Below are positions 1 to 64,000 of a stretch of DNA of 64,000 nucleotides, one piece after another. A program made the translations under genes and the position numbers. The notes below the pieces were generated by a model. That model did no database searches. It was not told the DNA's origin and saw nothing but the letters and a program-made list of their open reading frames with translations. Numbering within the stretch: the stretch's first letter is position 1; the number at the start of each line of letters is the position of its first letter. Origin of the DNA: Flavobacteriales bacterium (GTDB taxonomy: Bacteria; Bacteroidota; Bacteroidia; Flavobacteriales; Flavobacteriaceae); assembly GCA_027039975.1 (NCBI GenBank), contig JALWFE010000125.1, forward strand, positions 1 to 64,000. Reading direction: 5' to 3'.

Positions 1-104
1 ATATTAATAGATTAGATTTTCTTGATTTACTTCAGAAATACAATGTTTCTTATTTTCATAATGGTATTGAGGATGAATTAGAAAATGATTTGAACAATGC
101 CTAA
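1..104 (+). CDS. UPF0175-family antitoxin-like protein, C-terminal fragment (cut by left edge)
   Basis: Open from window start in frame 3: INRLDFLDLLQKYNVSYFHNGIEDELENDLNNA*; resembles UPF0175 C-termini; overlaps next ORF start. Confidence 0.6.
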   Translation, partial: INRLDFLDLLQKYNVSYFHNGIEDELENDLNNA

Positions 105-576
105 AGTTATTACGAATACAACACCAATTCTTTCTTTGTTGAAAATTGATAAACTAAATATCCTAAAAGAAATTTATGGTGAAATCATTGTCCCAAATGC
201 TGTTTACCAAGAAATTGAGAAAGGAAAATACAAATCATATTATCAAGACTTAAAATCAATTGACTGGATTAAAATAAAACACATTAAAAATACAGATTCA
301 CTTTCTTTTTTTGTCGATTTGGATAAAGGTGAAGCTGAGGTTTTAATACTTGCAAAAGAACAAAAAGCTGATTTAGTGATATTAGATGAAATAATGGGAA
401 GGCGGTATGCTAAAAGGTTAGGTTTAAAACTTACCGGAACATTAGGTATTCTTTTAAAAGCCAAAGAAAAAGGTATAATTAATTCTCTCAGGGAACTATT
501 GACAGAATTAACAGAAAAAGGAACTTGGTTAAATCCCAAACTCATAAAAAAAGTAATTTCTTTGGCAAATGAATAA
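97..576 (+). CDS. DUF3368-like PIN-domain protein (putative toxin)
   Basis: MPKVITNTTPILSLLKIDKLNILKEIYGEIIVP.. DKGEAEVLILAKEQKADLVILDE..GRRYAKRLGLKLTGTLGIL typical of DUF3368/PIN. Confidence 0.8.
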   Translation: MPKVITNTTPILSLLKIDKLNILKEIYGEIIVPNAVYQEIEKGKYKSYYQDLKSIDWIKIKHIKNTDSLSFFVDLDKGEAEVLILAKEQKADLVILDEIMGRRYAKRLGLKLTGTLGILLKAKEKGIINSLRELLTELTEKGTWLNPKLIKKVISLANE

Positions 577-647
577 AAAAATGAAAAGAAAATAACACTA
601 TTATCTACTTATATTTTTCTTAATTTTACCGTATTCAAATACTGACC

Positions 648-1568
648 ATGAAAAAAGTCGCCATATACGGCTATTACCGTCCGGAAAAATCATTTACTTA
701 TTTGCTTTTACTACTTGATATTTTATTGAAGCATAAAGTTGAAATCCTTTTTCAAAAAGATTTTTATGAAAAACTGTTGCAGCACCGCAATCTTTCGAAA
801 GTTGATACAGGTTATTTATTAAAATCATATCCTTCGTTTCGCACTTTTAGCAATTGTGAAGACCTTCCCTCCGATACAAATGTATTTTTTACTTACGGTG
901 GTGACGGCACTATTTTAAGGGCATTGACATATATCCGTGATAAAAATATCCCTGTTTTCGGAATTAATGCCGGACGGCTTGGTTTTTTGGCAACCGTGCA
1001 AAAAGAACAATTGGAAAAAGCCGTTGAATTATATTTTAAAGGACAATATACTATCAGCGAACGGAATTTGGTCGCTATCGAAACCTCACCGGAACACCCC
1101 GGTATCAAAAAAATGAATTTTGCTCTTAACGAATTGGTTGTCAATAGAAAAAATACAACAGCGATGATTAATGTAGATACATTTATAGACGATGAACATT
1201 TGGCAACTTACTGGGCGGACGGTTTGATAATAGCCACACCTACCGGTTCGACGGCTTATTCGTTGAGTTGCGGGGGACCTATTGTAGCGCCTGAGTCTAT
1301 GAATTTGATTATCAATCCTATTGCACCGCACAATCTGACCGTGCGTCCCTTGGTTGTGTCAAACGACCATATTATCAAATTAAAAGTAGCCAGTCGCGAA
1401 CCCGAATTTTTGATATCTTTGGATAGCCGGGTATATAGTTTGCCGGTCGATACGGAAATTAATGTTTATACGGCTCCTTTTACGGTTAAGTTGATTCAAT
1501 TCAGTGAAAATTCATTTATCAAAACTTTGCAAAAAAAATTGTTGTGGGCACAAGACGGACGGAATTAA
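648..1568 (+). CDS. nadK: NAD kinase
   Basis: GGDGTILRAL, GINAGRLGFLA, TPTGSTAYSLSCGGPIV motifs. Confidence 0.95.
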   Translation: MKKVAIYGYYRPEKSFTYLLLLLDILLKHKVEILFQKDFYEKLLQHRNLSKVDTGYLLKSYPSFRTFSNCEDLPSDTNVFFTYGGDGTILRALTYIRDKNIPVFGINAGRLGFLATVQKEQLEKAVELYFKGQYTISERNLVAIETSPEHPGIKKMNFALNELVVNRKNTTAMINVDTFIDDEHLATYWADGLIIATPTGSTAYSLSCGGPIVAPESMNLIINPIAPHNLTVRPLVVSNDHIIKLKVASREPEFLISLDSRVYSLPVDTEINVYTAPFTVKLIQFSENSFIKTLQKKLLWAQDGRN

Positions 1569-1608
1569 AACATATAACAAGTAGATGAATGGAAAATGGA
1601 GAATGAAG

Positions 1609-1815
1609 AATGAACGCTTCGACAGGCTCAGTGACCTGTTAAATGAGATTTTTCCCCGTTCGTGCCTCACCCGTTCGAAATGACGCCCGACATTCGACAA
1701 CGGTCATCCGACGCCCGACACCGGTCATTCGACACTCGACATCCGACATCAAACATCAAATAACCAATATCATCAAATAACCAAATAACCAAATAACCAG
1801 TTAACCAAATAACCA
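1609..1815 (+). repeat. Composite intergenic repeat, locus 1 (CGACAGGCTCAG / CGACATCCGACATC / AACCAAATAACC blocks)
   Basis: Tandem CCGACATTCGACA-like and AAATAACC units; blocks shared with 11806-12208, 18951-19113, 23606-23820, 47871-48215. Confidence 0.8.
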
Positions 1816-2277
1816 ATGATACTTTACACCTCAAAATTTTTAAAAGTCAATTATCTCGAATTGCAATACCTGATGCATTTTTATTGGACAGAATATGCCG
1901 GGTATATGGATGAAGAAGGAGTTTATCACGAATTTTTAAATTTTTTAGACAAACGGATTTACAAACGGGCGCATCAAATTTATATAGATTGGCGTCAAAC
2001 GGAACATTTGGTATCACAAGAAACCGCTGACTGGTTTATTAAATATATTTTACCACGTATAGTTTCACATAAACCGCACCGTTTGGGTTTCTTGTTAAAT
2101 GATGCCCGTAAAATCAGTCTACCTGATACAATACCGCTCAAACACGGTCAAATAGCTGCCCGTCTGTTTACCAATCCGCTAGTATTGATGCAATGGCTAA
2201 TGGAAAATGCCGAACGGAAAATCCCCGGACAAGATAATCACGATCATCACCACAACGACAGCTGTCATCATACTTGA
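1816..2277 (+). CDS. Hypothetical protein with His-rich C-terminus (HDHHHNDSCHHT)
   Basis: Good ORF after nadK; no family recognised. Confidence 0.75.
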   Translation: MILYTSKFLKVNYLELQYLMHFYWTEYAGYMDEEGVYHEFLNFLDKRIYKRAHQIYIDWRQTEHLVSQETADWFIKYILPRIVSHKPHRLGFLLNDARKISLPDTIPLKHGQIAARLFTNPLVLMQWLMENAERKIPGQDNHDHHHNDSCHHT

Positions 2278-2316
2278 TTTAATTTTTTTCTTAATTTTAG
2301 CCCAAATTTTAAAACA

Positions 2317-3360
2317 ATGAACAAACTACTCATCGTCTTTTCAATTATATTATTATTCGTTTCATGCGATATTAAAGAGGAAGGGATTTCCGATGCATTA
2401 ATTATAGAAGTGGATAATCCGTATGGTTCTCAATTAATCACAGATTATCCTGTTCCTTTTCAAGCGAAAAACCTTTCTGGAAATGATTTGACAACGGCTG
2501 CCGTTTTTTATGTGGATGGGGTAGCTCAAAGTACCAATGAAATCGTTTTTGACCAAGCAGGTTCACACGAAGTAAAAGCTTCCGTAACGTTGGATGGACA
2601 AGTCATTGAGAGTGATCCTTACATCGTAAATGTTATCGCACCGCGCCATTCTACCAAAGTTTTGGTTGAAGATTATACCGGGACCTGGTGCCCCAATTGT
2701 CCGCGGGTTATTTATAATTTGGAACAAGCTGTTTTACAAAACGACCACATTATTCCCGTATCCATACATAAATCGTTTATTCCGGGAGATGATCCTTTCG
2801 AATTTAACGATATACAAACCTTGACCAATGATTACGGGATCAATCAATTTCCTACTCCTATTGTTAACCGGGTGTTAGGTAAGGTTTGGGATGAAAATTA
2901 TAGTACCCTGCAAAATGAGTTGAATAAGCCGCAAGGTTTGGGGTTGGCTATCAATTCCGGGGTATCCGGCAATACCCTTAATGTTGATGTAGCGGTACGC
3001 TTCGATATGGATTTTTCTCAAAAAAACCTGAATGTGGTTGTTTGTGTTACCGAAAATCATTTATTTGCCGACCAGGTAAACGGAACGAGTTATTACGGCG
3101 GACAAAATCCCATTCCAAATTTTGAACACAATCATACTTTGCGTGCCGCTTTGACAGGTGTTTACGGTGAAACTATTCCGGCAAACCAAACCGGAGCTGA
3201 CAATGTTTATCATTATCAATACAGCGGAGCAATTCCACAGGATGTTACCGATATAAATAACTGTGATATTGTAGCTTTTGTGCTGGACGGTAATGACCAA
3301 AATGCCAAATTAATCAATATCCAAAAAGCGGCAGTAGGAGAAAATAAAGATTTTGATTAA
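2317..3360 (+). CDS. Omp28-related lipoprotein with thioredoxin-like CPNC motif
   Basis: Lipobox-like LLFVSC; VLVEDYTGTWCPNCPRVIYNLEQA. Confidence 0.75.
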   Translation: MNKLLIVFSIILLFVSCDIKEEGISDALIIEVDNPYGSQLITDYPVPFQAKNLSGNDLTTAAVFYVDGVAQSTNEIVFDQAGSHEVKASVTLDGQVIESDPYIVNVIAPRHSTKVLVEDYTGTWCPNCPRVIYNLEQAVLQNDHIIPVSIHKSFIPGDDPFEFNDIQTLTNDYGINQFPTPIVNRVLGKVWDENYSTLQNELNKPQGLGLAINSGVSGNTLNVDVAVRFDMDFSQKNLNVVVCVTENHLFADQVNGTSYYGGQNPIPNFEHNHTLRAALTGVYGETIPANQTGADNVYHYQYSGAIPQDVTDINNCDIVAFVLDGNDQNAKLINIQKAAVGENKDFD

Positions 3361-3469
3361 TCTCTCAAATTAACTCTTGCCGGTTGCCAATTTTCCGGAT
3401 TACCGGTTAAATTAATAACGCTATCCTTCGGAGTTGGGCCGGTGTATCATTTTTTTATTAATGCTATAA

Positions 3470-3625
3470 TCATTTCACCCCTTCGGGGTTTTTAGGGTAT
3501 TTTTATTGTTATCATCTACTAACAGGTCGCCCCTACGGGGCTCAATGGATTTTTTTTATTGTTATCGTTTTTACAATGTTGATACACCGTCGGGGTCGGG
3601 AGACCCACGACGGAGCGGTTTTTTA
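3470..3625. repeat. Palindromic CCCCTACGGGGC-type intergenic repeats
   Basis: caccccttcggggt, ggtcgcccctacggggct, ccgtcggggtcgggagacccacgacgg; related motifs at 43855-44045. Confidence 0.7.
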
Positions 3626-3764
3626 AAAAAACATTCGTGAATTAGTGGCGATAAAAATCATCAATTCATCAAGTCATCAACTCATCAATAATTCATAAGA
3701 CGAGAATAAAGTATGAAGTAATAAACAATCATCAAAGCTCAAAGTATTCTATGAAGTACAAATA

Positions 3765-3796
3765 AACTTTCAACTTTCAACTTTCAACTTTCAACT
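3765..3796 (+). repeat. 7-bp tandem repeat (AACTTTC)n, about 4.6 copies
   Basis: aactttcaactttcaactttcaactttcaact. Confidence 0.9.
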
Positions 3797-3805
3797 AATT
3801 ATACC

Positions 3806-3813
3806 TATCTTTG
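3806..3813 (+). promoter_or_regulatory. -7 box TATCTTTG of riboswitch/TonB receptor transcript
   Basis: Matches Bacteroidetes TAnnTTTG consensus, just upstream of the aptamer. Confidence 0.65.
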
Positions 3814-3819
3814 CAAACG

Positions 3820-3926
3820 AAAAACAGGGGTGCCTTAACAAACCGGGCTGAGATCATACCCTTAGAACCTGAACGGGTAATGCCGTTAAGGGAGCTAATC
3901 CGGATTGATACTTCCCTTGTTTTTTA
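3820..3926 (+). ncRNA. TPP riboswitch (THI element)
   Basis: GGGGTGCC..GGGCTGAGATCATACCC..AGAACCTGAACGGGTAATGCCGTTAAGGGAG core; P1 arms AAAACAGGGG / CCCTTGTTTT. Confidence 0.92.
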
Positions 3927-3964
3927 AAATCATCATTAAAAAAATATTTGTTAAAAGCAAGATT

Positions 3965-6316
3965 ATGAAAAAACTCGTTTTATTGTTTTTACTGACCGGT
4001 TGGTCTTTATTGGCACAAGAAGTAAAAATTTCGGGAACAGTCACCGGTGAAGACAATCAACCTTTGAGTGGTGCGGTCATTACCCTGAAAGAAATCAATC
4101 TAAGACATACCACCGGGTCTAACGGTGAATTTGAATTTACCGTAAAACCACGCAAATATACTTTGGTTATTTCCTATACAGGTTATCAAACCAAAGAAAT
4201 AGTCGTGATTGCTCAACGCTATACATATCTCAAAATTCAACTGCATCCCGCTGCGGAAAAATTGGAAGAAGTGATTATCAATGCCGTTAAAGCCACGCCC
4301 GATATGCCCGTGGCACAAACCAATGTTACAAAAGAACAACTACAAGAACAAAACTTAGGACAAGATATACCGTATTTATTGGAAACTTTGCCCGGTGTTG
4401 TTGTAACGTCGGATGCAGGTGCCGGTGTCGGATATACAGGTATCCGTATTCGAGGTATCAGTCCGCAACAAATCAATGTCACCTTAAACGGTATCCCGTT
4501 TAACGACCCAGAATCTCAAAGTGTTTATTGGGTCGATATCCCGGATATTGCCGCCAATACACAAAGTATTCAAATTCAACGGGGTGTCGGAACATCCACT
4601 TTCGGAACCGGGGCTTTCGGTGCCAGTATAAATCTGCAAACCGACCGGATATCAAAAGAAGCATCAGCCGGCATACAAGCCGCTTACGGTAGTTTTAATA
4701 CGCAAAAATTCGGTATTAAAGGTAGTACGGGACTGCTCAACAATCATTTTTCGTTTACAGGACATTTTTCAAAAACCACCTCCGACGGCTATATCGACAG
4801 GGCCTCTTCAAATCTGAAATCTTATTATGTTTCGGGCGCTTACAAAGATGGTAAAAACACGTTGAAAGCCCTTGCTTTCGGAGGACACGAAATTACGTAT
4901 CAAGCTTGGTACGGTGTTGATAAACAAACTTTTAAAACCAATCCAACCTTCAATTATGCCGGAGCTATTTATGATAATAACTGGAATGTTATAGATTACT
5001 ATGACAACGAAGTGGATAATTACCGTCAAGACCATTATCAATTACATTTCAGTCATAAATTTACCAAAGATTTTATGTTGAATTTAGCCACTCACTATAC
5101 TTATGGACGCGGTTATTACGAGCAATACAAACAAGATGAAGATTTTGCAGATTACGGCTTCGCACCTGTTGTCATAAACGGTCAAACAATCGATCATACC
5201 GATTTGATTCGCCGTAAATGGCTCGATAATGATTTTTATGGCGCTGTTGCTTCGTTGGAATACCACAGTGGTACCGGTCACTACATATTAGGTTTAGCCG
5301 CTAACGAATATGACGGCAGGCATTTCGGCCGTGTTATTTGGACTCAATATGCTTCCGATAACAAAATCCGGCACGAATATTATAGAAACACCGGCATCAA
5401 AAAATCGGTAAACGGCTTTACAAAAGCTGTTTATAATATCAGCAAACGTCTCAAACTTTTTACCGATATCCAATTTAGAAAAATCGATTATACCGTCAAC
5501 GGTACCATTACTTGGCAAACCCCTTGGCAGTTGACCGACCATTTATTTTTTATCAATCCTAAAATCGGTTTGTATTACGATTTGGATTCGCCCAATGATT
5601 TATATCTTTCGGTAGCACAAACCCACCGGGAACCCAATCGCGACGATTATCAAAACAGCGTAACCGGCAAGCCAAAACCCGAAACACTAAACGACATTGA
5701 AGCCGGCTGGAAATACAAAAACAACAAACTCATTACGGAAGTAAATTTATACGCTATGCTTTACAAAGACCAATTGGTATTAAGCGGACGTATTACCAAT
5801 GTCGGAGACCCTATCCGTGAAAATGTCGGGGAAAGCCATCGCTACGGAATAGAAACACGGATAAATTACAGTTATAACGATAAAATAAACTTCGAAGGAA
5901 ATTTATCATTGAGCGACAACCGTAATAAAGAATATATAGCCCGTGAAAACGGTCAATTTAAAGTTTATAAAAAAACCAAAATTGCCTATTCGCCTGATGT
6001 AGTCGGTGCCGGAATGATAACTTTCAAACCGGTAAAAAAATTAAAATTAACGGCCATTACCAAATATGTCGGCAGTCAATATATGGACAACCGTAATATT
6101 CCGGCTTCAAAATTAGATAGTTATTGGATTGAAAATCTGTTATTGAGTTATAAAACCGGTTCTGCCAAATGGTTTAAAAATGCAACATTCACTTTAAAAT
6201 TGAACAATATTTTTAACAATAAATATGCTTCAAACGGTTATATGTGGGGAGATGACCCTTATTATTTTCCACAAGCCGGATTTAATGTTTTGGCCGGCTT
6301 CAATTTGGAATTTTAA
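3965..6316 (+). CDS. TonB-dependent outer membrane receptor, predicted thiamin-related uptake
   Basis: Signal peptide MKKLVLLFLLTGWSLLAQ, CarboxypepD_reg-like domain, plug motif GVGYTGIRIRGIS, C-term F; TPP riboswitch upstream. Start set to ATG 3965 rather than TTG 3905, which lies in the riboswitch. Confidence 0.9.
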   Translation: MKKLVLLFLLTGWSLLAQEVKISGTVTGEDNQPLSGAVITLKEINLRHTTGSNGEFEFTVKPRKYTLVISYTGYQTKEIVVIAQRYTYLKIQLHPAAEKLEEVIINAVKATPDMPVAQTNVTKEQLQEQNLGQDIPYLLETLPGVVVTSDAGAGVGYTGIRIRGISPQQINVTLNGIPFNDPESQSVYWVDIPDIAANTQSIQIQRGVGTSTFGTGAFGASINLQTDRISKEASAGIQAAYGSFNTQKFGIKGSTGLLNNHFSFTGHFSKTTSDGYIDRASSNLKSYYVSGAYKDGKNTLKALAFGGHEITYQAWYGVDKQTFKTNPTFNYAGAIYDNNWNVIDYYDNEVDNYRQDHYQLHFSHKFTKDFMLNLATHYTYGRGYYEQYKQDEDFADYGFAPVVINGQTIDHTDLIRRKWLDNDFYGAVASLEYHSGTGHYILGLAANEYDGRHFGRVIWTQYASDNKIRHEYYRNTGIKKSVNGFTKAVYNISKRLKLFTDIQFRKIDYTVNGTITWQTPWQLTDHLFFINPKIGLYYDLDSPNDLYLSVAQTHREPNRDDYQNSVTGKPKPETLNDIEAGWKYKNNKLITEVNLYAMLYKDQLVLSGRITNVGDPIRENVGESHRYGIETRINYSYNDKINFEGNLSLSDNRNKEYIARENGQFKVYKKTKIAYSPDVVGAGMITFKPVKKLKLTAITKYVGSQYMDNRNIPASKLDSYWIENLLLSYKTGSAKWFKNATFTLKLNNIFNNKYASNGYMWGDDPYYFPQAGFNVLAGFNLEF

Positions 6317-6487
6317 CTTATCATTTTTTATTCGGATTTCGTCTTTTTTAAAAATAATTTATTAAAAACGGGCTAAAAACAAAAAAAGACTAAAAAGTAT
6401 TTTAAATTATATAAACAAAAAAAATTGGTGTAGAGAAATAGGGAAATTTTAAGTAAATTTGAAAAAAATTAACAAAAAACAATCAAA

Positions 6488-7297
6488 TTGAATGAACACA
6501 TTTTAATTGTCGAAGACGAAGCTATTTTGTACCGCCGGATAAAAAAAATTTTGGAAAAAGAAGGTTTTAGCACAAGTGACTATACACCCAGTGTTGAAGA
6601 AGCATTGCGTAAGATTGAAGAGAAACGTCCCGATTTGGTTCTTTTGGATATCAAATTGCAAGGCGATTTGACCGGTATAGATTTGGGCAAAATGCTTTAT
6701 AATGATTACCATATACCTTTTATATATGTGACGGATTTTGACAATGATATGTTTTTTGCCAAAGCTCTTGAAACCCGTCACGAACATTATTTGGTGAAAA
6801 CAAAACCCCGGCTGAATGCCGCCGAATTAAAACGTGCCATTTACACTGCCTTACAAAGAAACCGAGACCAAGACCTCCGGATTGAAAATACCGGAAAATT
6901 AGGTATCCAAGTATTAGTTAATTATCTGGACATACTTAAAAACCTTAGTACCAAAGATTTAACACGAAAAAATGTTGCATTTGATGATATTGCATTTTTT
7001 ACTCGCGATGTCAAATTTTTAAAAGAATACAATACCGAATTCCGTAAAAATTACATCTGGTTAATAACCCGTGCCCATAAATTGTATTTTTTAAAAAATT
7101 CTTTGAAACAATTAATAAAAAACTTACCTTATAATTTCGTCCGTGTTAACGATCATTATATTATCAACCTGAAACCACCGTTTTTTGAAGGACGTATCAA
7201 TAATAAAAATATCCGCGTTTGGGGGCAAATCATCAGTATCAGTGATTCATATAAAAATGAATTTAACCGTAAGTTCAAAACTTACTATTTATCGTAA
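6488..7297 (+). CDS. Response regulator with receiver and LytTR-like DNA-binding domain
   Basis: ILIVEDEAILYRRIKK..DLVLLDIKLQGDLTGIDL; C-term FVRVNDHYIINL. TTG start. Confidence 0.85.
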   Translation: MNEHILIVEDEAILYRRIKKILEKEGFSTSDYTPSVEEALRKIEEKRPDLVLLDIKLQGDLTGIDLGKMLYNDYHIPFIYVTDFDNDMFFAKALETRHEHYLVKTKPRLNAAELKRAIYTALQRNRDQDLRIENTGKLGIQVLVNYLDILKNLSTKDLTRKNVAFDDIAFFTRDVKFLKEYNTEFRKNYIWLITRAHKLYFLKNSLKQLIKNLPYNFVRVNDHYIINLKPPFFEGRINNKNIRVWGQIISISDSYKNEFNRKFKTYYLS

Positions 7298-7393
7298 TAA
7301 AGATATGCCGGCTTTTCACTCCCTGTAATTGTCACAAAAATTACAAGGTTTTTATTATTACTTTTTTAATTTTGCGGATATAAATTTCAATTT

Positions 7394-8470
7394 TTGAAAT
7401 CAATGAAAAAAATTGTTGCTATTCTAATTATAATCGCCAATTTTAACGTTTACAGTCAATATTTGATCGATACCGGCTCTCTCATCCAAGGAGGAGTTGA
7501 AGACGGTAGCAAATTGGTAGAAGCTTATATCAAACCTTTAAACAAAGCCATAGTTTACGGTTTATCCGATGTCAATTATTCCAAAATTAAAAGAGAGGAC
7601 GATTATCATTTGGAAATCAATATCAAAGCCGCATATATCAGTATTCCCGGAGATGATTGGACTTTTGATGTAACCAAATTGAATTTAAAAAACTTTGAAC
7701 CGAAAGATCCCGAAAATGTTATGGCTCAAACGGTTTTCGGAGATTCTTTAAAAAGCATTACCTTGGTATCAAAAGCCAAAAATATATTAGGACAACCTTT
7801 AATTGAATTTGATACACCAACCGGAAGTCAAAAAACAGCAATGCCATTACCTTTTGCCGGTATTACTTTGCGCTTAAATCATACCAATCTATCCTTCAAC
7901 TTTATTCCTTATATTTCTGTACCTGATTCTGATTTTAAGATAGGAATGTTTGGTGGTGCCATTCAACAGGATTTAGCCCTGTTTATCAAATCCTTGCAAG
8001 ACAAAGCTTTCGGCATCAGCCTTCAAGCCGGTGGTGCATATTTATTCGGAAATTCAAAGCTGGATATAAAACCCGGGCAAATATATACACCCGTAACAAT
8101 TACCGGACACACCACAGGTCCTTATGACAATCAAGAAATCAATATCGTTTATACCAGTTTGAATTTTGCCGCTTATTTTGATTATTCATTAGGAAAACAC
8201 ATCAATATATTTGCCGGTGCCGGTTTCAATTCGGGAACATCAAATATTAAAGTTGAAGGAACTTATCCCGTCTATATAGCTGATCCTGCCGGTTTTGGTT
8301 CCGTAGTTGCCGAAGATATCGAAGACCCCTTGAATATAAAAAACAATTTTAACCGTGCAGTCGTTGATTTTGGTATACGGGGAGATTGGAAACATCTGTT
8401 TTTTCAAATAAATTACAGCCCTGTCACCTACGGAGGTTTAGGCTTTAATCTCGGATACAAAATGCTTTAA
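7394..8470 (+). CDS. DUF6588-like secreted/outer membrane protein
   Basis: Signal peptide, beta-rich C-terminus ending GLGFNLGYKML. Confidence 0.6.
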   Translation: MKSMKKIVAILIIIANFNVYSQYLIDTGSLIQGGVEDGSKLVEAYIKPLNKAIVYGLSDVNYSKIKREDDYHLEINIKAAYISIPGDDWTFDVTKLNLKNFEPKDPENVMAQTVFGDSLKSITLVSKAKNILGQPLIEFDTPTGSQKTAMPLPFAGITLRLNHTNLSFNFIPYISVPDSDFKIGMFGGAIQQDLALFIKSLQDKAFGISLQAGGAYLFGNSKLDIKPGQIYTPVTITGHTTGPYDNQEINIVYTSLNFAAYFDYSLGKHINIFAGAGFNSGTSNIKVEGTYPVYIADPAGFGSVVAEDIEDPLNIKNNFNRAVVDFGIRGDWKHLFFQINYSPVTYGGLGFNLGYKML

Positions 8471-8596
8471 AAAAAACTTTATTACCAAAAATAACTATTT
8501 ATTAGTCCGGTAAATCGTTTCTTTTTTTCCGGTTTCAAGGCAAAAAATAATTCTTTCAGGTATTAAAAATAATTTTAAAAAAATGAGTCATAAACT

Positions 8597-8627
8597 TTTG
8601 CCGGATAAAAAATTATTTATAAATTTG
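8597..8627 (+). promoter_or_regulatory. Promoter of rpmB operon (TTTG-N19-TAAATTTG)
   Basis: Good match to Bacteroidetes -33/-7 consensus. Confidence 0.7.
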
Positions 8628-8660
8628 CACGCACTTTGAATAAGATAAAATCATAGCAAG

Positions 8661-8906
8661 ATGTCGAGAGTTTGCGAAATTACAGGAAAAAAGGTGATGG
8701 TGGGAAATAATGTGTCCCATGCTCACAATAAAACCAAAAGAAGATTTGATATTAATCTTTTTAAGAAGAAATTTTATATCCCCGAAGAAGACCGTTGGGT
8801 CACTTTAAAAGTATCAAAAGCCGGGTTGAAAATTATTGACAAAAAAGGTATAACAGCCGCAATAAAAGAAGCAAAAGCAAAAGGCTATTTAAAAAGAAAC
8901 GTTTAA
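8661..8906 (+). CDS. rpmB: 50S ribosomal protein L28
   Basis: [29 protein letters not shown]. Confidence 0.97.
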
Positions 8907-8917
8907 ATCAGAGTAAC

Positions 8918-9106
8918 ATGGCAAAGAAAACAAAAGGTAATAGAGTACAAGTCATTCTGGAATGCACCGAACACAAAGACAGTGGTATGCCGGGAACTTC
9001 CAGGTATATTACGACCAAAAACCGTAAAAATACCCCGGGAAGATTGGAATTGAAAAAATACAATCCTATTTTACGCAGACACACTATTCACAAAGAAATT
9101 AAATAA
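8918..9106 (+). CDS. rpmG: 50S ribosomal protein L33
   Basis: [42 protein letters not shown]. Confidence 0.97.
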
Positions 9107-9115
9107 TTTAAAGTC

Positions 9116-9265
9116 ATGGCTAAAAAAACAGTAGCAACCTTACAAACAGGTTCAAAAAAATACACAAAAGTAATCCGTTTGAAAAAGTCACCTAAGACAG
9201 GTGCGTATGTCTTCGAAGAAAAAATTGTTAACGCCGATTTGGCCAAAGATTTTTTCAAAAAATAA
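9116..9265 (+). CDS. DUF4295 family small protein (49 aa)
   Basis: MAKKTVATLQTGSKKYTKVIRLKKSPKTGAYVFEEKIVNADLAKDFFKK; below ORF-track cutoff, classic rpmB-rpmG-DUF4295-ftsY order. Confidence 0.9.
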   Translation: MAKKTVATLQTGSKKYTKVIRLKKSPKTGAYVFEEKIVNADLAKDFFKK

Positions 9266-9291
9266 TCAAAACGGATTTTTCATAATTGTTT

Positions 9292-9330
9292 AATCCAATC
9301 TTATTTTTTGTAAGATTGGATTTTTTTTTT
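9292..9330 (+). terminator. Intrinsic terminator
   Basis: tccaatcttattttttgtaagattgga followed by T-run. Confidence 0.85.
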
Positions 9331-9381
9331 GGTATTTGATATGAAAAATCGTATTTTCGTCACACTTATAACCTGTTTTTT

Positions 9382-10329
9382 ATGTTTAAAAAAATTTTTT
9401 CAAAACAGAAAAAAGAAAGCTTGGACAAAGGTTTGGAAAAAACCAAAAAAAGTTTTTTTTCAAAATTGTCCAAAGCCATAGCCGGCAAATCGAAAGTTGA
9501 CGATGAAGTCCTCGACGATTTGGAAGAAGTATTGATTACCTCCGATGTAGGCGTAGATACAACTTTAAAAATTATTGAGAGGATAGAAAAACGTGTTGCC
9601 AAAGACAAATATCTGGGAACAAGCGAACTCAACAAGATATTAAGGGAAGAAATAGCCGGTTTGTTGGCTGAAAATGAAACGGCAAATGCACTTAAATTTT
9701 CACCGGATACTACCAAACCTTATGTTATTATGGTTGTCGGCGTAAACGGGGTCGGAAAAACAACGACTATCGGCAAACTGGCATATAAATATAAAAATGA
9801 AGGCAAAAAAGTGATGCTCGGTGCAGCAGACACTTTTAGAGCGGCCGCCATTGACCAACTGCAAATTTGGGCTGATCGCGTCGGTATTCCCATTATCAAA
9901 CAAAAAATGGGCAGTGACCCTGCATCGGTAGTTTATGACACCCTTCAATCGGCTGTTGCCAATAACGTTGATGTGGTTTTAATTGATACCGCCGGGCGCT
10001 TGCATAACAAAGTTAATCTGATGAACGAACTGAGTAAAATCAAAAGAGTTATGCAAAAAATCATACCCGAAGCACCACACGAAATTTTGTTGGTTTTGGA
10101 TGGATCAACCGGACAAAATGCCTTTGAACAAGCCAAACAATTTACCAAAGCTACCGAAGTAAATGCTTTGGCAGTAACAAAACTCGACGGAACAGCCAAA
10201 GGAGGTGTCGTTATAGGGATATCAGACCAATTTCAAATACCTGTAAAATATATCGGTGTAGGAGAAAAAGTGGAAGATTTACAAGAATTCGATAAAAATG
10301 AGTTTGTTGATTCCTTTTTTAAAGAATAA
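9382..10329 (+). CDS. ftsY: Signal recognition particle receptor FtsY
   Basis: [41 protein letters not shown]. Confidence 0.97.
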
Positions 10330-10522
10330 ATTAATTGTTTATTACAATTTTTTTTTATTTTTATGCGTTCTAAAATCACACTATCAGTTTCATTAAAAGT
10401 TTCAAATATATACATTTATGAAACCGACATGATTTAAATAATCATTAAACACATAATGTAATGATTATTTTAATCATCAAAGGTTACATCTGACTATAAT
10501 ATTAAAATTAAAAAATAAACAG

Positions 10523-11500
10523 ATGAAAAAATTTATATTATTCTCCATAATATTCTCTTTTTTGCATTCTTTTTCTTTAAAAGCGCAAGAAGGCATTCCT
10601 ATTTATCACGATTATTTATCTGACAATTTGTATCTGTTACATCCTTCAATGGCCGGTGCCAGCAGCTGCGCCAAAATACGTTTAACAGGACGTATGCAGT
10701 GGTTTGAGATAGCCGATAACCCGATGTTACAAACTTTCAGTTTTCATACCCACCTTGGTGAAGAAGGGCAAAACGGTATTGGAACCATTATTTTTAACGA
10801 CCGCAACGGTTATCACTCCCAAAAAGGGTTACAATTGGCTTACGCCCACCATATTAATTTTGGTAACGGAGCCGACCTCAATAAATTATCATTCGGAATA
10901 GCCGGTACACTTGTTCAAAACCAATTAGACGAAACCAGCTTTGACCCCAACCGTGTGGACCCCATTATCAGCGGTATTGTACAAAGTGAAATGTACTACA
11001 ATCTTGATGTCGGTTTGTCTTACCACTATAACGGATTCTTTTTTAATGCTACTTTAAAAAACGCTTTAATGGCCGCCCGTCAACTTTACACGGATTTTGA
11101 AACTGTTAATTTGAGAAATTATGTAGGGTCCATGGGAGCATATCTTGGTAAAGGCAATTTTCACTTTGAACCTTCGGTTTTGGTTCAGTATAAAGAATTT
11201 GCTCAACAACTTATTACCGACGGAAATTTAAAATTTTATTACGACCTCAGTACCGATAATATGATTTATCTCGGCGTTTCTTACCGTACCGATTGGGAAC
11301 CCGATGCCAACGCATCTTACTACAAATCCCTTACTCCGATTTTAGGCGGCAAAATTCAAAATTTTACCATCGCTTACACCTATACCTATGATATGAATCC
11401 CACACCTATCAGCAATAGTGGTTTTCATCAAATCACCTTAGGTTACAACTTTAATTGTCGCAAACAATTGGTCAGATTGGGATGTCCCGAGATTTTTTAA
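10523..11500 (+). CDS. PorP/SprF family type IX secretion membrane protein
   Basis: LYLLHPSMAGASSCAKIRLTGRMQW.. GLQLAYAHHI. Confidence 0.85.
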   Translation: MKKFILFSIIFSFLHSFSLKAQEGIPIYHDYLSDNLYLLHPSMAGASSCAKIRLTGRMQWFEIADNPMLQTFSFHTHLGEEGQNGIGTIIFNDRNGYHSQKGLQLAYAHHINFGNGADLNKLSFGIAGTLVQNQLDETSFDPNRVDPIISGIVQSEMYYNLDVGLSYHYNGFFFNATLKNALMAARQLYTDFETVNLRNYVGSMGAYLGKGNFHFEPSVLVQYKEFAQQLITDGNLKFYYDLSTDNMIYLGVSYRTDWEPDANASYYKSLTPILGGKIQNFTIAYTYTYDMNPTPISNSGFHQITLGYNFNCRKQLVRLGCPEIF

Positions 11501-11782
11501 TCAATCCACTTCTTCGTAATCCGTAAATTCGCCTTCATCATCATGAAGGTAAGTTTCCTCTTGCGGTTTCTTTTCAATATAAGTTTCGCCTTCTTTAACT
11601 TTATCTCTCTTATAATAAGGATTATTAAACTGTTGTTCAAAATTTTCAGCCGCTTTTTCCATCATCTTCCTGGCCATAAACGGTGCCAACAACCGCATAA
11701 TAAACTTAAAAACATAATAGACAAGTATAATGATAATGATTATTCGTAAAAAACCCATAAAATACAATTTTAAAAAAGACAA
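11501..11782 (-). CDS. DUF4834-like small membrane protein
   Basis: N-terminal TM helix, acidic C-terminus DDEGEFTDYEEVD. Confidence 0.6.
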   Translation of the reverse strand: MSFLKLYFMGFLRIIIIIILVYYVFKFIMRLLAPFMARKMMEKAAENFEQQFNNPYYKRDKVKEGETYIEKKPQEETYLHDDEGEFTDYEEVD

Positions 11783-11805
11783 AGATAATAAACATTAATA
11801 AAAAA

Positions 11806-12208
11806 TGGATAAGGGATAAGAGATGAGGGATAATTTAGTGGAAAGTGCCTAGTGGAAAGTGGATACTTCGACAAGCTCAGTAACCGCACTTCGACAGGCT
11901 CAGTGAACTTTAAAATGGAAAATGAGATTTCTTCCCGCTCCCTACGGGCACGGGACAGGCTCTCGCTCCTAACGTCGCTCGTTCGAAATGACATTCGACA
12001 CCCGGCACCCGACATCCGACATCCAACTATCAAATAACCATAAACTAAATTAAAAATTAGAAATTAAAAATTAGAAGTTAAAAATATTATGTAATCATCA
12101 AAAAACGAAGTTTTCTTTGAAAAGAAAATCCGCACTTGGCACTTTACACTAGGCACTAATAACTTATTTAACCAAATAACCGGATAACCGATCCATCAAA
12201 CAACCTTT
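11806..12208 (+). repeat. Composite intergenic repeat, locus 2
   Basis: GGATAAGGGATAAGAGATGAGGGATAA, AGTGCCTAGTGGAAAG, CTTCGACAGGCTCAGTGAAC, CCGACATCCGACATC, AACCAAATAACC blocks upstream of recF. Confidence 0.8.
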
Positions 12209-12252
12209 AACCAATAATCATTAAATTTGCAATAGAATTTTGTCAGTAAATT

Positions 12253-13332
12253 ATGCATTTAAAAGAACTCAAACTCTATCATTTTAAAAATTTTGACGAA
12301 AAAACTTTCATTTTTGACCGTAAAATCAATTGCTTTGTCGGTGATAACGGCGTTGGAAAGACCAATATATTAGATGCTATATATTTTTTAGCCATTGGCA
12401 AATCTTATTTTAACAACAATATCCGGCAAATTGTAAAATTCGGTGAAACAGCTTTCAGTATAAAAGGTACTTTTGATATTAACGGCAAGCAAGAAGTGAT
12501 ACATATCAGTTATCAGCTTGATAAAAAGAAAATCATCAAACGAAATAATAAAGTTTATGAACGGCTGGCCGACCATATCGGATTGATCCCATTAGTTATG
12601 ATTTCGCCTTATGACAGGGACTTGATTTCCGAACGCGGTGATACTCGCCGGCGATTTATAGATAAAATCATTTCCCAAGCTAATGCCGGTTATCTGTCGG
12701 CACTCATCAACTATCAAAAAGTTTTGGCACAACGCAACCGTTTGTTGAAATATTTTGCCGCCAATCATCATTTTGATAACAAAACTTTGCAAATTTACAA
12801 TGAACAACTACACCAATACGGAACGCTTATCCACCACAAAAGACAAGAATTTATCAAAGATTTTGCTATTTTTCTCAAAGAAAAATATGCCATTTTATCT
12901 CAAAACAAAGAACAAGTCAATATTATTTATGATTCGGAATTATCCGCCAAGCCGTTAATCGATCTGCTAAACCAAAACATTCAAAAAGACCGGATATTGC
13001 AACATACTTCAAAAGGTATCCACCGCGATGATTTTTTGTTTGAAATCAATGGTAAACCCATAAAAAAATTCGGCAGTCAAGGACAACAAAAATCTTTTTT
13101 AATAACTTTACGTTTGGCAGAATTTGAATTTTTAAAACAAAAATCCCAACAAGTACCCATCCTTTTATTTGATGATATTTTTGACAAACTGGATGAAAAC
13201 CGGGTAACCCAAATAGTTAAAATGGTTAACGATAAAACTTTCGGACAAATATTTATCACCGATACACACGCAGAACGCACAAAAAATTTGGTAAAAAATA
13301 TTCATCAAAGTTTCAAAATATTTGCACTGTAA
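12253..13332 (+). CDS. recF: DNA replication and repair protein RecF
   Basis: MHLKELKLYHFKNFDE, GDNGVGKTNILDAIYFLAIGKSY, SQGQQKSFLITLRLAE, LLFDDIFDKLDENR. Confidence 0.97.
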   Translation: MHLKELKLYHFKNFDEKTFIFDRKINCFVGDNGVGKTNILDAIYFLAIGKSYFNNNIRQIVKFGETAFSIKGTFDINGKQEVIHISYQLDKKKIIKRNNKVYERLADHIGLIPLVMISPYDRDLISERGDTRRRFIDKIISQANAGYLSALINYQKVLAQRNRLLKYFAANHHFDNKTLQIYNEQLHQYGTLIHHKRQEFIKDFAIFLKEKYAILSQNKEQVNIIYDSELSAKPLIDLLNQNIQKDRILQHTSKGIHRDDFLFEINGKPIKKFGSQGQQKSFLITLRLAEFEFLKQKSQQVPILLFDDIFDKLDENRVTQIVKMVNDKTFGQIFITDTHAERTKNLVKNIHQSFKIFAL

Positions 13333-13336
13333 CCAT

Positions 13337-13378
13337 AAAAAAACATCGCCCCATACCGGGCGATGTTTTAAATTTTTT
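13337..13378. terminator. Bidirectional terminator between recF and ferredoxin
   Basis: aaaaaacatcgcccCATAccgggcgatgtttt with flanking A/T runs. Confidence 0.8.
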
Positions 13379-13390
13379 TGCAAAATTACA

Positions 13391-13708
13391 TTAGCTTTCG
13401 CAATGTAATTTTTTGTATTTAGCCATCAAATCATCCTGTGATTCATCATAATCAGGATTTTTTTCGATAGCATCCACAGGACAAACGGCTACACATTGCG
13501 GCTCATCAAAAAAGCCGACACATTCGGTACACTTGTCAGGAACAATGTAATAAAATTCATCTGAAATCGGTTCTTGTGCTGTGTCATCATCCAAACAAGT
13601 ACCGTCAGCCATATTCCATTCTTCTCCCGGCTCGTAAATAGCCGTGTTAGGACATTCGGCCAAACATGCGCCGCAGTTGATACAATCTTCGTTGATAAAT
13701 AATGCCAT
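13391..13708 (-). CDS. 4Fe-4S dicluster ferredoxin
   Basis: [12 protein letters not shown] and [18 protein letters not shown]. Confidence 0.95.
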
Positions 13709-13771
13709 AATTATTAGTTTTTAAGTATTAATAGTTTAATTTTGCGAACAAATATAATACCATTTTTGATA

Positions 13772-14854
13772 ATGACAATAAGTGAACGAAAAAAATCTTT
13801 AAAAAATCTCGGTAAATTTTTATCCCAATTTCAAAAAAACGGTATTTTCAAACAAAAAGACATACCTAATAACGATATTTTCTTTGAAGTTCTCACGCAA
13901 CTTGTTGAAAGAGCGCAAGTACAAAATCCCTGGTTTACCAAAGAGAATGTGCTTTTTGCCTTGTACAATTGGGGCAAAGCTTTACAACCGCAAAAAATAG
14001 ATAGGTGGTTCAGTATGGAAAATTTCAACGACAATGTCACACCTAAAACCATAGGAGTCGTTATGGCGGGAAATATTCCCCTTGTCGGCTTCCACGATTT
14101 TTTGTGTGTACTGGCCAGCGGTCACAATATCAAAGCAAAATTGTCATCCAACGACAAACTTCTACTGCCTTTGTTAGCCAAATATTTAATGTATCTCAAT
14201 CCGGAATATAAAAACAAAATTGAATTTACGGACGAAACTTTAAAAAACATCGATGCTGTCATTGCAACCGGCAGTAACAATACAGCCCGATATTTTGAAT
14301 ATTATTTTGGAAAATATCCGCATATTATCCGCAAAAACAGAAACTCGGTTGCCGTATTATCCGGCCGTGAAACCCCGGAGGAACTTCGTTTACTAGCTGA
14401 CGATATTATGCGTTATTTTGGATTGGGATGCCGTAACGTATCCAAAATTTTTGTCCCTGCAGACTATGATTTTAACCCCTTGTTCGAAGCGCTGTTAAAA
14501 TATAAAGACCTTATCAATTATCAAAAGTATGCCAATAATTATACATACAACAAAGCCGTTTATCTTATGTCAGTCGATGAATATGTCAGAAACAGTTTGA
14601 TTGACAATGGTTTGATTTTGTTAAAACAAGACAGCCGTTATGCTTCACCGGTAGGCACTTTATTTTATGAATATTATAACAACACAGATGAGGTTATAAA
14701 AATTTTAAATCACGATAAAGATAAAATACAAACCATTGTTAGTCACTTGCCTGAAATTGAAAATACCATTTATTTCGGCACAACCCAGTCACCCGAATTA
14801 TGGGACTATGCCGATGGTGTCAATACGGTAAAATTCCTCAACAAACTAAACTGA
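13772..14854 (+). CDS. Acyl-CoA reductase (LuxC-like)
   Basis: MTISERKKSLKNLGKF..; divergent from ferredoxin. ATG 13772 preferred to TTG 13742. Confidence 0.85.
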   Translation: MTISERKKSLKNLGKFLSQFQKNGIFKQKDIPNNDIFFEVLTQLVERAQVQNPWFTKENVLFALYNWGKALQPQKIDRWFSMENFNDNVTPKTIGVVMAGNIPLVGFHDFLCVLASGHNIKAKLSSNDKLLLPLLAKYLMYLNPEYKNKIEFTDETLKNIDAVIATGSNNTARYFEYYFGKYPHIIRKNRNSVAVLSGRETPEELRLLADDIMRYFGLGCRNVSKIFVPADYDFNPLFEALLKYKDLINYQKYANNYTYNKAVYLMSVDEYVRNSLIDNGLILLKQDSRYASPVGTLFYEYYNNTDEVIKILNHDKDKIQTIVSHLPEIENTIYFGTTQSPELWDYADGVNTVKFLNKLN

Positions 14855-14860
14855 TTTTTA

Positions 14861-14897
14861 ACAAAAAAAAAAGACGCCCGGAGGCGTCTTTTTTGTT
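14861..14897. terminator. Intrinsic terminator
   Basis: aaaaaagacgcccggaggcgtcttttttg. Confidence 0.9.
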
Positions 14898-14925
14898 AGA
14901 ACCATAAAATTAATAATCACGAAAA

Positions 14926-15654
14926 TTAAATATTCTCTTTAACTTCATCAGTAAAATCAATCAAACGGAAACCTGCTCCGTGAATATTGGCAATTTTAAT
15001 ATTTGGATCCCGTTTTAAATATTTACGCAATTTGGCAATATATACGTCCATACTTCTGGAAGTAAAATAGTTGTCATCTTGCCAAATTTTAGTAAGTGCT
15101 TTTTCGCGCGGCATCAAATCGTTTTTATGCATCGCTAACATTTTGAGCAATTTCGCTTCTTTCGGTGATAACCTGATTGGTTTTTCGTTTCGGTAACGAA
15201 GTTGTCTCAATTTGGAATCGAAAGTAAAATCACCGATTTTAAAATGCTCAGGTTCCGGTTTCTCTTCTCTAACCGGTGCCACTCTACGATTTAGCAATGC
15301 TTTAATTTTATACAACAAAACTTCAGAATCAAAAGGTTTGTTGATATAATCATCAGCACCGAGTTTGTAACCTTTTAAAATATCTTCTTTAAGCGTTTTG
15401 GCAGTCAAAAAGATTAAAGGTACTTGCTGATTACGAGCTCTGATTTCTTTGGCTAACGTGAAACCGTCTTTGTAGGGCATCATTACATCCAAGATAATCA
15501 AATCAAAATAAGTTTTCTTGAATTTTTCAAATCCCTCCATACCATTTCTGGCCAAAGTAACGTCAAAATCATTCATTCGTAAATAATCTCTCAAGATTAT
15601 TCCGAAATTGATGTCATCTTCTACGAGTAAGATTTTCTTTTTTGTTTGTGTCAT
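14926..15654 (-). CDS. OmpR/PhoB-family response regulator
   Basis: KILLVEDDINFG..LDVMMPYKDG; winged-helix YIAKLRKYLKRDPNIKIANIHGAGFRL. Confidence 0.93.
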   Translation of the reverse strand: MTQTKKKILLVEDDINFGIILRDYLRMNDFDVTLARNGMEGFEKFKKTYFDLIILDVMMPYKDGFTLAKEIRARNQQVPLIFLTAKTLKEDILKGYKLGADDYINKPFDSEVLLYKIKALLNRRVAPVREEKPEPEHFKIGDFTFDSKLRQLRYRNEKPIRLSPKEAKLLKMLAMHKNDLMPREKALTKIWQDDNYFTSRSMDVYIAKLRKYLKRDPNIKIANIHGAGFRLIDFTDEVKENI

Positions 15655-15717
15655 AACTTTAAGTGTTTGTGTTAATATTTGATTTATTATGTTTGTGTTT
15701 TATTTTGTGTGATAATT

Positions 15718-17268
15718 TTAATATTCTTCAACCGGTAATTTTACAGTAAAAGTGCTACCTTGGCCTTTTACGCTTTTTACCGAAATCGTGCCGTTAAAAG
15801 ATTGCACGACTTTTTGAACATAAGCCAATCCCAAACCATGCCCTTTGACATTATGTATATTGCCGGTAGGTTCTCTGTAAAATTTCTTAAAAATCTTCTT
15901 TTGTACCGACTTACTCATTCCTATTCCTTTATCGCTTATTTCAATATATATAAATCCTTTCTTATCGTTATATGTTCTTACACTGATTTCCGGACGTTCT
16001 TTGGAATACTTAACGGCATTATCCAAAATATTTATAAAAACATTGGTCAACAAAGTTTCGTCTCCCGGCACAATGGTTTTTTCCGCCTGAAAATCAGTTG
16101 TCAATAAACCGCCTTTATCTTCTATCAACAAACTGATATGTTGTATGGCAACATCCAAAACTTCATGAATATCAACAGGATGTTTTTCGGTTTTAAAATC
16201 AATTTTATCCAGAACAGACAAACTTAAAACACTTTCCACTTGGTTGAGCATCCGTTTATTCTCCTGTTTAAGCATATCGAGATAGGTTCTCAATTGCTTC
16301 TCGTCCCTGTTTACAACCGGTGATTTCAAAGCATCAACAATTAAATTAATCGTAGCAATCGGTGTTTTGAACTCATGCGTCATATTGTTGATAAAATCCG
16401 TCTTCATTTGCGAAATCTTTTTTTGCCTGATGATGTAATAAATGGTCAAAATATAAATGATTAAAATAATCACCATCAACAAATCAGACAAAAATTGAAG
16501 ACGCATGGTCTCTTGCTTAAACAACCGATCTTTATCAAACGCCAATACCAGCTCGTATTTGGTCAAACCCGTATCATCGGGAAAAATTTTAAATTGATAG
16601 TATTTAAACCTTTTGTCATGCGTTCTGAAATGTTTGGAACGTACTTTGGTCAAAATACCATCATCAAGTATCCCGAATTCGTAATGGTAATCAATCCCGC
16701 GCTTTTTCAGTTCATCATCAATCCAATTACGAAGGCTGTCAACAGATACCCGCTTATAAACAGGTTCAATAACCGAAATATCTTGAAATGTCTTTTCCAG
16801 ATATCGATTGTCAATTTTGTCAATTTCAGCCTTTTTAAATTCGTTACCCGGCTGAATTTTACTATTTCTAAAAAAATGTGTTTTGGTTTTCGATATACTT
16901 ATTTTACCTAAAACCGAATCAAATTGTTTTTCGGAAATCGGCACTTTTAAATTAACGCCTTTTTCCAAAACCAAATGCTTATAAGCAAAAACCTCATTGC
17001 TATTTTTATTTTCTTTTTTATAAACAAACTCGTAAATATTGTTGTCTCCCGTTTTGCTTTTAGCATTTTTAAATTTTGTATAATACTTGTCAAATTCATA
17101 ATTCTGCGCTTTTTCAGCCACATTATACAATATCTGTTTCATCAAATAATTAAAACGCTGATCACGCAATTTCATATCATTCTCACGCAACTTCAACTGC
17201 ATTATTCTAATTCCTATGACCGAAATGGTCATAAAAATTACCAAAAGCACAATGCTTTTCCTTTTCAT
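15718..17268 (-). CDS. Sensor histidine kinase
   Basis: TM segments; H-box NNMTHEFKTPIATI; DKGIGMSKSVQKKIFKKFYR; GHGLGLAYV. Confidence 0.95.
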   Translation of the reverse strand: MKRKSIVLLVIFMTISVIGIRIMQLKLRENDMKLRDQRFNYLMKQILYNVAEKAQNYEFDKYYTKFKNAKSKTGDNNIYEFVYKKENKNSNEVFAYKHLVLEKGVNLKVPISEKQFDSVLGKISISKTKTHFFRNSKIQPGNEFKKAEIDKIDNRYLEKTFQDISVIEPVYKRVSVDSLRNWIDDELKKRGIDYHYEFGILDDGILTKVRSKHFRTHDKRFKYYQFKIFPDDTGLTKYELVLAFDKDRLFKQETMRLQFLSDLLMVIILIIYILTIYYIIRQKKISQMKTDFINNMTHEFKTPIATINLIVDALKSPVVNRDEKQLRTYLDMLKQENKRMLNQVESVLSLSVLDKIDFKTEKHPVDIHEVLDVAIQHISLLIEDKGGLLTTDFQAEKTIVPGDETLLTNVFINILDNAVKYSKERPEISVRTYNDKKGFIYIEISDKGIGMSKSVQKKIFKKFYREPTGNIHNVKGHGLGLAYVQKVVQSFNGTISVKSVKGQGSTFTVKLPVEEY

Positions 17269-17337
17269 TAAACAAATTTATATTAAAAACGTTAAATATC
17301 CTAAAATATTTTTAATTATTACGATATTATCTCACTT

Positions 17338-17925
17338 TTAACATTTCAGTTTAATTATTGATAATATTTCTATTACTTTATTGCGTAATTCTCTTATATC
17401 ACCGTTATTCTTTATTAAAAAAACATTGTTTTTTAACAATTTTTTTTCGTATTTCTGGTTTTTTATGATTTTTTTTATGTCATTTTCGCTTTTTCCGTCT
17501 CTTTTTTTAAGTCTTTCCATTCTTATTTTATCACCGGCAGTCACCACAATAATAAAATCAACCATTTTATCCATTCCGGATTTGTGCAAAATAGCATTTT
17601 CAATCACAACGCATTCGGTATCTTGCCGTGCCACCCAATCCAAAAAATCTTTTCTAACCACAGGATGTACTATAGCTTCCAGTTTTGCCAATTTATCTTT
17701 ATCACTAAAAACTATATCACTGATATATTTGGTATTCAAGCTATTATCACGATATGCATCCACACCCAACAAATCTTTAATTTGCCGTATAATGCCCGGA
17801 TCGGTTTGCATGATTTCCTTGGCTCTGTCATCGGCATAATAAACCGGTACATCCAATTTTTCAAAAATTTTAGCCACGGTTGTTTTTCCCGTCCCGATAC
17901 CGCCTGTTAAACCTATTTTAATCAT
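17338..17925 (-). CDS. coaE: Dephospho-CoA kinase
   Basis: MIKIGLTGGIGTGKTTVAKIFEKLDVPVYYADDRAKE. Confidence 0.95.
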   Translation of the reverse strand: MIKIGLTGGIGTGKTTVAKIFEKLDVPVYYADDRAKEIMQTDPGIIRQIKDLLGVDAYRDNSLNTKYISDIVFSDKDKLAKLEAIVHPVVRKDFLDWVARQDTECVVIENAILHKSGMDKMVDFIIVVTAGDKIRMERLKKRDGKSENDIKKIIKNQKYEKKLLKNNVFLIKNNGDIRELRNKVIEILSIIKLKC

Positions 17926-17928
17926 TGT

Positions 17929-18870
17929 TTACTGCTTTATTAAAAATGAAATTTTATCCGGTTTTATCTGATAATCAAACACATCTACCGGATGCTTAAC
18001 GAGTTTTGGTATCCAATACGACATTTCCGGTTGATACATCACCTCAACTTTGAAATCTTCCGGTTTTAAATTTTTATAAACTTCTTTAAAAATTTTAAAT
18101 TTTAATTCGACTTTCCGGGGAAATAACAATATTTCTATGTTTTTAGGGTTTCCGGAAATTTTAACCGGCAAACGTATGGTATCTTCTATTATTTCCGACA
18201 CTTGCAACCGGTAACGTACATAAGTTTTGTTAAATTTAACACCGGTTAATGTTCTTATCCTCAACTTCTTATCAATATTCTTATCTACATCCTTCAAACG
18301 TAACGTCTCCGTTATCACTCGTTTTATCGTGTCCAATACCGCCGGCTGTCCGTACACCCACACACTATCCGGCATTATACTGGCTTTTCGTTTGTTAATA
18401 AATCCCGGTTTAAATTCAATAAAAACCAAAGGCATAACCGGCACTTTCTTTTTGTGAACGGCTTTGATATGTAATGTTAACTCCCCGGGTTCTACGGAAA
18501 CTATACCGCTGATTTCATCGAATATCAAACGTATTTGGGATAAATGTTCTTTTGCTTTCCAAACTTTCCCTTGCAACAAACCTGACTTTTGCACATCGAT
18601 TTTCAATGAAGGCTTTACCAATTTATAATGAAGAATTTTAAAACCGGATAACTGCATTTTAACGGATAAAGTATCGTTAGGCAAAAAACCTTTGTAATAT
18701 TGATCAGGTAAATTGGTATAAAAAACAGGAACTTTAAATGTATATTCATAAGTTTTACTCAACTGCATCAAAAACCAAAATAATATGGAAATCAAAAAAA
18801 ACAGCAAGAAAGAACGAAACTTGTTGTGAGTAGTCAAAAATTTAAAAAAAAGACGAAAACGGCGATTCAT
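17929..18870 (-). CDS. YbbR-like domain protein
   Basis: N-terminal TM, YbbR-like repeats, next to coaE as usual in Bacteroidetes. Confidence 0.75.
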   Translation of the reverse strand: MNRRFRLFFKFLTTHNKFRSFLLFFLISILFWFLMQLSKTYEYTFKVPVFYTNLPDQYYKGFLPNDTLSVKMQLSGFKILHYKLVKPSLKIDVQKSGLLQGKVWKAKEHLSQIRLIFDEISGIVSVEPGELTLHIKAVHKKKVPVMPLVFIEFKPGFINKRKASIMPDSVWVYGQPAVLDTIKRVITETLRLKDVDKNIDKKLRIRTLTGVKFNKTYVRYRLQVSEIIEDTIRLPVKISGNPKNIEILLFPRKVELKFKIFKEVYKNLKPEDFKVEVMYQPEMSYWIPKLVKHPVDVFDYQIKPDKISFLIKQ

Positions 18871-18904
18871 TTTTTATAATTTCAAAAAATTACAGGTATC
18901 TTTG

Positions 18905-18938
18905 CAAAGGTATTTTTTTTAGTTGAAAGTTGAAAGTT
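18905..18938 (-). promoter_or_regulatory. -7 box TACCTTTG with 7-bp repeat array 8 nt upstream (ybbR-like/coaE promoter)
   Basis: Minus strand: ACTTTCAACTTTCAACT-aaaaaaaa-TACCTTTG. Confidence 0.6.
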
Positions 18939-18950
18939 TTTTAGTAGAAA

Positions 18951-19113
18951 TGGAAAGTGCCAAGTGGAAAGTGGAAAGCGACAAAGTGCCAAGTGCGACA
19001 TCCGACACCGGACATCTAACGAAAACATACTATAATCCAAAAACGCACCCGGCACTTTTTACTAGGCACTTGGCACTCAAATAACCAGATAACCAAATAA
19101 CCAGTTAACCAAT
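18951..19113 (+). repeat. Composite intergenic repeat, locus 3; inverted-repeat partner of 23606-23820
   Basis: ccggacatctaacgaaaacat..aatccaaaaacgcac..ggcactttttactaggcacttggcactcaaataacca shared in reverse complement. Confidence 0.9.
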
Positions 19114-21147
19114 ATGAAAAATCCATTATTTTCAGACTTTAACACTTATCTTGGGACAACCCCTTTTTCGGAAATAAAACCGGAACATTTCAAACCGGCC
19201 GTTGAAGAACATATCCGGAAAACACAAAAAGAAATAGATACGATTGTTAATAACCCTGATACACCGGATTTTAACAATACTATTGAAGCTTTGGAATTTT
19301 CGGGCATGCACTTGTCCCGTATCCAAAGCTTTTTGATGAATATCAATTCCGCCGAAACCAACGAAACTTGGCAACAAACCACTGAGGAAATTTTACCGTT
19401 ACTCAACGATTTTTACAATAACATCCGGCAAAACAAAGCACTTTTTGATAAAATTGCGTACGTTAAAACACATACCAATCCGGATAAACTGACTGCCGAA
19501 CAACAGATGCTACTTGATAAAACCTACAAAAGTTTTGTACGGAACGGTGCCGGACTTGATGCCGACAAACAACAAAAGCTACGCAAAATAGACCAAAAAC
19601 TAACCCGGCTTAAATTGCAGTTTAACAAAAACGTCTTACACGAAACCAACGATTTCGAACTGCTTATTACAAACGAAAAAGACTTGGAAGGCTTGCCCGC
19701 ATCGGTTATCGAAACCGCCCGCGAATCAGCCAAGCAACGTCAAAAAAAAGGCTGGCTGTTTACCCTGCACGCACCATCGTATATCCCTTTTATGAAATAT
19801 ATGAAAAACAGGGAACTACGCAAAAAAATGGCATTGGCTTACGGCAGCCGCAGTTTTAAAAATGACGAGTTTGACAATCGCAATATCGTTTTGCAAATAG
19901 CCACGCTACGCAAACAAAGGGCTAATTTACTCGGCTATGATACACATGCGGATTATGTTTTGGAGGAACGTATGGCGGAAACGCCCGGAAAAGTCTTAGA
20001 TTTTCTAGACCAATTACACCAAGCGGCATACCCCAAAGCTCAAGCTGATTTGCAAAAATTACTGTATTTAGCCCGGAAAGACGGTATCGATAAACTCGAA
20101 AAATGGGATGTCTCCTATTACATGAATATCCTTAAAAAACAAGAACTCAATCTTGACGAACAAAAACTCAAAGCTTATTTTCCGCTACCTGCCGTATTGC
20201 AAGGTGTTTTTGATATAGCCGGTAAATTATACGGAATAACTTTTAAGCAAAACAAACAAATTGACACTTACCACCCCGACGTACAAGTTTATGAAGTTTT
20301 CGACGAAAACGGCGATTTTTTGGCAGTCTTTTACGCTGATTTTTACCCGCGAGCCGGTAAACGCCAAGGTGCCTGGATGACTTCCTACAAAAGCCAATGG
20401 CAAAAAGACGGTAAAAATTCACGTCCGCATATTTCCATTGTAACCAATTTTACCAAACCTACCGCTACCGAACCAAGCTTGTTGAGTTTCAATGAAGTAA
20501 TAACTTTATTCCACGAGTTTGGACACGCTTTGCACGGCATGTTGGCACAAAGCACCTACCCGAGTTTGTCCGGAACGAATGTTTACTGGGATTTTGTTGA
20601 ACTACCCTCTCAAATCATGGAAAATTGGGCTTACGAAAAAGAAGCCCTTGACCTGTTTGCACGACACTATCAAACCGGCGAAAAAATACCGGAAGAAGAT
20701 TTGAAAAACATCAAAAAATCCTTGCAATTTATGGAAGGATATGCCACCAACCGCCAATTGAGTTTCGGTTATTTGGATATGGGCTGGCATTACCGGTTTG
20801 ACCCCGAAAAAGATACTGATACTTCTGAAATAGAACAAAAGTATATGGCAAAAACTCAAATTCTGCCTTATTACAAACAAAACAATATGAGCGTGGCGTT
20901 TAGTCATATTTTTCCCGGCGGCTACGCCGCCGGCTATTATTCCTATAAATGGGCGGAAGTTCTGGACGCCGACGCTTTTGCTTATTTCAAAGAAAAAGGC
21001 ATTTTTAATCCCGAAGTAGCCGGCAAATTCAAAGCCTTGTTGCAAGCCGGCGGCACCGAACACCCGATGACGCTTTACAAAAGATTCAGGGGACGTGAGC
21101 CAAAAGTTGAAGCATTGATTGAACGGGCGGGGCTCAACGTTAGTTGA
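19114..21147 (+). CDS. dcp: M3 family metallopeptidase (peptidyl-dipeptidase Dcp-like)
   Basis: HEFGHALHGMLAQS zinc motif, FPGGYAAGYYSYKWAEVLDADAF. Confidence 0.93.
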   Translation: MKNPLFSDFNTYLGTTPFSEIKPEHFKPAVEEHIRKTQKEIDTIVNNPDTPDFNNTIEALEFSGMHLSRIQSFLMNINSAETNETWQQTTEEILPLLNDFYNNIRQNKALFDKIAYVKTHTNPDKLTAEQQMLLDKTYKSFVRNGAGLDADKQQKLRKIDQKLTRLKLQFNKNVLHETNDFELLITNEKDLEGLPASVIETARESAKQRQKKGWLFTLHAPSYIPFMKYMKNRELRKKMALAYGSRSFKNDEFDNRNIVLQIATLRKQRANLLGYDTHADYVLEERMAETPGKVLDFLDQLHQAAYPKAQADLQKLLYLARKDGIDKLEKWDVSYYMNILKKQELNLDEQKLKAYFPLPAVLQGVFDIAGKLYGITFKQNKQIDTYHPDVQVYEVFDENGDFLAVFYADFYPRAGKRQGAWMTSYKSQWQKDGKNSRPHISIVTNFTKPTATEPSLLSFNEVITLFHEFGHALHGMLAQSTYPSLSGTNVYWDFVELPSQIMENWAYEKEALDLFARHYQTGEKIPEEDLKNIKKSLQFMEGYATNRQLSFGYLDMGWHYRFDPEKDTDTSEIEQKYMAKTQILPYYKQNNMSVAFSHIFPGGYAAGYYSYKWAEVLDADAFAYFKEKGIFNPEVAGKFKALLQAGGTEHPMTLYKRFRGREPKVEALIERAGLNVS

Positions 21148-21190
21148 AAGTTTATAATGTTCATAATGTTTATAATGTTGAATGTTGTAG
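21142..21190 (+). repeat. GTTGAAAGTTTATAATGTT-type intergenic repeat
   Basis: agttgaaagtttataatgttcataatgtttataatgttgaatgttg; copies at 24435 and 28190. Confidence 0.8.
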
Positions 21191-21235
21191 AGACGGAAAA
21201 TTTTTCGTCTCATGTAGGAAATACGTCCGGTATAA

Positions 21236-21280
21236 AACAAAAAACGGGAAACCACTTATTGCGTTTCCCGTTTTTAATGT
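21236..21280. terminator. Bidirectional terminator between dcp and S74 fibre gene
   Basis: aaaaaacgggaaaccacttattgcgtttcccgttttt. Confidence 0.85.
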
Positions 21281-21310
21281 TTATTTAGTTATTCTTTTGA
21301 ATCTAATACA

Positions 21311-23602
21311 TTATTTATTTTTCAAAAGTAATTCTTCCAGCCGTTGGAGGCGTTTTTCTTGGTTTTGTAATTGCTTAGCTTGCTGTTGTAGTTTAGATTC
21401 ATATTCTTGTTTCATTGCTTCCATTGATTGTTCTTGCTCTTGCAATTTTGTTTTTTGTTCGTCTATGATTTGTTGTTGTTCTTGTACGGCTTTGACCAAA
21501 GGAACAACAAATTCCGCATAACGCAGTCCGTAGTAGTCATCAGCGTTTTTCGGTTTATCCACACCTGAGAAATCATAACCGAGCGAATTGGCGGCTTGTT
21601 CCACTTCTTGTGCGATAAAACCGGTTTGTACTTCAGCGGCTTTGAGCTTTTCGTCTTCCGGCATCCGCAAGCTGTCCGGAGTTTTGGTAAATTTGGCAAT
21701 GGCATCCATATCCAGATGATAGGTTACCGGCCGCAGTTTTTTGATAAAGGCCAAACCCGGCACATTTTCTTCAATATCCGTTTTAAACCTTGCATCCGAT
21801 ACATTACTCCAATTGGCATACCCACCTATACTGGTAACGTTACTGTTACCAATGCGCACTTGGTTGCTGGCATTGATATATACAATGAAGCCGATTGCGG
21901 TTGAATTATGGTAGTCTGAACCGAAATAAAAAGCTTCAGACCCAAGGGCGGTATTCCAATACCCTGTGGTGTTGGAATAAAGTGCCTCTGAGCCGATAGC
22001 GATATTCTGATACCCTGTGGTGTTGGAATAAAGTGCTTTATAGCCGGTAGCGGCATTACTAAGCCCTGTGGTGTTAGAATAAAGTGCATTATAGCCGGTA
22101 GCGGTATTACTAAACCCTGTGGTGTTAGAATAAAGTGCATTATAGCCGGTAGCGGTATTGTTTTTTCCTGTGGTATTGGAATAAAGTGCATTATAGCCGG
22201 TAGCGGTATTACTAAACCCTGTGGTGTTGGAAAACAGCGCTTTAGAACCAAAAGCCACATTCCATTTGGCGTGAAAAAAGTTACTAGCACCCGTTCCGTT
22301 GTTATACAAAGCCGAATCTCCTACGGCTACCAGGTTACTGCGGTTGGTATTTTTGTATAAAGCTTTGAAACCTATGGCTACATTGGAATAGCCGGTTGTG
22401 TTGGAACCTAAGGCGGCGTTACCTATAGCGGTATTGGCTATTCCGCTAGTGTTATCGTATAATGCGCCGCTTCCGTAGGCAGCATTATTGTGTCCCGTAG
22501 TATTAGTGTATAATGCCGCACTACCGGTAGCTGTATTGTGATGCCCTGTGGTGTTAGAATGCATACTTTCATTTCCATAGGCAGTATTGGCATTGCCGGT
22601 TGTATTGTTTAGTAAAGAACTATAGCCGGTGCCGGTATTATGGGAACCTGTTGTATTCGCTTCCAATGCTTGAAATCCTGTAGCAATATTGCTAGTACCC
22701 GTTGTATTTTGATGTAAAGCGTGGTATCCTAATCCGGTATTGTGATTATTGTTTTGATTATCATTGACGCCGGCACCAACTCCTAAGAATATTGATGAAC
22801 CGTTAGCATCGGAGCGGCCGTCACTTAATTCATCTATTTTGGTAGCGCCGGTAGGCAAGGTTACGGTATTGCCTTGGGTAATGCTGAGTTGGTTGCCGCT
22901 TACGGAAAGGTTTTGGATTTCGTTGGTTGCATCGGCATCGGCATCGTCGGCGTCTTTGATATAGCCCATAGCAGAGATGTCGGCATCGGATAAATGCGTA
23001 TCGCTGTCGGTAACGCTACCGCCACCGTTTGAAAGCGTAATGGTATTACCGGTTTTTGAAATAGTTTGAATTTCGTTAGCCGGGTCGTGGTCGGCATCGT
23101 TGGCGTCTTTGATATAGCCCATGGCAGAAATATCGGCATCGGTTAAGTGGGTGTCGTCGTCGCCATCTGATAAACCTGTAGGAATGTTGTTTAAGTCGCC
23201 GAAATTACCACTAAAAACATTACCGGCTTTTTCAGAAAATTTGGCGTAAGGTACGTATTTGAATTCGGTAGTCCCAAAGTCTTGAAAACCGTTACCGGTA
23301 TCAATTTCCACTTTTAAGAAATATGAATTACTTCCCCAGTCTATTGTAGAAAAATTACCTGAAACAACGGTGCCTTCTCCTACATTTACTGCTACAATAC
23401 CGTTGGCATCGGTAGTGGCGGTTTGGGTTTCTTGATATACGGCGGTTGAGCCGTTTTCCAATACGGTAAATTTAAAGGTTACCGATTGATTGTTCAATAC
23501 ATTACCATTGTCAGTAATAAGTGCTTTGTAGTTAAAGCCGTTTTGTGCTACTGCCATGCTTGTGATGACTAGCGCAATGATGCTGATAATTTGTTTTTTC
23601 AT
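21311..23602 (-). CDS. YadA-head-like beta-roll fibre protein with C-terminal S74 chaperone domain and coiled coil
   Basis: Signal peptide; many 17-aa NTATGYNALYSNTTG units; SDARFKTDIEENVPGLAFIKKLRPVTYHLD; coiled-coil QEQQQIIDEQKTKLQEQEQ. Confidence 0.85.
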   Translation of the reverse strand: MKKQIISIIALVITSMAVAQNGFNYKALITDNGNVLNNQSVTFKFTVLENGSTAVYQETQTATTDANGIVAVNVGEGTVVSGNFSTIDWGSNSYFLKVEIDTGNGFQDFGTTEFKYVPYAKFSEKAGNVFSGNFGDLNNIPTGLSDGDDDTHLTDADISAMGYIKDANDADHDPANEIQTISKTGNTITLSNGGGSVTDSDTHLSDADISAMGYIKDADDADADATNEIQNLSVSGNQLSITQGNTVTLPTGATKIDELSDGRSDANGSSIFLGVGAGVNDNQNNNHNTGLGYHALHQNTTGTSNIATGFQALEANTTGSHNTGTGYSSLLNNTTGNANTAYGNESMHSNTTGHHNTATGSAALYTNTTGHNNAAYGSGALYDNTSGIANTAIGNAALGSNTTGYSNVAIGFKALYKNTNRSNLVAVGDSALYNNGTGASNFFHAKWNVAFGSKALFSNTTGFSNTATGYNALYSNTTGKNNTATGYNALYSNTTGFSNTATGYNALYSNTTGLSNAATGYKALYSNTTGYQNIAIGSEALYSNTTGYWNTALGSEAFYFGSDYHNSTAIGFIVYINASNQVRIGNSNVTSIGGYANWSNVSDARFKTDIEENVPGLAFIKKLRPVTYHLDMDAIAKFTKTPDSLRMPEDEKLKAAEVQTGFIAQEVEQAANSLGYDFSGVDKPKNADDYYGLRYAEFVVPLVKAVQEQQQIIDEQKTKLQEQEQSMEAMKQEYESKLQQQAKQLQNQEKRLQRLEELLLKNK
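21918..22720 (-). repeat. 51-bp coding tandem repeats in fibre gene
   Basis: Repeated tgtggtgttagaataaagtgcattatagccggtagcggtattactaaaccc-like units. Confidence 0.85.
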
Positions 23603-23605
23603 GGT

Positions 23606-23820
23606 ATTTATTTTTGGTGATTTGGTTAATTGGTTATTTGAGTGCCAAGTGCCTAGTAAAAAGTGCCAAGTGCGTTTTTGGATTACAGGATGTTTTCGTT
23701 AGATGTCCGGTATCGGATGCCGGATGTCGGATGTCGCACTTGGCACTTTGTCGCTTTGTCGCTTGGCACTTTCCACTATCTTATCCCTCATCTCTTATCC
23801 CTTATCCCTTATCCAACTTG
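23606..23820 (-). repeat. Composite intergenic repeat, locus 4
   Basis: Reverse complement matches locus 3 across about 150 bp; ends in CAAATAACCAATTAACCAAAT toward fibre gene ATG. Confidence 0.9.
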
Positions 23821-23830
23821 CTACTAGTTG

Positions 23831-24310
23831 CTATTCTTTAATAATTTTAAAACTCTTCTTAAGTTTGTTATCTCTGTCAATGACAATCAACATATATCCC
23901 GTCGCAGTCAAACGGCTGATGTCAAAATTTTGCCGTGTACCGTTTACTTTGCGGTTGAAAATTTGTTTGCCTTGCAGGTTGTACAGATAGACTTCATAGG
24001 TGCCGTTTTGCGGTAGGTTGATGGTGAAATCGTCTTTAACGGGATTGGGATAAACACTAATGCCGGACAGGGTACCGTAGTCCGTAATGCCGAGTGCTTC
24101 AACGACATCCGGCCCTATAAAACCTTCGGATAAGTGCATATTACCTGTATCCACTTCTTGAATATTGGTTTCACCAACGGTAAAAATAACTTCTTGGTTG
24201 CCTGAGGTCATCGTGCCACCGGAGGTGGAAATACTGCTTTTTTTAAGGCTGACTTGTGCTGTTGCCACATACACAAACAGCATCAGGAAAAATAATAGAA
24301 TTCTTTTCAT
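23831..24310 (-). CDS. Small secreted protein with T9SS type A sorting domain
   Basis: Signal peptide; GISVYPNPVKDDFTINLPQNGTYEVYLYNLQGKQIFNRKV..GYMLIVIDRDNKLKKSFKIIKE. Confidence 0.88.
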   Translation of the reverse strand: MKRILLFFLMLFVYVATAQVSLKKSSISTSGGTMTSGNQEVIFTVGETNIQEVDTGNMHLSEGFIGPDVVEALGITDYGTLSGISVYPNPVKDDFTINLPQNGTYEVYLYNLQGKQIFNRKVNGTRQNFDISRLTATGYMLIVIDRDNKLKKSFKIIKE

Positions 24311-24434
24311 AATATAACTAATTAGAAATTTTTGATAAAATTAATTATTATTTTACCATTCTTTATTAAAAATTTATGAACGACATAAATGAGCATATAA
24401 ACGACACGATTTCGGGCATGAACGACATAAGTAA

Positions 24435-24530
24435 GAGTTGAAAGTTTATAACGTTCATAATGTTTATAACGTTTATAATGTTTATAATGTTCATAATGTT
24501 GAAATGTTGAAATGTTGTAATGCTGAAATA
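24435..24530 (+). repeat. GTTGAAAGTTTATAATG repeat with 9-bp (TTTATAATG/TTCATAATG)n array
   Basis: gttcataatgtttataacgtttataatgtttataatgttcataatgttgaaatgttgaaatgttg. Confidence 0.85.
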
Positions 24531-24591
24531 AATCTTAAAGCAACATACTGTCATCAAAGAGCAAGATATTTTACAAAAGAGAACTTTCAAC

Positions 24592-24613
24592 TTTTAACTT
24601 TCAACTTTCAACT
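24592..24613 (+). repeat. 7-bp tandem repeat (ACTTTCA)n upstream of glnS
   Basis: aactttcaacttttaactttcaactttcaact (continues from 24592). Confidence 0.75.
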
Positions 24614-24688
24614 CACGTACATTTAACTAATTTTTAGCATAATATACATTTAAATTATTGTATTTTTGTCGTGTTAAAAAAATTGAAC

Positions 24689-26365
24689 ATGGCAGAAGAA
24701 AAAAAATCTTTAAACTTTATCGAACAGATTATCGAAGAAGATTTAAAAAACGGTTTACCACAAGAGAAATTACGATTTAGATTTCCTCCTGAACCGAATG
24801 GCTATTTACATATCGGACATGCCGCTTCCATTTGTTTGAATTTCGGATTGGGACTAAAATATAAAGCACCGGTCAATCTACGCTTTGATGATACCAACCC
24901 TGCCAAAGAAGAACAAGAATATGTTGATGCTATCAAAAAAGATATAGCTTGGCTCGGTTTTAAATGGGACAAAGAACTTTATGCATCCGACTATTTCCGG
25001 CAGTTGTACGATTGGGCGGTTGAGATGATAAAAAAAGGTACGGCTTATGTGGACGAACAACCGCAAGAAAAAATAATAGAACAAAGGGGCACCCCTACAA
25101 CACCGGGAATAGAAAGCCCTTACCGTGACCGTCCGGCAAGTGAAAGTTTGGATTTATTGGAACGGATGAACAAAGGCGAATTTGAAGAAGGGGCTATGGT
25201 TTTAAGGGCCAAAATAGATATGTCGTCACCCAATATGCACATGCGCGATCCGATTATGTACCGGATTTTACACAAAGTCCACCACCGCACAGGTGACAAA
25301 TGGAAAATTTATCCGATGTATGACTGGACACACGGTCAATCCGATTATTTGGAACAAGTGTCTCATTCGCTTTGTACTTTGGAATTTAAATCACACCGTC
25401 CCCTGTATGAATGGTTTATCGAACAGGTTTATCGTGGCGGTCTCAAACCCAAACAGCGTGAATTTGCCCGTCGTAACTTGAGTTATACGGTAATGAGTAA
25501 ACGAAAATTGTTACAACTGGTTGAAGAAGGTCATGTCAACGGTTGGGACGACCCGCGTATGCCGACTATTTCCGGTTTACGCCGGCGCGGTTACACCCCC
25601 GAAGCCATCATCAATTTCAGTGAACTGTCCGGTATTTCAAAACGTGAAAATGTTACTGATGTGGCTTTATTGGAGTTTGCCGCCCGTGAACATCTCAATA
25701 AAGTGGCCCCACGAAGAATGGCTGTCCTGAATCCCGTTAAACTGATTATCGATAATTACCCCGAAGGTCAAACCGAATATTTAAAAGCAGAAAACAATCC
25801 CGAAGATGACAATGCCGGATACCGCGAAATACCTTTTGCCCGTGAATTATACATCGAACGGGAAGATTTTAAAGAAAATGCCAACCGTAAATTTTTCCGT
25901 CTGACACTCGGTAAAGAAGTCCGTTTAAAAAATGCCTATATCATCAAAGGAGAAAGCGTCGTAAAAGATGAGAACGGCGAAATCACCGAAATTCACGTCA
26001 CTTATGATCCTTTGAGTAAAAGCGGCAGCGGAACACCCGAAAGCAAACGAAAAGTCAAAGGAACTTTGCACTGGGTTACTGTCAAGCACAGTATCCCGGC
26101 GGAAATCAGAATATATGACAGATTATTCCTCGATGAAGCCCCCGACGGACATAAAGACAGGAATTTTTTGGAATTTTTAAACCCCGAAAGCTTACAAATT
26201 GACAGAAAAGCCCGTTTGGAACCAAATTTGCAAGATGCCAAACCGGGAGACCGCTTCCAATTTACCCGTTTAGGATATTTTGTTGTGGATCCCGATACAA
26301 AACCCGGTCATCTTGTTTTTAACAGAACCGTCACATTAAGAGACACATGGAATAAGAAAAAATAA
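24689..26365 (+). CDS. glnS: Glutaminyl-tRNA synthetase
   Basis: RFPPEPNGYLHIGHAASICLNFGL, DDTNPAKEEQEYVDAIKKDIAWLGF; ATG 24689 preferred to GTG 24671. Confidence 0.96.
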   Translation: MAEEKKSLNFIEQIIEEDLKNGLPQEKLRFRFPPEPNGYLHIGHAASICLNFGLGLKYKAPVNLRFDDTNPAKEEQEYVDAIKKDIAWLGFKWDKELYASDYFRQLYDWAVEMIKKGTAYVDEQPQEKIIEQRGTPTTPGIESPYRDRPASESLDLLERMNKGEFEEGAMVLRAKIDMSSPNMHMRDPIMYRILHKVHHRTGDKWKIYPMYDWTHGQSDYLEQVSHSLCTLEFKSHRPLYEWFIEQVYRGGLKPKQREFARRNLSYTVMSKRKLLQLVEEGHVNGWDDPRMPTISGLRRRGYTPEAIINFSELSGISKRENVTDVALLEFAAREHLNKVAPRRMAVLNPVKLIIDNYPEGQTEYLKAENNPEDDNAGYREIPFARELYIEREDFKENANRKFFRLTLGKEVRLKNAYIIKGESVVKDENGEITEIHVTYDPLSKSGSGTPESKRKVKGTLHWVTVKHSIPAEIRIYDRLFLDEAPDGHKDRNFLEFLNPESLQIDRKARLEPNLQDAKPGDRFQFTRLGYFVVDPDTKPGHLVFNRTVTLRDTWNKKK

Positions 26366-26384
26366 TGAAAGAAAACGATGAAAG

Positions 26385-28190
26385 ATGAAACGTTTTGCGT
26401 TTATCATATTATATACCTTATTGGCAATTAGCCATTTAAATGCACAAGTGGATTTTAAAGCACGTGTTTCTAAAACCAGATTGAGCTCGGATGAACGTTT
26501 ACGTGTCAGTTTTACAATCAGGTCAAACACAACCAATATCAAACCACGTCATTTTACGCCCCCCGATTTTAAAGGCTTTTATAAAATCATGGGGCCAAGC
26601 ACGTCGCAGGAAGTTTCGATTATCAATGGCGACGTCTCATCAAGTTTTACTTATTCGTATATTTTACAACCGGCTAAAACCGGCACCCTTACCATTGGTC
26701 CGGCTTACGTCAATGTAGGAGAAAAAAGATATAGTACCCAAGCGGTAAAAATAACCGTAGTTAAAGGCAATTCGGAAGCAAAAAATCCGAATAATTCCAA
26801 CTATTCCGAATCATCCGGTTCGCCCAAAAATAATAATATAACCGTAGAAGGAAAAATTGATAAAGCCATATTGGTTGCGGAAGTGACCAAAACTAATCCG
26901 TATGTCAATGAAGCTGTGGGCTTAACTTATAAACTCTATATACCCCGGAATTACGGAGTTGTTAATTATAATGAAACCGGTCAACCGCAGTTCAACGGAT
27001 TTTGGGCACAAGACGTGTCAAAAAAAATATCCGGTCCTTTCCAAGGTGAAGTAAACGGTAAACCTTACATATATTATGTATTACGAAAAAAATTGTTATT
27101 TCCGCAACACGCCGGCAAACTAACCGTTCAACCATTGACTTTGGAAATAGATTTACAAGTCCCCGTTTACCGAAATTTTTTCGGTATGCGTGTGCCCGAT
27201 TACGAAATACAAAGGGTCAAACTGACATCCGGTAAAAAAACATTAAATGTAAAAAGTTTGCCGGATAATCAACCTATCGATTTTTCAGGTGCTGTCGGTC
27301 AATTCGATTTCAAAACCGTTATCAATAACAATCAAGTTAAAACGGGGGAACCGGTCAACATCAGTGTTCAAGTAAAAGGTACCGGTAATTTAAAATTGTT
27401 TGATTTACCTCAACTCAAAGCACCGGAAGGATTGGAAATTTACGACCCTAAACATACCGAGCAAGTTCAAACCACTTTTCAAGGCAACCGCGGATTGGTC
27501 AAAGACGATTATATTGTTGTTCCTAATCAACCCGGAAAATTTATCATTCCCGGACTGCGTTTTGTCTATTTTGACCCGAAAGCCAAACAATATATCACCA
27601 AAACCTCCGGTGATATCGTTCTGTTCGTAACAAACAGTGGCAATAACCCTGCTACCGGTAACGCCTCCAATCAAATAATTACAGGACAAACAAGCCATGC
27701 CGTCGATTTTAGATTTATCAAAGAAAATGCCCGTTTTAGAAGTAAAAAGAAAAAAGATTTTTATCAAAGTAAATTATTTTACCGGCTTATAGCATTGGCT
27801 TTTATTTTGGCATTATTAACTTTTGGATACTATAAATATTCGACAAATAAAATTTATGATGCCGAGTATGAGCGGCAAAAACGCAATAAAAGTTTGGCTA
27901 ACAAATTTCTAAAAGAAGCCAAAAAATCCATTGGTAATAAAGAAGAATTTTATGCCAAACTAGAAAAAGCTTTACACAATTTCATCAAAGCCCGTTTGAA
28001 TATCGATACGGCTGAGATGTCTAAAGATGTAATACGTCAAAAACTGGAAGGCAAAAATATAGCCAAAGAAAATATCGATCTTTTATTAGATTTATTAAAC
28101 CGTTGCGATATGGCCCGTTATGCACCGGCAACTACAGGCAAAATGGAAGACGATATCGCCGATGCCGAAAAACTGTTGAATGCCTTATGA
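26385..28190 (+). CDS. batD: BatD-family protein
   Basis: Signal peptide; ARVSKTRLSSDERLRVSFTI..; PGKFIIPGLRFVYFDPKAKQY; TM then cytoplasmic C-term. Confidence 0.88.
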   Translation: MKRFAFIILYTLLAISHLNAQVDFKARVSKTRLSSDERLRVSFTIRSNTTNIKPRHFTPPDFKGFYKIMGPSTSQEVSIINGDVSSSFTYSYILQPAKTGTLTIGPAYVNVGEKRYSTQAVKITVVKGNSEAKNPNNSNYSESSGSPKNNNITVEGKIDKAILVAEVTKTNPYVNEAVGLTYKLYIPRNYGVVNYNETGQPQFNGFWAQDVSKKISGPFQGEVNGKPYIYYVLRKKLLFPQHAGKLTVQPLTLEIDLQVPVYRNFFGMRVPDYEIQRVKLTSGKKTLNVKSLPDNQPIDFSGAVGQFDFKTVINNNQVKTGEPVNISVQVKGTGNLKLFDLPQLKAPEGLEIYDPKHTEQVQTTFQGNRGLVKDDYIVVPNQPGKFIIPGLRFVYFDPKAKQYITKTSGDIVLFVTNSGNNPATGNASNQIITGQTSHAVDFRFIKENARFRSKKKKDFYQSKLFYRLIALAFILALLTFGYYKYSTNKIYDAEYERQKRNKSLANKFLKEAKKSIGNKEEFYAKLEKALHNFIKARLNIDTAEMSKDVIRQKLEGKNIAKENIDLLLDLLNRCDMARYAPATTGKMEDDIADAEKLLNAL

Positions 28191-28250
28191 GTTGAAAGTT
28201 GAAAGTTTATAATGTTTATAAAGTTGAAAGTTTATAATGTTTATAATGTT
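28190..28250 (+). repeat. GTTGAAAG / GTTTATAATG repeats after batD
   Basis: gttgaaagttgaaagtttataatgtttataaagttgaaagtttataatgtttataatgtt. Confidence 0.85.
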
Positions 28251-28365
28251 AAATATGTATAAAATTTATGATGATTGTAAAGAAATGTTGTGTTATAACT
28301 TTTAATTCCTAAATCTTTTATGTTCTTATATGTCTTATATGGTTCAAAAAAATAACGAGTGAAAA

Positions 28366-29115
28366 ATGAAAAAGATAATATTCATTACAGTTTTTTTTAC
28401 ATCATTATTTTTACAAGCTCAAAGTGCGAAATTTTTTTTCCAAGAAGGCAATAAAGCTTATAAAAAAGGAGACTACCAAGCCGCTTTAACAGCTTATGAA
28501 AAAGCTTTGCAAACTGATAGTATTGCACCGGAATTATACTTTAATCTGGGAAATGCTTACTATAAACTTAACCGTATAGCGCCCTCTATTTATTACTACG
28601 AAAAAGCATTAAAATTAAAACCCGGCGATGAAGATATCATGTACAACTTGCAATTAGCCAATCAAATGAAATTGGACAAAATTGACAAAGTTCCTGAAAG
28701 TGTCTTGGAACGAACCAAGAAAAATATCAACAGGCTTTTCGGTTATAATGCATGGGCTTGGTTAGCCGTTTTAAGTGCCTTTTTGGGCTTTATAGCTTTT
28801 GCCGTATTTCTTTTTACCAATCATACCAATCTAAAACGATTGACTTTTGTCACTATGTGGCTCAGTTTGTTTTTGTTGATTTTTACATGGTATAATGCCG
28901 GTTTCGGTAAAAAACTTTCAGAAGTTAAATATGCCATCGTCTTTTCGCCAAAAGTCGATTTAATGACAGAACCGAATTTAACCTCTGATATCGTTATGCA
29001 ATTACACGAAGGCAGCAAAATAAAAATTTTGAGAACAGACGGAGACTGGTACCTGGTAAAACTACCCAACGGTAAAAAAGCTTGGATTCCTCAAACCGAC
29101 ATCAAAATTTTATAA
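28366..29115 (+). CDS. batE: BatE-like TPR/SH3 protein
   Basis: TPR FQEGNKAYKKGDYQAALTAYEKALQ; C-terminal SH3-like domain. Confidence 0.85.
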   Translation: MKKIIFITVFFTSLFLQAQSAKFFFQEGNKAYKKGDYQAALTAYEKALQTDSIAPELYFNLGNAYYKLNRIAPSIYYYEKALKLKPGDEDIMYNLQLANQMKLDKIDKVPESVLERTKKNINRLFGYNAWAWLAVLSAFLGFIAFAVFLFTNHTNLKRLTFVTMWLSLFLLIFTWYNAGFGKKLSEVKYAIVFSPKVDLMTEPNLTSDIVMQLHEGSKIKILRTDGDWYLVKLPNGKKAWIPQTDIKIL

Positions 29116-29190
29116 TTGATAACCAAAACCATAAAATGATATTATAAAATTTTGTAAATTTGTAGCAAATAACCATAAAAACATATAGTT

Positions 29191-29346
29191 ATGTTGTATT
29201 TAGCTTCTGACAATTCGACCATGTGGACCGTAGGGAACATTTTCGGCGCTTTTTTCTTTTTAGTGATTATCATTTTAGCATTAGTTGTGTATAAAATGGT
29301 ATCCGGTGGTGGTAGTGCATCCGTTAGTAAAGATGATAATGATTAA
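29191..29346 (+). CDS. Small single-pass membrane protein (51 aa)
   Basis: MLYLASDNSTMWTVGNIFGAFFFLVIIILALVVYKMVSGGGSASVSKDDND; below ORF-track cutoff. Confidence 0.6.
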   Translation: MLYLASDNSTMWTVGNIFGAFFFLVIIILALVVYKMVSGGGSASVSKDDND

Positions 29347-29361
29347 TTGACCTTAAACCGG

Positions 29362-30018
29362 ATGTTTTTATCTAAAAAAACTTTTATTCTTTTACTTCTT
29401 TTATTCGGACTTTCCGGTATATCGGCACAACAAATCGCCTTGTTAAAATACAAAGGCGGAGGTGATTGGTATGCCAATATCACAACTTCCCTGCCTAATC
29501 TTATTAAATTCAGTAACCAAAACATCCATACCGTAATAGATGAAAAACCGGCAGTAGTACCCCCCGACTCTCCGGAAATTTTTAATTATCCGTTTATCCA
29601 CATGACCGGTCACGGCAATGTGTTTTTTGATGATAACGATGTAAAAAATTTACGAAAATACCTTCTAAACGGCGGTTTCTTACATATTGACGATAATTAT
29701 GGTATGGATCCGTATATCAGACCGCAGATTAAAAAACTCTTTCCCGATCAACAGTTGGTCGAACTTCCTGTAAATCATCCTATTTTTCATCAATTTTTTG
29801 ATTTTCCGGACGGTTTACCCAAAATTCATGAACACAACGGAAAACGCCCGCAAGCTTTTGCTATTATCATTAATAATCGAGTAGTTTTGCTTTACACGTA
29901 TGAATGTGATTTAGGAGACGGATGGGAAAATGAAGAAATTCATCACGACCCTTGGAAAATCCGTGAAAAAGCCCTTAAAATGGGCGCTAATATTATCCAC
30001 TACGCTTTTGCCAATTAA
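29362..30018 (+). CDS. DUF4159 domain-containing protein
   Basis: ALLKYKGGGDWYANITTSLPNLIKF..FIHMTGHGNVFF..LRKYLLNGGFLHIDDNYGMD. Confidence 0.88.
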   Translation: MFLSKKTFILLLLLFGLSGISAQQIALLKYKGGGDWYANITTSLPNLIKFSNQNIHTVIDEKPAVVPPDSPEIFNYPFIHMTGHGNVFFDDNDVKNLRKYLLNGGFLHIDDNYGMDPYIRPQIKKLFPDQQLVELPVNHPIFHQFFDFPDGLPKIHEHNGKRPQAFAIIINNRVVLLYTYECDLGDGWENEEIHHDPWKIREKALKMGANIIHYAFAN

Positions 30019-30021
30019 ACC

Positions 30022-31239
30022 ATGGTAAAAATCATAAAAAATATAGGACAATTACTACAAGTCAGGGATAACAAAGATGCATTACGAGGCAAAGAAATGT
30101 CTCAATTACCATTGATTGAAAACGCTTATTTGGTCATAAAAAACGGGATTATCAGCGATTTTGGTCTAATGAATGAAATTCCTGAAATTGAAGCGGAAAC
30201 TATTGATGCCAACGGACGCATCGTTATGCCGGTATGGACGGACAGTCATACACATCTGGTTTTTGCAGCCTCACGAGCCGGTGAGTTTGTCGATAAAATC
30301 AACGGCTTAACCTACGAAGAAATTGCCCGTCGCGGAGGCGGTATTCTGAATTCCGCCAAAAAAATGACAGAGATTACGGAAGATAAACTTTATGAAAAAA
30401 GCGCCACTCTCCTCAAAGAAGTGATACGATATGGTACCGGCGCCATAGAAATCAAATCAGGATACGGATTGAGTGTTGAAGCTGAACTTAAAATGCTTCG
30501 CGTCATTAAACGCTTGAAACAAAATTTCTCTATCCCCATAAAAGCGACTTTCCTCGGTGCCCATGCTGTTCCCGAAGCATATAAAAACAATAAAAAAGTC
30601 TATATTGATTTGATTATCAATCAAATGCTTCCAGCTATCGCACGAGAAAATTTAGCCGATTATATCGATGTATTTTGCGAAAAAGGCTATTTTACCGCCG
30701 AAGAAACCGGGGAAATTTTACAAGCCGGTATCCGATACGGGCTCAAACCCAAAGTACACATCAATCAATTTAACAGCATAGGCGGGATTGAAATAGCTGT
30801 CAAATATCAAGCCGTTTCGGTCGACCATCTGGAAGTAATGACGGATGATGATTTTGAAATATTATCCCATTCCAAAACTATTGCCACCGCCCTACCCGCT
30901 TGCAGTTTCTTTATCGATATTCCCTATGCCCCTGTCAAACATATGATAGACAAAAACATTGCCGTATCATTGGCCACAGATTTTAATCCGGGGTCAACGC
31001 CGGGTTTTAACATGAATTTTGTCGTATCATTGGCCTGTATCCAACAAAAATTAACCCCCGAACAAGCTATCAATGCCGCTACACTAAACGCTGCCGCCGC
31101 TTTGGAATTGTCAAAAGAAATGGGAAGTATCAGTAAAGGTAAAAAAGCCCGCTTGATGATGCTGAAAGACTTTATCAAAGACTATAAAGAAATTCCCTAT
31201 TACTTCGCTACCAATCCGGTGGAAGAAATATTTTTTTAG
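30022..31239 (+). CDS. hutI: Imidazolonepropionase
   Basis: TDSHTHLVFAASRAGEF, EIKSGYGLSVEAELKMLRVI, ATDFNPGSTPGFNM. Confidence 0.93.
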   Translation: MVKIIKNIGQLLQVRDNKDALRGKEMSQLPLIENAYLVIKNGIISDFGLMNEIPEIEAETIDANGRIVMPVWTDSHTHLVFAASRAGEFVDKINGLTYEEIARRGGGILNSAKKMTEITEDKLYEKSATLLKEVIRYGTGAIEIKSGYGLSVEAELKMLRVIKRLKQNFSIPIKATFLGAHAVPEAYKNNKKVYIDLIINQMLPAIARENLADYIDVFCEKGYFTAEETGEILQAGIRYGLKPKVHINQFNSIGGIEIAVKYQAVSVDHLEVMTDDDFEILSHSKTIATALPACSFFIDIPYAPVKHMIDKNIAVSLATDFNPGSTPGFNMNFVVSLACIQQKLTPEQAINAATLNAAAALELSKEMGSISKGKKARLMMLKDFIKDYKEIPYYFATNPVEEIFF

Positions 31240-31260
31240 AGAGCTATCAGGCTTTTTTTC

Positions 31261-31293
31261 AGACCTGGTAGATCTCGCAGATCTGCTAGGTCT
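31261..31293. repeat. Long palindrome AGACCTGGTAGATCT-CGC-AGATCTGCTAGGTCT
   Basis: 15-bp arms with two G:T-compatible differences, 3-nt loop. Confidence 0.8.
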
Positions 31294-31405
31294 CTGTTTG
31301 TAAAGAAACCTGCCAAACTTAAAACCCTTTCGACAAAACATTTTTCCGTTTTTTTTTAAATTTTAATTTTTTTTTAATAAAATTAGATTTAGAATAAAAA
31401 AAGAC

Positions 31406-31413
31406 TACCTTTG
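31406..31413 (+). promoter_or_regulatory. -7 box TACCTTTG of cold-shock gene
   Basis: TAnnTTTG 27 nt before ATG. Confidence 0.55.
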
Positions 31414-31439
31414 CCGTATTAATAAATTAAATTACAATA

Positions 31440-31631
31440 ATGAAAACAGGAACAGTAAAGTTCTTTAATGAAGCCAAAGGTTTTGGTTTTATTATCGACG
31501 ACGAAACAGGTGCGGAGTATTTCGTTCACGCTACCGGATTAATTGATGAAATCCGTGAAGGAGATAAAGTTTCGTTTGAACTCAAAGAAGGTAAAAAAGG
31601 ATTGAATGCAGTAAACGTTAAGCAGGCTTAA
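31440..31631 (+). CDS. Cold shock protein
   Basis: MKTGTVKFFNEAKGFGFIIDDETGAEYFVHATGL. Confidence 0.96.
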   Translation: MKTGTVKFFNEAKGFGFIIDDETGAEYFVHATGLIDEIREGDKVSFELKEGKKGLNAVNVKQA

Positions 31632-31655
31632 TTTTTATTGAATACATTTTTTACG

Positions 31656-31682
31656 TAGCCCGGTTTTGCCGGGCTTTTTTTA
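31656..31682 (+). terminator. Intrinsic terminator after csp
   Basis: agcccggttttgccgggcttttttt. Confidence 0.92.
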
Positions 31683-31685
31683 TTA

Positions 31686-31716
31686 AGACCTGATAATTTT
31701 AGAACCTGTTAGGTCT
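31686..31716. repeat. AGACCTGATAA..TGTTAGGTCT imperfect palindrome
   Basis: Shares AGACCT/AGGTCT termini with 31261-31293. Confidence 0.6.
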
Positions 31717-31793
31717 GAAAAAATCAAATTATCTTTATCAATTTATGACATTTTAATACAAAAATGTTAAATTAGCGAAAAAATCGCACCGGT

Positions 31794-33866
31794 TTGAAAA
31801 CTTTTTCTCGTTATCCTATCATTTTTCTTACCGTATTTATCATAGCCGGAATCGTCAGTTATGAATTTTTTCCTCTAAATTTAAAAATACTAATTGCCGG
31901 CTTTATCATTGGAATGACCGGTTTTGTCTCATTACATTTTTACCAAAATAAACGGGTTAAAAAACTTAAAAGTATACCGATTTTATTAGCTTTTGTTAGT
32001 ATCATTCTTGGACAAATTTTAAGTGCCTTGCACAATCCTGCCAACAATCCGGACTATTTTACCAACTTTTTAAAAGCTGATAATTCATTACAATTAATTG
32101 TCAACAAAAAAATCAAACCAACCACTGCATATTTCAATTACTACGCTACGGTACAAGAAATCAACCGTCATCATACATCTGATAAAATTTTATTGAAAAT
32201 TCCCAAAGACAAACCACAACCACAGCCCGGTGACAGAATACAACTGCTTATCGATAAATCGCAAATTCAATTCATCCCAAAAGCGCACAATCCCTACGGT
32301 TTTGATTACCGGCATTTTATGAAACATTTGGGAATTTATCATCAAATCAATTTAAAAAATGCTGTATATCAGATTGTTACAGGGACGAATTTTAACTTAA
32401 CACGCAGGATTACCGGATTGAAAAATAGAATAAAAACAGGGTTTAAACAACATTTAAGTCCGGATGCTTTTGCTTTGGCTATGGCTTTGCTTTTGGGAGA
32501 ACGTCAAGAATTATCGCCGGATATTTATCTCAACTTCCAAGCTACAGGCACCGTGCATATTTTGGCGATATCGGGCTTGCACATAGGGATTTTATTACTG
32601 TTTTTAAACTTTCTTTTTAAGCCGGTCAAAAGGTATTCCACTGCAATATTTTTAGTTTTAACCATTGGATTTTTATGGTTCTATGCCTTTCTGACCGGTT
32701 TTTCACCTTCGGTATTGCGGGCGGTAATTATGTTTAGTTTTTTACAAATCGGCCTACAAAGCAAACGGAAAACCAATATTTTTAATAGCTTGTTTATGGC
32801 GGCATTGGTTATGTTGCTTATCAATCCGGGCTACTTGTATCAAGTCGGTTTTCAGATGAGTTTTGCTGCCGTTTTATCTATCGTGAGTTTCTATCCTGTT
32901 TTTAGCCGTTGGTTGCCGGTCAAAAACAAAATCCTAAAATATTTTTCCGATTTATTTTGGGTATCTTTATCGGCACAATTGGGCGTTTTACCCTTGTCTT
33001 TATATTATTTTCACCAATTTCCGGGGTATTTCCTGCTTGCAAACTTGCTCAGTATTCCGCTACTGTTTTTAATACTATTTACAGGATTTGTATTAATGTT
33101 ATTTAGTTTGTTTCATATAAATTTTTATTATCCTTATTACCTGCTCGACTTTTTACTCGATTTACTACTGTCTATCAACAAATACATTGCCGGTCTGCCG
33201 TATAGTTTGATACAAAACATCCGTTTTTCCGGCTTGCTTTTGGCTACAAGTTTTTTGGGTGTCATTGCTCTGTATTATTTTTTGTCCAAACCCAAAGTTT
33301 ACCGGCATTGGCTATGGCTTGGCAGTTGGATATTATTGTTTGAAGGGATTATTTTTTATCAGAAATATGAACGTCTACATCAACAAAATTTTTATGTTTT
33401 TCATCAATACAAAACACCTGTTGTAGCTGTATCAAATGCAGAAAATATTGATGTTTTTCAAGATAAAAAACTGATTGATAAATATTTACAAAAGAATCTC
33501 AATCTTCAATTTAAGCATATCAAATATGACGGTTTACCGTTTTATCAAACTTTCGGAAGTAATAAAATTTTACATATCGACAGTTTAGGGATATACAAAT
33601 TTCGTGATTTAAAACCGGATATCATCGTATTACATAATTCTCCTAAAATCAATATGGACCGGTTGATTTTGGAATTACAACCGAAAATAATCGTTGCGGA
33701 TGCTTCAAATTATCCTTCGTATATCAAGCGTTGGCAAAAATCGGCAGATAAATATCATGTCAAATTTTATGATGTTAACAAGGATGGGGCTTTTGTTTTA
33801 TTTGCTCATAAAAAATTAGAAATATTTATAAAACAAAAAACTGATATATTTCAGCCGACACGTTAA
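31794..33866 (+). CDS. ComEC/Rec2-family competence protein
   Basis: GDRIQLLI, HILAISGLHIGILLLFLN, multiple TM segments; TTG start. Confidence 0.9.
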   Translation: MKTFSRYPIIFLTVFIIAGIVSYEFFPLNLKILIAGFIIGMTGFVSLHFYQNKRVKKLKSIPILLAFVSIILGQILSALHNPANNPDYFTNFLKADNSLQLIVNKKIKPTTAYFNYYATVQEINRHHTSDKILLKIPKDKPQPQPGDRIQLLIDKSQIQFIPKAHNPYGFDYRHFMKHLGIYHQINLKNAVYQIVTGTNFNLTRRITGLKNRIKTGFKQHLSPDAFALAMALLLGERQELSPDIYLNFQATGTVHILAISGLHIGILLLFLNFLFKPVKRYSTAIFLVLTIGFLWFYAFLTGFSPSVLRAVIMFSFLQIGLQSKRKTNIFNSLFMAALVMLLINPGYLYQVGFQMSFAAVLSIVSFYPVFSRWLPVKNKILKYFSDLFWVSLSAQLGVLPLSLYYFHQFPGYFLLANLLSIPLLFLILFTGFVLMLFSLFHINFYYPYYLLDFLLDLLLSINKYIAGLPYSLIQNIRFSGLLLATSFLGVIALYYFLSKPKVYRHWLWLGSWILLFEGIIFYQKYERLHQQNFYVFHQYKTPVVAVSNAENIDVFQDKKLIDKYLQKNLNLQFKHIKYDGLPFYQTFGSNKILHIDSLGIYKFRDLKPDIIVLHNSPKINMDRLILELQPKIIVADASNYPSYIKRWQKSADKYHVKFYDVNKDGAFVLFAHKKLEIFIKQKTDIFQPTR

Positions 33867-33907
33867 ACCTTTTATTATTTTTTTAGTCAAATTAAAAAAC
33901 CTTTACT

Positions 33908-34702
33908 ATGAAAAATCTTTTGCTTATTGTCGGGTTATCGGTATTGATAATTTCTTGTCGAGAGGATAATCAAAATGATAAAATAAGCATTTCAAAAAAC
34001 ACTCAGAATGAAATGGCAAAAATCGGTCAACAACAAGAAGGGAAAAAATTGTTTAAGCAATATTGCATGGCTTGTCATTTTATAAAGCCTGATCCTTCCA
34101 AAAGAGATCAGATGACGGCGCCCCCTATTATTCGTGTTGTTCAACACTACAAAGGAACGTATTCTGACAAAAACGACTTTGTAAAAGCTGTTGTTAATTG
34201 GGTAAACCAACCAAATCAAGATGCCGTACTGATGCCCGGTGCCGCACGTAAATTCGGATTAATGCCGCCTATGCCAATCGGACAAGAAAAATTAAAAAAA
34301 ATAGCCGATTATTTATATAATGCCGATTTTGGTAATTTTGGAAAAATGAAACACAAATCAAAAAGAGAATTACAATTAAATAAGGGTAAAAAATATTTAT
34401 TAGACAAAAGTGATATTGAACAAATTCATCAAGTTGTTTCATTACTTCGCAACACAGACATGCAAACTGTTTCGGACTATAAACAAGCCGGAAAAAAAGT
34501 TTTTGTTGGTGCCAGAAATATTTTACTCAATAAAAAATACGAAGGCAAAACCTTGAAACAAGTGCAATTGTTTTTTCACAATATCGAAGATGATATACAT
34601 CATTTAATGTCTGTTAAAAACAAAACTGAAGGAGAAAAATACAGAAAAATTGTCTTAAACAAAATGCTCAAATTTGATCGATTTTTTAGTTCGGAAAAAT
34701 AA
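33908..34702 (+). CDS. c-type cytochrome lipoprotein
   Basis: Lipobox LIISC; heme motif CMACH; GLMPPMPIGQEKLKKIADYLY. Confidence 0.85.
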   Translation: MKNLLLIVGLSVLIISCREDNQNDKISISKNTQNEMAKIGQQQEGKKLFKQYCMACHFIKPDPSKRDQMTAPPIIRVVQHYKGTYSDKNDFVKAVVNWVNQPNQDAVLMPGAARKFGLMPPMPIGQEKLKKIADYLYNADFGNFGKMKHKSKRELQLNKGKKYLLDKSDIEQIHQVVSLLRNTDMQTVSDYKQAGKKVFVGARNILLNKKYEGKTLKQVQLFFHNIEDDIHHLMSVKNKTEGEKYRKIVLNKMLKFDRFFSSEK

Positions 34703-34721
34703 TGCAGAGCACTCTTTTTCT

Positions 34722-35141
34722 CTAAAATTTATTGCGGTAAAATTTAAAAAAATTTACCAAAATTTCATTACGGATACGTCTAAACTCCGCCATAATCTCT
34801 TCATCCGTACCGGTAGCTTCGGCAGGATCTTCAAATCCGATATGTAAACGGTGTTTGACCTCCCCTGAAAAAAACGGACAGGTTTCTTTTGCTCCGTCAC
34901 AAACCGTTATGACATAATCGAAAGATTGATCTAAAAATTCAGATACATTTTTAGGCCGCTTGCCACTGATGTCAATATTCATTTCTTTCATCACGGCAAT
35001 AGCTTTTGGGTGTACTTTGCTACCAGGATTTGTGCCGGCGGAATACACTTCCAAATCTTTACCAAAAGCTTTTAAAAAACCTTCTGCCATTTGACTACGA
35101 CAAGAATTGCCGGTACACAAGATTAAAATTTTATATTTCAT
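34722..35141 (-). CDS. Arsenate reductase / low-MW phosphatase family (ArsC-like)
   Basis: ILILCTGNSCRSQMAEGFLKAFGKDLEVYSAGT, VITVCDGAKETCP. Confidence 0.9.
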   Translation of the reverse strand: MKYKILILCTGNSCRSQMAEGFLKAFGKDLEVYSAGTNPGSKVHPKAIAVMKEMNIDISGKRPKNVSEFLDQSFDYVITVCDGAKETCPFFSGEVKHRLHIGFEDPAEATGTDEEIMAEFRRIRNEILVNFFKFYRNKF

Positions 35142-35171
35142 AACAAAATCGTCAAAATAATCTTTTTGTCC

Positions 35172-36071
35172 TTAATTATTGACAATGACTTCTTTTTCAT
35201 CTTCCACCGAAAATTCGGGTTGGATAGTAACATGATGAATATCAAATTTCGATAAACATTCTTTGACTTGTTTTAAAATTTGTTCAAAATCCGATATTTT
35301 TACATCTTTTGATAAATCAATATGAGCCTCAAACATAATATCGTGTTCATCAATTTGCCAGATATGCACGTGATGCAAATTTTTGACACCTTTGATTTGA
35401 CAAACTTCTTTCACAATTTTTTGTAAATCAACTTGTTCAGGCGTAAATTGCATAATAATCCGCAGAGAACTTCTAAAAATCTCCCAACTGATTCTTATCA
35501 AATACAATCCGATAAAAACGGATAAAATCGAATCTATTTGATATATATGAAAAAAGTGCATTACAACCCCGCCTGCCAACACCGCAACGGATGTCATCAT
35601 ATCACCGAACAAATGCAAATATGCCGACCGCATATTCATATTATTGACAGCATCCTTTTCAATAAGCTTTACACTTAACGCATTGACAACAACACTCAAT
35701 AAAGCCAGGTAAATAACCGGCCTGCCTTTTATTTCAACCGGATTGATATATCTCTCAATAGCTTGATAAATAATGAAAACCGCCAAAACTATCAAAGTGA
35801 CCGAATTAACAAAAGCCGCCAAGATTTCACTACGTTTGTATCCGAAAGTATGTTTTTCGGTAGCGGCTTTCTTTGACAAGCGGTTGGCAGCATAAGAAAT
35901 GATTAAGGAAATAACATCCGAAAAATTGTGAACGGCATCCGAAATCAAAGACATACTACCGGATAAAAGTCCACCTATCAATTCCGCTAAACTGATACCC
36001 ACATTGAGCAAAATGACCCAAAACAGGTTTTTGCCGGTTACTTTGTGATGATTATGGTGTGTGTGTTTCAT
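35172..36071 (-). CDS. Cation diffusion facilitator transporter
   Basis: SLISDAVHNFSDVISLIISY..HTFGYKRSEILAAFVNS; His-rich N-terminus. Confidence 0.93.
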   Translation of the reverse strand: MKHTHHNHHKVTGKNLFWVILLNVGISLAELIGGLLSGSMSLISDAVHNFSDVISLIISYAANRLSKKAATEKHTFGYKRSEILAAFVNSVTLIVLAVFIIYQAIERYINPVEIKGRPVIYLALLSVVVNALSVKLIEKDAVNNMNMRSAYLHLFGDMMTSVAVLAGGVVMHFFHIYQIDSILSVFIGLYLIRISWEIFRSSLRIIMQFTPEQVDLQKIVKEVCQIKGVKNLHHVHIWQIDEHDIMFEAHIDLSKDVKISDFEQILKQVKECLSKFDIHHVTIQPEFSVEDEKEVIVNN

Positions 36072-36108
36072 AATATCAAAAACAATTACAAATGCAAATT
36101 GCTAAAAA

Positions 36109-36771
36109 TTAAGCAATCGCATTATCCACATCGCCCACGACCTTGTCAATTTCTTTTTGGTAAGCGGGTTTTTGTTTTTTGCCGAAAATTTTTTTATTAA
36201 ACAAAATCAAAATGGCAACACCTATGGTTATGGCACTGTCGGCAAGATTAAAGACCGGTTCAAAAAAGGTAAATTGCTTGCCGCCAATCAAAGGAAACCA
36301 CTGCGGGATATGCACATCAAAAAGCGGAAAATAAAACATATCGACCACCCGCCCTTGAAACCAAGGGGCATAACCGCCGTTTTCGGGCAAAAATTCCGCT
36401 ACATGGTGAAAACTGTCAGAAAACAAACGTCCGTAAAAAACAGAATCCAAAATATTACCGACAGCACCGGCAAAAATCATACTGATAGCAACAATTAATA
36501 AAGGGGATTCTTTCTTTTTTATGCTAGTATAAAGCCAATAAAAAATTCCTGTTATGGCAATCAGACGAAAAGCCGTCAAAAATAATTTTCCTGCCTTACC
36601 ACCAAATTCGGTTCCGAAAGCCATACCGTTATTTTCGACAAAATAAATCTTAAACCAATCAAAAACAGTAACGGACTCTCCAAGAAGAAAATGAGTTTTG
36701 ACATAAATTTTAATCGCTTGGTCCAAAAACACAATGACCAAAACCAGCCACAAGGATTTTTTAAGACTCAT
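36109..36771 (-). CDS. lspA: Lipoprotein signal peptidase II
   Basis: VENNGMAFG, AGAVGNILDSVFYGRVVDM-like and FNLADSAITIG motifs. Confidence 0.93.
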   Translation of the reverse strand: MSLKKSLWLVLVIVFLDQAIKIYVKTHFLLGESVTVFDWFKIYFVENNGMAFGTEFGGKAGKLFLTAFRLIAITGIFYWLYTSIKKKESPLLIVAISMIFAGAVGNILDSVFYGRLFSDSFHHVAEFLPENGGYAPWFQGRVVDMFYFPLFDVHIPQWFPLIGGKQFTFFEPVFNLADSAITIGVAILILFNKKIFGKKQKPAYQKEIDKVVGDVDNAIA

Positions 36772-37154
36772 AATTTTTTTCTTCCGCGATTTTTTTTGGC
36801 TTCAATACTCAAAGTCGCATGCGGAACCGCTCTCAAACGTTCTTTACTTATCAGTTTACCGGTCTCGCGACAAATTCCGTAAGTTTTATTTTCAATCCGA
36901 ATCAAAGCATTTTCCAAATCCCGCACAAAACGTTCCAATCGTCCTATCAGTCTTAAATTAGACTCTCTCGAATAAGTAGTAGCGCTGTCCTCAAATGTCA
37001 CTATTTTGGTCTGGGTCATATCGTGATTGTCCAATAAAGAACGCAGGATTTTAATATCTTTCTTGGCTTGAGCTATTTTTTGATTGATTAATTCTTTAAA
37101 CTCTTGTAATTCTTCGTCGGAATATCTTTTTTTTTCTTTTTTTTCTTCACCCAT
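36768..37154 (-). CDS. TraR/DksA family protein
   Basis: RLERFVRDLENALIRIENKTYGICRETGKLISKERLRAVPHATLSIEAK. Confidence 0.88.
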   Translation of the reverse strand: MGEEKKEKKRYSDEELQEFKELINQKIAQAKKDIKILRSLLDNHDMTQTKIVTFEDSATTYSRESNLRLIGRLERFVRDLENALIRIENKTYGICRETGKLISKERLRAVPHATLSIEAKKNRGRKKL

Positions 37155-37260
37155 AATTCAAATTTTTAAATGATTAAAGTTAATAAAAAAACAAATATGT
37201 TTGCACTCATTAACTATTATTTTGACCTTTTATTGTAACCGTTAAAAAAATTATTTGATA

Positions 37261-38736
37261 CTAATAAGCTTTGGCAAACAATACTCGTTGTTTGGAAGGT
37301 TTTCCGGACAATATATCGACACCTTCTTCCAGTTTGTTATCCAAAGGAATACAACGGATAGTAGCTTTGGTCAATTCTTTGATTTTTTCTTCCGTTTCCG
37401 GTGTACCGTCCCAATGCGCCGACACAAAACCGCCTTTGGTTTCCAAAACTTCTTTAAATTCGTCAAAACTGTTTACCTCGGTAATATGGTCATTACGGAA
37501 ATCTTCGGCTTTTTTAAAGAGATTTTGTTGGATATCGTTCAATAAATTTTCAATATAAGTATCGATACCGTCAATTGAAACGGTTTCTTTGGTTAATGTA
37601 TCCCGGCGGGCTACTTCCACGGTATTGTTCTCCAAATCACGCGGTCCGATAGCCAAGCGTACCGGTACACCTTTAAGTTCGTATTCGTTAAATTTCCAAC
37701 CCGGTTTGTAATTATCGCTGTCATCATATTTGACACTGATACTCTTAGCTTTGAGTTTACGGGTTATTTCATCAACTTTTGCCGTAATCTCTTTCAATTG
37801 CTCCGTTTTCCGGTAAATAGGTATGATAACCACTTGAACCGGTGCCAATTTGGGTGGCAAAACCAACCCGTTATCATCGGAATGAGTCATAATCAAAGCA
37901 CCCATCAAACGGGTGGACACCCCCCAAGACGTAGCCCAAACGTATTCGAGCTTGCCTTCTTTAGATAAAAATTTGACATCAAAAGCTTTGGCAAAATTTT
38001 GTCCTAAAAAGTGCGAAGTTCCCGATTGCAACGCTTTACCGTCTTGCATCAATGCCTCAATCGTATAAGTTTCCTCAGCTCCGGCAAATCGTTCAGATTC
38101 GGTTTTAACGCCTTTGATAACCGGCATTGCCATAAAATTTTGAGCAAAATCGGCATATACATTAATCATTTGTTCGGCTTCGGCAATAGCCTCTTCACGG
38201 GTTTCATGAGCCGTATGGCCTTCTTGCCACAAAAATTCGGCCGTACGCAAAAACAAACGGGTACGCATCTCCCAACGCATCACATTAGCCCATTGGTTAA
38301 CCAATATGGGTAAATCGCGGTACGATTGAATCCAACGCCGGTAAGTATCCCAAATAATAGTTTCGGAAGTAGGACGTATAATCAATTCTTCTTCCAATTT
38401 TGCCGCAGGGTCCACTTCAATATCTTTACCATCCGGCGTTGTCCGTAAACGATAATGCGTAACCACTGCCGCTTCTTTGGCAAATCCATCGACGTGTTTG
38501 GCTTCTTTGCTAAAATACGATTTGGGTATCAAAAGCGGAAAATAAGCATTTTGATGTCCGGTTTCCTTAAACATTTTATCGAGTTGGGACTGCATTTTTT
38601 CCCAGATAGCGTATCCATAAGGTTTGATAACCATCATACCACGAACTCCGGAATTTTCGGCCAATCCCGCTCTGACCACCAATTCGTTATACCATTTGGA
38701 ATAATCTTCACTGCGTTTTGTCAGTTTTTTGCTCAT
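37261..38736 (-). CDS. proS: Prolyl-tRNA synthetase
   Basis: [65 protein letters not shown]. Confidence 0.96.
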
Positions 38737-38849
38737 TGTAAAATTTTTGGTATAATTGTTGTATGAAATTTTAAAAAAACGGCTTTGCCGGCAAATTATT
38801 TTGCAAAGCTAATTATTTTTATTAAATTTATCTCTAAAAATTTTGTTTT

Positions 38850-40256
38850 ATGAAATCAACTACTTTTTTCCACCACTTATACACCGGACTTTTGATACCG
38901 GCCTTGATATTATTCCTGTCTTCTTGTGACAGCTATTATAATGTTTCAGCCTCCGACGGTATTTATGACGATGATACTTCCGGTTATACATCAAGTAACA
39001 AACAACCCGAAAAAATTATCGTTGAAAAAAAGACCGTTATAGTCAAAGAAAAAAATAATAATAAAAAATCTTCGGATGCAAATGATTTTTATGAAGAATA
39101 TTTTAAAAATAAAGCCCGTTTATATGAAGAAATTACCGAAGATGATATTGTAACCGGTGATGATGATTATTATTACGACGATAATGATAACGGTAATAAT
39201 AATTATTATGATGACAATGACGATTATCATGTAACTAAAAAAGAAGTTTACATTCACAATTATTACTACTACGACCCATTCTATTATGGTCCTTGGTATT
39301 ACCGTCCTTATCATTTTCACTATCGTCCTTATTGGACAGGCTTTCATATTTACATAGGTACCGGCGTATTCTGCAATTACGATTACTGGTGGTATGATCC
39401 TTATTATTATGACCCTTATGTATATTGGGGTTATTATCCGAGTTATTACAGCTATTATTACGGTGGTTACGGTTATTATAACAATTACTATTACGGACCT
39501 GTTTACAACAATTACTATTTCCGTCACAGACGCCGTGCTTTTGTAAGGGGCAGACGAAATTATTACAGACATTACGTCCGTAGCAACGATTTGGCTTCTA
39601 ATCGCAGTTATACCAACGGAAGAAGAGGAAGAAGCGGACAAAATTTATCTTCCGGGCGCACAACCCGTCCGGCAAACACAGGAAGAGCTGACAGAAGCGG
39701 TGGTAACAATCACATTAGCAGGGATAACCACAATAATGGCAGAGTAGAAAGAGGAACAGGTGGTAATCATTTTTCAAACGGCAGAAACAACCGCAATGAC
39801 AGAAACCATTACATCAGCAGGGATAACAGAACCGGCAGAGATACCAACTTAGAACGAGGAAGAGGAACTAATACGGAAAGTATCAGCAGGGATAATAGCA
39901 ATTACAACCGTCCTGCCCGTGATGTCAGAACTGAAAGAAAAACACGATCATATCGCTCACGTACCTATCGTTCAAACCGTTCAAGCCACAATACAAGCAA
40001 ACGGCAGCGTTCAAACCGGTCATCATCATCCAAAAGCCGGTCTTACCGAAATTCATCACGAGGCAAATCCTTCCGTTTATTATCAAGCGGAAACACAAGC
40101 TCACGTAGAAGTTACAGCAGTTCCGGAAGCCGGTCACACTCTTCTTATTCCCGGTCTTCAAGAAATTATTCTTCCGGTAGGTCTTATTCATCCGGGAGAA
40201 GCTATTCCGGTAGTTCATCGAGTCATAGATCGTCATATTCGGGAAGAAGACACTAA
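38850..40256 (+). CDS. Low-complexity lipoprotein: Tyr-rich centre, Arg/Ser-rich C-terminus
   Basis: Lipobox LSSC; YYYYDPFYYGPWYYRPYHFHYRP..; SYRNSSRGKS..GRSYSSGRSYSGSSSSHRSSYSGRRH. Confidence 0.8.
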   Translation: MKSTTFFHHLYTGLLIPALILFLSSCDSYYNVSASDGIYDDDTSGYTSSNKQPEKIIVEKKTVIVKEKNNNKKSSDANDFYEEYFKNKARLYEEITEDDIVTGDDDYYYDDNDNGNNNYYDDNDDYHVTKKEVYIHNYYYYDPFYYGPWYYRPYHFHYRPYWTGFHIYIGTGVFCNYDYWWYDPYYYDPYVYWGYYPSYYSYYYGGYGYYNNYYYGPVYNNYYFRHRRRAFVRGRRNYYRHYVRSNDLASNRSYTNGRRGRSGQNLSSGRTTRPANTGRADRSGGNNHISRDNHNNGRVERGTGGNHFSNGRNNRNDRNHYISRDNRTGRDTNLERGRGTNTESISRDNSNYNRPARDVRTERKTRSYRSRTYRSNRSSHNTSKRQRSNRSSSSKSRSYRNSSRGKSFRLLSSGNTSSRRSYSSSGSRSHSSYSRSSRNYSSGRSYSSGRSYSGSSSSHRSSYSGRRH

Positions 40257-40350
40257 TATTTTCTGCTCGATCTTTCACAACGCCCGCAAGGGCATTTATT
40301 GAAACCGGACGTTAAAAAAATTTATCATTCAATCTTTAAATTTTCAACGT

Positions 40351-41880
40351 ATGAAACAAATATTTTTTTCCATATTACTTTTATCCCTTTCATTTTCACT
40401 AAATGCTCAATCTTTTGAGGATGCTTGGCGTTATAATCAAGATAATATGACAGGAAGCGCCCGCTTTACGGCTATGTCCGGTGCGTTCAGTTCCTTAGGT
40501 GGTGATTTGAGTGCTGTCACCTTAAATCCGGCAGGAGCCACTACTTTTACCACCAACAGAATAAGCGGTACCTTCTCATTATTTTACAATACAGCTAACA
40601 AAGCCAATTATTTTGACCAATACAAACATGCTAATTATACTTCCGTTGACGACAGATTTTTAGGTATTGACCAATTCGGTGCAGTTTGGGTTTTCAAATC
40701 CGATGTCAGTGATTGGAACAAAATAGCTTTTAGCTTCAACTACAATAAAGATGCGGAATACGGCAATGATGTAAAAATTTCAGGCATCAACCAAGCCGGT
40801 CACTCAGCTACTACATACTTTGTTGAAAATGCCAATGGCATACCTTTAAAAGATTTGGAAATAGTGGACAACTATGATTCCGATTATCAGTGGCTTGGCG
40901 AAAATTATGATTTCGGGGCACAACAAGCCTATTTAGCTTATCAAACTTATGTTATCAATCCCGTCGATCCGTCTGACGATAATAATAACCAATATGTAGC
41001 CAATGCCTTATATGATAAAGTAAGACATCTGAACAAAATTACCGGTGCCGGTAGTAAATCCCATTATGATATTTCAATTGCCGGTACTTATCAAAACAAA
41101 TTACAATTAGGTTTTGGATTTACAGGATACAGCATCGATTATGTCGAACGTAACATTATAGAAGAAGACAATTATGATGCTACCTCAGATTTGCAATATT
41201 TAAAATTACAAAATACTTTACGGGTCGAAGGTTCCGGTTTCGGTATCAAAATGGGTGTTATCTATAAAGTGTCCCCCGGATTTAGATTAAGTTTGGCATA
41301 CCACTCCCCGGAATGGTTGGAAATCAATGAGTATATGAAACAAGCCATTCACACCGAAATGGGAAATGGCGATGTGTTTGACATCAAACCTGATGTTGAA
41401 AACGCATTTGCACCTTATAAAATCATCACACCTTCAAAATTTATTGCCGGTGGTTCTGCCGTGATTAAGAAAAAAGTGGTTTTATCAGTCGATTATACTT
41501 TTCAAAATGCCGCCAATTTACATTTTAAAGAAAAAAATGCCGATGCCGACAGTGATTATTTCGACAATTTGAATGATGAAATCGAAAATACCATGAAAGC
41601 GGTACATAAATTAAATGCCGGAGCAGAAATAAAATTAGACAAATTGTTTTTACGCGGCGGTGGTTTTATAGCTTCATCACCTTATAAAGACAACAATGAT
41701 TTGTATGCATATCAAGGTTATTCCGCCGGAGCAGGTTACAATTTCGGTACTTTCAGTTTAGACTTTGCTTATATGCACCGGGAAGGACAGATTTCAAAAA
41801 ATATTTTAACCTTACCCGACAACGCTACTGTAACCGGCTCGTTTAACAAATATTTAATTGGTATTCGTTACAATTTCTAA
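40351..41880 (+). CDS. OmpP1/FadL-type outer membrane protein
   Basis: ARFTAMSGAFSSLGGDLSAVTLNPAGA; C-terminal YLIGIRYNF. Confidence 0.88.
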   Translation: MKQIFFSILLLSLSFSLNAQSFEDAWRYNQDNMTGSARFTAMSGAFSSLGGDLSAVTLNPAGATTFTTNRISGTFSLFYNTANKANYFDQYKHANYTSVDDRFLGIDQFGAVWVFKSDVSDWNKIAFSFNYNKDAEYGNDVKISGINQAGHSATTYFVENANGIPLKDLEIVDNYDSDYQWLGENYDFGAQQAYLAYQTYVINPVDPSDDNNNQYVANALYDKVRHLNKITGAGSKSHYDISIAGTYQNKLQLGFGFTGYSIDYVERNIIEEDNYDATSDLQYLKLQNTLRVEGSGFGIKMGVIYKVSPGFRLSLAYHSPEWLEINEYMKQAIHTEMGNGDVFDIKPDVENAFAPYKIITPSKFIAGGSAVIKKKVVLSVDYTFQNAANLHFKEKNADADSDYFDNLNDEIENTMKAVHKLNAGAEIKLDKLFLRGGGFIASSPYKDNNDLYAYQGYSAGAGYNFGTFSLDFAYMHREGQISKNILTLPDNATVTGSFNKYLIGIRYNF

Positions 41881-41894
41881 CAAACTAATTTTCA

Positions 41895-42692
41895 ATGAAA
41901 CAATTATTTCTGCTTTTTACCATATTTACATATTTTCTTGATTTTTCACAAGAAGCCTTGCCTCTAGGTGTGCATTCGATGGTCAGTATGTATCAAGATG
42001 AACTGACTAAAAAATTCGGTCAAGACAATATCATTATAGACGACAATTTGCACATAAAAAATTATGCCGGTTCTCCCCTGTTACTGGCGAAATGGTCCAA
42101 AGCGGAAGCCTTATTTAACGATGGTAAATACTACAAAATTCCAAATACCAATTACGATGCTTTGGATGATATATTTGTAATTTACTTAAAAAATTATAAT
42201 GATGAATTTAACAATATCGCATCCAAAGACTTTCCGTTGGTTGCTCTTGCAAGTGACAATTTGATTGCCATAGCTTTGACTAATGACGAAGATGGAACAC
42301 TGCGTTTTGTACAAGTATCACCCGGACGTTTTATCAGTCGGCCCAAAACCAAATTTTTTCAATATTTTACAATCAAGCCGAAAGATGCACTGGTATTAAA
42401 AAGTGTTTATAAAAAAGTCAAGAACAATCACCTGAAAGACTTGCCTTATTCCGATAGCCCCGAAGCTTTTGAATTTAAAACTTTCAGCACATACTACATT
42501 AAAAATAAAAATAAAATTTTTGTACCCTTGCACCTACTAGGCAAAAAAGCCGTCTTAAAAGCCATCGGGGATTCTGCTGCCATAAAAGTTCTAAAAAAGT
42601 ATATCAAAACACATCATTTGAAGATGACAAAACCGGAAAATGTTCAAAAATTATTGGAATATTATTTTGAAGAAGTAAGAAAATCCAATTAA
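41895..42692 (+). CDS. Conserved hypothetical secreted protein (DUF1444-like?)
   Basis: Signal-peptide-like N-terminus; no clear family by eye. Confidence 0.55.
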   Translation: MKQLFLLFTIFTYFLDFSQEALPLGVHSMVSMYQDELTKKFGQDNIIIDDNLHIKNYAGSPLLLAKWSKAEALFNDGKYYKIPNTNYDALDDIFVIYLKNYNDEFNNIASKDFPLVALASDNLIAIALTNDEDGTLRFVQVSPGRFISRPKTKFFQYFTIKPKDALVLKSVYKKVKNNHLKDLPYSDSPEAFEFKTFSTYYIKNKNKIFVPLHLLGKKAVLKAIGDSAAIKVLKKYIKTHHLKMTKPENVQKLLEYYFEEVRKSN

Positions 42693-43753
42693 CCTTTGTT
42701 TTTATCTTTTCCCGTATCTTGTTTTTCCAAAACATTTTCCGTCAATTCGTTATATTCTTTCCGTTTACGAAAAATATCGACAGCTTTAAAAACCGCTTCC
42801 CTGAATGAGCCGGGGTCAGCCAGATTTTTACCGGCAATTTCATAAGCCGTACCGTGGTCGGGTGAAGTGCGGACTTTATCCAATCCTGCGGTAAAATTAA
42901 CGCCCTTTCCGAAACTCAAAGTTTTGAACGGAATAAGACCTTGGTCATGATACATTGCCAATACGGCATCAAATTTTTTATAATTTTCACTACCGAAAAA
43001 ACTATCGGCGGCATACGGCCCGAAGACCATATAACCGGCTTTTTTCAGTTTGATAATAGCCGGACGTATAATTTCGTTTTCTTCTGTACCCAACAAACCG
43101 CCGTCTCCACTATGTGGATTTAAGCCCAACACGGCAATTAAAGGTTTATCGACACCAAAATCCTGCCTCAAACTATGGTGCATTATCTTGATTTTATCTA
43201 TAATTTTCTCTTGTGTAATTTGTTGTGCTACATATTTCAAAGGCAAATGTCCGGTTACTAGCCCGACTTTTAAATCTTCCGAAATCATAAACATCAAGGC
43301 TTTGCCTTCCAGTTCCTTAGCCAAATAATCGGTATGTCCGGGAAAATCAAAATAATCACTTTGAATAGTTTCTTTGTTAAAAGGTGCCGTCACCAATACA
43401 TCTATTTCTCCTTGTTTTAAAGCTTCAACCGCTTTTACAAACGATTCCACTGCATAACGTCCTATCTCTTCCGAGGGTTTACCGGGTGTCATCGGAACCG
43501 GATCCCGCCACAAATTCATTACATTCAATTTGTTCGGAAAAGCTTGCTGAACCTGTCTTATACCATGTAAATCTATTTTTAAATTTAACATTTTTTTCTG
43601 GTAAGAAAGTGCCTTTGTTGATGCAAATACAACTGGCGTACAAAATTCAAACATTCTATTGTCTTGAAATGTCTTCAATATCACTTCTGCTCCTATTCCG
43701 TTCAAATCACCGACACTAATACCGACTTTTATTTTATTTTTTTTGTTTTTCAT
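42689..43753 (-). CDS. pdxA: 4-hydroxythreonine-4-phosphate dehydrogenase
   Basis: VGISVGDLNGIGAEVILKTF; TAPFNKETIQ; GHTDYLA; LGLNPHSGDGG; MYHDQGLIPFK. Confidence 0.96.
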   Translation of the reverse strand: MKNKKNKIKVGISVGDLNGIGAEVILKTFQDNRMFEFCTPVVFASTKALSYQKKMLNLKIDLHGIRQVQQAFPNKLNVMNLWRDPVPMTPGKPSEEIGRYAVESFVKAVEALKQGEIDVLVTAPFNKETIQSDYFDFPGHTDYLAKELEGKALMFMISEDLKVGLVTGHLPLKYVAQQITQEKIIDKIKIMHHSLRQDFGVDKPLIAVLGLNPHSGDGGLLGTEENEIIRPAIIKLKKAGYMVFGPYAADSFFGSENYKKFDAVLAMYHDQGLIPFKTLSFGKGVNFTAGLDKVRTSPDHGTAYEIAGKNLADPGSFREAVFKAVDIFRKRKEYNELTENVLEKQDTGKDKNKG

Positions 43754-43777
43754 ACCTCAAAATTATCTAATTGCATA

Positions 43778-43819
43778 CAAAAGTAGTAAAATTTAGTTGA
43801 AAGTTGAAAGTTGAAAGTT
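43778..43819 (-). promoter_or_regulatory. pdxA promoter: 7-bp repeat array 9 nt upstream of TACTTTTG
   Basis: Minus strand AACTTTCAACTTTCAACTTTCAACT-aaattttac-TACTTTTG. Confidence 0.6.
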
Positions 43820-43854
43820 CAGGGCAAACGCACTATAAAAAAATTAAAATATTT

Positions 43855-44045
43855 CTTTTAGCCCCGTAGGGGCATCCTGTTTGTAGTAGAATATAATGCA
43901 TCACAATACTAAAAAGCCCCATCGGGGCGACCTAATAAAATTAACAATAATGCACGTTATAGGTCGCTCCTACGGAGCTATTTGTTATCATTCACTTGTC
44001 TTGTTACAAACGGTACGCTCCTACGGAGCTGTTATTAAGAAATTT
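43855..44045. repeat. Palindromic intergenic repeats of the CCCCGTAGGGGC/GCTCCTACGGAGC type
   Basis: gccccgtaggggc, gccccatcggggcgacct, aggtcgctcctacggagct, cgctcctacggagct. Confidence 0.8.
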
Positions 44046-44209
44046 GCTAATCAAAACAATTTGATTAAAATATCATTTTATGAAATTTTCAAATAATATA
44101 TATGGTGCGTCTGCCCTAGTTGAAAGTTGAAAGTAGAGCCGTTTTGACAAAAAAGCTCTAATAAAAAAAATTCAAAAACATACAATCTAAATATCACGTA
44201 CCTATGAAA

Positions 44210-44944
44210 TTACCTGAATTTAACCTCAAAATCCAACATTTGCGGATTTTTGAACAAGCTATCCAATGGTACTTTTATATAAAGCGATTTGCCGTCGGAG
44301 CCAATCAAAGCATCTTTATAAGAAACCTTGTCTATCTTGTAAGGAAAATGAAAAATAATTTCATAATCAACTATGCTCAAAAATTTATTATCTTCCTTTG
44401 TTTGTTGTATCCCGGATTTCCGGGGCAATTTAACCTTCCGGCTAAAACCGTGTTTGTCAAACCGGTACAAAACCTGAAATTCATCTATACTTTGATCCAT
44501 ATCTTTGGCACCTCTGCTATTGTATGAATTTAACTTTTTTAATTTTTCATTAATATTGTTTAAGTCTTCAATATTTTTAAAAGGTATTTCATAATTCAAA
44601 AAAACTTTATCCTTAGTCTCGTCAACATTCATATGTATTTTGGCATCTTTTAAACTTTCCAAAAATTCCCGTTCTTCTTTTGACATTTGGGCAATACTGT
44701 CTTTATTTTGTTTGAGAATATCAGCAAAAAGTATCACGGTATCCATTTTTTCAGGTGCCGTTTCTTTTTTGATACTGTCATTTGCGGCCATTCCTTTTAA
44801 CATTTTGATAGCACCACCCATATCCATTTTAAAATTATAAATACCGCTACCGTCTTTCTTAAAATAGACATCTTCGGTTATTTGACAGGAAATCAATATC
44901 AGTATAGGTAGAATCAGAATGATTAATTTTTTCATAACCCACAT
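44210..44944 (-). CDS. Hypothetical lipoprotein
   Basis: Lipobox LILISC; ITEDVYFKKDGSGIYNFKMDMGG. Confidence 0.75.
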   Translation of the reverse strand: MWVMKKLIILILPILILISCQITEDVYFKKDGSGIYNFKMDMGGAIKMLKGMAANDSIKKETAPEKMDTVILFADILKQNKDSIAQMSKEEREFLESLKDAKIHMNVDETKDKVFLNYEIPFKNIEDLNNINEKLKKLNSYNSRGAKDMDQSIDEFQVLYRFDKHGFSRKVKLPRKSGIQQTKEDNKFLSIVDYEIIFHFPYKIDKVSYKDALIGSDGKSLYIKVPLDSLFKNPQMLDFEVKFR

Positions 44945-45021
44945 TTTTTATTTATAACGAAAATAAGCAAAAAAACGTTACATTTTATTAAAACTTTTTT
45001 ACAAGTTACGAATTTATCGTC

Positions 45022-45029
45022 TAACTTTG
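45022..45029 (+). promoter_or_regulatory. -7 box TAACTTTG upstream of gpmI
   Basis: TAnnTTTG, 20 nt before ATG. Confidence 0.55.
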
Positions 45030-45048
45030 CATCTTAAAATAAATTTCA

Positions 45049-46563
45049 ATGAATAAAAAGGTCATTTTAATCATATTGGACGGTTGGGGTCTCACGCAAA
45101 ATCCGGAAGTATCGGCTATTGCACAAGCCAGTACACCTTTTATGGACGAATTATGGAAAAAATATCCACACGCCAAGCTCTATACATCCGGTGAAAATGT
45201 CGGTTTGCCCGAAGGACAAATGGGCAATTCGGAAGTAGGCCACATGAATTTGGGAGCCGGTCGCATCGTCTATCAAGATTTGGTTAAAATCAATAAAGCC
45301 ATTAAAGACGGCAGTTTTTTTGAAAATAAAGTCTTAAATGAAGCTTTTGAATATGCCAAACAAAATGGTAAAACTGTCCACTTTTTAGGTCTGCTCTCTG
45401 ACGGTGGTGTCCACTCACACATAGACCACCTGAAAGCTCTGGTAAAAATGGCTGAAAAATATAATGTGCCGGCTTATATTCATGCTTTTATGGACGGCCG
45501 TGATGTAGATCCTCATTCAGGCATCGATTTTTTGAAAGAGATTACGGATTACATCAAAGATTCACCTGTTAAAGTCGTTTCCGTGATTGGTCGCTACTAT
45601 GCTATGGATCGCGACAACCGGTGGGAACGCATCAAAAAAGCTTACGATTTGCTGGTTAAAGGTGAAGGTAAACCTGCAACGGATTTAATCAAAGCCGTTG
45701 AAGAAAGTTATAAAGAAGGTGTTACGGACGAATTTATTTTGCCTATTGTCCATGTAGATGAAAACGGCAAACCCACCGGCATAATCAAGTCCGGTGATGT
45801 CGTGATTTTTTACAATTTCCGTACCGACCGCGGACGTGAACTCACCAGAGTTTTGACCCAGGAAGATATGCCTGAATACGGTATGAAAACCCTGCCGTTA
45901 CATTTTGTCACCATGACCATTTATGACGATAAATTCAAAGGAATTAAGGTAGCTTATCCGAAAGAAGATTTAAAAAATACTCTTGGAGAATTGCTTGCCA
46001 AAGCCGGCAAAAAACAAATCCGTATAGCCGAAACCGAAAAATATCCGCATGTAACCTTTTTCTTTTCGGGCGGTAAAGAAAAAGAATTTGAAGGTGAAAA
46101 ACGGATTTTAATCCCTTCCCCAAAAGTCGCTACTTATGATTTAAAACCCGAAATGAGTGCCAACGAAGTTACCGAAGCACTGTTGTCCGAAATCAAAAAC
46201 GAAACGGCGGATTTAATTGTTTTGAATTATGCCAACGGTGATATGGTCGGGCATACGGGGGTTTTTGAAGCGGCTAAAAAGGCGGCTGAAACAGTCGATA
46301 AAAATGTCAAAAAAATAGTGGAAGAAGGTCTGCGTCACAATTACACGATTATCATCCTTGCCGACCACGGCAATGCCGAAAATATGATTAATCCCGACGG
46401 TTCGCCTAACACGGCACATACTACCAACCCCGTTCCGGTTATTTTAATCGACAAAGAATTAAAACCCGAACTCAAAGATGGTATTTTGGCCAATGTGGCA
46501 CCAACTATTTTAAAGATTATGGGTATGCCTAAACCGGAAGAAATGACGAAACCGTTGTTTTAA
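45049..46563 (+). CDS. gpmI: 2,3-bisphosphoglycerate-independent phosphoglycerate mutase
   Basis: VILIILDGWGL, GQMGNSEVGHMNLGAGRIVYQDL, DGRDVDPHSG. Confidence 0.97.
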   Translation: MNKKVILIILDGWGLTQNPEVSAIAQASTPFMDELWKKYPHAKLYTSGENVGLPEGQMGNSEVGHMNLGAGRIVYQDLVKINKAIKDGSFFENKVLNEAFEYAKQNGKTVHFLGLLSDGGVHSHIDHLKALVKMAEKYNVPAYIHAFMDGRDVDPHSGIDFLKEITDYIKDSPVKVVSVIGRYYAMDRDNRWERIKKAYDLLVKGEGKPATDLIKAVEESYKEGVTDEFILPIVHVDENGKPTGIIKSGDVVIFYNFRTDRGRELTRVLTQEDMPEYGMKTLPLHFVTMTIYDDKFKGIKVAYPKEDLKNTLGELLAKAGKKQIRIAETEKYPHVTFFFSGGKEKEFEGEKRILIPSPKVATYDLKPEMSANEVTEALLSEIKNETADLIVLNYANGDMVGHTGVFEAAKKAAETVDKNVKKIVEEGLRHNYTIIILADHGNAENMINPDGSPNTAHTTNPVPVILIDKELKPELKDGILANVAPTILKIMGMPKPEEMTKPLF

Positions 46564-47868
46564 TTAATTTACCGGCTCGCCATACAAATCAAAGGCTTCG
46601 GCACCGGTAATTTTTATATCAATAAATTTACCCGGTTCAATATAATATTTCCCAGCATCTACACGCACTTCATTGTCCACTTCGGGACTGTCGTATTCGG
46701 TTCTGCCTATGTAAAAATCGCCTTCTTTTCTGTCAAACAGACATTTATATACTTTACCGACTTTTGATTGATTTTTTTCTAACGAAATTTGGTGCTGCAA
46801 TTCCATAATTTCTTCTACTCGCAGTTGCTTGACATCTTCGGGCACATCATCTGTCAGCTTACCGGCATGCGTGTTTTCTTCATGTGAATAAGTAAAAACG
46901 CCTAAGCGGTCAAACTTGGTATCGATAACCCATTGTTTGAGCTCTTCGAATTTTTCTTCGGTTTCACCCGGATAGCCCACAATCAAAGTGGTGCGAATCG
47001 CCACATCGGGTATTTGCCGGCGTATTTTTCGGATTAAATCTTCTGTTTTTTTCCGGTCGTGTCCCCGCCGCATCGATTTGAGTATCTCATTATTGATATG
47101 TTGTAAAGGCATATCCAAATATTTGCAAATCTTTTCTTCACTTGCAATGGTTTCTAACACTTCTTCGGGAAAACCCGTCGGGAAAGCATAATGCAAACGA
47201 ATCCATTCAATTCCTGCCACTTTGACTAAAGCTTTAAGCAAATCGTTTAACCGGCGTTCGCCGTAAAGGTCCAAACCGTAAAAAGTTAAATCTTGTGCTA
47301 TGAGAATCAACTCTTTAACACCTTTGGCTGCCAATTTTTCAGCTTCCGTTACCAAACTTTCAATGCTCCGGGAAATATGTTTGCCGCGAATCATAGGGAT
47401 GGCACAAAACGAACAACTACGATCGCAACCTTCCGAAATTTTTAAATAAGCATAATGCGAAGGTGTTGTCAATTGCCGTTCACCAATCAGTTCGTGCTTG
47501 TAATCAACATTAAAAGCTTTAAGTAATTCTATCATATCATGTGTCCCGAAATATTGATCGACCTCGGGAATTTCTTTGGGCAATATGTCTTTGTAACGCT
47601 CACTCAAACAACCCGTTACATAAACCTTCTCAATAAAACCGGCTTTTTTATCATTTATAGCCGCCAAAATGGTATCAATGGATTCTTGCTTGGCATCGTG
47701 GATAAAACCACAAGTATTGATAATAACAATATCACCCGAATCGGCATTGTGAGTAACATCATAACCGTTGTAAGCCAATTGTCCCAACAGGTTTTCACTG
47801 TCATACACGTTTTTGGAACAACCCAAAGTGATGATGTTTATTTTTTTACCGGTTGGTTTTACTTTCAT
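46564..47868 (-). CDS. rimO: Ribosomal protein S12 methylthiotransferase
   Basis: ITLGCSKNVYDSENLLGQL; SEGCDRSCSFCAIPMIRGKHISR; TLIVGYPGETEEKFEEL. Confidence 0.95.
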   Translation of the reverse strand: MKVKPTGKKINIITLGCSKNVYDSENLLGQLAYNGYDVTHNADSGDIVIINTCGFIHDAKQESIDTILAAINDKKAGFIEKVYVTGCLSERYKDILPKEIPEVDQYFGTHDMIELLKAFNVDYKHELIGERQLTTPSHYAYLKISEGCDRSCSFCAIPMIRGKHISRSIESLVTEAEKLAAKGVKELILIAQDLTFYGLDLYGERRLNDLLKALVKVAGIEWIRLHYAFPTGFPEEVLETIASEEKICKYLDMPLQHINNEILKSMRRGHDRKKTEDLIRKIRRQIPDVAIRTTLIVGYPGETEEKFEELKQWVIDTKFDRLGVFTYSHEENTHAGKLTDDVPEDVKQLRVEEIMELQHQISLEKNQSKVGKVYKCLFDRKEGDFYIGRTEYDSPEVDNEVRVDAGKYYIEPGKFIDIKITGAEAFDLYGEPVN

Positions 47869-47870
47869 TT

Positions 47871-48215
47871 GATTAATCGGTTATCTGGTTATTTGGTTAT
47901 ATGGTTATATGGTTATATGGTTATTTGATGTCAGATGTCAGATGTCAGGTGCCGGGTGTCGGATGTCCGATGTCCGAAGTTCGATGTTAGATGTATTATT
48001 CATATTTTATTTTTTTTTCACAGGGCGATGCACTGGACCTGCCAAAGTGTAGCACAGAGTATTCATTTTCAATTATCCATTCTCAATTTTCAATTATCCC
48101 TCATCTCTTATCCCTTATCCCTTATCCAACTTTCTACTTCCTACTAATCCGCACTTTCCACTAGGCACTTCACTCTTTCCACTATCTTGTTACTTGCTAC
48201 TTGATACTTGCTACT
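47871..48215 (-). repeat. Composite intergenic repeat, locus 5
   Basis: Minus strand order GGATAAGGGATAAGGGATAAGAGATGAGGGATAA .. CGGACATCCGACACCCGGCACC .. (ATAACCAT)n toward rimO ATG. Confidence 0.8.
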
Positions 48216-49407
48216 TCTCAATCTTAGAGATACCTATCAATGTTGCAAAAGTACCCATAAATATTATTGTCAGTAAAACATACAAAATATTAGACCAGTG
48301 AAATTCCACCGGATAGGGCATATTGGTTTGCGGTACATACAAAAACGGATGAAAATGTTGAATACCTACTAAAATCAAACCCAATATCAAACCGGACAAT
48401 CCACTCAAAACCGTCATCCCCAAACCTTGTACCATAAAAATTTTCTTTATTTCGGAACGGTCTAAACCCAAAACCCTCAGTGTATTTATATCATCTTTTT
48501 TATCGATAATAATCATAATTATCGTACCGACTATATTAAACAAGGCCAACAGTAAAATCAACGCAAAAATAAAATAAACCATTAAATTTTCGGTGTTGAG
48601 CATTTTGTAAAGTAATTTGTTGAGCTGTCGCCTGTTCCGGATATTTAATTTTTTTCCGAATTTTTGTTGCAAACGTTTTTGCAAACCGGTTATTTGTCCG
48701 GGTTTCACTTTTATTTCGATACTTGATATGCGTTCAGGCGGGTAATTTAATAATTGCTGAGCCGCTTCCAAAGTTGTATAGAGATAAACCTGATCGTGAT
48801 CTGTTGTTGTTTGGAAAATACCTACCGGTATAAAATATTTATCGTAAAAGCCCTTGCGCGGGTCGGAAATATAGCCTTTACCGGGTTTTGGTACTAACAA
48901 TTGAATCATTTCCAAATTATTGGAGAGCATAAATGACAAATCATTTGCCAGTGAAACACCCATCAACATTTCAATGGTTCCCGGCGTTGGCAAATGACCG
49001 GCTATCAATGTCGAATCCAGATTGATAACTTTGTAATAATTACTGTCAACGCCTTTTATTTTTGCTATTTTTTGTTTGTCATTATAATTGATAAAAACTT
49101 TTTCTTCTACAACCCGGGAAAAACTTATTACGGCATTATCCTGTTTTAAAAATTCAAAAAAATCTTTATCCGGCGCAAAATTTTTCCCTGTCAGCGGTGT
49201 TATTTTAATATCGGGATCGGTCATTTTAATCAAGCTGATATTGAAGGTCCGAATTCCGGAGAACCCCGATAATACAATAATAAAAGCCGCCGAAACCATC
49301 AAAACACCGAAAGAAGCGATTTTGACAATAATATTAATAGCATTATTGCCACTTTTTGAAAACAAGTATTTTTGTGAAATATACCGGATATAATTCAAAA
49401 CGACCAA
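48211..49407 (-). CDS. FtsX/LolE-like ABC transporter permease
   Basis: FGVLMVSAAFIIVLSGFSGI; FxxALILLLALFNIVGTIIMIIIDKKDDINTLRVLGL. Confidence 0.88.
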   Translation of the reverse strand: MVVLNYIRYISQKYLFSKSGNNAINIIVKIASFGVLMVSAAFIIVLSGFSGIRTFNISLIKMTDPDIKITPLTGKNFAPDKDFFEFLKQDNAVISFSRVVEEKVFINYNDKQKIAKIKGVDSNYYKVINLDSTLIAGHLPTPGTIEMLMGVSLANDLSFMLSNNLEMIQLLVPKPGKGYISDPRKGFYDKYFIPVGIFQTTTDHDQVYLYTTLEAAQQLLNYPPERISSIEIKVKPGQITGLQKRLQQKFGKKLNIRNRRQLNKLLYKMLNTENLMVYFIFALILLLALFNIVGTIIMIIIDKKDDINTLRVLGLDRSEIKKIFMVQGLGMTVLSGLSGLILGLILVGIQHFHPFLYVPQTNMPYPVEFHWSNILYVLLTIIFMGTFATLIGISKIEK

Positions 49408-49410
49408 ACT

Positions 49411-49770
49411 TTAATCGATAGGGCTGTGTCCGTTATTGAGTTCTTCATCAATTTTTTCGATATAATCCAACGAATCATCTCTAAAAAATAACAAATCGGG
49501 CATCTTGCGTAATTGATGCCGGACCCGTTGCGCTACATCGTGTTTAATCAATTTGGCATTTTTTTGTAAAGCTGTGAGTAATTCTCCGGCTTTGGCAGAG
49601 GGAAAAATACTGACATACACTTTGGCCAAAGTTAAATCAGGTGTTACATAAACTTTGGTGACGGTAATTATCAAATTTTTAATACCGGCTTTCCGGACTT
49701 CGCCTTGTAATATTTCAGCCAAATCCATTTGAATAATTTTGGCTATCCGTTTTTGTCTTTTTGTTTCCAT
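49411..49770 (-). CDS. rbfA: Ribosome-binding factor A
   Basis: RQKRIAKIIQMDLAEILQ; VTPDLTLAKVYVSIF; LRKMPDLLFFRDDSLDYIEKIDEEL. Confidence 0.93.
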   Translation of the reverse strand: METKRQKRIAKIIQMDLAEILQGEVRKAGIKNLIITVTKVYVTPDLTLAKVYVSIFPSAKAGELLTALQKNAKLIKHDVAQRVRHQLRKMPDLLFFRDDSLDYIEKIDEELNNGHSPID

Positions 49771-49774
49771 ACGG

Positions 49775-49823
49775 CAAAGATACGGGATTTGAGTTAAAAG
49801 TTGAAAGTTAAAAGTTGAAAGTT
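49775..49823 (-). promoter_or_regulatory. rbfA promoter: 7-bp repeat array 9 nt upstream of TATCTTTG
   Basis: Minus strand AACTTTCAACTTTTAACTTTCAACTTTTAACT-caaatcccg-TATCTTTG. Confidence 0.6.
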
Positions 49824-49919
49824 AGTATCAAGTAAGTATTTCTCTCCCTACTTTCGTAGGTATCAAAATGACACAAAAATAAACATTAAAAATCGCGAAC
49901 AAAAACCTTTAATTATTTT

Positions 49920-49950
49920 TTTGCAGAATTAAAAAATCTTATTATTTTTG
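49920..49950 (+). promoter_or_regulatory. Promoter TTTG-N19-TATTTTTG upstream of tRNA-Glu pair
   Basis: Good Bacteroidetes consensus spacing. Confidence 0.65.
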
Positions 49951-49966
49951 CATCTCAAAATAAAAC

Positions 49967-50038
49967 GGTCCGTTCGTCTAGGGGTTAGGACGCCGGGTTT
50001 TCATCCCGGTAACAGGGGTTCGATTCCCCTACGGACTG
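49967..50038 (+). tRNA. tRNA-Glu(TTC) copy 1, CCA not encoded
   Basis: GGTCCGT TC GTCTAGGGGTTAGGAC..CCGGG TTTTCAT CCCGG..AGGGG TTCGATT CCCCT ACGGACT; discriminator G. Confidence 0.95.
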
Positions 50039-50073
50039 CAAAGTTGAAATATTTTACAGAAGTTTCCTGTTAT

Positions 50074-50145
50074 GGTCCGTTCGTCTAGGGGTTAGGACGC
50101 CGGGTTTTCATCCCGGTAACAGGGGTTCGATTCCCCTACGGACTA
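50074..50145 (+). tRNA. tRNA-Glu(TTC) copy 2, CCA not encoded
   Basis: Same 71 nt as copy 1; discriminator A. Confidence 0.95.
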
Positions 50146-50199
50146 CAAAGTTTAACGATAACCAAAAGGTTTTCAAATAATTAAATTAAAAAAAGAGAT

Positions 50200-50454
50200 A
50201 TGGCACATCATAAGTCAGCATTAAAGAGGATAAGACAAAATCAAAAGAAAAGGTTACACAATAGATTTTATCATAAATCTACGCGTACAGCTATTAAAAA
50301 TTTGAGAAATATAACCGATAAGGCCGAAGCGGAAAAATTCTTGCCAAAAGTGGTTTCAATGATTGACCGTTTGGCTAAAAGAAACATCATTCATAAAAAT
50401 AAAGCGGCTAACCTGAAGTCTAAATTAACTAAGCACGTCAACAGTTTAGGATAA
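50200..50454 (+). CDS. rpsT: 30S ribosomal protein S20
   Basis: MAHHKSALKRIRQNQKKRLHNRFYHKSTRTAIKNLR. Confidence 0.96.
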   Translation: MAHHKSALKRIRQNQKKRLHNRFYHKSTRTAIKNLRNITDKAEAEKFLPKVVSMIDRLAKRNIIHKNKAANLKSKLTKHVNSLG

Positions 50455-50482
50455 TTTTTAAGTTGTTTTATAAAAAATTTTA

Positions 50483-50509
50483 AGGCTCTCCACAACGGAG
50501 AGTTTTTTT
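50483..50509 (+). terminator. Intrinsic terminator after rpsT
   Basis: ggctctccacaacggagagttttttt. Confidence 0.88.
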
Positions 50510-50606
50510 GTTGTATAGCGGAGTTGTACTCCCGCCACCATAAATATCAATCTTTTTGATTGTTTTTATATTTAGGATTGGTATAAAAAACGGCTCATCA
50601 AAACTA

Positions 50607-52031
50607 TCAAGCATCTAAAACTATCAATCTCGGTTCGGTAAAATCATACATAGCATATAATGCACCTTCACGTCCCAATCCGGAATCTTTGACACCACCG
50701 TAAGGCATACCGTCAATTCTAAAACCCGGAATATCATTGATAATAACCCCGCCTACTTCCAAATGGTTTTGAGCATACAAAATATGCTTGATGTTATCAG
50801 AGAAAACACCTGCTTGTAAACCATACCGGGTATTATTGGTTGCTGACACAGCTTGTTTAAAATCTTTAACTTTTTCAACCAATACTACAGGTGCAAAGGC
50901 TTCTTCCGACCACACTTTCATTTCCGGTCTGGTATTTGTCAATACCGTCGGGGCGTAAATGTTAGCTTTTTCGTCTAAAATTTTGCCACCTTCCAAGATT
51001 ATTGCTCCTTGCTTAACTGCTTCATGCACCCAAGTATCTATCCGCAACAGGTCATTGTGCGAAATCATACTACTGTTAACCACATCAGGGTCAAACATAT
51101 TACCGGATTTAGTTTGTCGTGCTTCTTCAATAAAATGTTCCAAAAATGCATCAAAAACAGTTTCTACCACATAAATCCGTTGCGTCGAAATACAAATCTG
51201 TCCGGCATTGAGAAAAGAACCATAAGCCAATTTTTTGGCAGCACGTTTCAGGTCGGCAGAATCATCAATGATGGCCGCGGCATTTCCTCCCATTTCTAAC
51301 AGTACTTTCTTTTTACCGGCTAAACTTTTGAGCTTCCATCCTACTCTGTCACTACCTGTAAAAGATAAAATTTTAAGACGGTCATCTTCTACCATTTTTT
51401 GAGATAATTCGTTGGTCGTGTAGAGAATATTGACAACTCCTTGTGGCAAACCGGTTTGTGATAACAATTCAGCCAACAATAATAAAGTCACCGGAGCTTG
51501 CGGCGCCGGTTTTAAAATAACAGGAGCGCCTACGCCAATTGCCGGAATAAACTTATGCAATGCTAAATTCAAAGGAAAATTGAATGGTGTTATTCCCAAA
51601 ACAGGTCCAATAGGAAATCGCAATGTGTAAGCAGTTTTGCCTTTGCCGTTCAGATAATCCATTGGTACTTGCCTGCCGGTAAATTCCAAAGTTGCCCTGA
51701 TGCCCGTTTCAATATTATCCAATGCTCTATTAACTTCGCTACGGGCATAACTGATTGGTTTACCGCCTTCGGCAGCGATAATCCGGCTAAATTTACCGGA
51801 ATTTTCTTTAAGTAAACCATATAACTCTTTTAAAATACCGGCTCTTTTTTCGGTAGAAAAATGCTTAAAAACATGAAAACTTTCTGTGGCAGATGCAATT
51901 GCTTCTTCAACCTGTAAGGGCGTAGCTATTGGTACCTCGGCCAACAATTCTCCGGAAAATTTTTGATAGACCGGTAGTTTATCATTATTGTCAACAAATT
52001 TTCCATTGATAAAATTCTTTACACTATACAT
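50607..52031 (-). CDS. NAD(P)-dependent aldehyde dehydrogenase
   Basis: GITPFNFPLNLALHKFIPAIGVGAPVILKPA; LEMGGNAAAII; NAGQICISTQRIYV. Confidence 0.93.
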   Translation of the reverse strand: MYSVKNFINGKFVDNNDKLPVYQKFSGELLAEVPIATPLQVEEAIASATESFHVFKHFSTEKRAGILKELYGLLKENSGKFSRIIAAEGGKPISYARSEVNRALDNIETGIRATLEFTGRQVPMDYLNGKGKTAYTLRFPIGPVLGITPFNFPLNLALHKFIPAIGVGAPVILKPAPQAPVTLLLLAELLSQTGLPQGVVNILYTTNELSQKMVEDDRLKILSFTGSDRVGWKLKSLAGKKKVLLEMGGNAAAIIDDSADLKRAAKKLAYGSFLNAGQICISTQRIYVVETVFDAFLEHFIEEARQTKSGNMFDPDVVNSSMISHNDLLRIDTWVHEAVKQGAIILEGGKILDEKANIYAPTVLTNTRPEMKVWSEEAFAPVVLVEKVKDFKQAVSATNNTRYGLQAGVFSDNIKHILYAQNHLEVGGVIINDIPGFRIDGMPYGGVKDSGLGREGALYAMYDFTEPRLIVLDA

Positions 52032-52105
52032 TTTATCCTGTTTTAAAATTTTTTTATAAAATTACACAAAAAGGATTAATACCAAAAACAATTCATTTTG
52101 ATATA

Positions 52106-52140
52106 ACAAAAGACCGCCTCATATTTGAGACGGTCTTTGT
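52106..52140 (-). terminator. Terminator of the large T9SS adhesin gene
   Basis: acaaaagaccgcctcatatttgagacggtctttgt stem-loop. Confidence 0.85.
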
Positions 52141-52159
52141 AAAGTGAACCCCTAACACT

Positions 52160-55100
52160 TTACTTAATAATCAACTTGCTAACATAGGATTTGTTCTCTG
52201 ATGCTACTTTTACAAAGTAAACACCCTTTTGAACATGTCCTAAGTTAACCGTATAATTATCACTATCAATAGTATTATGGTAAATTTCTTTACCGGTCAA
52301 AGTATAAATGTAGACTTGTGCATTTTTCAAATCATGTGACTTGATAACAAATTGTCCTGTTGTCGGGTTAGGATAAATTGCCGTTACATTGGTCAATTCA
52401 TCAATGCCACTGGCTAAATCAAGTTTAAAGTCATCAATCATCAAGATATCTTGACCGGCAGGAGATTTACCATGGAAAGCGAAATAATATATACCGTCAG
52501 AAGGTACTGTTATATTATAATTTGCAAATTCGTGACAACCATCAGCAATACCGGTTTCAGACAAAATTTGAGTACCGTTCAATGCATCGGCAGAGGTTGC
52601 TCCGGTAGATATATAAACATCCATATCTTCTACAAATGCGGCTGTTCCATCATTTCCGTAAGAGAATTCCAAAGCATAGGTTGTTCCGGCAGATAAATCA
52701 AATCCGGGTGAGAACAACCAATCATTCATATCATACACATCATTGAATTTTACAAATGCCACATAGTCACCATTACCTGATACACAAGAAAGTGATGTAG
52801 GAGCCGTGCCTCTCATCCAAGTTTTGCCGTCACCATTTGCATCTTGGGTTGTCCAACATCCCATAGTAATATCAAAATCTTGCATGTAAGGTAATTGCGT
52901 ATCACAAAGAGTGGTAAAGGTGTATGGTCCCGACCACATACTTTCATCGCCACCACCACAATCTGATTGGACATAGAAATCGTAAGTAACAGCGGCATCT
53001 AATCCTGTTAAAGTATAAGGATTGCTCGTAACGGCTACAACGGTTCCTTGTCCGGGCGTAAATCCTGACATTCCGTATTCTATGTTCCAAGCGGTAGCCG
53101 GACCGTTTTCCGTCCAACCCAAATCGGCAGAATGTGCCGTTATATTTGATGCTGTCAAGTTAGTTGGTCTCGGACAGGTAGGACATGCTTCAAAACCTGA
53201 AGGTATCGTAGAATCACCTATATCACCCGGTTCAACGCCTCCTGCTCCTTCGTCGGCTAACATTACATTATTATTGTCATAAACTATATATTCATTTTCA
53301 GAACTGAAACTTCCCGGTGTATAATCAAACGACAAGATATCACCTTGGTTAACAGGGATATAATAAGTTTCTGGGCCGTAACCACTATCCAAAGTAACAT
53401 TCATAAAGGCGGTACCGTTAACATAAATTGTCAATAAACCACCATTCCAGCCGTCACCCCAAGAGTCTATCAAATCAACTCTAAAGAAACCACAAGTTCC
53501 TGAGGTCATAAAGGTATAAGGACCTTCCCAGTTACTGAGGTCTCCACCACCACAATCGGATTGAACATAAAAATCATAAGTGGTAGCCGGGGTTAAGCCG
53601 GTCAAAGTATAAGGATTACTTGTAACTGCAACTACTGTTCCTTGTCCTTGAGTAAATCCGGCAGGACCGTATTCAATATTCCAAGCGGTTGCTGAACCGG
53701 TCTCCGTCCATGATAATTCAGCTTCTGTATCCGTTACATTGTTCACAGATAAATTGATAGGGGTAGGACATAAAGGACAAGCTTCCAAACCAGACGGTAC
53801 AGCAGGATCACCTACACTATTTGGTGTGCCGTTAGCACCTTCATTTGCTAATTCAAAATTGTTATTATCATAAACGATATATTGATTTTCATCACTAAAA
53901 GAACCTGCTGTATAAACAAATGATAAAATATCTCCCGTATTAACAGGAATGTAATGAGATTCAGGACCTGTTCCGTTGTCTAATGTTAAATTTGCAAAAA
54001 GGTTTCCATTTATATAAACCGTCAATAAACCACCATTCCAGCCGTCACCCCAAGAATCGATTAAATCCACTCTAAAGAACCCACAAGTTCCTGCTGTCAT
54101 AAAAGTATATGGACCTGTCCAACTGCTGACATCTCCACCGCCACAATCAGCTTGAACATAAAAATCATAAGAAGTTGCCGGTGTTAAACCCGTTAAAGTA
54201 TATGGATTGCTGGTTACGGCGACGACTGTACCGGAGCCTTGTGTAAATCCGGCCGGACCGTATTCGATATTCCAAGCGGTTGCAGAACCGTTTTCCGTCC
54301 AAGACAATTCGGCAGAATCAGATGAGATATTAGCTGCGCTCAAGAATGAAGGATGAGGACAAGTAGGTGCTTCTTGAATTATAATATCATCAATAGCAAT
54401 ATCACCTTCATATCCACTACCTCTTATAGCTCTAAATCTTATTTGAGTAACATTATTTGCCAATAAAACGGTAGCTTCCAACCAAGGATCCGCATCAGAT
54501 GTTTGTTGTTGTCCTGTCAAAGTCCAAACGTCATTTGTCCAAGTTGTTCCATCATAAGTATCAACAGATAGTGTACCTATATCGGCACCATACATAAAAT
54601 AATAAAAACTCAATTGAGGTTGTGACAAACCGGACAAATCCAAGATGGGACTAATTAATTCCGCAATATCTCCGGGATTGGAACCTGATGATTCCGTATA
54701 TGCATACATCATTCCGGTGTGAGGAGCGGCAGGACCTGTATCGGAAGAAGGTGTGGCACTATCAGCCGGTGTCCAACGGTAAGGCGGATCAAAAGCTCCT
54801 GCACCTGAAACATTTTCAGGATTTCCCGACCAACAACTCATTAACCAATCTGCTTCGGTATTTGCAGTTACATCTTCAAATCCATAGTTATAAGGATATG
54901 TAGAAACTACATCACAAAGTGTACGGAATGTGAAAGGACCTTCCCAAGTACTAAGGTCTCCACCACCACAATCGGATTGCACATAGAAATCATAAGAAGT
55001 TGCAGATGTTAAACCTGTTAAAGTATAAGGATTACTGGTTACTGCAACGACAGTTCCCGAACCTTGTGCAAATCCTACTGGACCGTATTCTATATTCCAA

Positions 55101-56542
55101 GCTGTTGCAGAACCGTTTTCTGTCCAAGACAATTCCGCCGAGTCAGAGGTAATATTGGATGCTGAAAAACCTGTTGGTGATGGACAAGGAGGCGCTTCTT
55201 GAATTGTAATATCATCAATAGCGATATCACTTTCGTATCCACCGCCTCTTACAGCTCTAAATCTAATTTTTGTAACATTGTTTGAAAAATATACAGTGGC
55301 TTCCAACCAAGGATCCGCATCAGATGTTTGTTGTTGTCCTGTCAAAGTCCAAACGTCATTTGTCCAAGTTGTTCCATCATAAGTATCAACAGATAGTGTA
55401 CCTATATCGTCACCATACATAAAATAATAGAAACTCAATTGAGGTTGAGATAAACTTGACAAGTCTAAAATAGGACTGATTAACTCTGCTACATCACCGG
55501 CATTGGAATTTGATGCTTCCGTATATGCATACATCGTTCCGGTGTGAGGACCGGCAGGTCCTGTACCGGAAGAAGGAGTAGAAGCGTCAATTGGTGTCCA
55601 TCGGTAAGGAGGATCATAAGTGCCTGCACCTACTGTGTTTTGAGGATTAGCCGACCAGCAACTTTGTGTCCAATCAGCTTCTGTATTTGCAGTGGTATCT
55701 TCAAAGCCATAACTGTAAGGGAATGTAGAAACCGTATTGCATTCCGTAGTAAAAGTAAAAGGACCTACCCAACCGCTGGTATCTCCACCACCACAATCAG
55801 CTTGAACATAAAAATCATAAGAAGTTGCCGCTGTTAAACCCGTTAAAGTATAAGGATTACTGGTTACGGCAACGACAGTTCCCGAACCTTGTGGAAATCC
55901 GGCCGGACCGTATTCGATATTCCAAGCCGTAGCGGAACCGGTCTCTGTCCAAGACAATTCAGCGGAATCCACTGTTATATTAGCAGCGGATAAATTGTCA
56001 GGAGGCAAACAAGAAGGTTGTAATTCCACAACAATATCATCCAAACCAATTGCGTAACCATAATTTATGGTTCCGACAAATCTAATTTGCGTAGTTGCAG
56101 TCGGTGTAAAACTGTCTAAATAAATTGTTTCATCTACCCAGTCCGGAATATCGTTTTGATAATCGGCTACCGTACTCCAAATTGCTCCTCCGTCTGTCGA
56201 AATCTCAACAGTCAAAGTGTTTTGATCTCCTGCCCATTGCGGTTGAACATGAGAGAATTTTAATTGGTAAGCACCGGATGACAAATCCAAAACCGGGGTA
56301 ACCAAAGCCGTTTGTGAACCGGTATAACCGGATTCATAAAAACTTGCTGAGCTGTTTCCATTGTAAGGACAAGCAGCAGGGCCCGTGCTACCACCACAAT
56401 CTGACCAATCCAGTGTACCGGTAATGTAATCTTGTGTCATTGAACCGGGAACACCCGACTCAAAATCTTCACTAAAAACTTGCGCTTTTACTTGCCAACC
56501 AAAGGCAAACAAAACAAGTAGAAAAGTAATTATTTTTTTCAT
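52160..56542 (-). CDS. 1460-aa modular T9SS-exported protein with FN3-like, MAM-like and T9SS sorting domains
   Basis: Signal peptide; five AWNIEYG FN3-like modules; two ADW..CWSANP..SPILDLS modules; two CGFFRVDLIDSWGDGWNGG modules; C-term IYPNPTTGQFVIKSHDLKNAQVYIYTLTGKEIY..SKLIIK. Confidence 0.9.
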   Translation of the reverse strand: MKKIITFLLVLFAFGWQVKAQVFSEDFESGVPGSMTQDYITGTLDWSDCGGSTGPAACPYNGNSSASFYESGYTGSQTALVTPVLDLSSGAYQLKFSHVQPQWAGDQNTLTVEISTDGGAIWSTVADYQNDIPDWVDETIYLDSFTPTATTQIRFVGTINYGYAIGLDDIVVELQPSCLPPDNLSAANITVDSAELSWTETGSATAWNIEYGPAGFPQGSGTVVAVTSNPYTLTGLTAATSYDFYVQADCGGGDTSGWVGPFTFTTECNTVSTFPYSYGFEDTTANTEADWTQSCWSANPQNTVGAGTYDPPYRWTPIDASTPSSGTGPAGPHTGTMYAYTEASNSNAGDVAELISPILDLSSLSQPQLSFYYFMYGDDIGTLSVDTYDGTTWTNDVWTLTGQQQTSDADPWLEATVYFSNNVTKIRFRAVRGGGYESDIAIDDITIQEAPPCPSPTGFSASNITSDSAELSWTENGSATAWNIEYGPVGFAQGSGTVVAVTSNPYTLTGLTSATSYDFYVQSDCGGGDLSTWEGPFTFRTLCDVVSTYPYNYGFEDVTANTEADWLMSCWSGNPENVSGAGAFDPPYRWTPADSATPSSDTGPAAPHTGMMYAYTESSGSNPGDIAELISPILDLSGLSQPQLSFYYFMYGADIGTLSVDTYDGTTWTNDVWTLTGQQQTSDADPWLEATVLLANNVTQIRFRAIRGSGYEGDIAIDDIIIQEAPTCPHPSFLSAANISSDSAELSWTENGSATAWNIEYGPAGFTQGSGTVVAVTSNPYTLTGLTPATSYDFYVQADCGGGDVSSWTGPYTFMTAGTCGFFRVDLIDSWGDGWNGGLLTVYINGNLFANLTLDNGTGPESHYIPVNTGDILSFVYTAGSFSDENQYIVYDNNNFELANEGANGTPNSVGDPAVPSGLEACPLCPTPINLSVNNVTDTEAELSWTETGSATAWNIEYGPAGFTQGQGTVVAVTSNPYTLTGLTPATTYDFYVQSDCGGGDLSNWEGPYTFMTSGTCGFFRVDLIDSWGDGWNGGLLTIYVNGTAFMNVTLDSGYGPETYYIPVNQGDILSFDYTPGSFSSENEYIVYDNNNVMLADEGAGGVEPGDIGDSTIPSGFEACPTCPRPTNLTASNITAHSADLGWTENGPATAWNIEYGMSGFTPGQGTVVAVTSNPYTLTGLDAAVTYDFYVQSDCGGGDESMWSGPYTFTTLCDTQLPYMQDFDITMGCWTTQDANGDGKTWMRGTAPTSLSCVSGNGDYVAFVKFNDVYDMNDWLFSPGFDLSAGTTYALEFSYGNDGTAAFVEDMDVYISTGATSADALNGTQILSETGIADGCHEFANYNITVPSDGIYYFAFHGKSPAGQDILMIDDFKLDLASGIDELTNVTAIYPNPTTGQFVIKSHDLKNAQVYIYTLTGKEIYHNTIDSDNYTVNLGHVQKGVYFVKVASENKSYVSKLIIK

Positions 56543-56832
56543 AGTCTCGAAAATTTATTTATTAATTAACAAATATATAAAAAAAAAGATTGACACAAAA
56601 CAACAAGCTTTATTTTTTATTATTTATTTGATGCATTTTAAAAAAAATATACTAAAACCAGTTATTTGTTAATAAAATGATTTTTGCTAATGCCAAATGG
56701 TATTTTTTTTGTCTAGTAAAAAATCCGCGATGTGCGTCTATTTATAATAAAGATACAGAAAAAACGATTTATTAGACTAAAAAAAATTGTTTTTGTGTAA
56801 ATCAATATCAATACAAAAAAATGTTAAAAACA

Positions 56833-56864
56833 AAAAAAGCCGCTTCAAATCTGAAACGGCTTAC
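56833..56864 (-). terminator. Terminator of exbB/exbD cluster
   Basis: aaaaaaagccgcttcaaatctgaaacggctt; T-run on minus strand. Confidence 0.8.
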
Positions 56865-56909
56865 TAAAATTAACCTAAATATTTTACATATTTAATTAAT
56901 GTTAATGTA

Positions 56910-57398
56910 TTATCTTTTAAAATTTGAAAAAACTTCTCCTTTTCTGGTAGAATAATTTACTTTTAAAGCATTTACTTTACGTAATTCTTCTTTGATATCG
57001 GTTATGATACCCATACCTACATTTTCATCGGCTTTGATAGAGGTAATCATCAAGGGTTTTTCTTCTTCCCGTTTAGCGGCTCGCTCTTTTAAGACAAAAG
57101 GACCTACATCACTTACATTGGCAAAAGCATCATCCAATTGAATACGCGGTTCTTTACCATATTTGGTTTGATATTTTTTTATAGGAGTTCCTACATATAT
57201 AAAGGATACCAAACCTTTTTTTTCTATTTTTTTGACTTGGTCAGCCGAAGGCATTCTAACCGTTACTTTTCTTTCGCCATTTTCTCTCATAACAGTTGCC
57301 ACCATAAAAAAGAATAAAAGCATAAATACTATATCCGGTAATGACGCCGTTGAAATAGCCGGCGTTCCGCTGTCTTTTTTCTTTGAAAATTTGCTCAT
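56910..57398 (-). CDS. ExbD/TolR-family biopolymer transport protein (second)
   Basis: STASLPDIVFMLLFFFMVATVMRE. Confidence 0.88.
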   Translation of the reverse strand: MSKFSKKKDSGTPAISTASLPDIVFMLLFFFMVATVMRENGERKVTVRMPSADQVKKIEKKGLVSFIYVGTPIKKYQTKYGKEPRIQLDDAFANVSDVGPFVLKERAAKREEEKPLMITSIKADENVGMGIITDIKEELRKVNALKVNYSTRKGEVFSNFKR

Positions 57399-57405
57399 AA
57401 CTTAA

Positions 57406-57933
57406 CTAACTTTTTGGTAATGATTCTGCAATTTTTTGCGGATAAGCATCCTTAACCGCTTTTTGTTCATCCTCAGTTAATTTATCAAAAGGTTTGCCAT
57501 ACTTTTGTTTCGCATAACGGTTTCTTATGTCGTTGTAAGCCGCTATCAATTCGTTATACACCGAGATATACATCTTATAACTGGTTTCACGGCTGTGTTT
57601 GATACTGATAACCGCTTTTTGCGGATTATCGGATGATTTGGGATCTTTTCCGTTATTGGTTATAAAAGCAATGGCAATCCTTTTAACGTCTTTTACTTTT
57701 GCCGGTTCTTCTTCAATCAACATTTTATCTTGTCCGTTAATCACTATTTCCAGTACGTTTTTCTTTTTAATTACCGGTGGCGGCGGTTGGTTTTTATCTA
57801 CCGGTGGCGGCAATTTTCTACGGATACCGTAATTACTTTCCATAGTAGTGGTAACCAAGAAAAAAATCAATAGCAAAAAAGCTATATCCGCCATTGAACC
57901 GGCATTGATTTCTTGTAATTTTCTTTTAGCCAT
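57406..57933 (-). CDS. ExbD/TolR-family biopolymer transport protein (first)
   Basis: INAGSMADIAFLLLIFFLVTTTMESNYGIRRKLPP. Confidence 0.9.
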   Translation of the reverse strand: MAKRKLQEINAGSMADIAFLLLIFFLVTTTMESNYGIRRKLPPPVDKNQPPPPVIKKKNVLEIVINGQDKMLIEEEPAKVKDVKRIAIAFITNNGKDPKSSDNPQKAVISIKHSRETSYKMYISVYNELIAAYNDIRNRYAKQKYGKPFDKLTEDEQKAVKDAYPQKIAESLPKS

Positions 57934-57956
57934 TTTTTTAGTTTTAATAAGTTTAA

Positions 57957-58460
57957 TTATTCTTCATCTCCTTCTTCTTCCGCTTCCTCATCATACTCTT
58001 CTTCATATTCTTCTACTGAGCCAGTTCTTTTTTCACCGGCAAGCGACAAAACGGGAGATAAGAACATCAATAATACGGCAATAGTTCCTAAAATATAAAA
58101 TGTATATAAGCCTGTATCCACCCAATTGGATGTAACGGCGTCCACATCAATATTCGGATAATAATGTTCGGCTTCGTTTGAAGCTAAAACGTATTTTGCT
58201 ATGGCCACAATAGCTAAAAATATAATAGTTACAATTGCTGTCCGCTTTAATTTCTCGGGATGAGAAATCATTTCTTTGAGCCAAACCCAAATTGAAGCTA
58301 AAACGGCAATCAGCAGCACAAAATATGTAAATTTAATCATTCCGTCGATAGCACCACCTGCATTATCCGAATCTTTCATAATCATAATGTAGAATATCAA
58401 ACCGATAACGGCTATTATTCCAACTATGATTTTATTTATTAAAGTTATTTTATTGTTCAT
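57957..58460 (-). CDS. Hypothetical 4-TM protein with acidic C-terminal tail, inside exb cluster
   Basis: Four hydrophobic segments; C-term SVEEYEEEYDEEAEEEGDEE. Confidence 0.8.
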   Translation of the reverse strand: MNNKITLINKIIVGIIAVIGLIFYIMIMKDSDNAGGAIDGMIKFTYFVLLIAVLASIWVWLKEMISHPEKLKRTAIVTIIFLAIVAIAKYVLASNEAEHYYPNIDVDAVTSNWVDTGLYTFYILGTIAVLLMFLSPVLSLAGEKRTGSVEEYEEEYDEEAEEEGDEE

Positions 58461-58468
58461 TTTTAAAT

Positions 58469-59245
58469 TTATTTATTGTGACTATATTTTACCAACATAT
58501 CAACCAAAGATATCGATGCATCTTCCATTTTATTGACAATACTGTCGATTTTAGCAATGATAAAATTATAGAAAACTTGCAAAATAATAGCTACAATCAG
58601 ACCGAAAACGGTTGTCAACAAAGCCACTTTAATACCGCCTGCTACCAATGAAGGTTGCATATCGCCGGCTGCTTCGATTTTGTCAAAAGCTTGAATCATA
58701 CCGATAACCGTACCCATAAACCCGAACATCGGTGCCACTGCAATAAACAAAGCCAACCAAGAAACATTTTTTTCCAATTGTCCTACTTGAACATTACCAT
58801 AAGAAATAACGGCTTTTTCGGCAGCGTCAACACCTTCGTCCATTCGTTCCAAACCTTCATAAAAAATAGCGGCAATAGGTCCTTTCTTTTCTCTCAACAA
58901 ATCTTTGGCTTCTTCAACACCACCTTCATCCAAAGCCATTTCAACTTCTTCCAATAATTTGTCGGTATTGGTATCGGCAAAGGACAGATAAATAATTCTT
59001 TCAATAGCTACAGCCAAACCTAATATTAAAGTCAGCAATACAATACCCATAAAAGCAGGCCCTCCTTCGACAAAACGTTTTTTAAGTTCTTGGTGGAAAG
59101 ATGCCGTATCAGCGGCATTATCACCTGAATTTTTAGCTTTTTCCACCTTTTTCTCGGTTTGAGCTTTCGCATCTTGTGCTTGAATGTTTGAAGTTACAAA
59201 AAACAACATTCCTACAATAGCCAGAATAGTAAATACTTTTTTCAT
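58469..59245 (-). CDS. MotA/TolQ/ExbB proton channel family protein with N-terminal signal-like extension
   Basis: SWLALFIAVAPMFGFMGTVIGMIQAFDKIEAAGDMQPSLVAGGIKVALLTTVFGLIVAIILQ. Confidence 0.93.
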   Translation of the reverse strand: MKKVFTILAIVGMLFFVTSNIQAQDAKAQTEKKVEKAKNSGDNAADTASFHQELKKRFVEGGPAFMGIVLLTLILGLAVAIERIIYLSFADTNTDKLLEEVEMALDEGGVEEAKDLLREKKGPIAAIFYEGLERMDEGVDAAEKAVISYGNVQVGQLEKNVSWLALFIAVAPMFGFMGTVIGMIQAFDKIEAAGDMQPSLVAGGIKVALLTTVFGLIVAIILQVFYNFIIAKIDSIVNKMEDASISLVDMLVKYSHNK

Positions 59246-59298
59246 ATCAATTTTAATTTAATAGTTTTTATTCGGTTAAACATTATTTCAATTGTTAG

Positions 59299-59386
59299 CG
59301 GAGAGAGAGGGATTCGAACCCTCGGTACGCTTGTGACGCACACACGCTTTCCAGGCGTGCACCTTCGGCCTCTCGGTCATCTCTCC
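59299..59386 (-). tRNA. tRNA-Ser(GGA)
   Basis: Minus strand GGAGAGATGACCGAGAGGCCGAAGGTGCACGCCTGGAAAGCGTG..GGTTCGAATCCCTCTCTCTCC, long variable arm. Confidence 0.95.
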
Positions 59387-59552
59387 GGCGCCACAAATAT
59401 AATCGGTTTTTATTGAATGAACAAATTTCGTCTTTTTCTTTAATTAACAACGTAAATTTATAACTTTTTGGTATTTATTCCGGTAAAAATTTTATTTTTA
59501 ATGAAAAATTGCCTTCATTTTTGATTTTCTTCTAAAAAAAAATGAATAAATA

Positions 59553-60578
59553 TTAACTCATTTCTCCTCTTAACGGCCTTTCAAAAGCCGATTTTATACT
59601 TTTTTTAGAAAGATTTTTACTCAATAAATACATCATTTTGGTCAATGCCGCCTCCGTAGTCAAATCTTTTCCGTTGTAAACACCAGCTGACATCAGCCGT
59701 CTTCCGGTTTCATATTTATATGGTGCAATACGTCCTTTTTGACACTGGGTTACATTAATTATATGTATAGATTTATTTTCGACGGCATCTTTTATCAAAT
59801 TGATAAACCAATCGTCAACCGGTGCATTCCCCGAACCGTAAGTTTCCAAAATTATAGCTTTAATACGGGGCAAGTTGATAATATGAGACAAATACGTTTC
59901 GGTAATGGCAGGATGTAATTTTACAACTATAACATTTTGCTCCAAACCGGTATGGGCATAAAATATCCCGTCTGGAACCGGCAATATACGGTTTTTAAAA
60001 AAATTCAATTCCACACCGGATTGTGCCAGCGGTAAATAATTTGGTGAATCAAAAGCGTTAAAATGTTCGGAACTGGCTTTTACCGTTCTGTTGCCACGCA
60101 AAAGTTTGAATTCAAAATAAATACCAACCTCCGGCACTACCGGTTTTCCATTTTCATAGCTCCCGGCAATTTGAATGGAAGTAATGATATTCTCTTTGGC
60201 ATCGGTACGCAAGTCGCCAATAGGCAATTGTGAACCGGTCAAAATTACAGGCTTTGACAAATTTTCCAACATAAAACTCAATGCCGAAGCCGTATATGCC
60301 ATTGTGTCGGAACCGTGTAAAATAACAAAACCGTCATAGTTGTCGTAATGCTCTTTTATAAGCTCAGCCAAAAGTATCCAATGATACGGCCGGACATTGG
60401 ACGAATCGATAGGATCTTCTATTGATATCGTATCAATTTTTTTATCTATCAATTGCAATTCCGGAATCTTATCGAGCAACTCATCAAAATCAAACGGCAC
60501 CAACGACCCGGTCTTTAAGTCCTTGTACATCCCGATTGTACCACCGGTATAAATCATTAAAATTTGATTGTTGGACAT
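59553..60578 (-). CDS. ansA: Type I L-asparaginase
   Basis: ILMIYTGGTIGMYKD; GFVILHGSDTMAYTASALSFML; LTGSQLPIGDLRTDAKENI; ATG 60578 preferred to 60626. Confidence 0.93.
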   Translation of the reverse strand: MSNNQILMIYTGGTIGMYKDLKTGSLVPFDFDELLDKIPELQLIDKKIDTISIEDPIDSSNVRPYHWILLAELIKEHYDNYDGFVILHGSDTMAYTASALSFMLENLSKPVILTGSQLPIGDLRTDAKENIITSIQIAGSYENGKPVVPEVGIYFEFKLLRGNRTVKASSEHFNAFDSPNYLPLAQSGVELNFFKNRILPVPDGIFYAHTGLEQNVIVVKLHPAITETYLSHIINLPRIKAIILETYGSGNAPVDDWFINLIKDAVENKSIHIINVTQCQKGRIAPYKYETGRRLMSAGVYNGKDLTTEAALTKMMYLLSKNLSKKSIKSAFERPLRGEMS

Positions 60579-60836
60579 TGATTTTTGTATTTGAACCAAA
60601 TATAAAAAATATTTATAGCACAACAACTGATTATTCTGCTAAAAATACGGGATCTTTATTTTATACTGCTTATGCAATCAACATAGTTCAATAAATTATA
60701 CTATTTTCAAGTAGTGGCATCTGTTTACTTCCTGCTATTGTCAGGTATATCAAATTATTTTCAGGTTTTTTATATTTTAAATAGGTATAAAAATGTTAAA
60801 ATCCTGCTGCAAATATCTTTCTTTTCAAATTTAGTT

Positions 60837-60844
60837 TATTTTTG
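60837..60844 (+). promoter_or_regulatory. -7 box TATTTTTG upstream of TPR histidine kinase
   Basis: TAnnTTTG 18 nt before GTG start. Confidence 0.5.
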
Positions 60845-60862
60845 TAAAATAAATAAGGAATC

Positions 60863-62689
60863 GTGACCACAGGCAATAAACATCTTAACTTCGTTATTTT
60901 TTTACTTTTTTCAATATTATTATTTTATTCTTGCCGTAAAACAAATACAAGCGAAAATTTAGACTTTACAGATATTGTTAAAACTATAAATAAAATTCCC
61001 ATCAACAATCGTATTGCCAAATGGGACAGCCTGCTCAAACTTCATGAAAACGACACTCTGACTGGTTATCTGTATTACCAAAAAGCCTACACTTTCTATT
61101 TTATGCACAAAGACAAAGAGGCACTTCAAAATTTTAAAAGTGCCATTAAATTTCTTAACAAAACAAATAACAAAGGCTTGTTAGCAAAGAGTTATATTTA
61201 TTTTGGGGCTATATACAGCAGTCTTGGCGAACAAAATATAGCAAGCCAATATATTTTGAGAGGGCTTCAATTGGCTAAAAAATTAAACGATTCTGACATT
61301 TTAAGTTTAGCCTACAGTCAAATGGCATATTTTTTTTATCAAACCGGTGATTACGACAAAAGTATAGAGTATCAGAACAAATCCGCCGCCATTTACAAAA
61401 AAGCCGGTAAAATCGCGGATTTGATTATGGTATACAATAATATTGCCGTGCTTTACCTAAGTAAAGACCTTGATAAAGAAGCACTTGATTATTTTTTAAA
61501 GATAAAAAACCTTAATCCTGAAAAAAATTATGTCGGAGCTTACAATTTAGTCGTTCTATATGACAATCTGGGATATATTACTTATAATGTTACAAAAAAT
61601 AAAGACAGAGCCTTAAAATATTTAAGAAAATCTTTGGAAATCTCCCGGAAAAACGATTTGAAACCCTTTTTTACCTATAAGTATATAGCTTTAATATATG
61701 AAAAAACAAATCAAATCGATTCGGCAAAATACTATGCTCAAAAATCCATCGAAGCAAATGATTATGAAGATTATCAAACGCTTGTTTATACCTATGATAT
61801 GTTGATTCGCTTAAACCTGATGCAAAAAAAAGATACATCGCTTTTGAATTTGATAAATATTAAAGATTCGTTGAGCGAACTAAATCAGAAAGTTATCAAT
61901 GATTATAAAAAGAAAGCATTGAAAAAAAACGTAATGCTATTAAACCAACAGAAAGAACTATCGCATGCAAAAAAAATAAATAAAAAAAATAAAATTATTT
62001 TTATTTTTATTGTTATGATGTTCATATTGGGCTTGATTCTATCATTCCAATTTAACCGGTTTGATGTCTTGAAACACAAACAAGAATTAATTATTTTGGA
62101 ACAAAAAATTCTGCGCTCGCAAATGAATCCACACTTTATTTTCAACGTATTAAGTTCCATACAAAACTCACTACTCGAAAAAAATTCTATTGAATCGGCT
62201 ACATATTTATCGAAATTTGCTAAACTGATGCGTCAGAACTTTGATTTTATTCAAAAAAAACATATTCTTTTAAAAGAAGAATTGGATATGATAAAAAATT
62301 ATTTGGACACTCAAAAATTCCGTTTCAAATATAAATTTGATTATATAATTAATGTCGATGACAAGCTGAAAACCGAAGACTATCTAATTCCACCGATGAT
62401 TTTGCAGCCCTTTGTTGAAAATGCCATCAAACACGGATTTACCAATATTCCTTATAAAGGTTTAATTACCATTAATGTCTTAAAAAAAGATGATAAAATA
62501 TGTTTTGAAATCATTGACAACGGTGCCGGTTACAATCCTGCCGGTAATAGAGATAATAAAGAACATGCTTTGGACATCTTTAAAAAACGTTTATTCACTC
62601 TTGGAAAAAACGCCTACGATAGTTTTAAAATAAACCGTTTGGAACAAGGTACCAAGGTTGAATTTTGTTTTGATATTATTAAATCATAA
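60863..62689 (+). CDS. TPR-containing LytS/YehU-like sensor histidine kinase with lipobox
   Basis: LLFYSCRK lipobox; TPRs; TM; QMNPHFIFNVLSSIQNSL (His_kinase family); GTG start. Confidence 0.9.
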   Translation: MTTGNKHLNFVIFLLFSILLFYSCRKTNTSENLDFTDIVKTINKIPINNRIAKWDSLLKLHENDTLTGYLYYQKAYTFYFMHKDKEALQNFKSAIKFLNKTNNKGLLAKSYIYFGAIYSSLGEQNIASQYILRGLQLAKKLNDSDILSLAYSQMAYFFYQTGDYDKSIEYQNKSAAIYKKAGKIADLIMVYNNIAVLYLSKDLDKEALDYFLKIKNLNPEKNYVGAYNLVVLYDNLGYITYNVTKNKDRALKYLRKSLEISRKNDLKPFFTYKYIALIYEKTNQIDSAKYYAQKSIEANDYEDYQTLVYTYDMLIRLNLMQKKDTSLLNLINIKDSLSELNQKVINDYKKKALKKNVMLLNQQKELSHAKKINKKNKIIFIFIVMMFILGLILSFQFNRFDVLKHKQELIILEQKILRSQMNPHFIFNVLSSIQNSLLEKNSIESATYLSKFAKLMRQNFDFIQKKHILLKEELDMIKNYLDTQKFRFKYKFDYIINVDDKLKTEDYLIPPMILQPFVENAIKHGFTNIPYKGLITINVLKKDDKICFEIIDNGAGYNPAGNRDNKEHALDIFKKRLFTLGKNAYDSFKINRLEQGTKVEFCFDIIKS

Positions 62690-62849
62690 ACTAAAAAACT
62701 AAATTTTTATATCATTCCGGTAGAAAAGTATGTTTTCAAGCTAAAAATGTTAAAATTAGCCTAGCCAAAAGTTAAAATTCCGCACAAGAAAATCCTCAAT
62801 AAAAAAATTGTTATACTTTTACAGTAGTATTTATGCATAAAAAATTACA

Positions 62850-64000
62850 ATGAAAAGTAATTTTCTTAATTATATAATTTTATTTTTTTTCCTTTTATTT
62901 CTTAATTCTTGTCAAAAACAAAATAACAACGCTGTTGATTTTTACAAAATAAAACAAGAAATTAACAAACTCCCGGCATACAAACGCATCGCCAAGTGGG
63001 ACAGCTTGCTCAATCTTCATCCTGATGACACTTTGACCGGTTATTTATACTTTCAAAAAGGATATAGTTATTTCTTTATGGATCAAAATGAAAAAGCCAT
63101 TAATAATTTTGCAAAAGCTCTAAATTTTTTTGATAAAAAACAAAATAAAAAGATGACGGCAAGAAATTATATTTATTTAGGTGCCGCATATAGTAGTTTA
63201 AACGAACAAAAACTGGCAATCAAATATATTTTAAAAGGATTAAACATAGGAACAGAACTCAATGATCTAAGAATAAAAGGACGAGCATATCGTGAATTGG
63301 CACATATTTATTATGTAAACGAAACTTTTGATAAAGCCATAGATTATCTGAATAAAGTGATAGAAATAACAAAAAAAACAGGTGAATTTTCAGATATGAT
63401 TGTGGCATACAACAATTTAGCAATTATTTATCAAGATTTAAACCGCAATAAAAAAGCCCTCGAATATTATACAAAAATCTTAAATCTCAATGCAGAAAAA
63501 GAAATGGAACCTTATAATCTTATGATTTTGTATAGCAATTTGGGAATCGTTACTTTCGACATCTTCAAAGACAAAAACAAATCTTTAAAATATTTCCATA
63601 AAGCTTTGGATATTGCACAACACAACAATATTAATCCGGCAATACCATATAATTCAATCGCTACTATGTACGAAAAATTAAACAAACTGGATTCAGCCGG
63701 ATATTTTGTTCATAAATCAATAAAAGCCAATAAAATTTACAAGAAAAACAATTACAATGATCTCGTTTATTTGTACAACAGGTTAATTCAACTGAATTTA
63801 AAACAAAACCAAGACACCAATCTTTTAAATTTCCTTAAAATAAGGGATTCCATAAATATACTCGAACAGAAAATTATCAGTGAAGACAACAAAAAAACTA
63901 TGGAAAACAATTTAAAATTAATAAACCAACAAAAAGAATTAAATCAAGCGGTAAAAATCAATAATAAAAACAAGATTATTTTTATATTCATTATCATTAT
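62850..64000 (+). CDS. Second TPR sensor histidine kinase paralogue, truncated by right edge
   Basis: Open to window end: MKSNFLNYIILFFFLLFLNSCQKQNNNAVDFYKIKQEINKLPAYKRIAKWDSLLNLHPDDTLTGYLYFQKGYSYFFMD..; parallels 60863-62689. Confidence 0.9.
   Translation, partial: MKSNFLNYIILFFFLLFLNSCQKQNNNAVDFYKIKQEINKLPAYKRIAKWDSLLNLHPDDTLTGYLYFQKGYSYFFMDQNEKAINNFAKALNFFDKKQNKKMTARNYIYLGAAYSSLNEQKLAIKYILKGLNIGTELNDLRIKGRAYRELAHIYYVNETFDKAIDYLNKVIEITKKTGEFSDMIVAYNNLAIIYQDLNRNKKALEYYTKILNLNAEKEMEPYNLMILYSNLGIVTFDIFKDKNKSLKYFHKALDIAQHNNINPAIPYNSIATMYEKLNKLDSAGYFVHKSIKANKIYKKNNYNDLVYLYNRLIQLNLKQNQDTNLLNFLKIRDSINILEQKIISEDNKKTMENNLKLINQQKELNQAVKINNKNKIIFIFIII

Follow-up and report, generated by a model that had tools for sequence, protein, structure and literature searches.

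Layout of the fibre gene

This locus raises the question of how a bacterial cell would use a fibre that ends like a phage tailspike, and by what route such a fibre would reach the surface and stay there. The gene, P0001, lies in a 64,000-nucleotide stretch of Flavobacteriales DNA (the whole of which we call the window). Our answer is a two-gene surface fibre, in which P0001 would form a trimer matured by its S74 domain, and the product of the adjacent gene, P0002, sorted by the type IX secretion system (T9SS), would bind the N-domain of the fibre and carry or hold it outside. We regard this proposal as evenly poised between right and wrong. The features that it draws on are collected in Table 1.

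Table 1. Positions in the window of the fibre gene, the partner gene and their parts.
Feature	Position	Strand	Basis
P0001, fibre gene	21311..23602	-	Open reading frame and translation, 763 aa; class A N-domain plus S74
P0001 signal peptide, about aa 1-19, MKKQIISIIALVITSMAVAQ	23546..23602	-	Sequence; hydrophobic helix 2-17 in model
P0001 N-domain, aa 22-118, predicted Ig-like beta-sandwich	23249..23539	-	Model: seven strands, pLDDT mostly 81-92
P0001 linker, about aa 130-255, two DADISAMGYIKDA/D (DADISAMGYIKD) repeats	22838..23215	-	Sequence; pLDDT about 40-57
Head-repeat beta-roll, about aa 288-566	21905..22741	-	Strand every 17 aa in model
51-bp tandem repeat, 5.6 copies	21948..22232	.	TRF score 400
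Long coil, aa 423-447, NLVAVGDSALYNNGTGASNFFHAKW	22262..22336	-	In register in model
S74/ICA self-cleaving chaperone, aa 602-762, terminal helix 695-762 included	21317..21799	-	Pfam and 7dc3 profile match
Ser602, predicted nucleophile; cleavage expected immediately before it	21797..21799	-	Invariant in 35 relatives
Lys607, predicted second dyad residue	21782..21784	-	Invariant in 35 relatives
P0002, partner gene, 159 aa: signal peptide, SIGE module, T9SS type A sorting domain	23831..24310	-	Sequence, Pfam, NCBIfam
SIGE module of P0002, about aa 20-75, VGETNIQEVDTGNMHLSEGFIGPD	24086..24253	-	Conserved in alignment
T9SS C-terminal sorting domain (CTD) of P0002, aa 86-159	23834..24055	-	TIGR04183; Foldseek

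From the N-terminus, P0001 consists of a signal peptide, an Ig-like N-domain, a linker, head-type repeats and S74. The signal peptide, already called in the original prediction of a 763-aa surface fibre, is evident in the sequence and also appears as a hydrophobic helix in the single-chain AF2 model, which has a mean pLDDT of 74.3. Sequence and Pfam yielded no T9SS CTD, lipobox or beta-barrel anchor in P0001 itself. As was suggested at first, P0001 presumably forms a trimer and is probably located at the surface. A Foldseek comparison of the whole-fibre model with the PDB gave no match at E <= 0.001; the same comparison with viral models matched repeat fibres of phages and giant viruses. Short tandem repeats (e.g., AAGTGCCAAGTGC and GTTTATAAT) also occupy intergenic spacers of the window, at 18951-18995, 23603-23830, 24444-24529 and 28190-28280.

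The S74 domain and its dyad

An S74-type domain had been recognised from the letters alone, with a profile match set as a check; Pfam Peptidase_S74 (PF13884) does match aa 602-674, scoring 42.9 bits where the cut-off is 22. The catalytic pair, first taken to be Ser-Asp, had to be revised. Ser602 and Lys607 are both invariant across 35 aligned relatives, and Asp603 is only nearly so. Since the invariant partner of Ser602 is Lys607, we reject the Ser-Asp dyad in favour of Ser602-Lys607. Of 180 distinct S74 sequences, 178 have both the Ser and the Lys of the SDxxxK motif. S578 and K583 of MYRF are described as the counterparts of the phage dyad (PMC3742443), and by the same motif Ser602 is equivalent to S578 and Lys607 to K583.

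A single-sequence search of the PDB returned nothing useful, and only the profile reached MYRF. The profile of the P0001 S74 region matches the MYRF ICA structure 7dc3 at E = 6e-4, over nearly the whole domain and the terminal helix. Because that helix is covered in the match, the C-terminal coiled coil, initially described as a module of its own, belongs to the S74/ICA chaperone, and the model agrees. In Bd3182 of Bdellovibrio, the same cut is made and is lost in a Ser-to-Ala mutant (PMC10769870). By homology to a domain that has been studied in depth, S74-driven maturation of P0001 is well supported, and P0001 itself would be expected to cleave before Ser602.

The head-repeat roll and its long coil

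The 17-aa repeat array is well founded. There are 16 head-type cores at aa 288-554, where 500 shuffles of that stretch gave a mean of 0.6 and a maximum of 4. A beta-roll prediction had been named beforehand as a check, and the single-chain model contains such a roll, with a pLDDT of about 90 up to aa 500, dropping to about 55 by aa 566. The near-identity reported for some of the 51-bp DNA repeats is also evident, the closest pair of units being identical at 50 of 51 bases. The units of this array are recently duplicated head units.

A segment within the array had been read as a non-repeat insert. It is instead one lengthened coil of the same beta-roll, of 24 residues rather than 17, with predicted strands at 408-410, 425-427 and 449-451 carrying the roll on. 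The module, NTDRSNLVAVGDSALYHNGxGA...GSKALY, is found again in many S74 relatives in Bacteroidota, with as many as seven copies in the chain of one relative. A foreign domain is ruled out by this recurrence and by the segment's place as a longer coil of the roll. When the DNA pattern of the long coil was sought in viral contigs, only two matched, both in ordinary 17-aa units.

The N-domain and a mosaic family

Two main N-termini are found on S74 proteins, which we call class A (as in P0001) and class B. The class A N-domain occurs with S74 and also with several other C-termini. The N-domain is encoded in 69 of 119 Bacteroidia genomes and S74 in 80. The source genome has three S74 genes; its second class A gene is on contig C13 and has no SIGE gene alongside. 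Pfam and NCBIfam offer no curated family above cut-off for either the N-domain or the SIGE module of the partner; a match of Big_1 to the N-domain falls below the cut-off in 17 of 29 relatives. In the S74 tree, which rests on few columns and so is rough, classes A and B are intermingled, and well-supported branches force at least seven changes involving class A. The S74 of the window falls in a mostly cellular group of the same tree.

It has to be asked whether P0001 is a phage remnant or a phage tailspike gene captured recently. Its profile matches the tailspike family phrog_4636 at 5.6e-79, and 103 phage records have similar repeats or S74. Against this, P0001 is flanked by housekeeping genes of the chromosome, and the scanned neighbours include no phage gene, which bears out the lack of phage context remarked on at first. 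P0001 has a signal peptide and an N-domain, and neither the class A nor the class B N-terminus is present in viral contigs with S74. Viral S74 regions are for the most part at 24-37% identity, and the group in which the S74 of the window is placed is mostly cellular. On these grounds, we rejected the phage remnant and consider any such origin highly improbable.

Two further observations concern the distribution of these genes. One genome of the same order (G035), only 1.9 Mb in size, has 29 S74 matches, many of them in clusters of very long N-domain genes, parts of which are in L099 and L100. Class B S74 genes also appear on contigs labelled as Gammaproteobacteria and Alphaproteobacteria MAGs (L157 and L167), which are possibly misbinned.

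The partner P0002 and the SIGE module

The neighbour of P0001 was predicted to be T9SS-sorted, and this proves to be right. The CTD of P0002 scores 40.9 bits with NCBIfam TIGR04183 (cut-off 23) and 45.3 bits with Pfam Por_Secre_tail (cut-off 27), and its model matches the solved T9SS CTDs 8qb1 and 8glk by Foldseek with target TM values of 0.77 and 0.85. A signal peptide is judged present from the sequence. Between signal peptide and CTD is a module that we call SIGE, a name coined here from a common motif; modelled alone, it gives low confidence. The source genome encodes SprA of the T9SS translocon (2536 bits), and among its 41 CTD matches, no full-length protein other than P0002 has SIGE together with the CTD. 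P0002 is upstream of the fibre gene. The spacer of 228 bp is wider than in most pairs, and the Bacteroidota promoter box (TAnnTTTG) is absent both from it and from the 360 bp upstream of P0002, so that P0002-P0001 is at most a putative operon. In two other genomic loci, the partners beside L307:2971-4539 and L309:2965-5316 have SIGE followed by an apparent type B ending (gliding-type, NGDG motif) in place of type A.

In other Bacteroidota, eight S74 proteins end in a T9SS CTD in the same chain, with the dyad residues intact in all (L098:4983-6074, L331, L333, L334, L337, L345, L348 and L353). The existence of these fusions makes T9SS export of such proteins plausible. After cleavage, the CTD of a fusion would leave with the S74 piece, and therefore it fits better as an export signal than as a permanent anchor. 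Class B S74 fibres do without a partner and without a CTD in their own chain, which shows that some fibres of this type can dispense with a CTD.

These facts bear on whether the fibre leaves the cell by a dedicated route. P0001 could stay periplasmic, or exit only through outer-membrane vesicles or lysis, as a structural or scavenging protein, and its own lack of a T9SS CTD, lipobox and beta-barrel anchor is what such a protein would show. The conserved T9SS-sorted neighbour argues otherwise, as do the S74-CTD fusions in relatives, which suggest that some proteins of this kind are exported by T9SS, and the mosaic adhesive trimer (MAT) fibres of Bdellovibrio bacteriovorus, of similar layout, which sit on the predator surface (PMC10769870). 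We consider a fibre limited to the periplasm, vesicles or lysis improbable.

Pairing and co-occurrence of the two genes

The pairing with a T9SS-sorted protein, first seen at this one locus, turns out to be conserved across Bacteroidia. If the count is limited to S74 and N-domain genes that have sufficient flank, a small SIGE-CTD gene is alongside 26 of 58 class A genes and only 2 of 70 class B S74 genes (Fisher p = 6e-9). In a second sample across the class, drawn from the top N-domain matches in each genome together with some second picks, a SIGE gene adjoins 34 of 64 N-domain genes (29 upstream, 5 downstream), and some of the pairs overlap stop-to-start by 4 bases. Looked at from the other side, with one usable SIGE gene per genome, an N-domain gene is directly downstream in 23 of 29 cases at gaps of 6-249 bases. 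The remaining six comprise one with a fibre gene upstream (L404, seen also in L324), one that is three genes away from it in a run with a PorP/SprF-like gene, and four orphans located elsewhere.

The relationship is also strictly nested at the level of whole genomes. SIGE proteins are found in 53 of the 69 genomes with an N-domain and in none of the 50 without one (119 Bacteroidia genomes, p = 9e-20); all 53 SIGE genomes encode the N-domain. The searches score no more than the top candidates in a genome, and the numbers that they give per genome are therefore lower bounds. About half of the sampled N-domain genes have no adjacent SIGE gene.

Two gene arrangements deserve description. At L409 (G062:C118), a run of genes on one strand holds a SIGE-CTD gene, one coding for a secreted protein of 429 aa, one that by eye resembles PorP/SprF, and an N-domain gene whose fibre product exceeds 1500 aa. 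At L405-L408, in four genomes, SIGE-CTD genes without a fibre gene occupy a recurring place beside an alcohol-dehydrogenase-like gene.

The conserved fibre/SIGE gene pair appears to be undescribed. We found no earlier description in the open-access literature, which takes in few of the subscription papers and preprints. The genes pep25/lbp26 of Flavobacterium collinsii (PMC9950754) were considered, and no relation to the pair was established.

Co-variation of the SIGE module and the N-domain

Across 63 pairs, the distances between SIGE modules and those between N-domains correlate with a Mantel r of 0.74, the best of 2000 permutations being 0.12. With the window's own type left out, r is 0.65 and the best permutation 0.21. 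In 41 of 47 cases, the nearest N-domain outside the family has a partner of the same type; family labels cover part of the 63-pair set, and the effect of species descent is still partly present. In seven comparisons within a family, same-type genes of a different family have an N-domain at an equal or smaller distance, with the best of many values being set against a single value. Part of the co-variation may come from species descent. To the extent that sequences can tell, it supports contact between the SIGE module and the N-domain, short of proof.

The main competitor to the two-gene surface fibre accepts a self-maturing trimer and takes P0002 to be an independent T9SS cargo, the genes being neighbours through co-regulation or the same task, for example as separate adhesion factors that make no contact. 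It would explain readily why half of the N-domain genes have no nearby partner, why class B S74 fibres manage without one, and why SIGE orphans occur in four genomes. It has greater difficulty with a strictly nested co-occurrence (53/53 versus 0/50), with the co-variation of the adjacent domains, and with adjacency maintained over many families at very short gaps. We think it unlikely, while giving it more weight than any other competing account.

A proposed two-gene fibre

The two-gene surface fibre draws on the observed architecture, the conserved dyad, the CTD, SprA, the gene pairing, the co-occurrence and the co-variation. We propose that Sec exports P0001 into the periplasm, where three chains would assemble under the C-terminal S74/ICA chaperone. 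The chaperone would then cut itself off before Ser602 by means of the Ser602-Lys607 dyad, and the trimer left behind would have a beta-roll shaft joined by a flexible linker to an Ig-like base. P0002 would likewise be exported by Sec and would pass through the outer membrane by T9SS via its CTD. If the SIGE module binds the fibre N-domain, P0002 would either carry the fibre out or hold it on the surface, presumably as an adhesive.

A more general form of the proposal is that a split system of this kind is widespread in Bacteroidia, with SIGE binding the N-domain specifically and a single dedicated partner exporting or anchoring fibres with interchangeable tips, so that the CTD would act in trans. 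We put this forward tentatively, with slightly less assurance than the proposal for P0001 and P0002 themselves. If this is true, T9SS would be used in yet another manner, a second protein providing the sorting signal. Common as the N-domain and the SIGE module are among Bacteroidia, no curated family represents either of them above cut-off. The pair allows the proposal to be tested directly in a flavobacterium that can be cultured.

Comparison with known systems

Phage tailspikes of the endosialidase type (PHROG 4636) resemble P0001 in having head-type repeats followed by S74 with a Ser-Lys dyad. Unlike P0001, the S74 tailspikes of phages are without the N-domain and are found in phage gene neighbourhoods. 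YadA-type trimeric autotransporters share with P0001 the repeat pattern and a predicted beta-roll resembling the YadA head, and the description of the repeats as YadA-head-like therefore stands as a statement about fold. As a statement about family it does not: P0001 matches no YadA family in Pfam, even with E allowed up to 1, it lacks the YadA membrane anchor, and its C-terminus is S74. The identification as a YadA-type adhesin is rejected for lack of both anchor and match. Among T9SS cargo (TIGR04183), P0002 is a clear member; it differs from others in being unusually small and in having only SIGE besides the CTD, with the fibre itself being without a CTD.

The nearest known kind is the MAT fibre (PMC10769870). 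MAT fibres have a signal peptide, a conserved beta-rich N-domain (about 130 aa in MATs) and a long fibre, a layout that P0001 is predicted to resemble. Their tip is either S74 with SDxxxK or a different one, and tips are swapped among the members of the multigene family that they form. The genes described here are similar in that the N-domain occurs with and without S74, and S74 is common to different N-termini. The differences are a YadA-like head-repeat roll, as predicted from a single chain, in place of the beta-helix solved for MATs; a linked gene for a T9SS-sorted partner; and a different phylum. The comparison, which is of layout and not of N-domain sequence, supports the statement that P0001 works like a MAT fibre. 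According to the MAT authors, it is unknown which surface element holds the fibre N-domain (PMC10769870). Through gene linkage, nested co-occurrence and co-variation, P0002 is offered as a specific candidate for such an element in another phylum.
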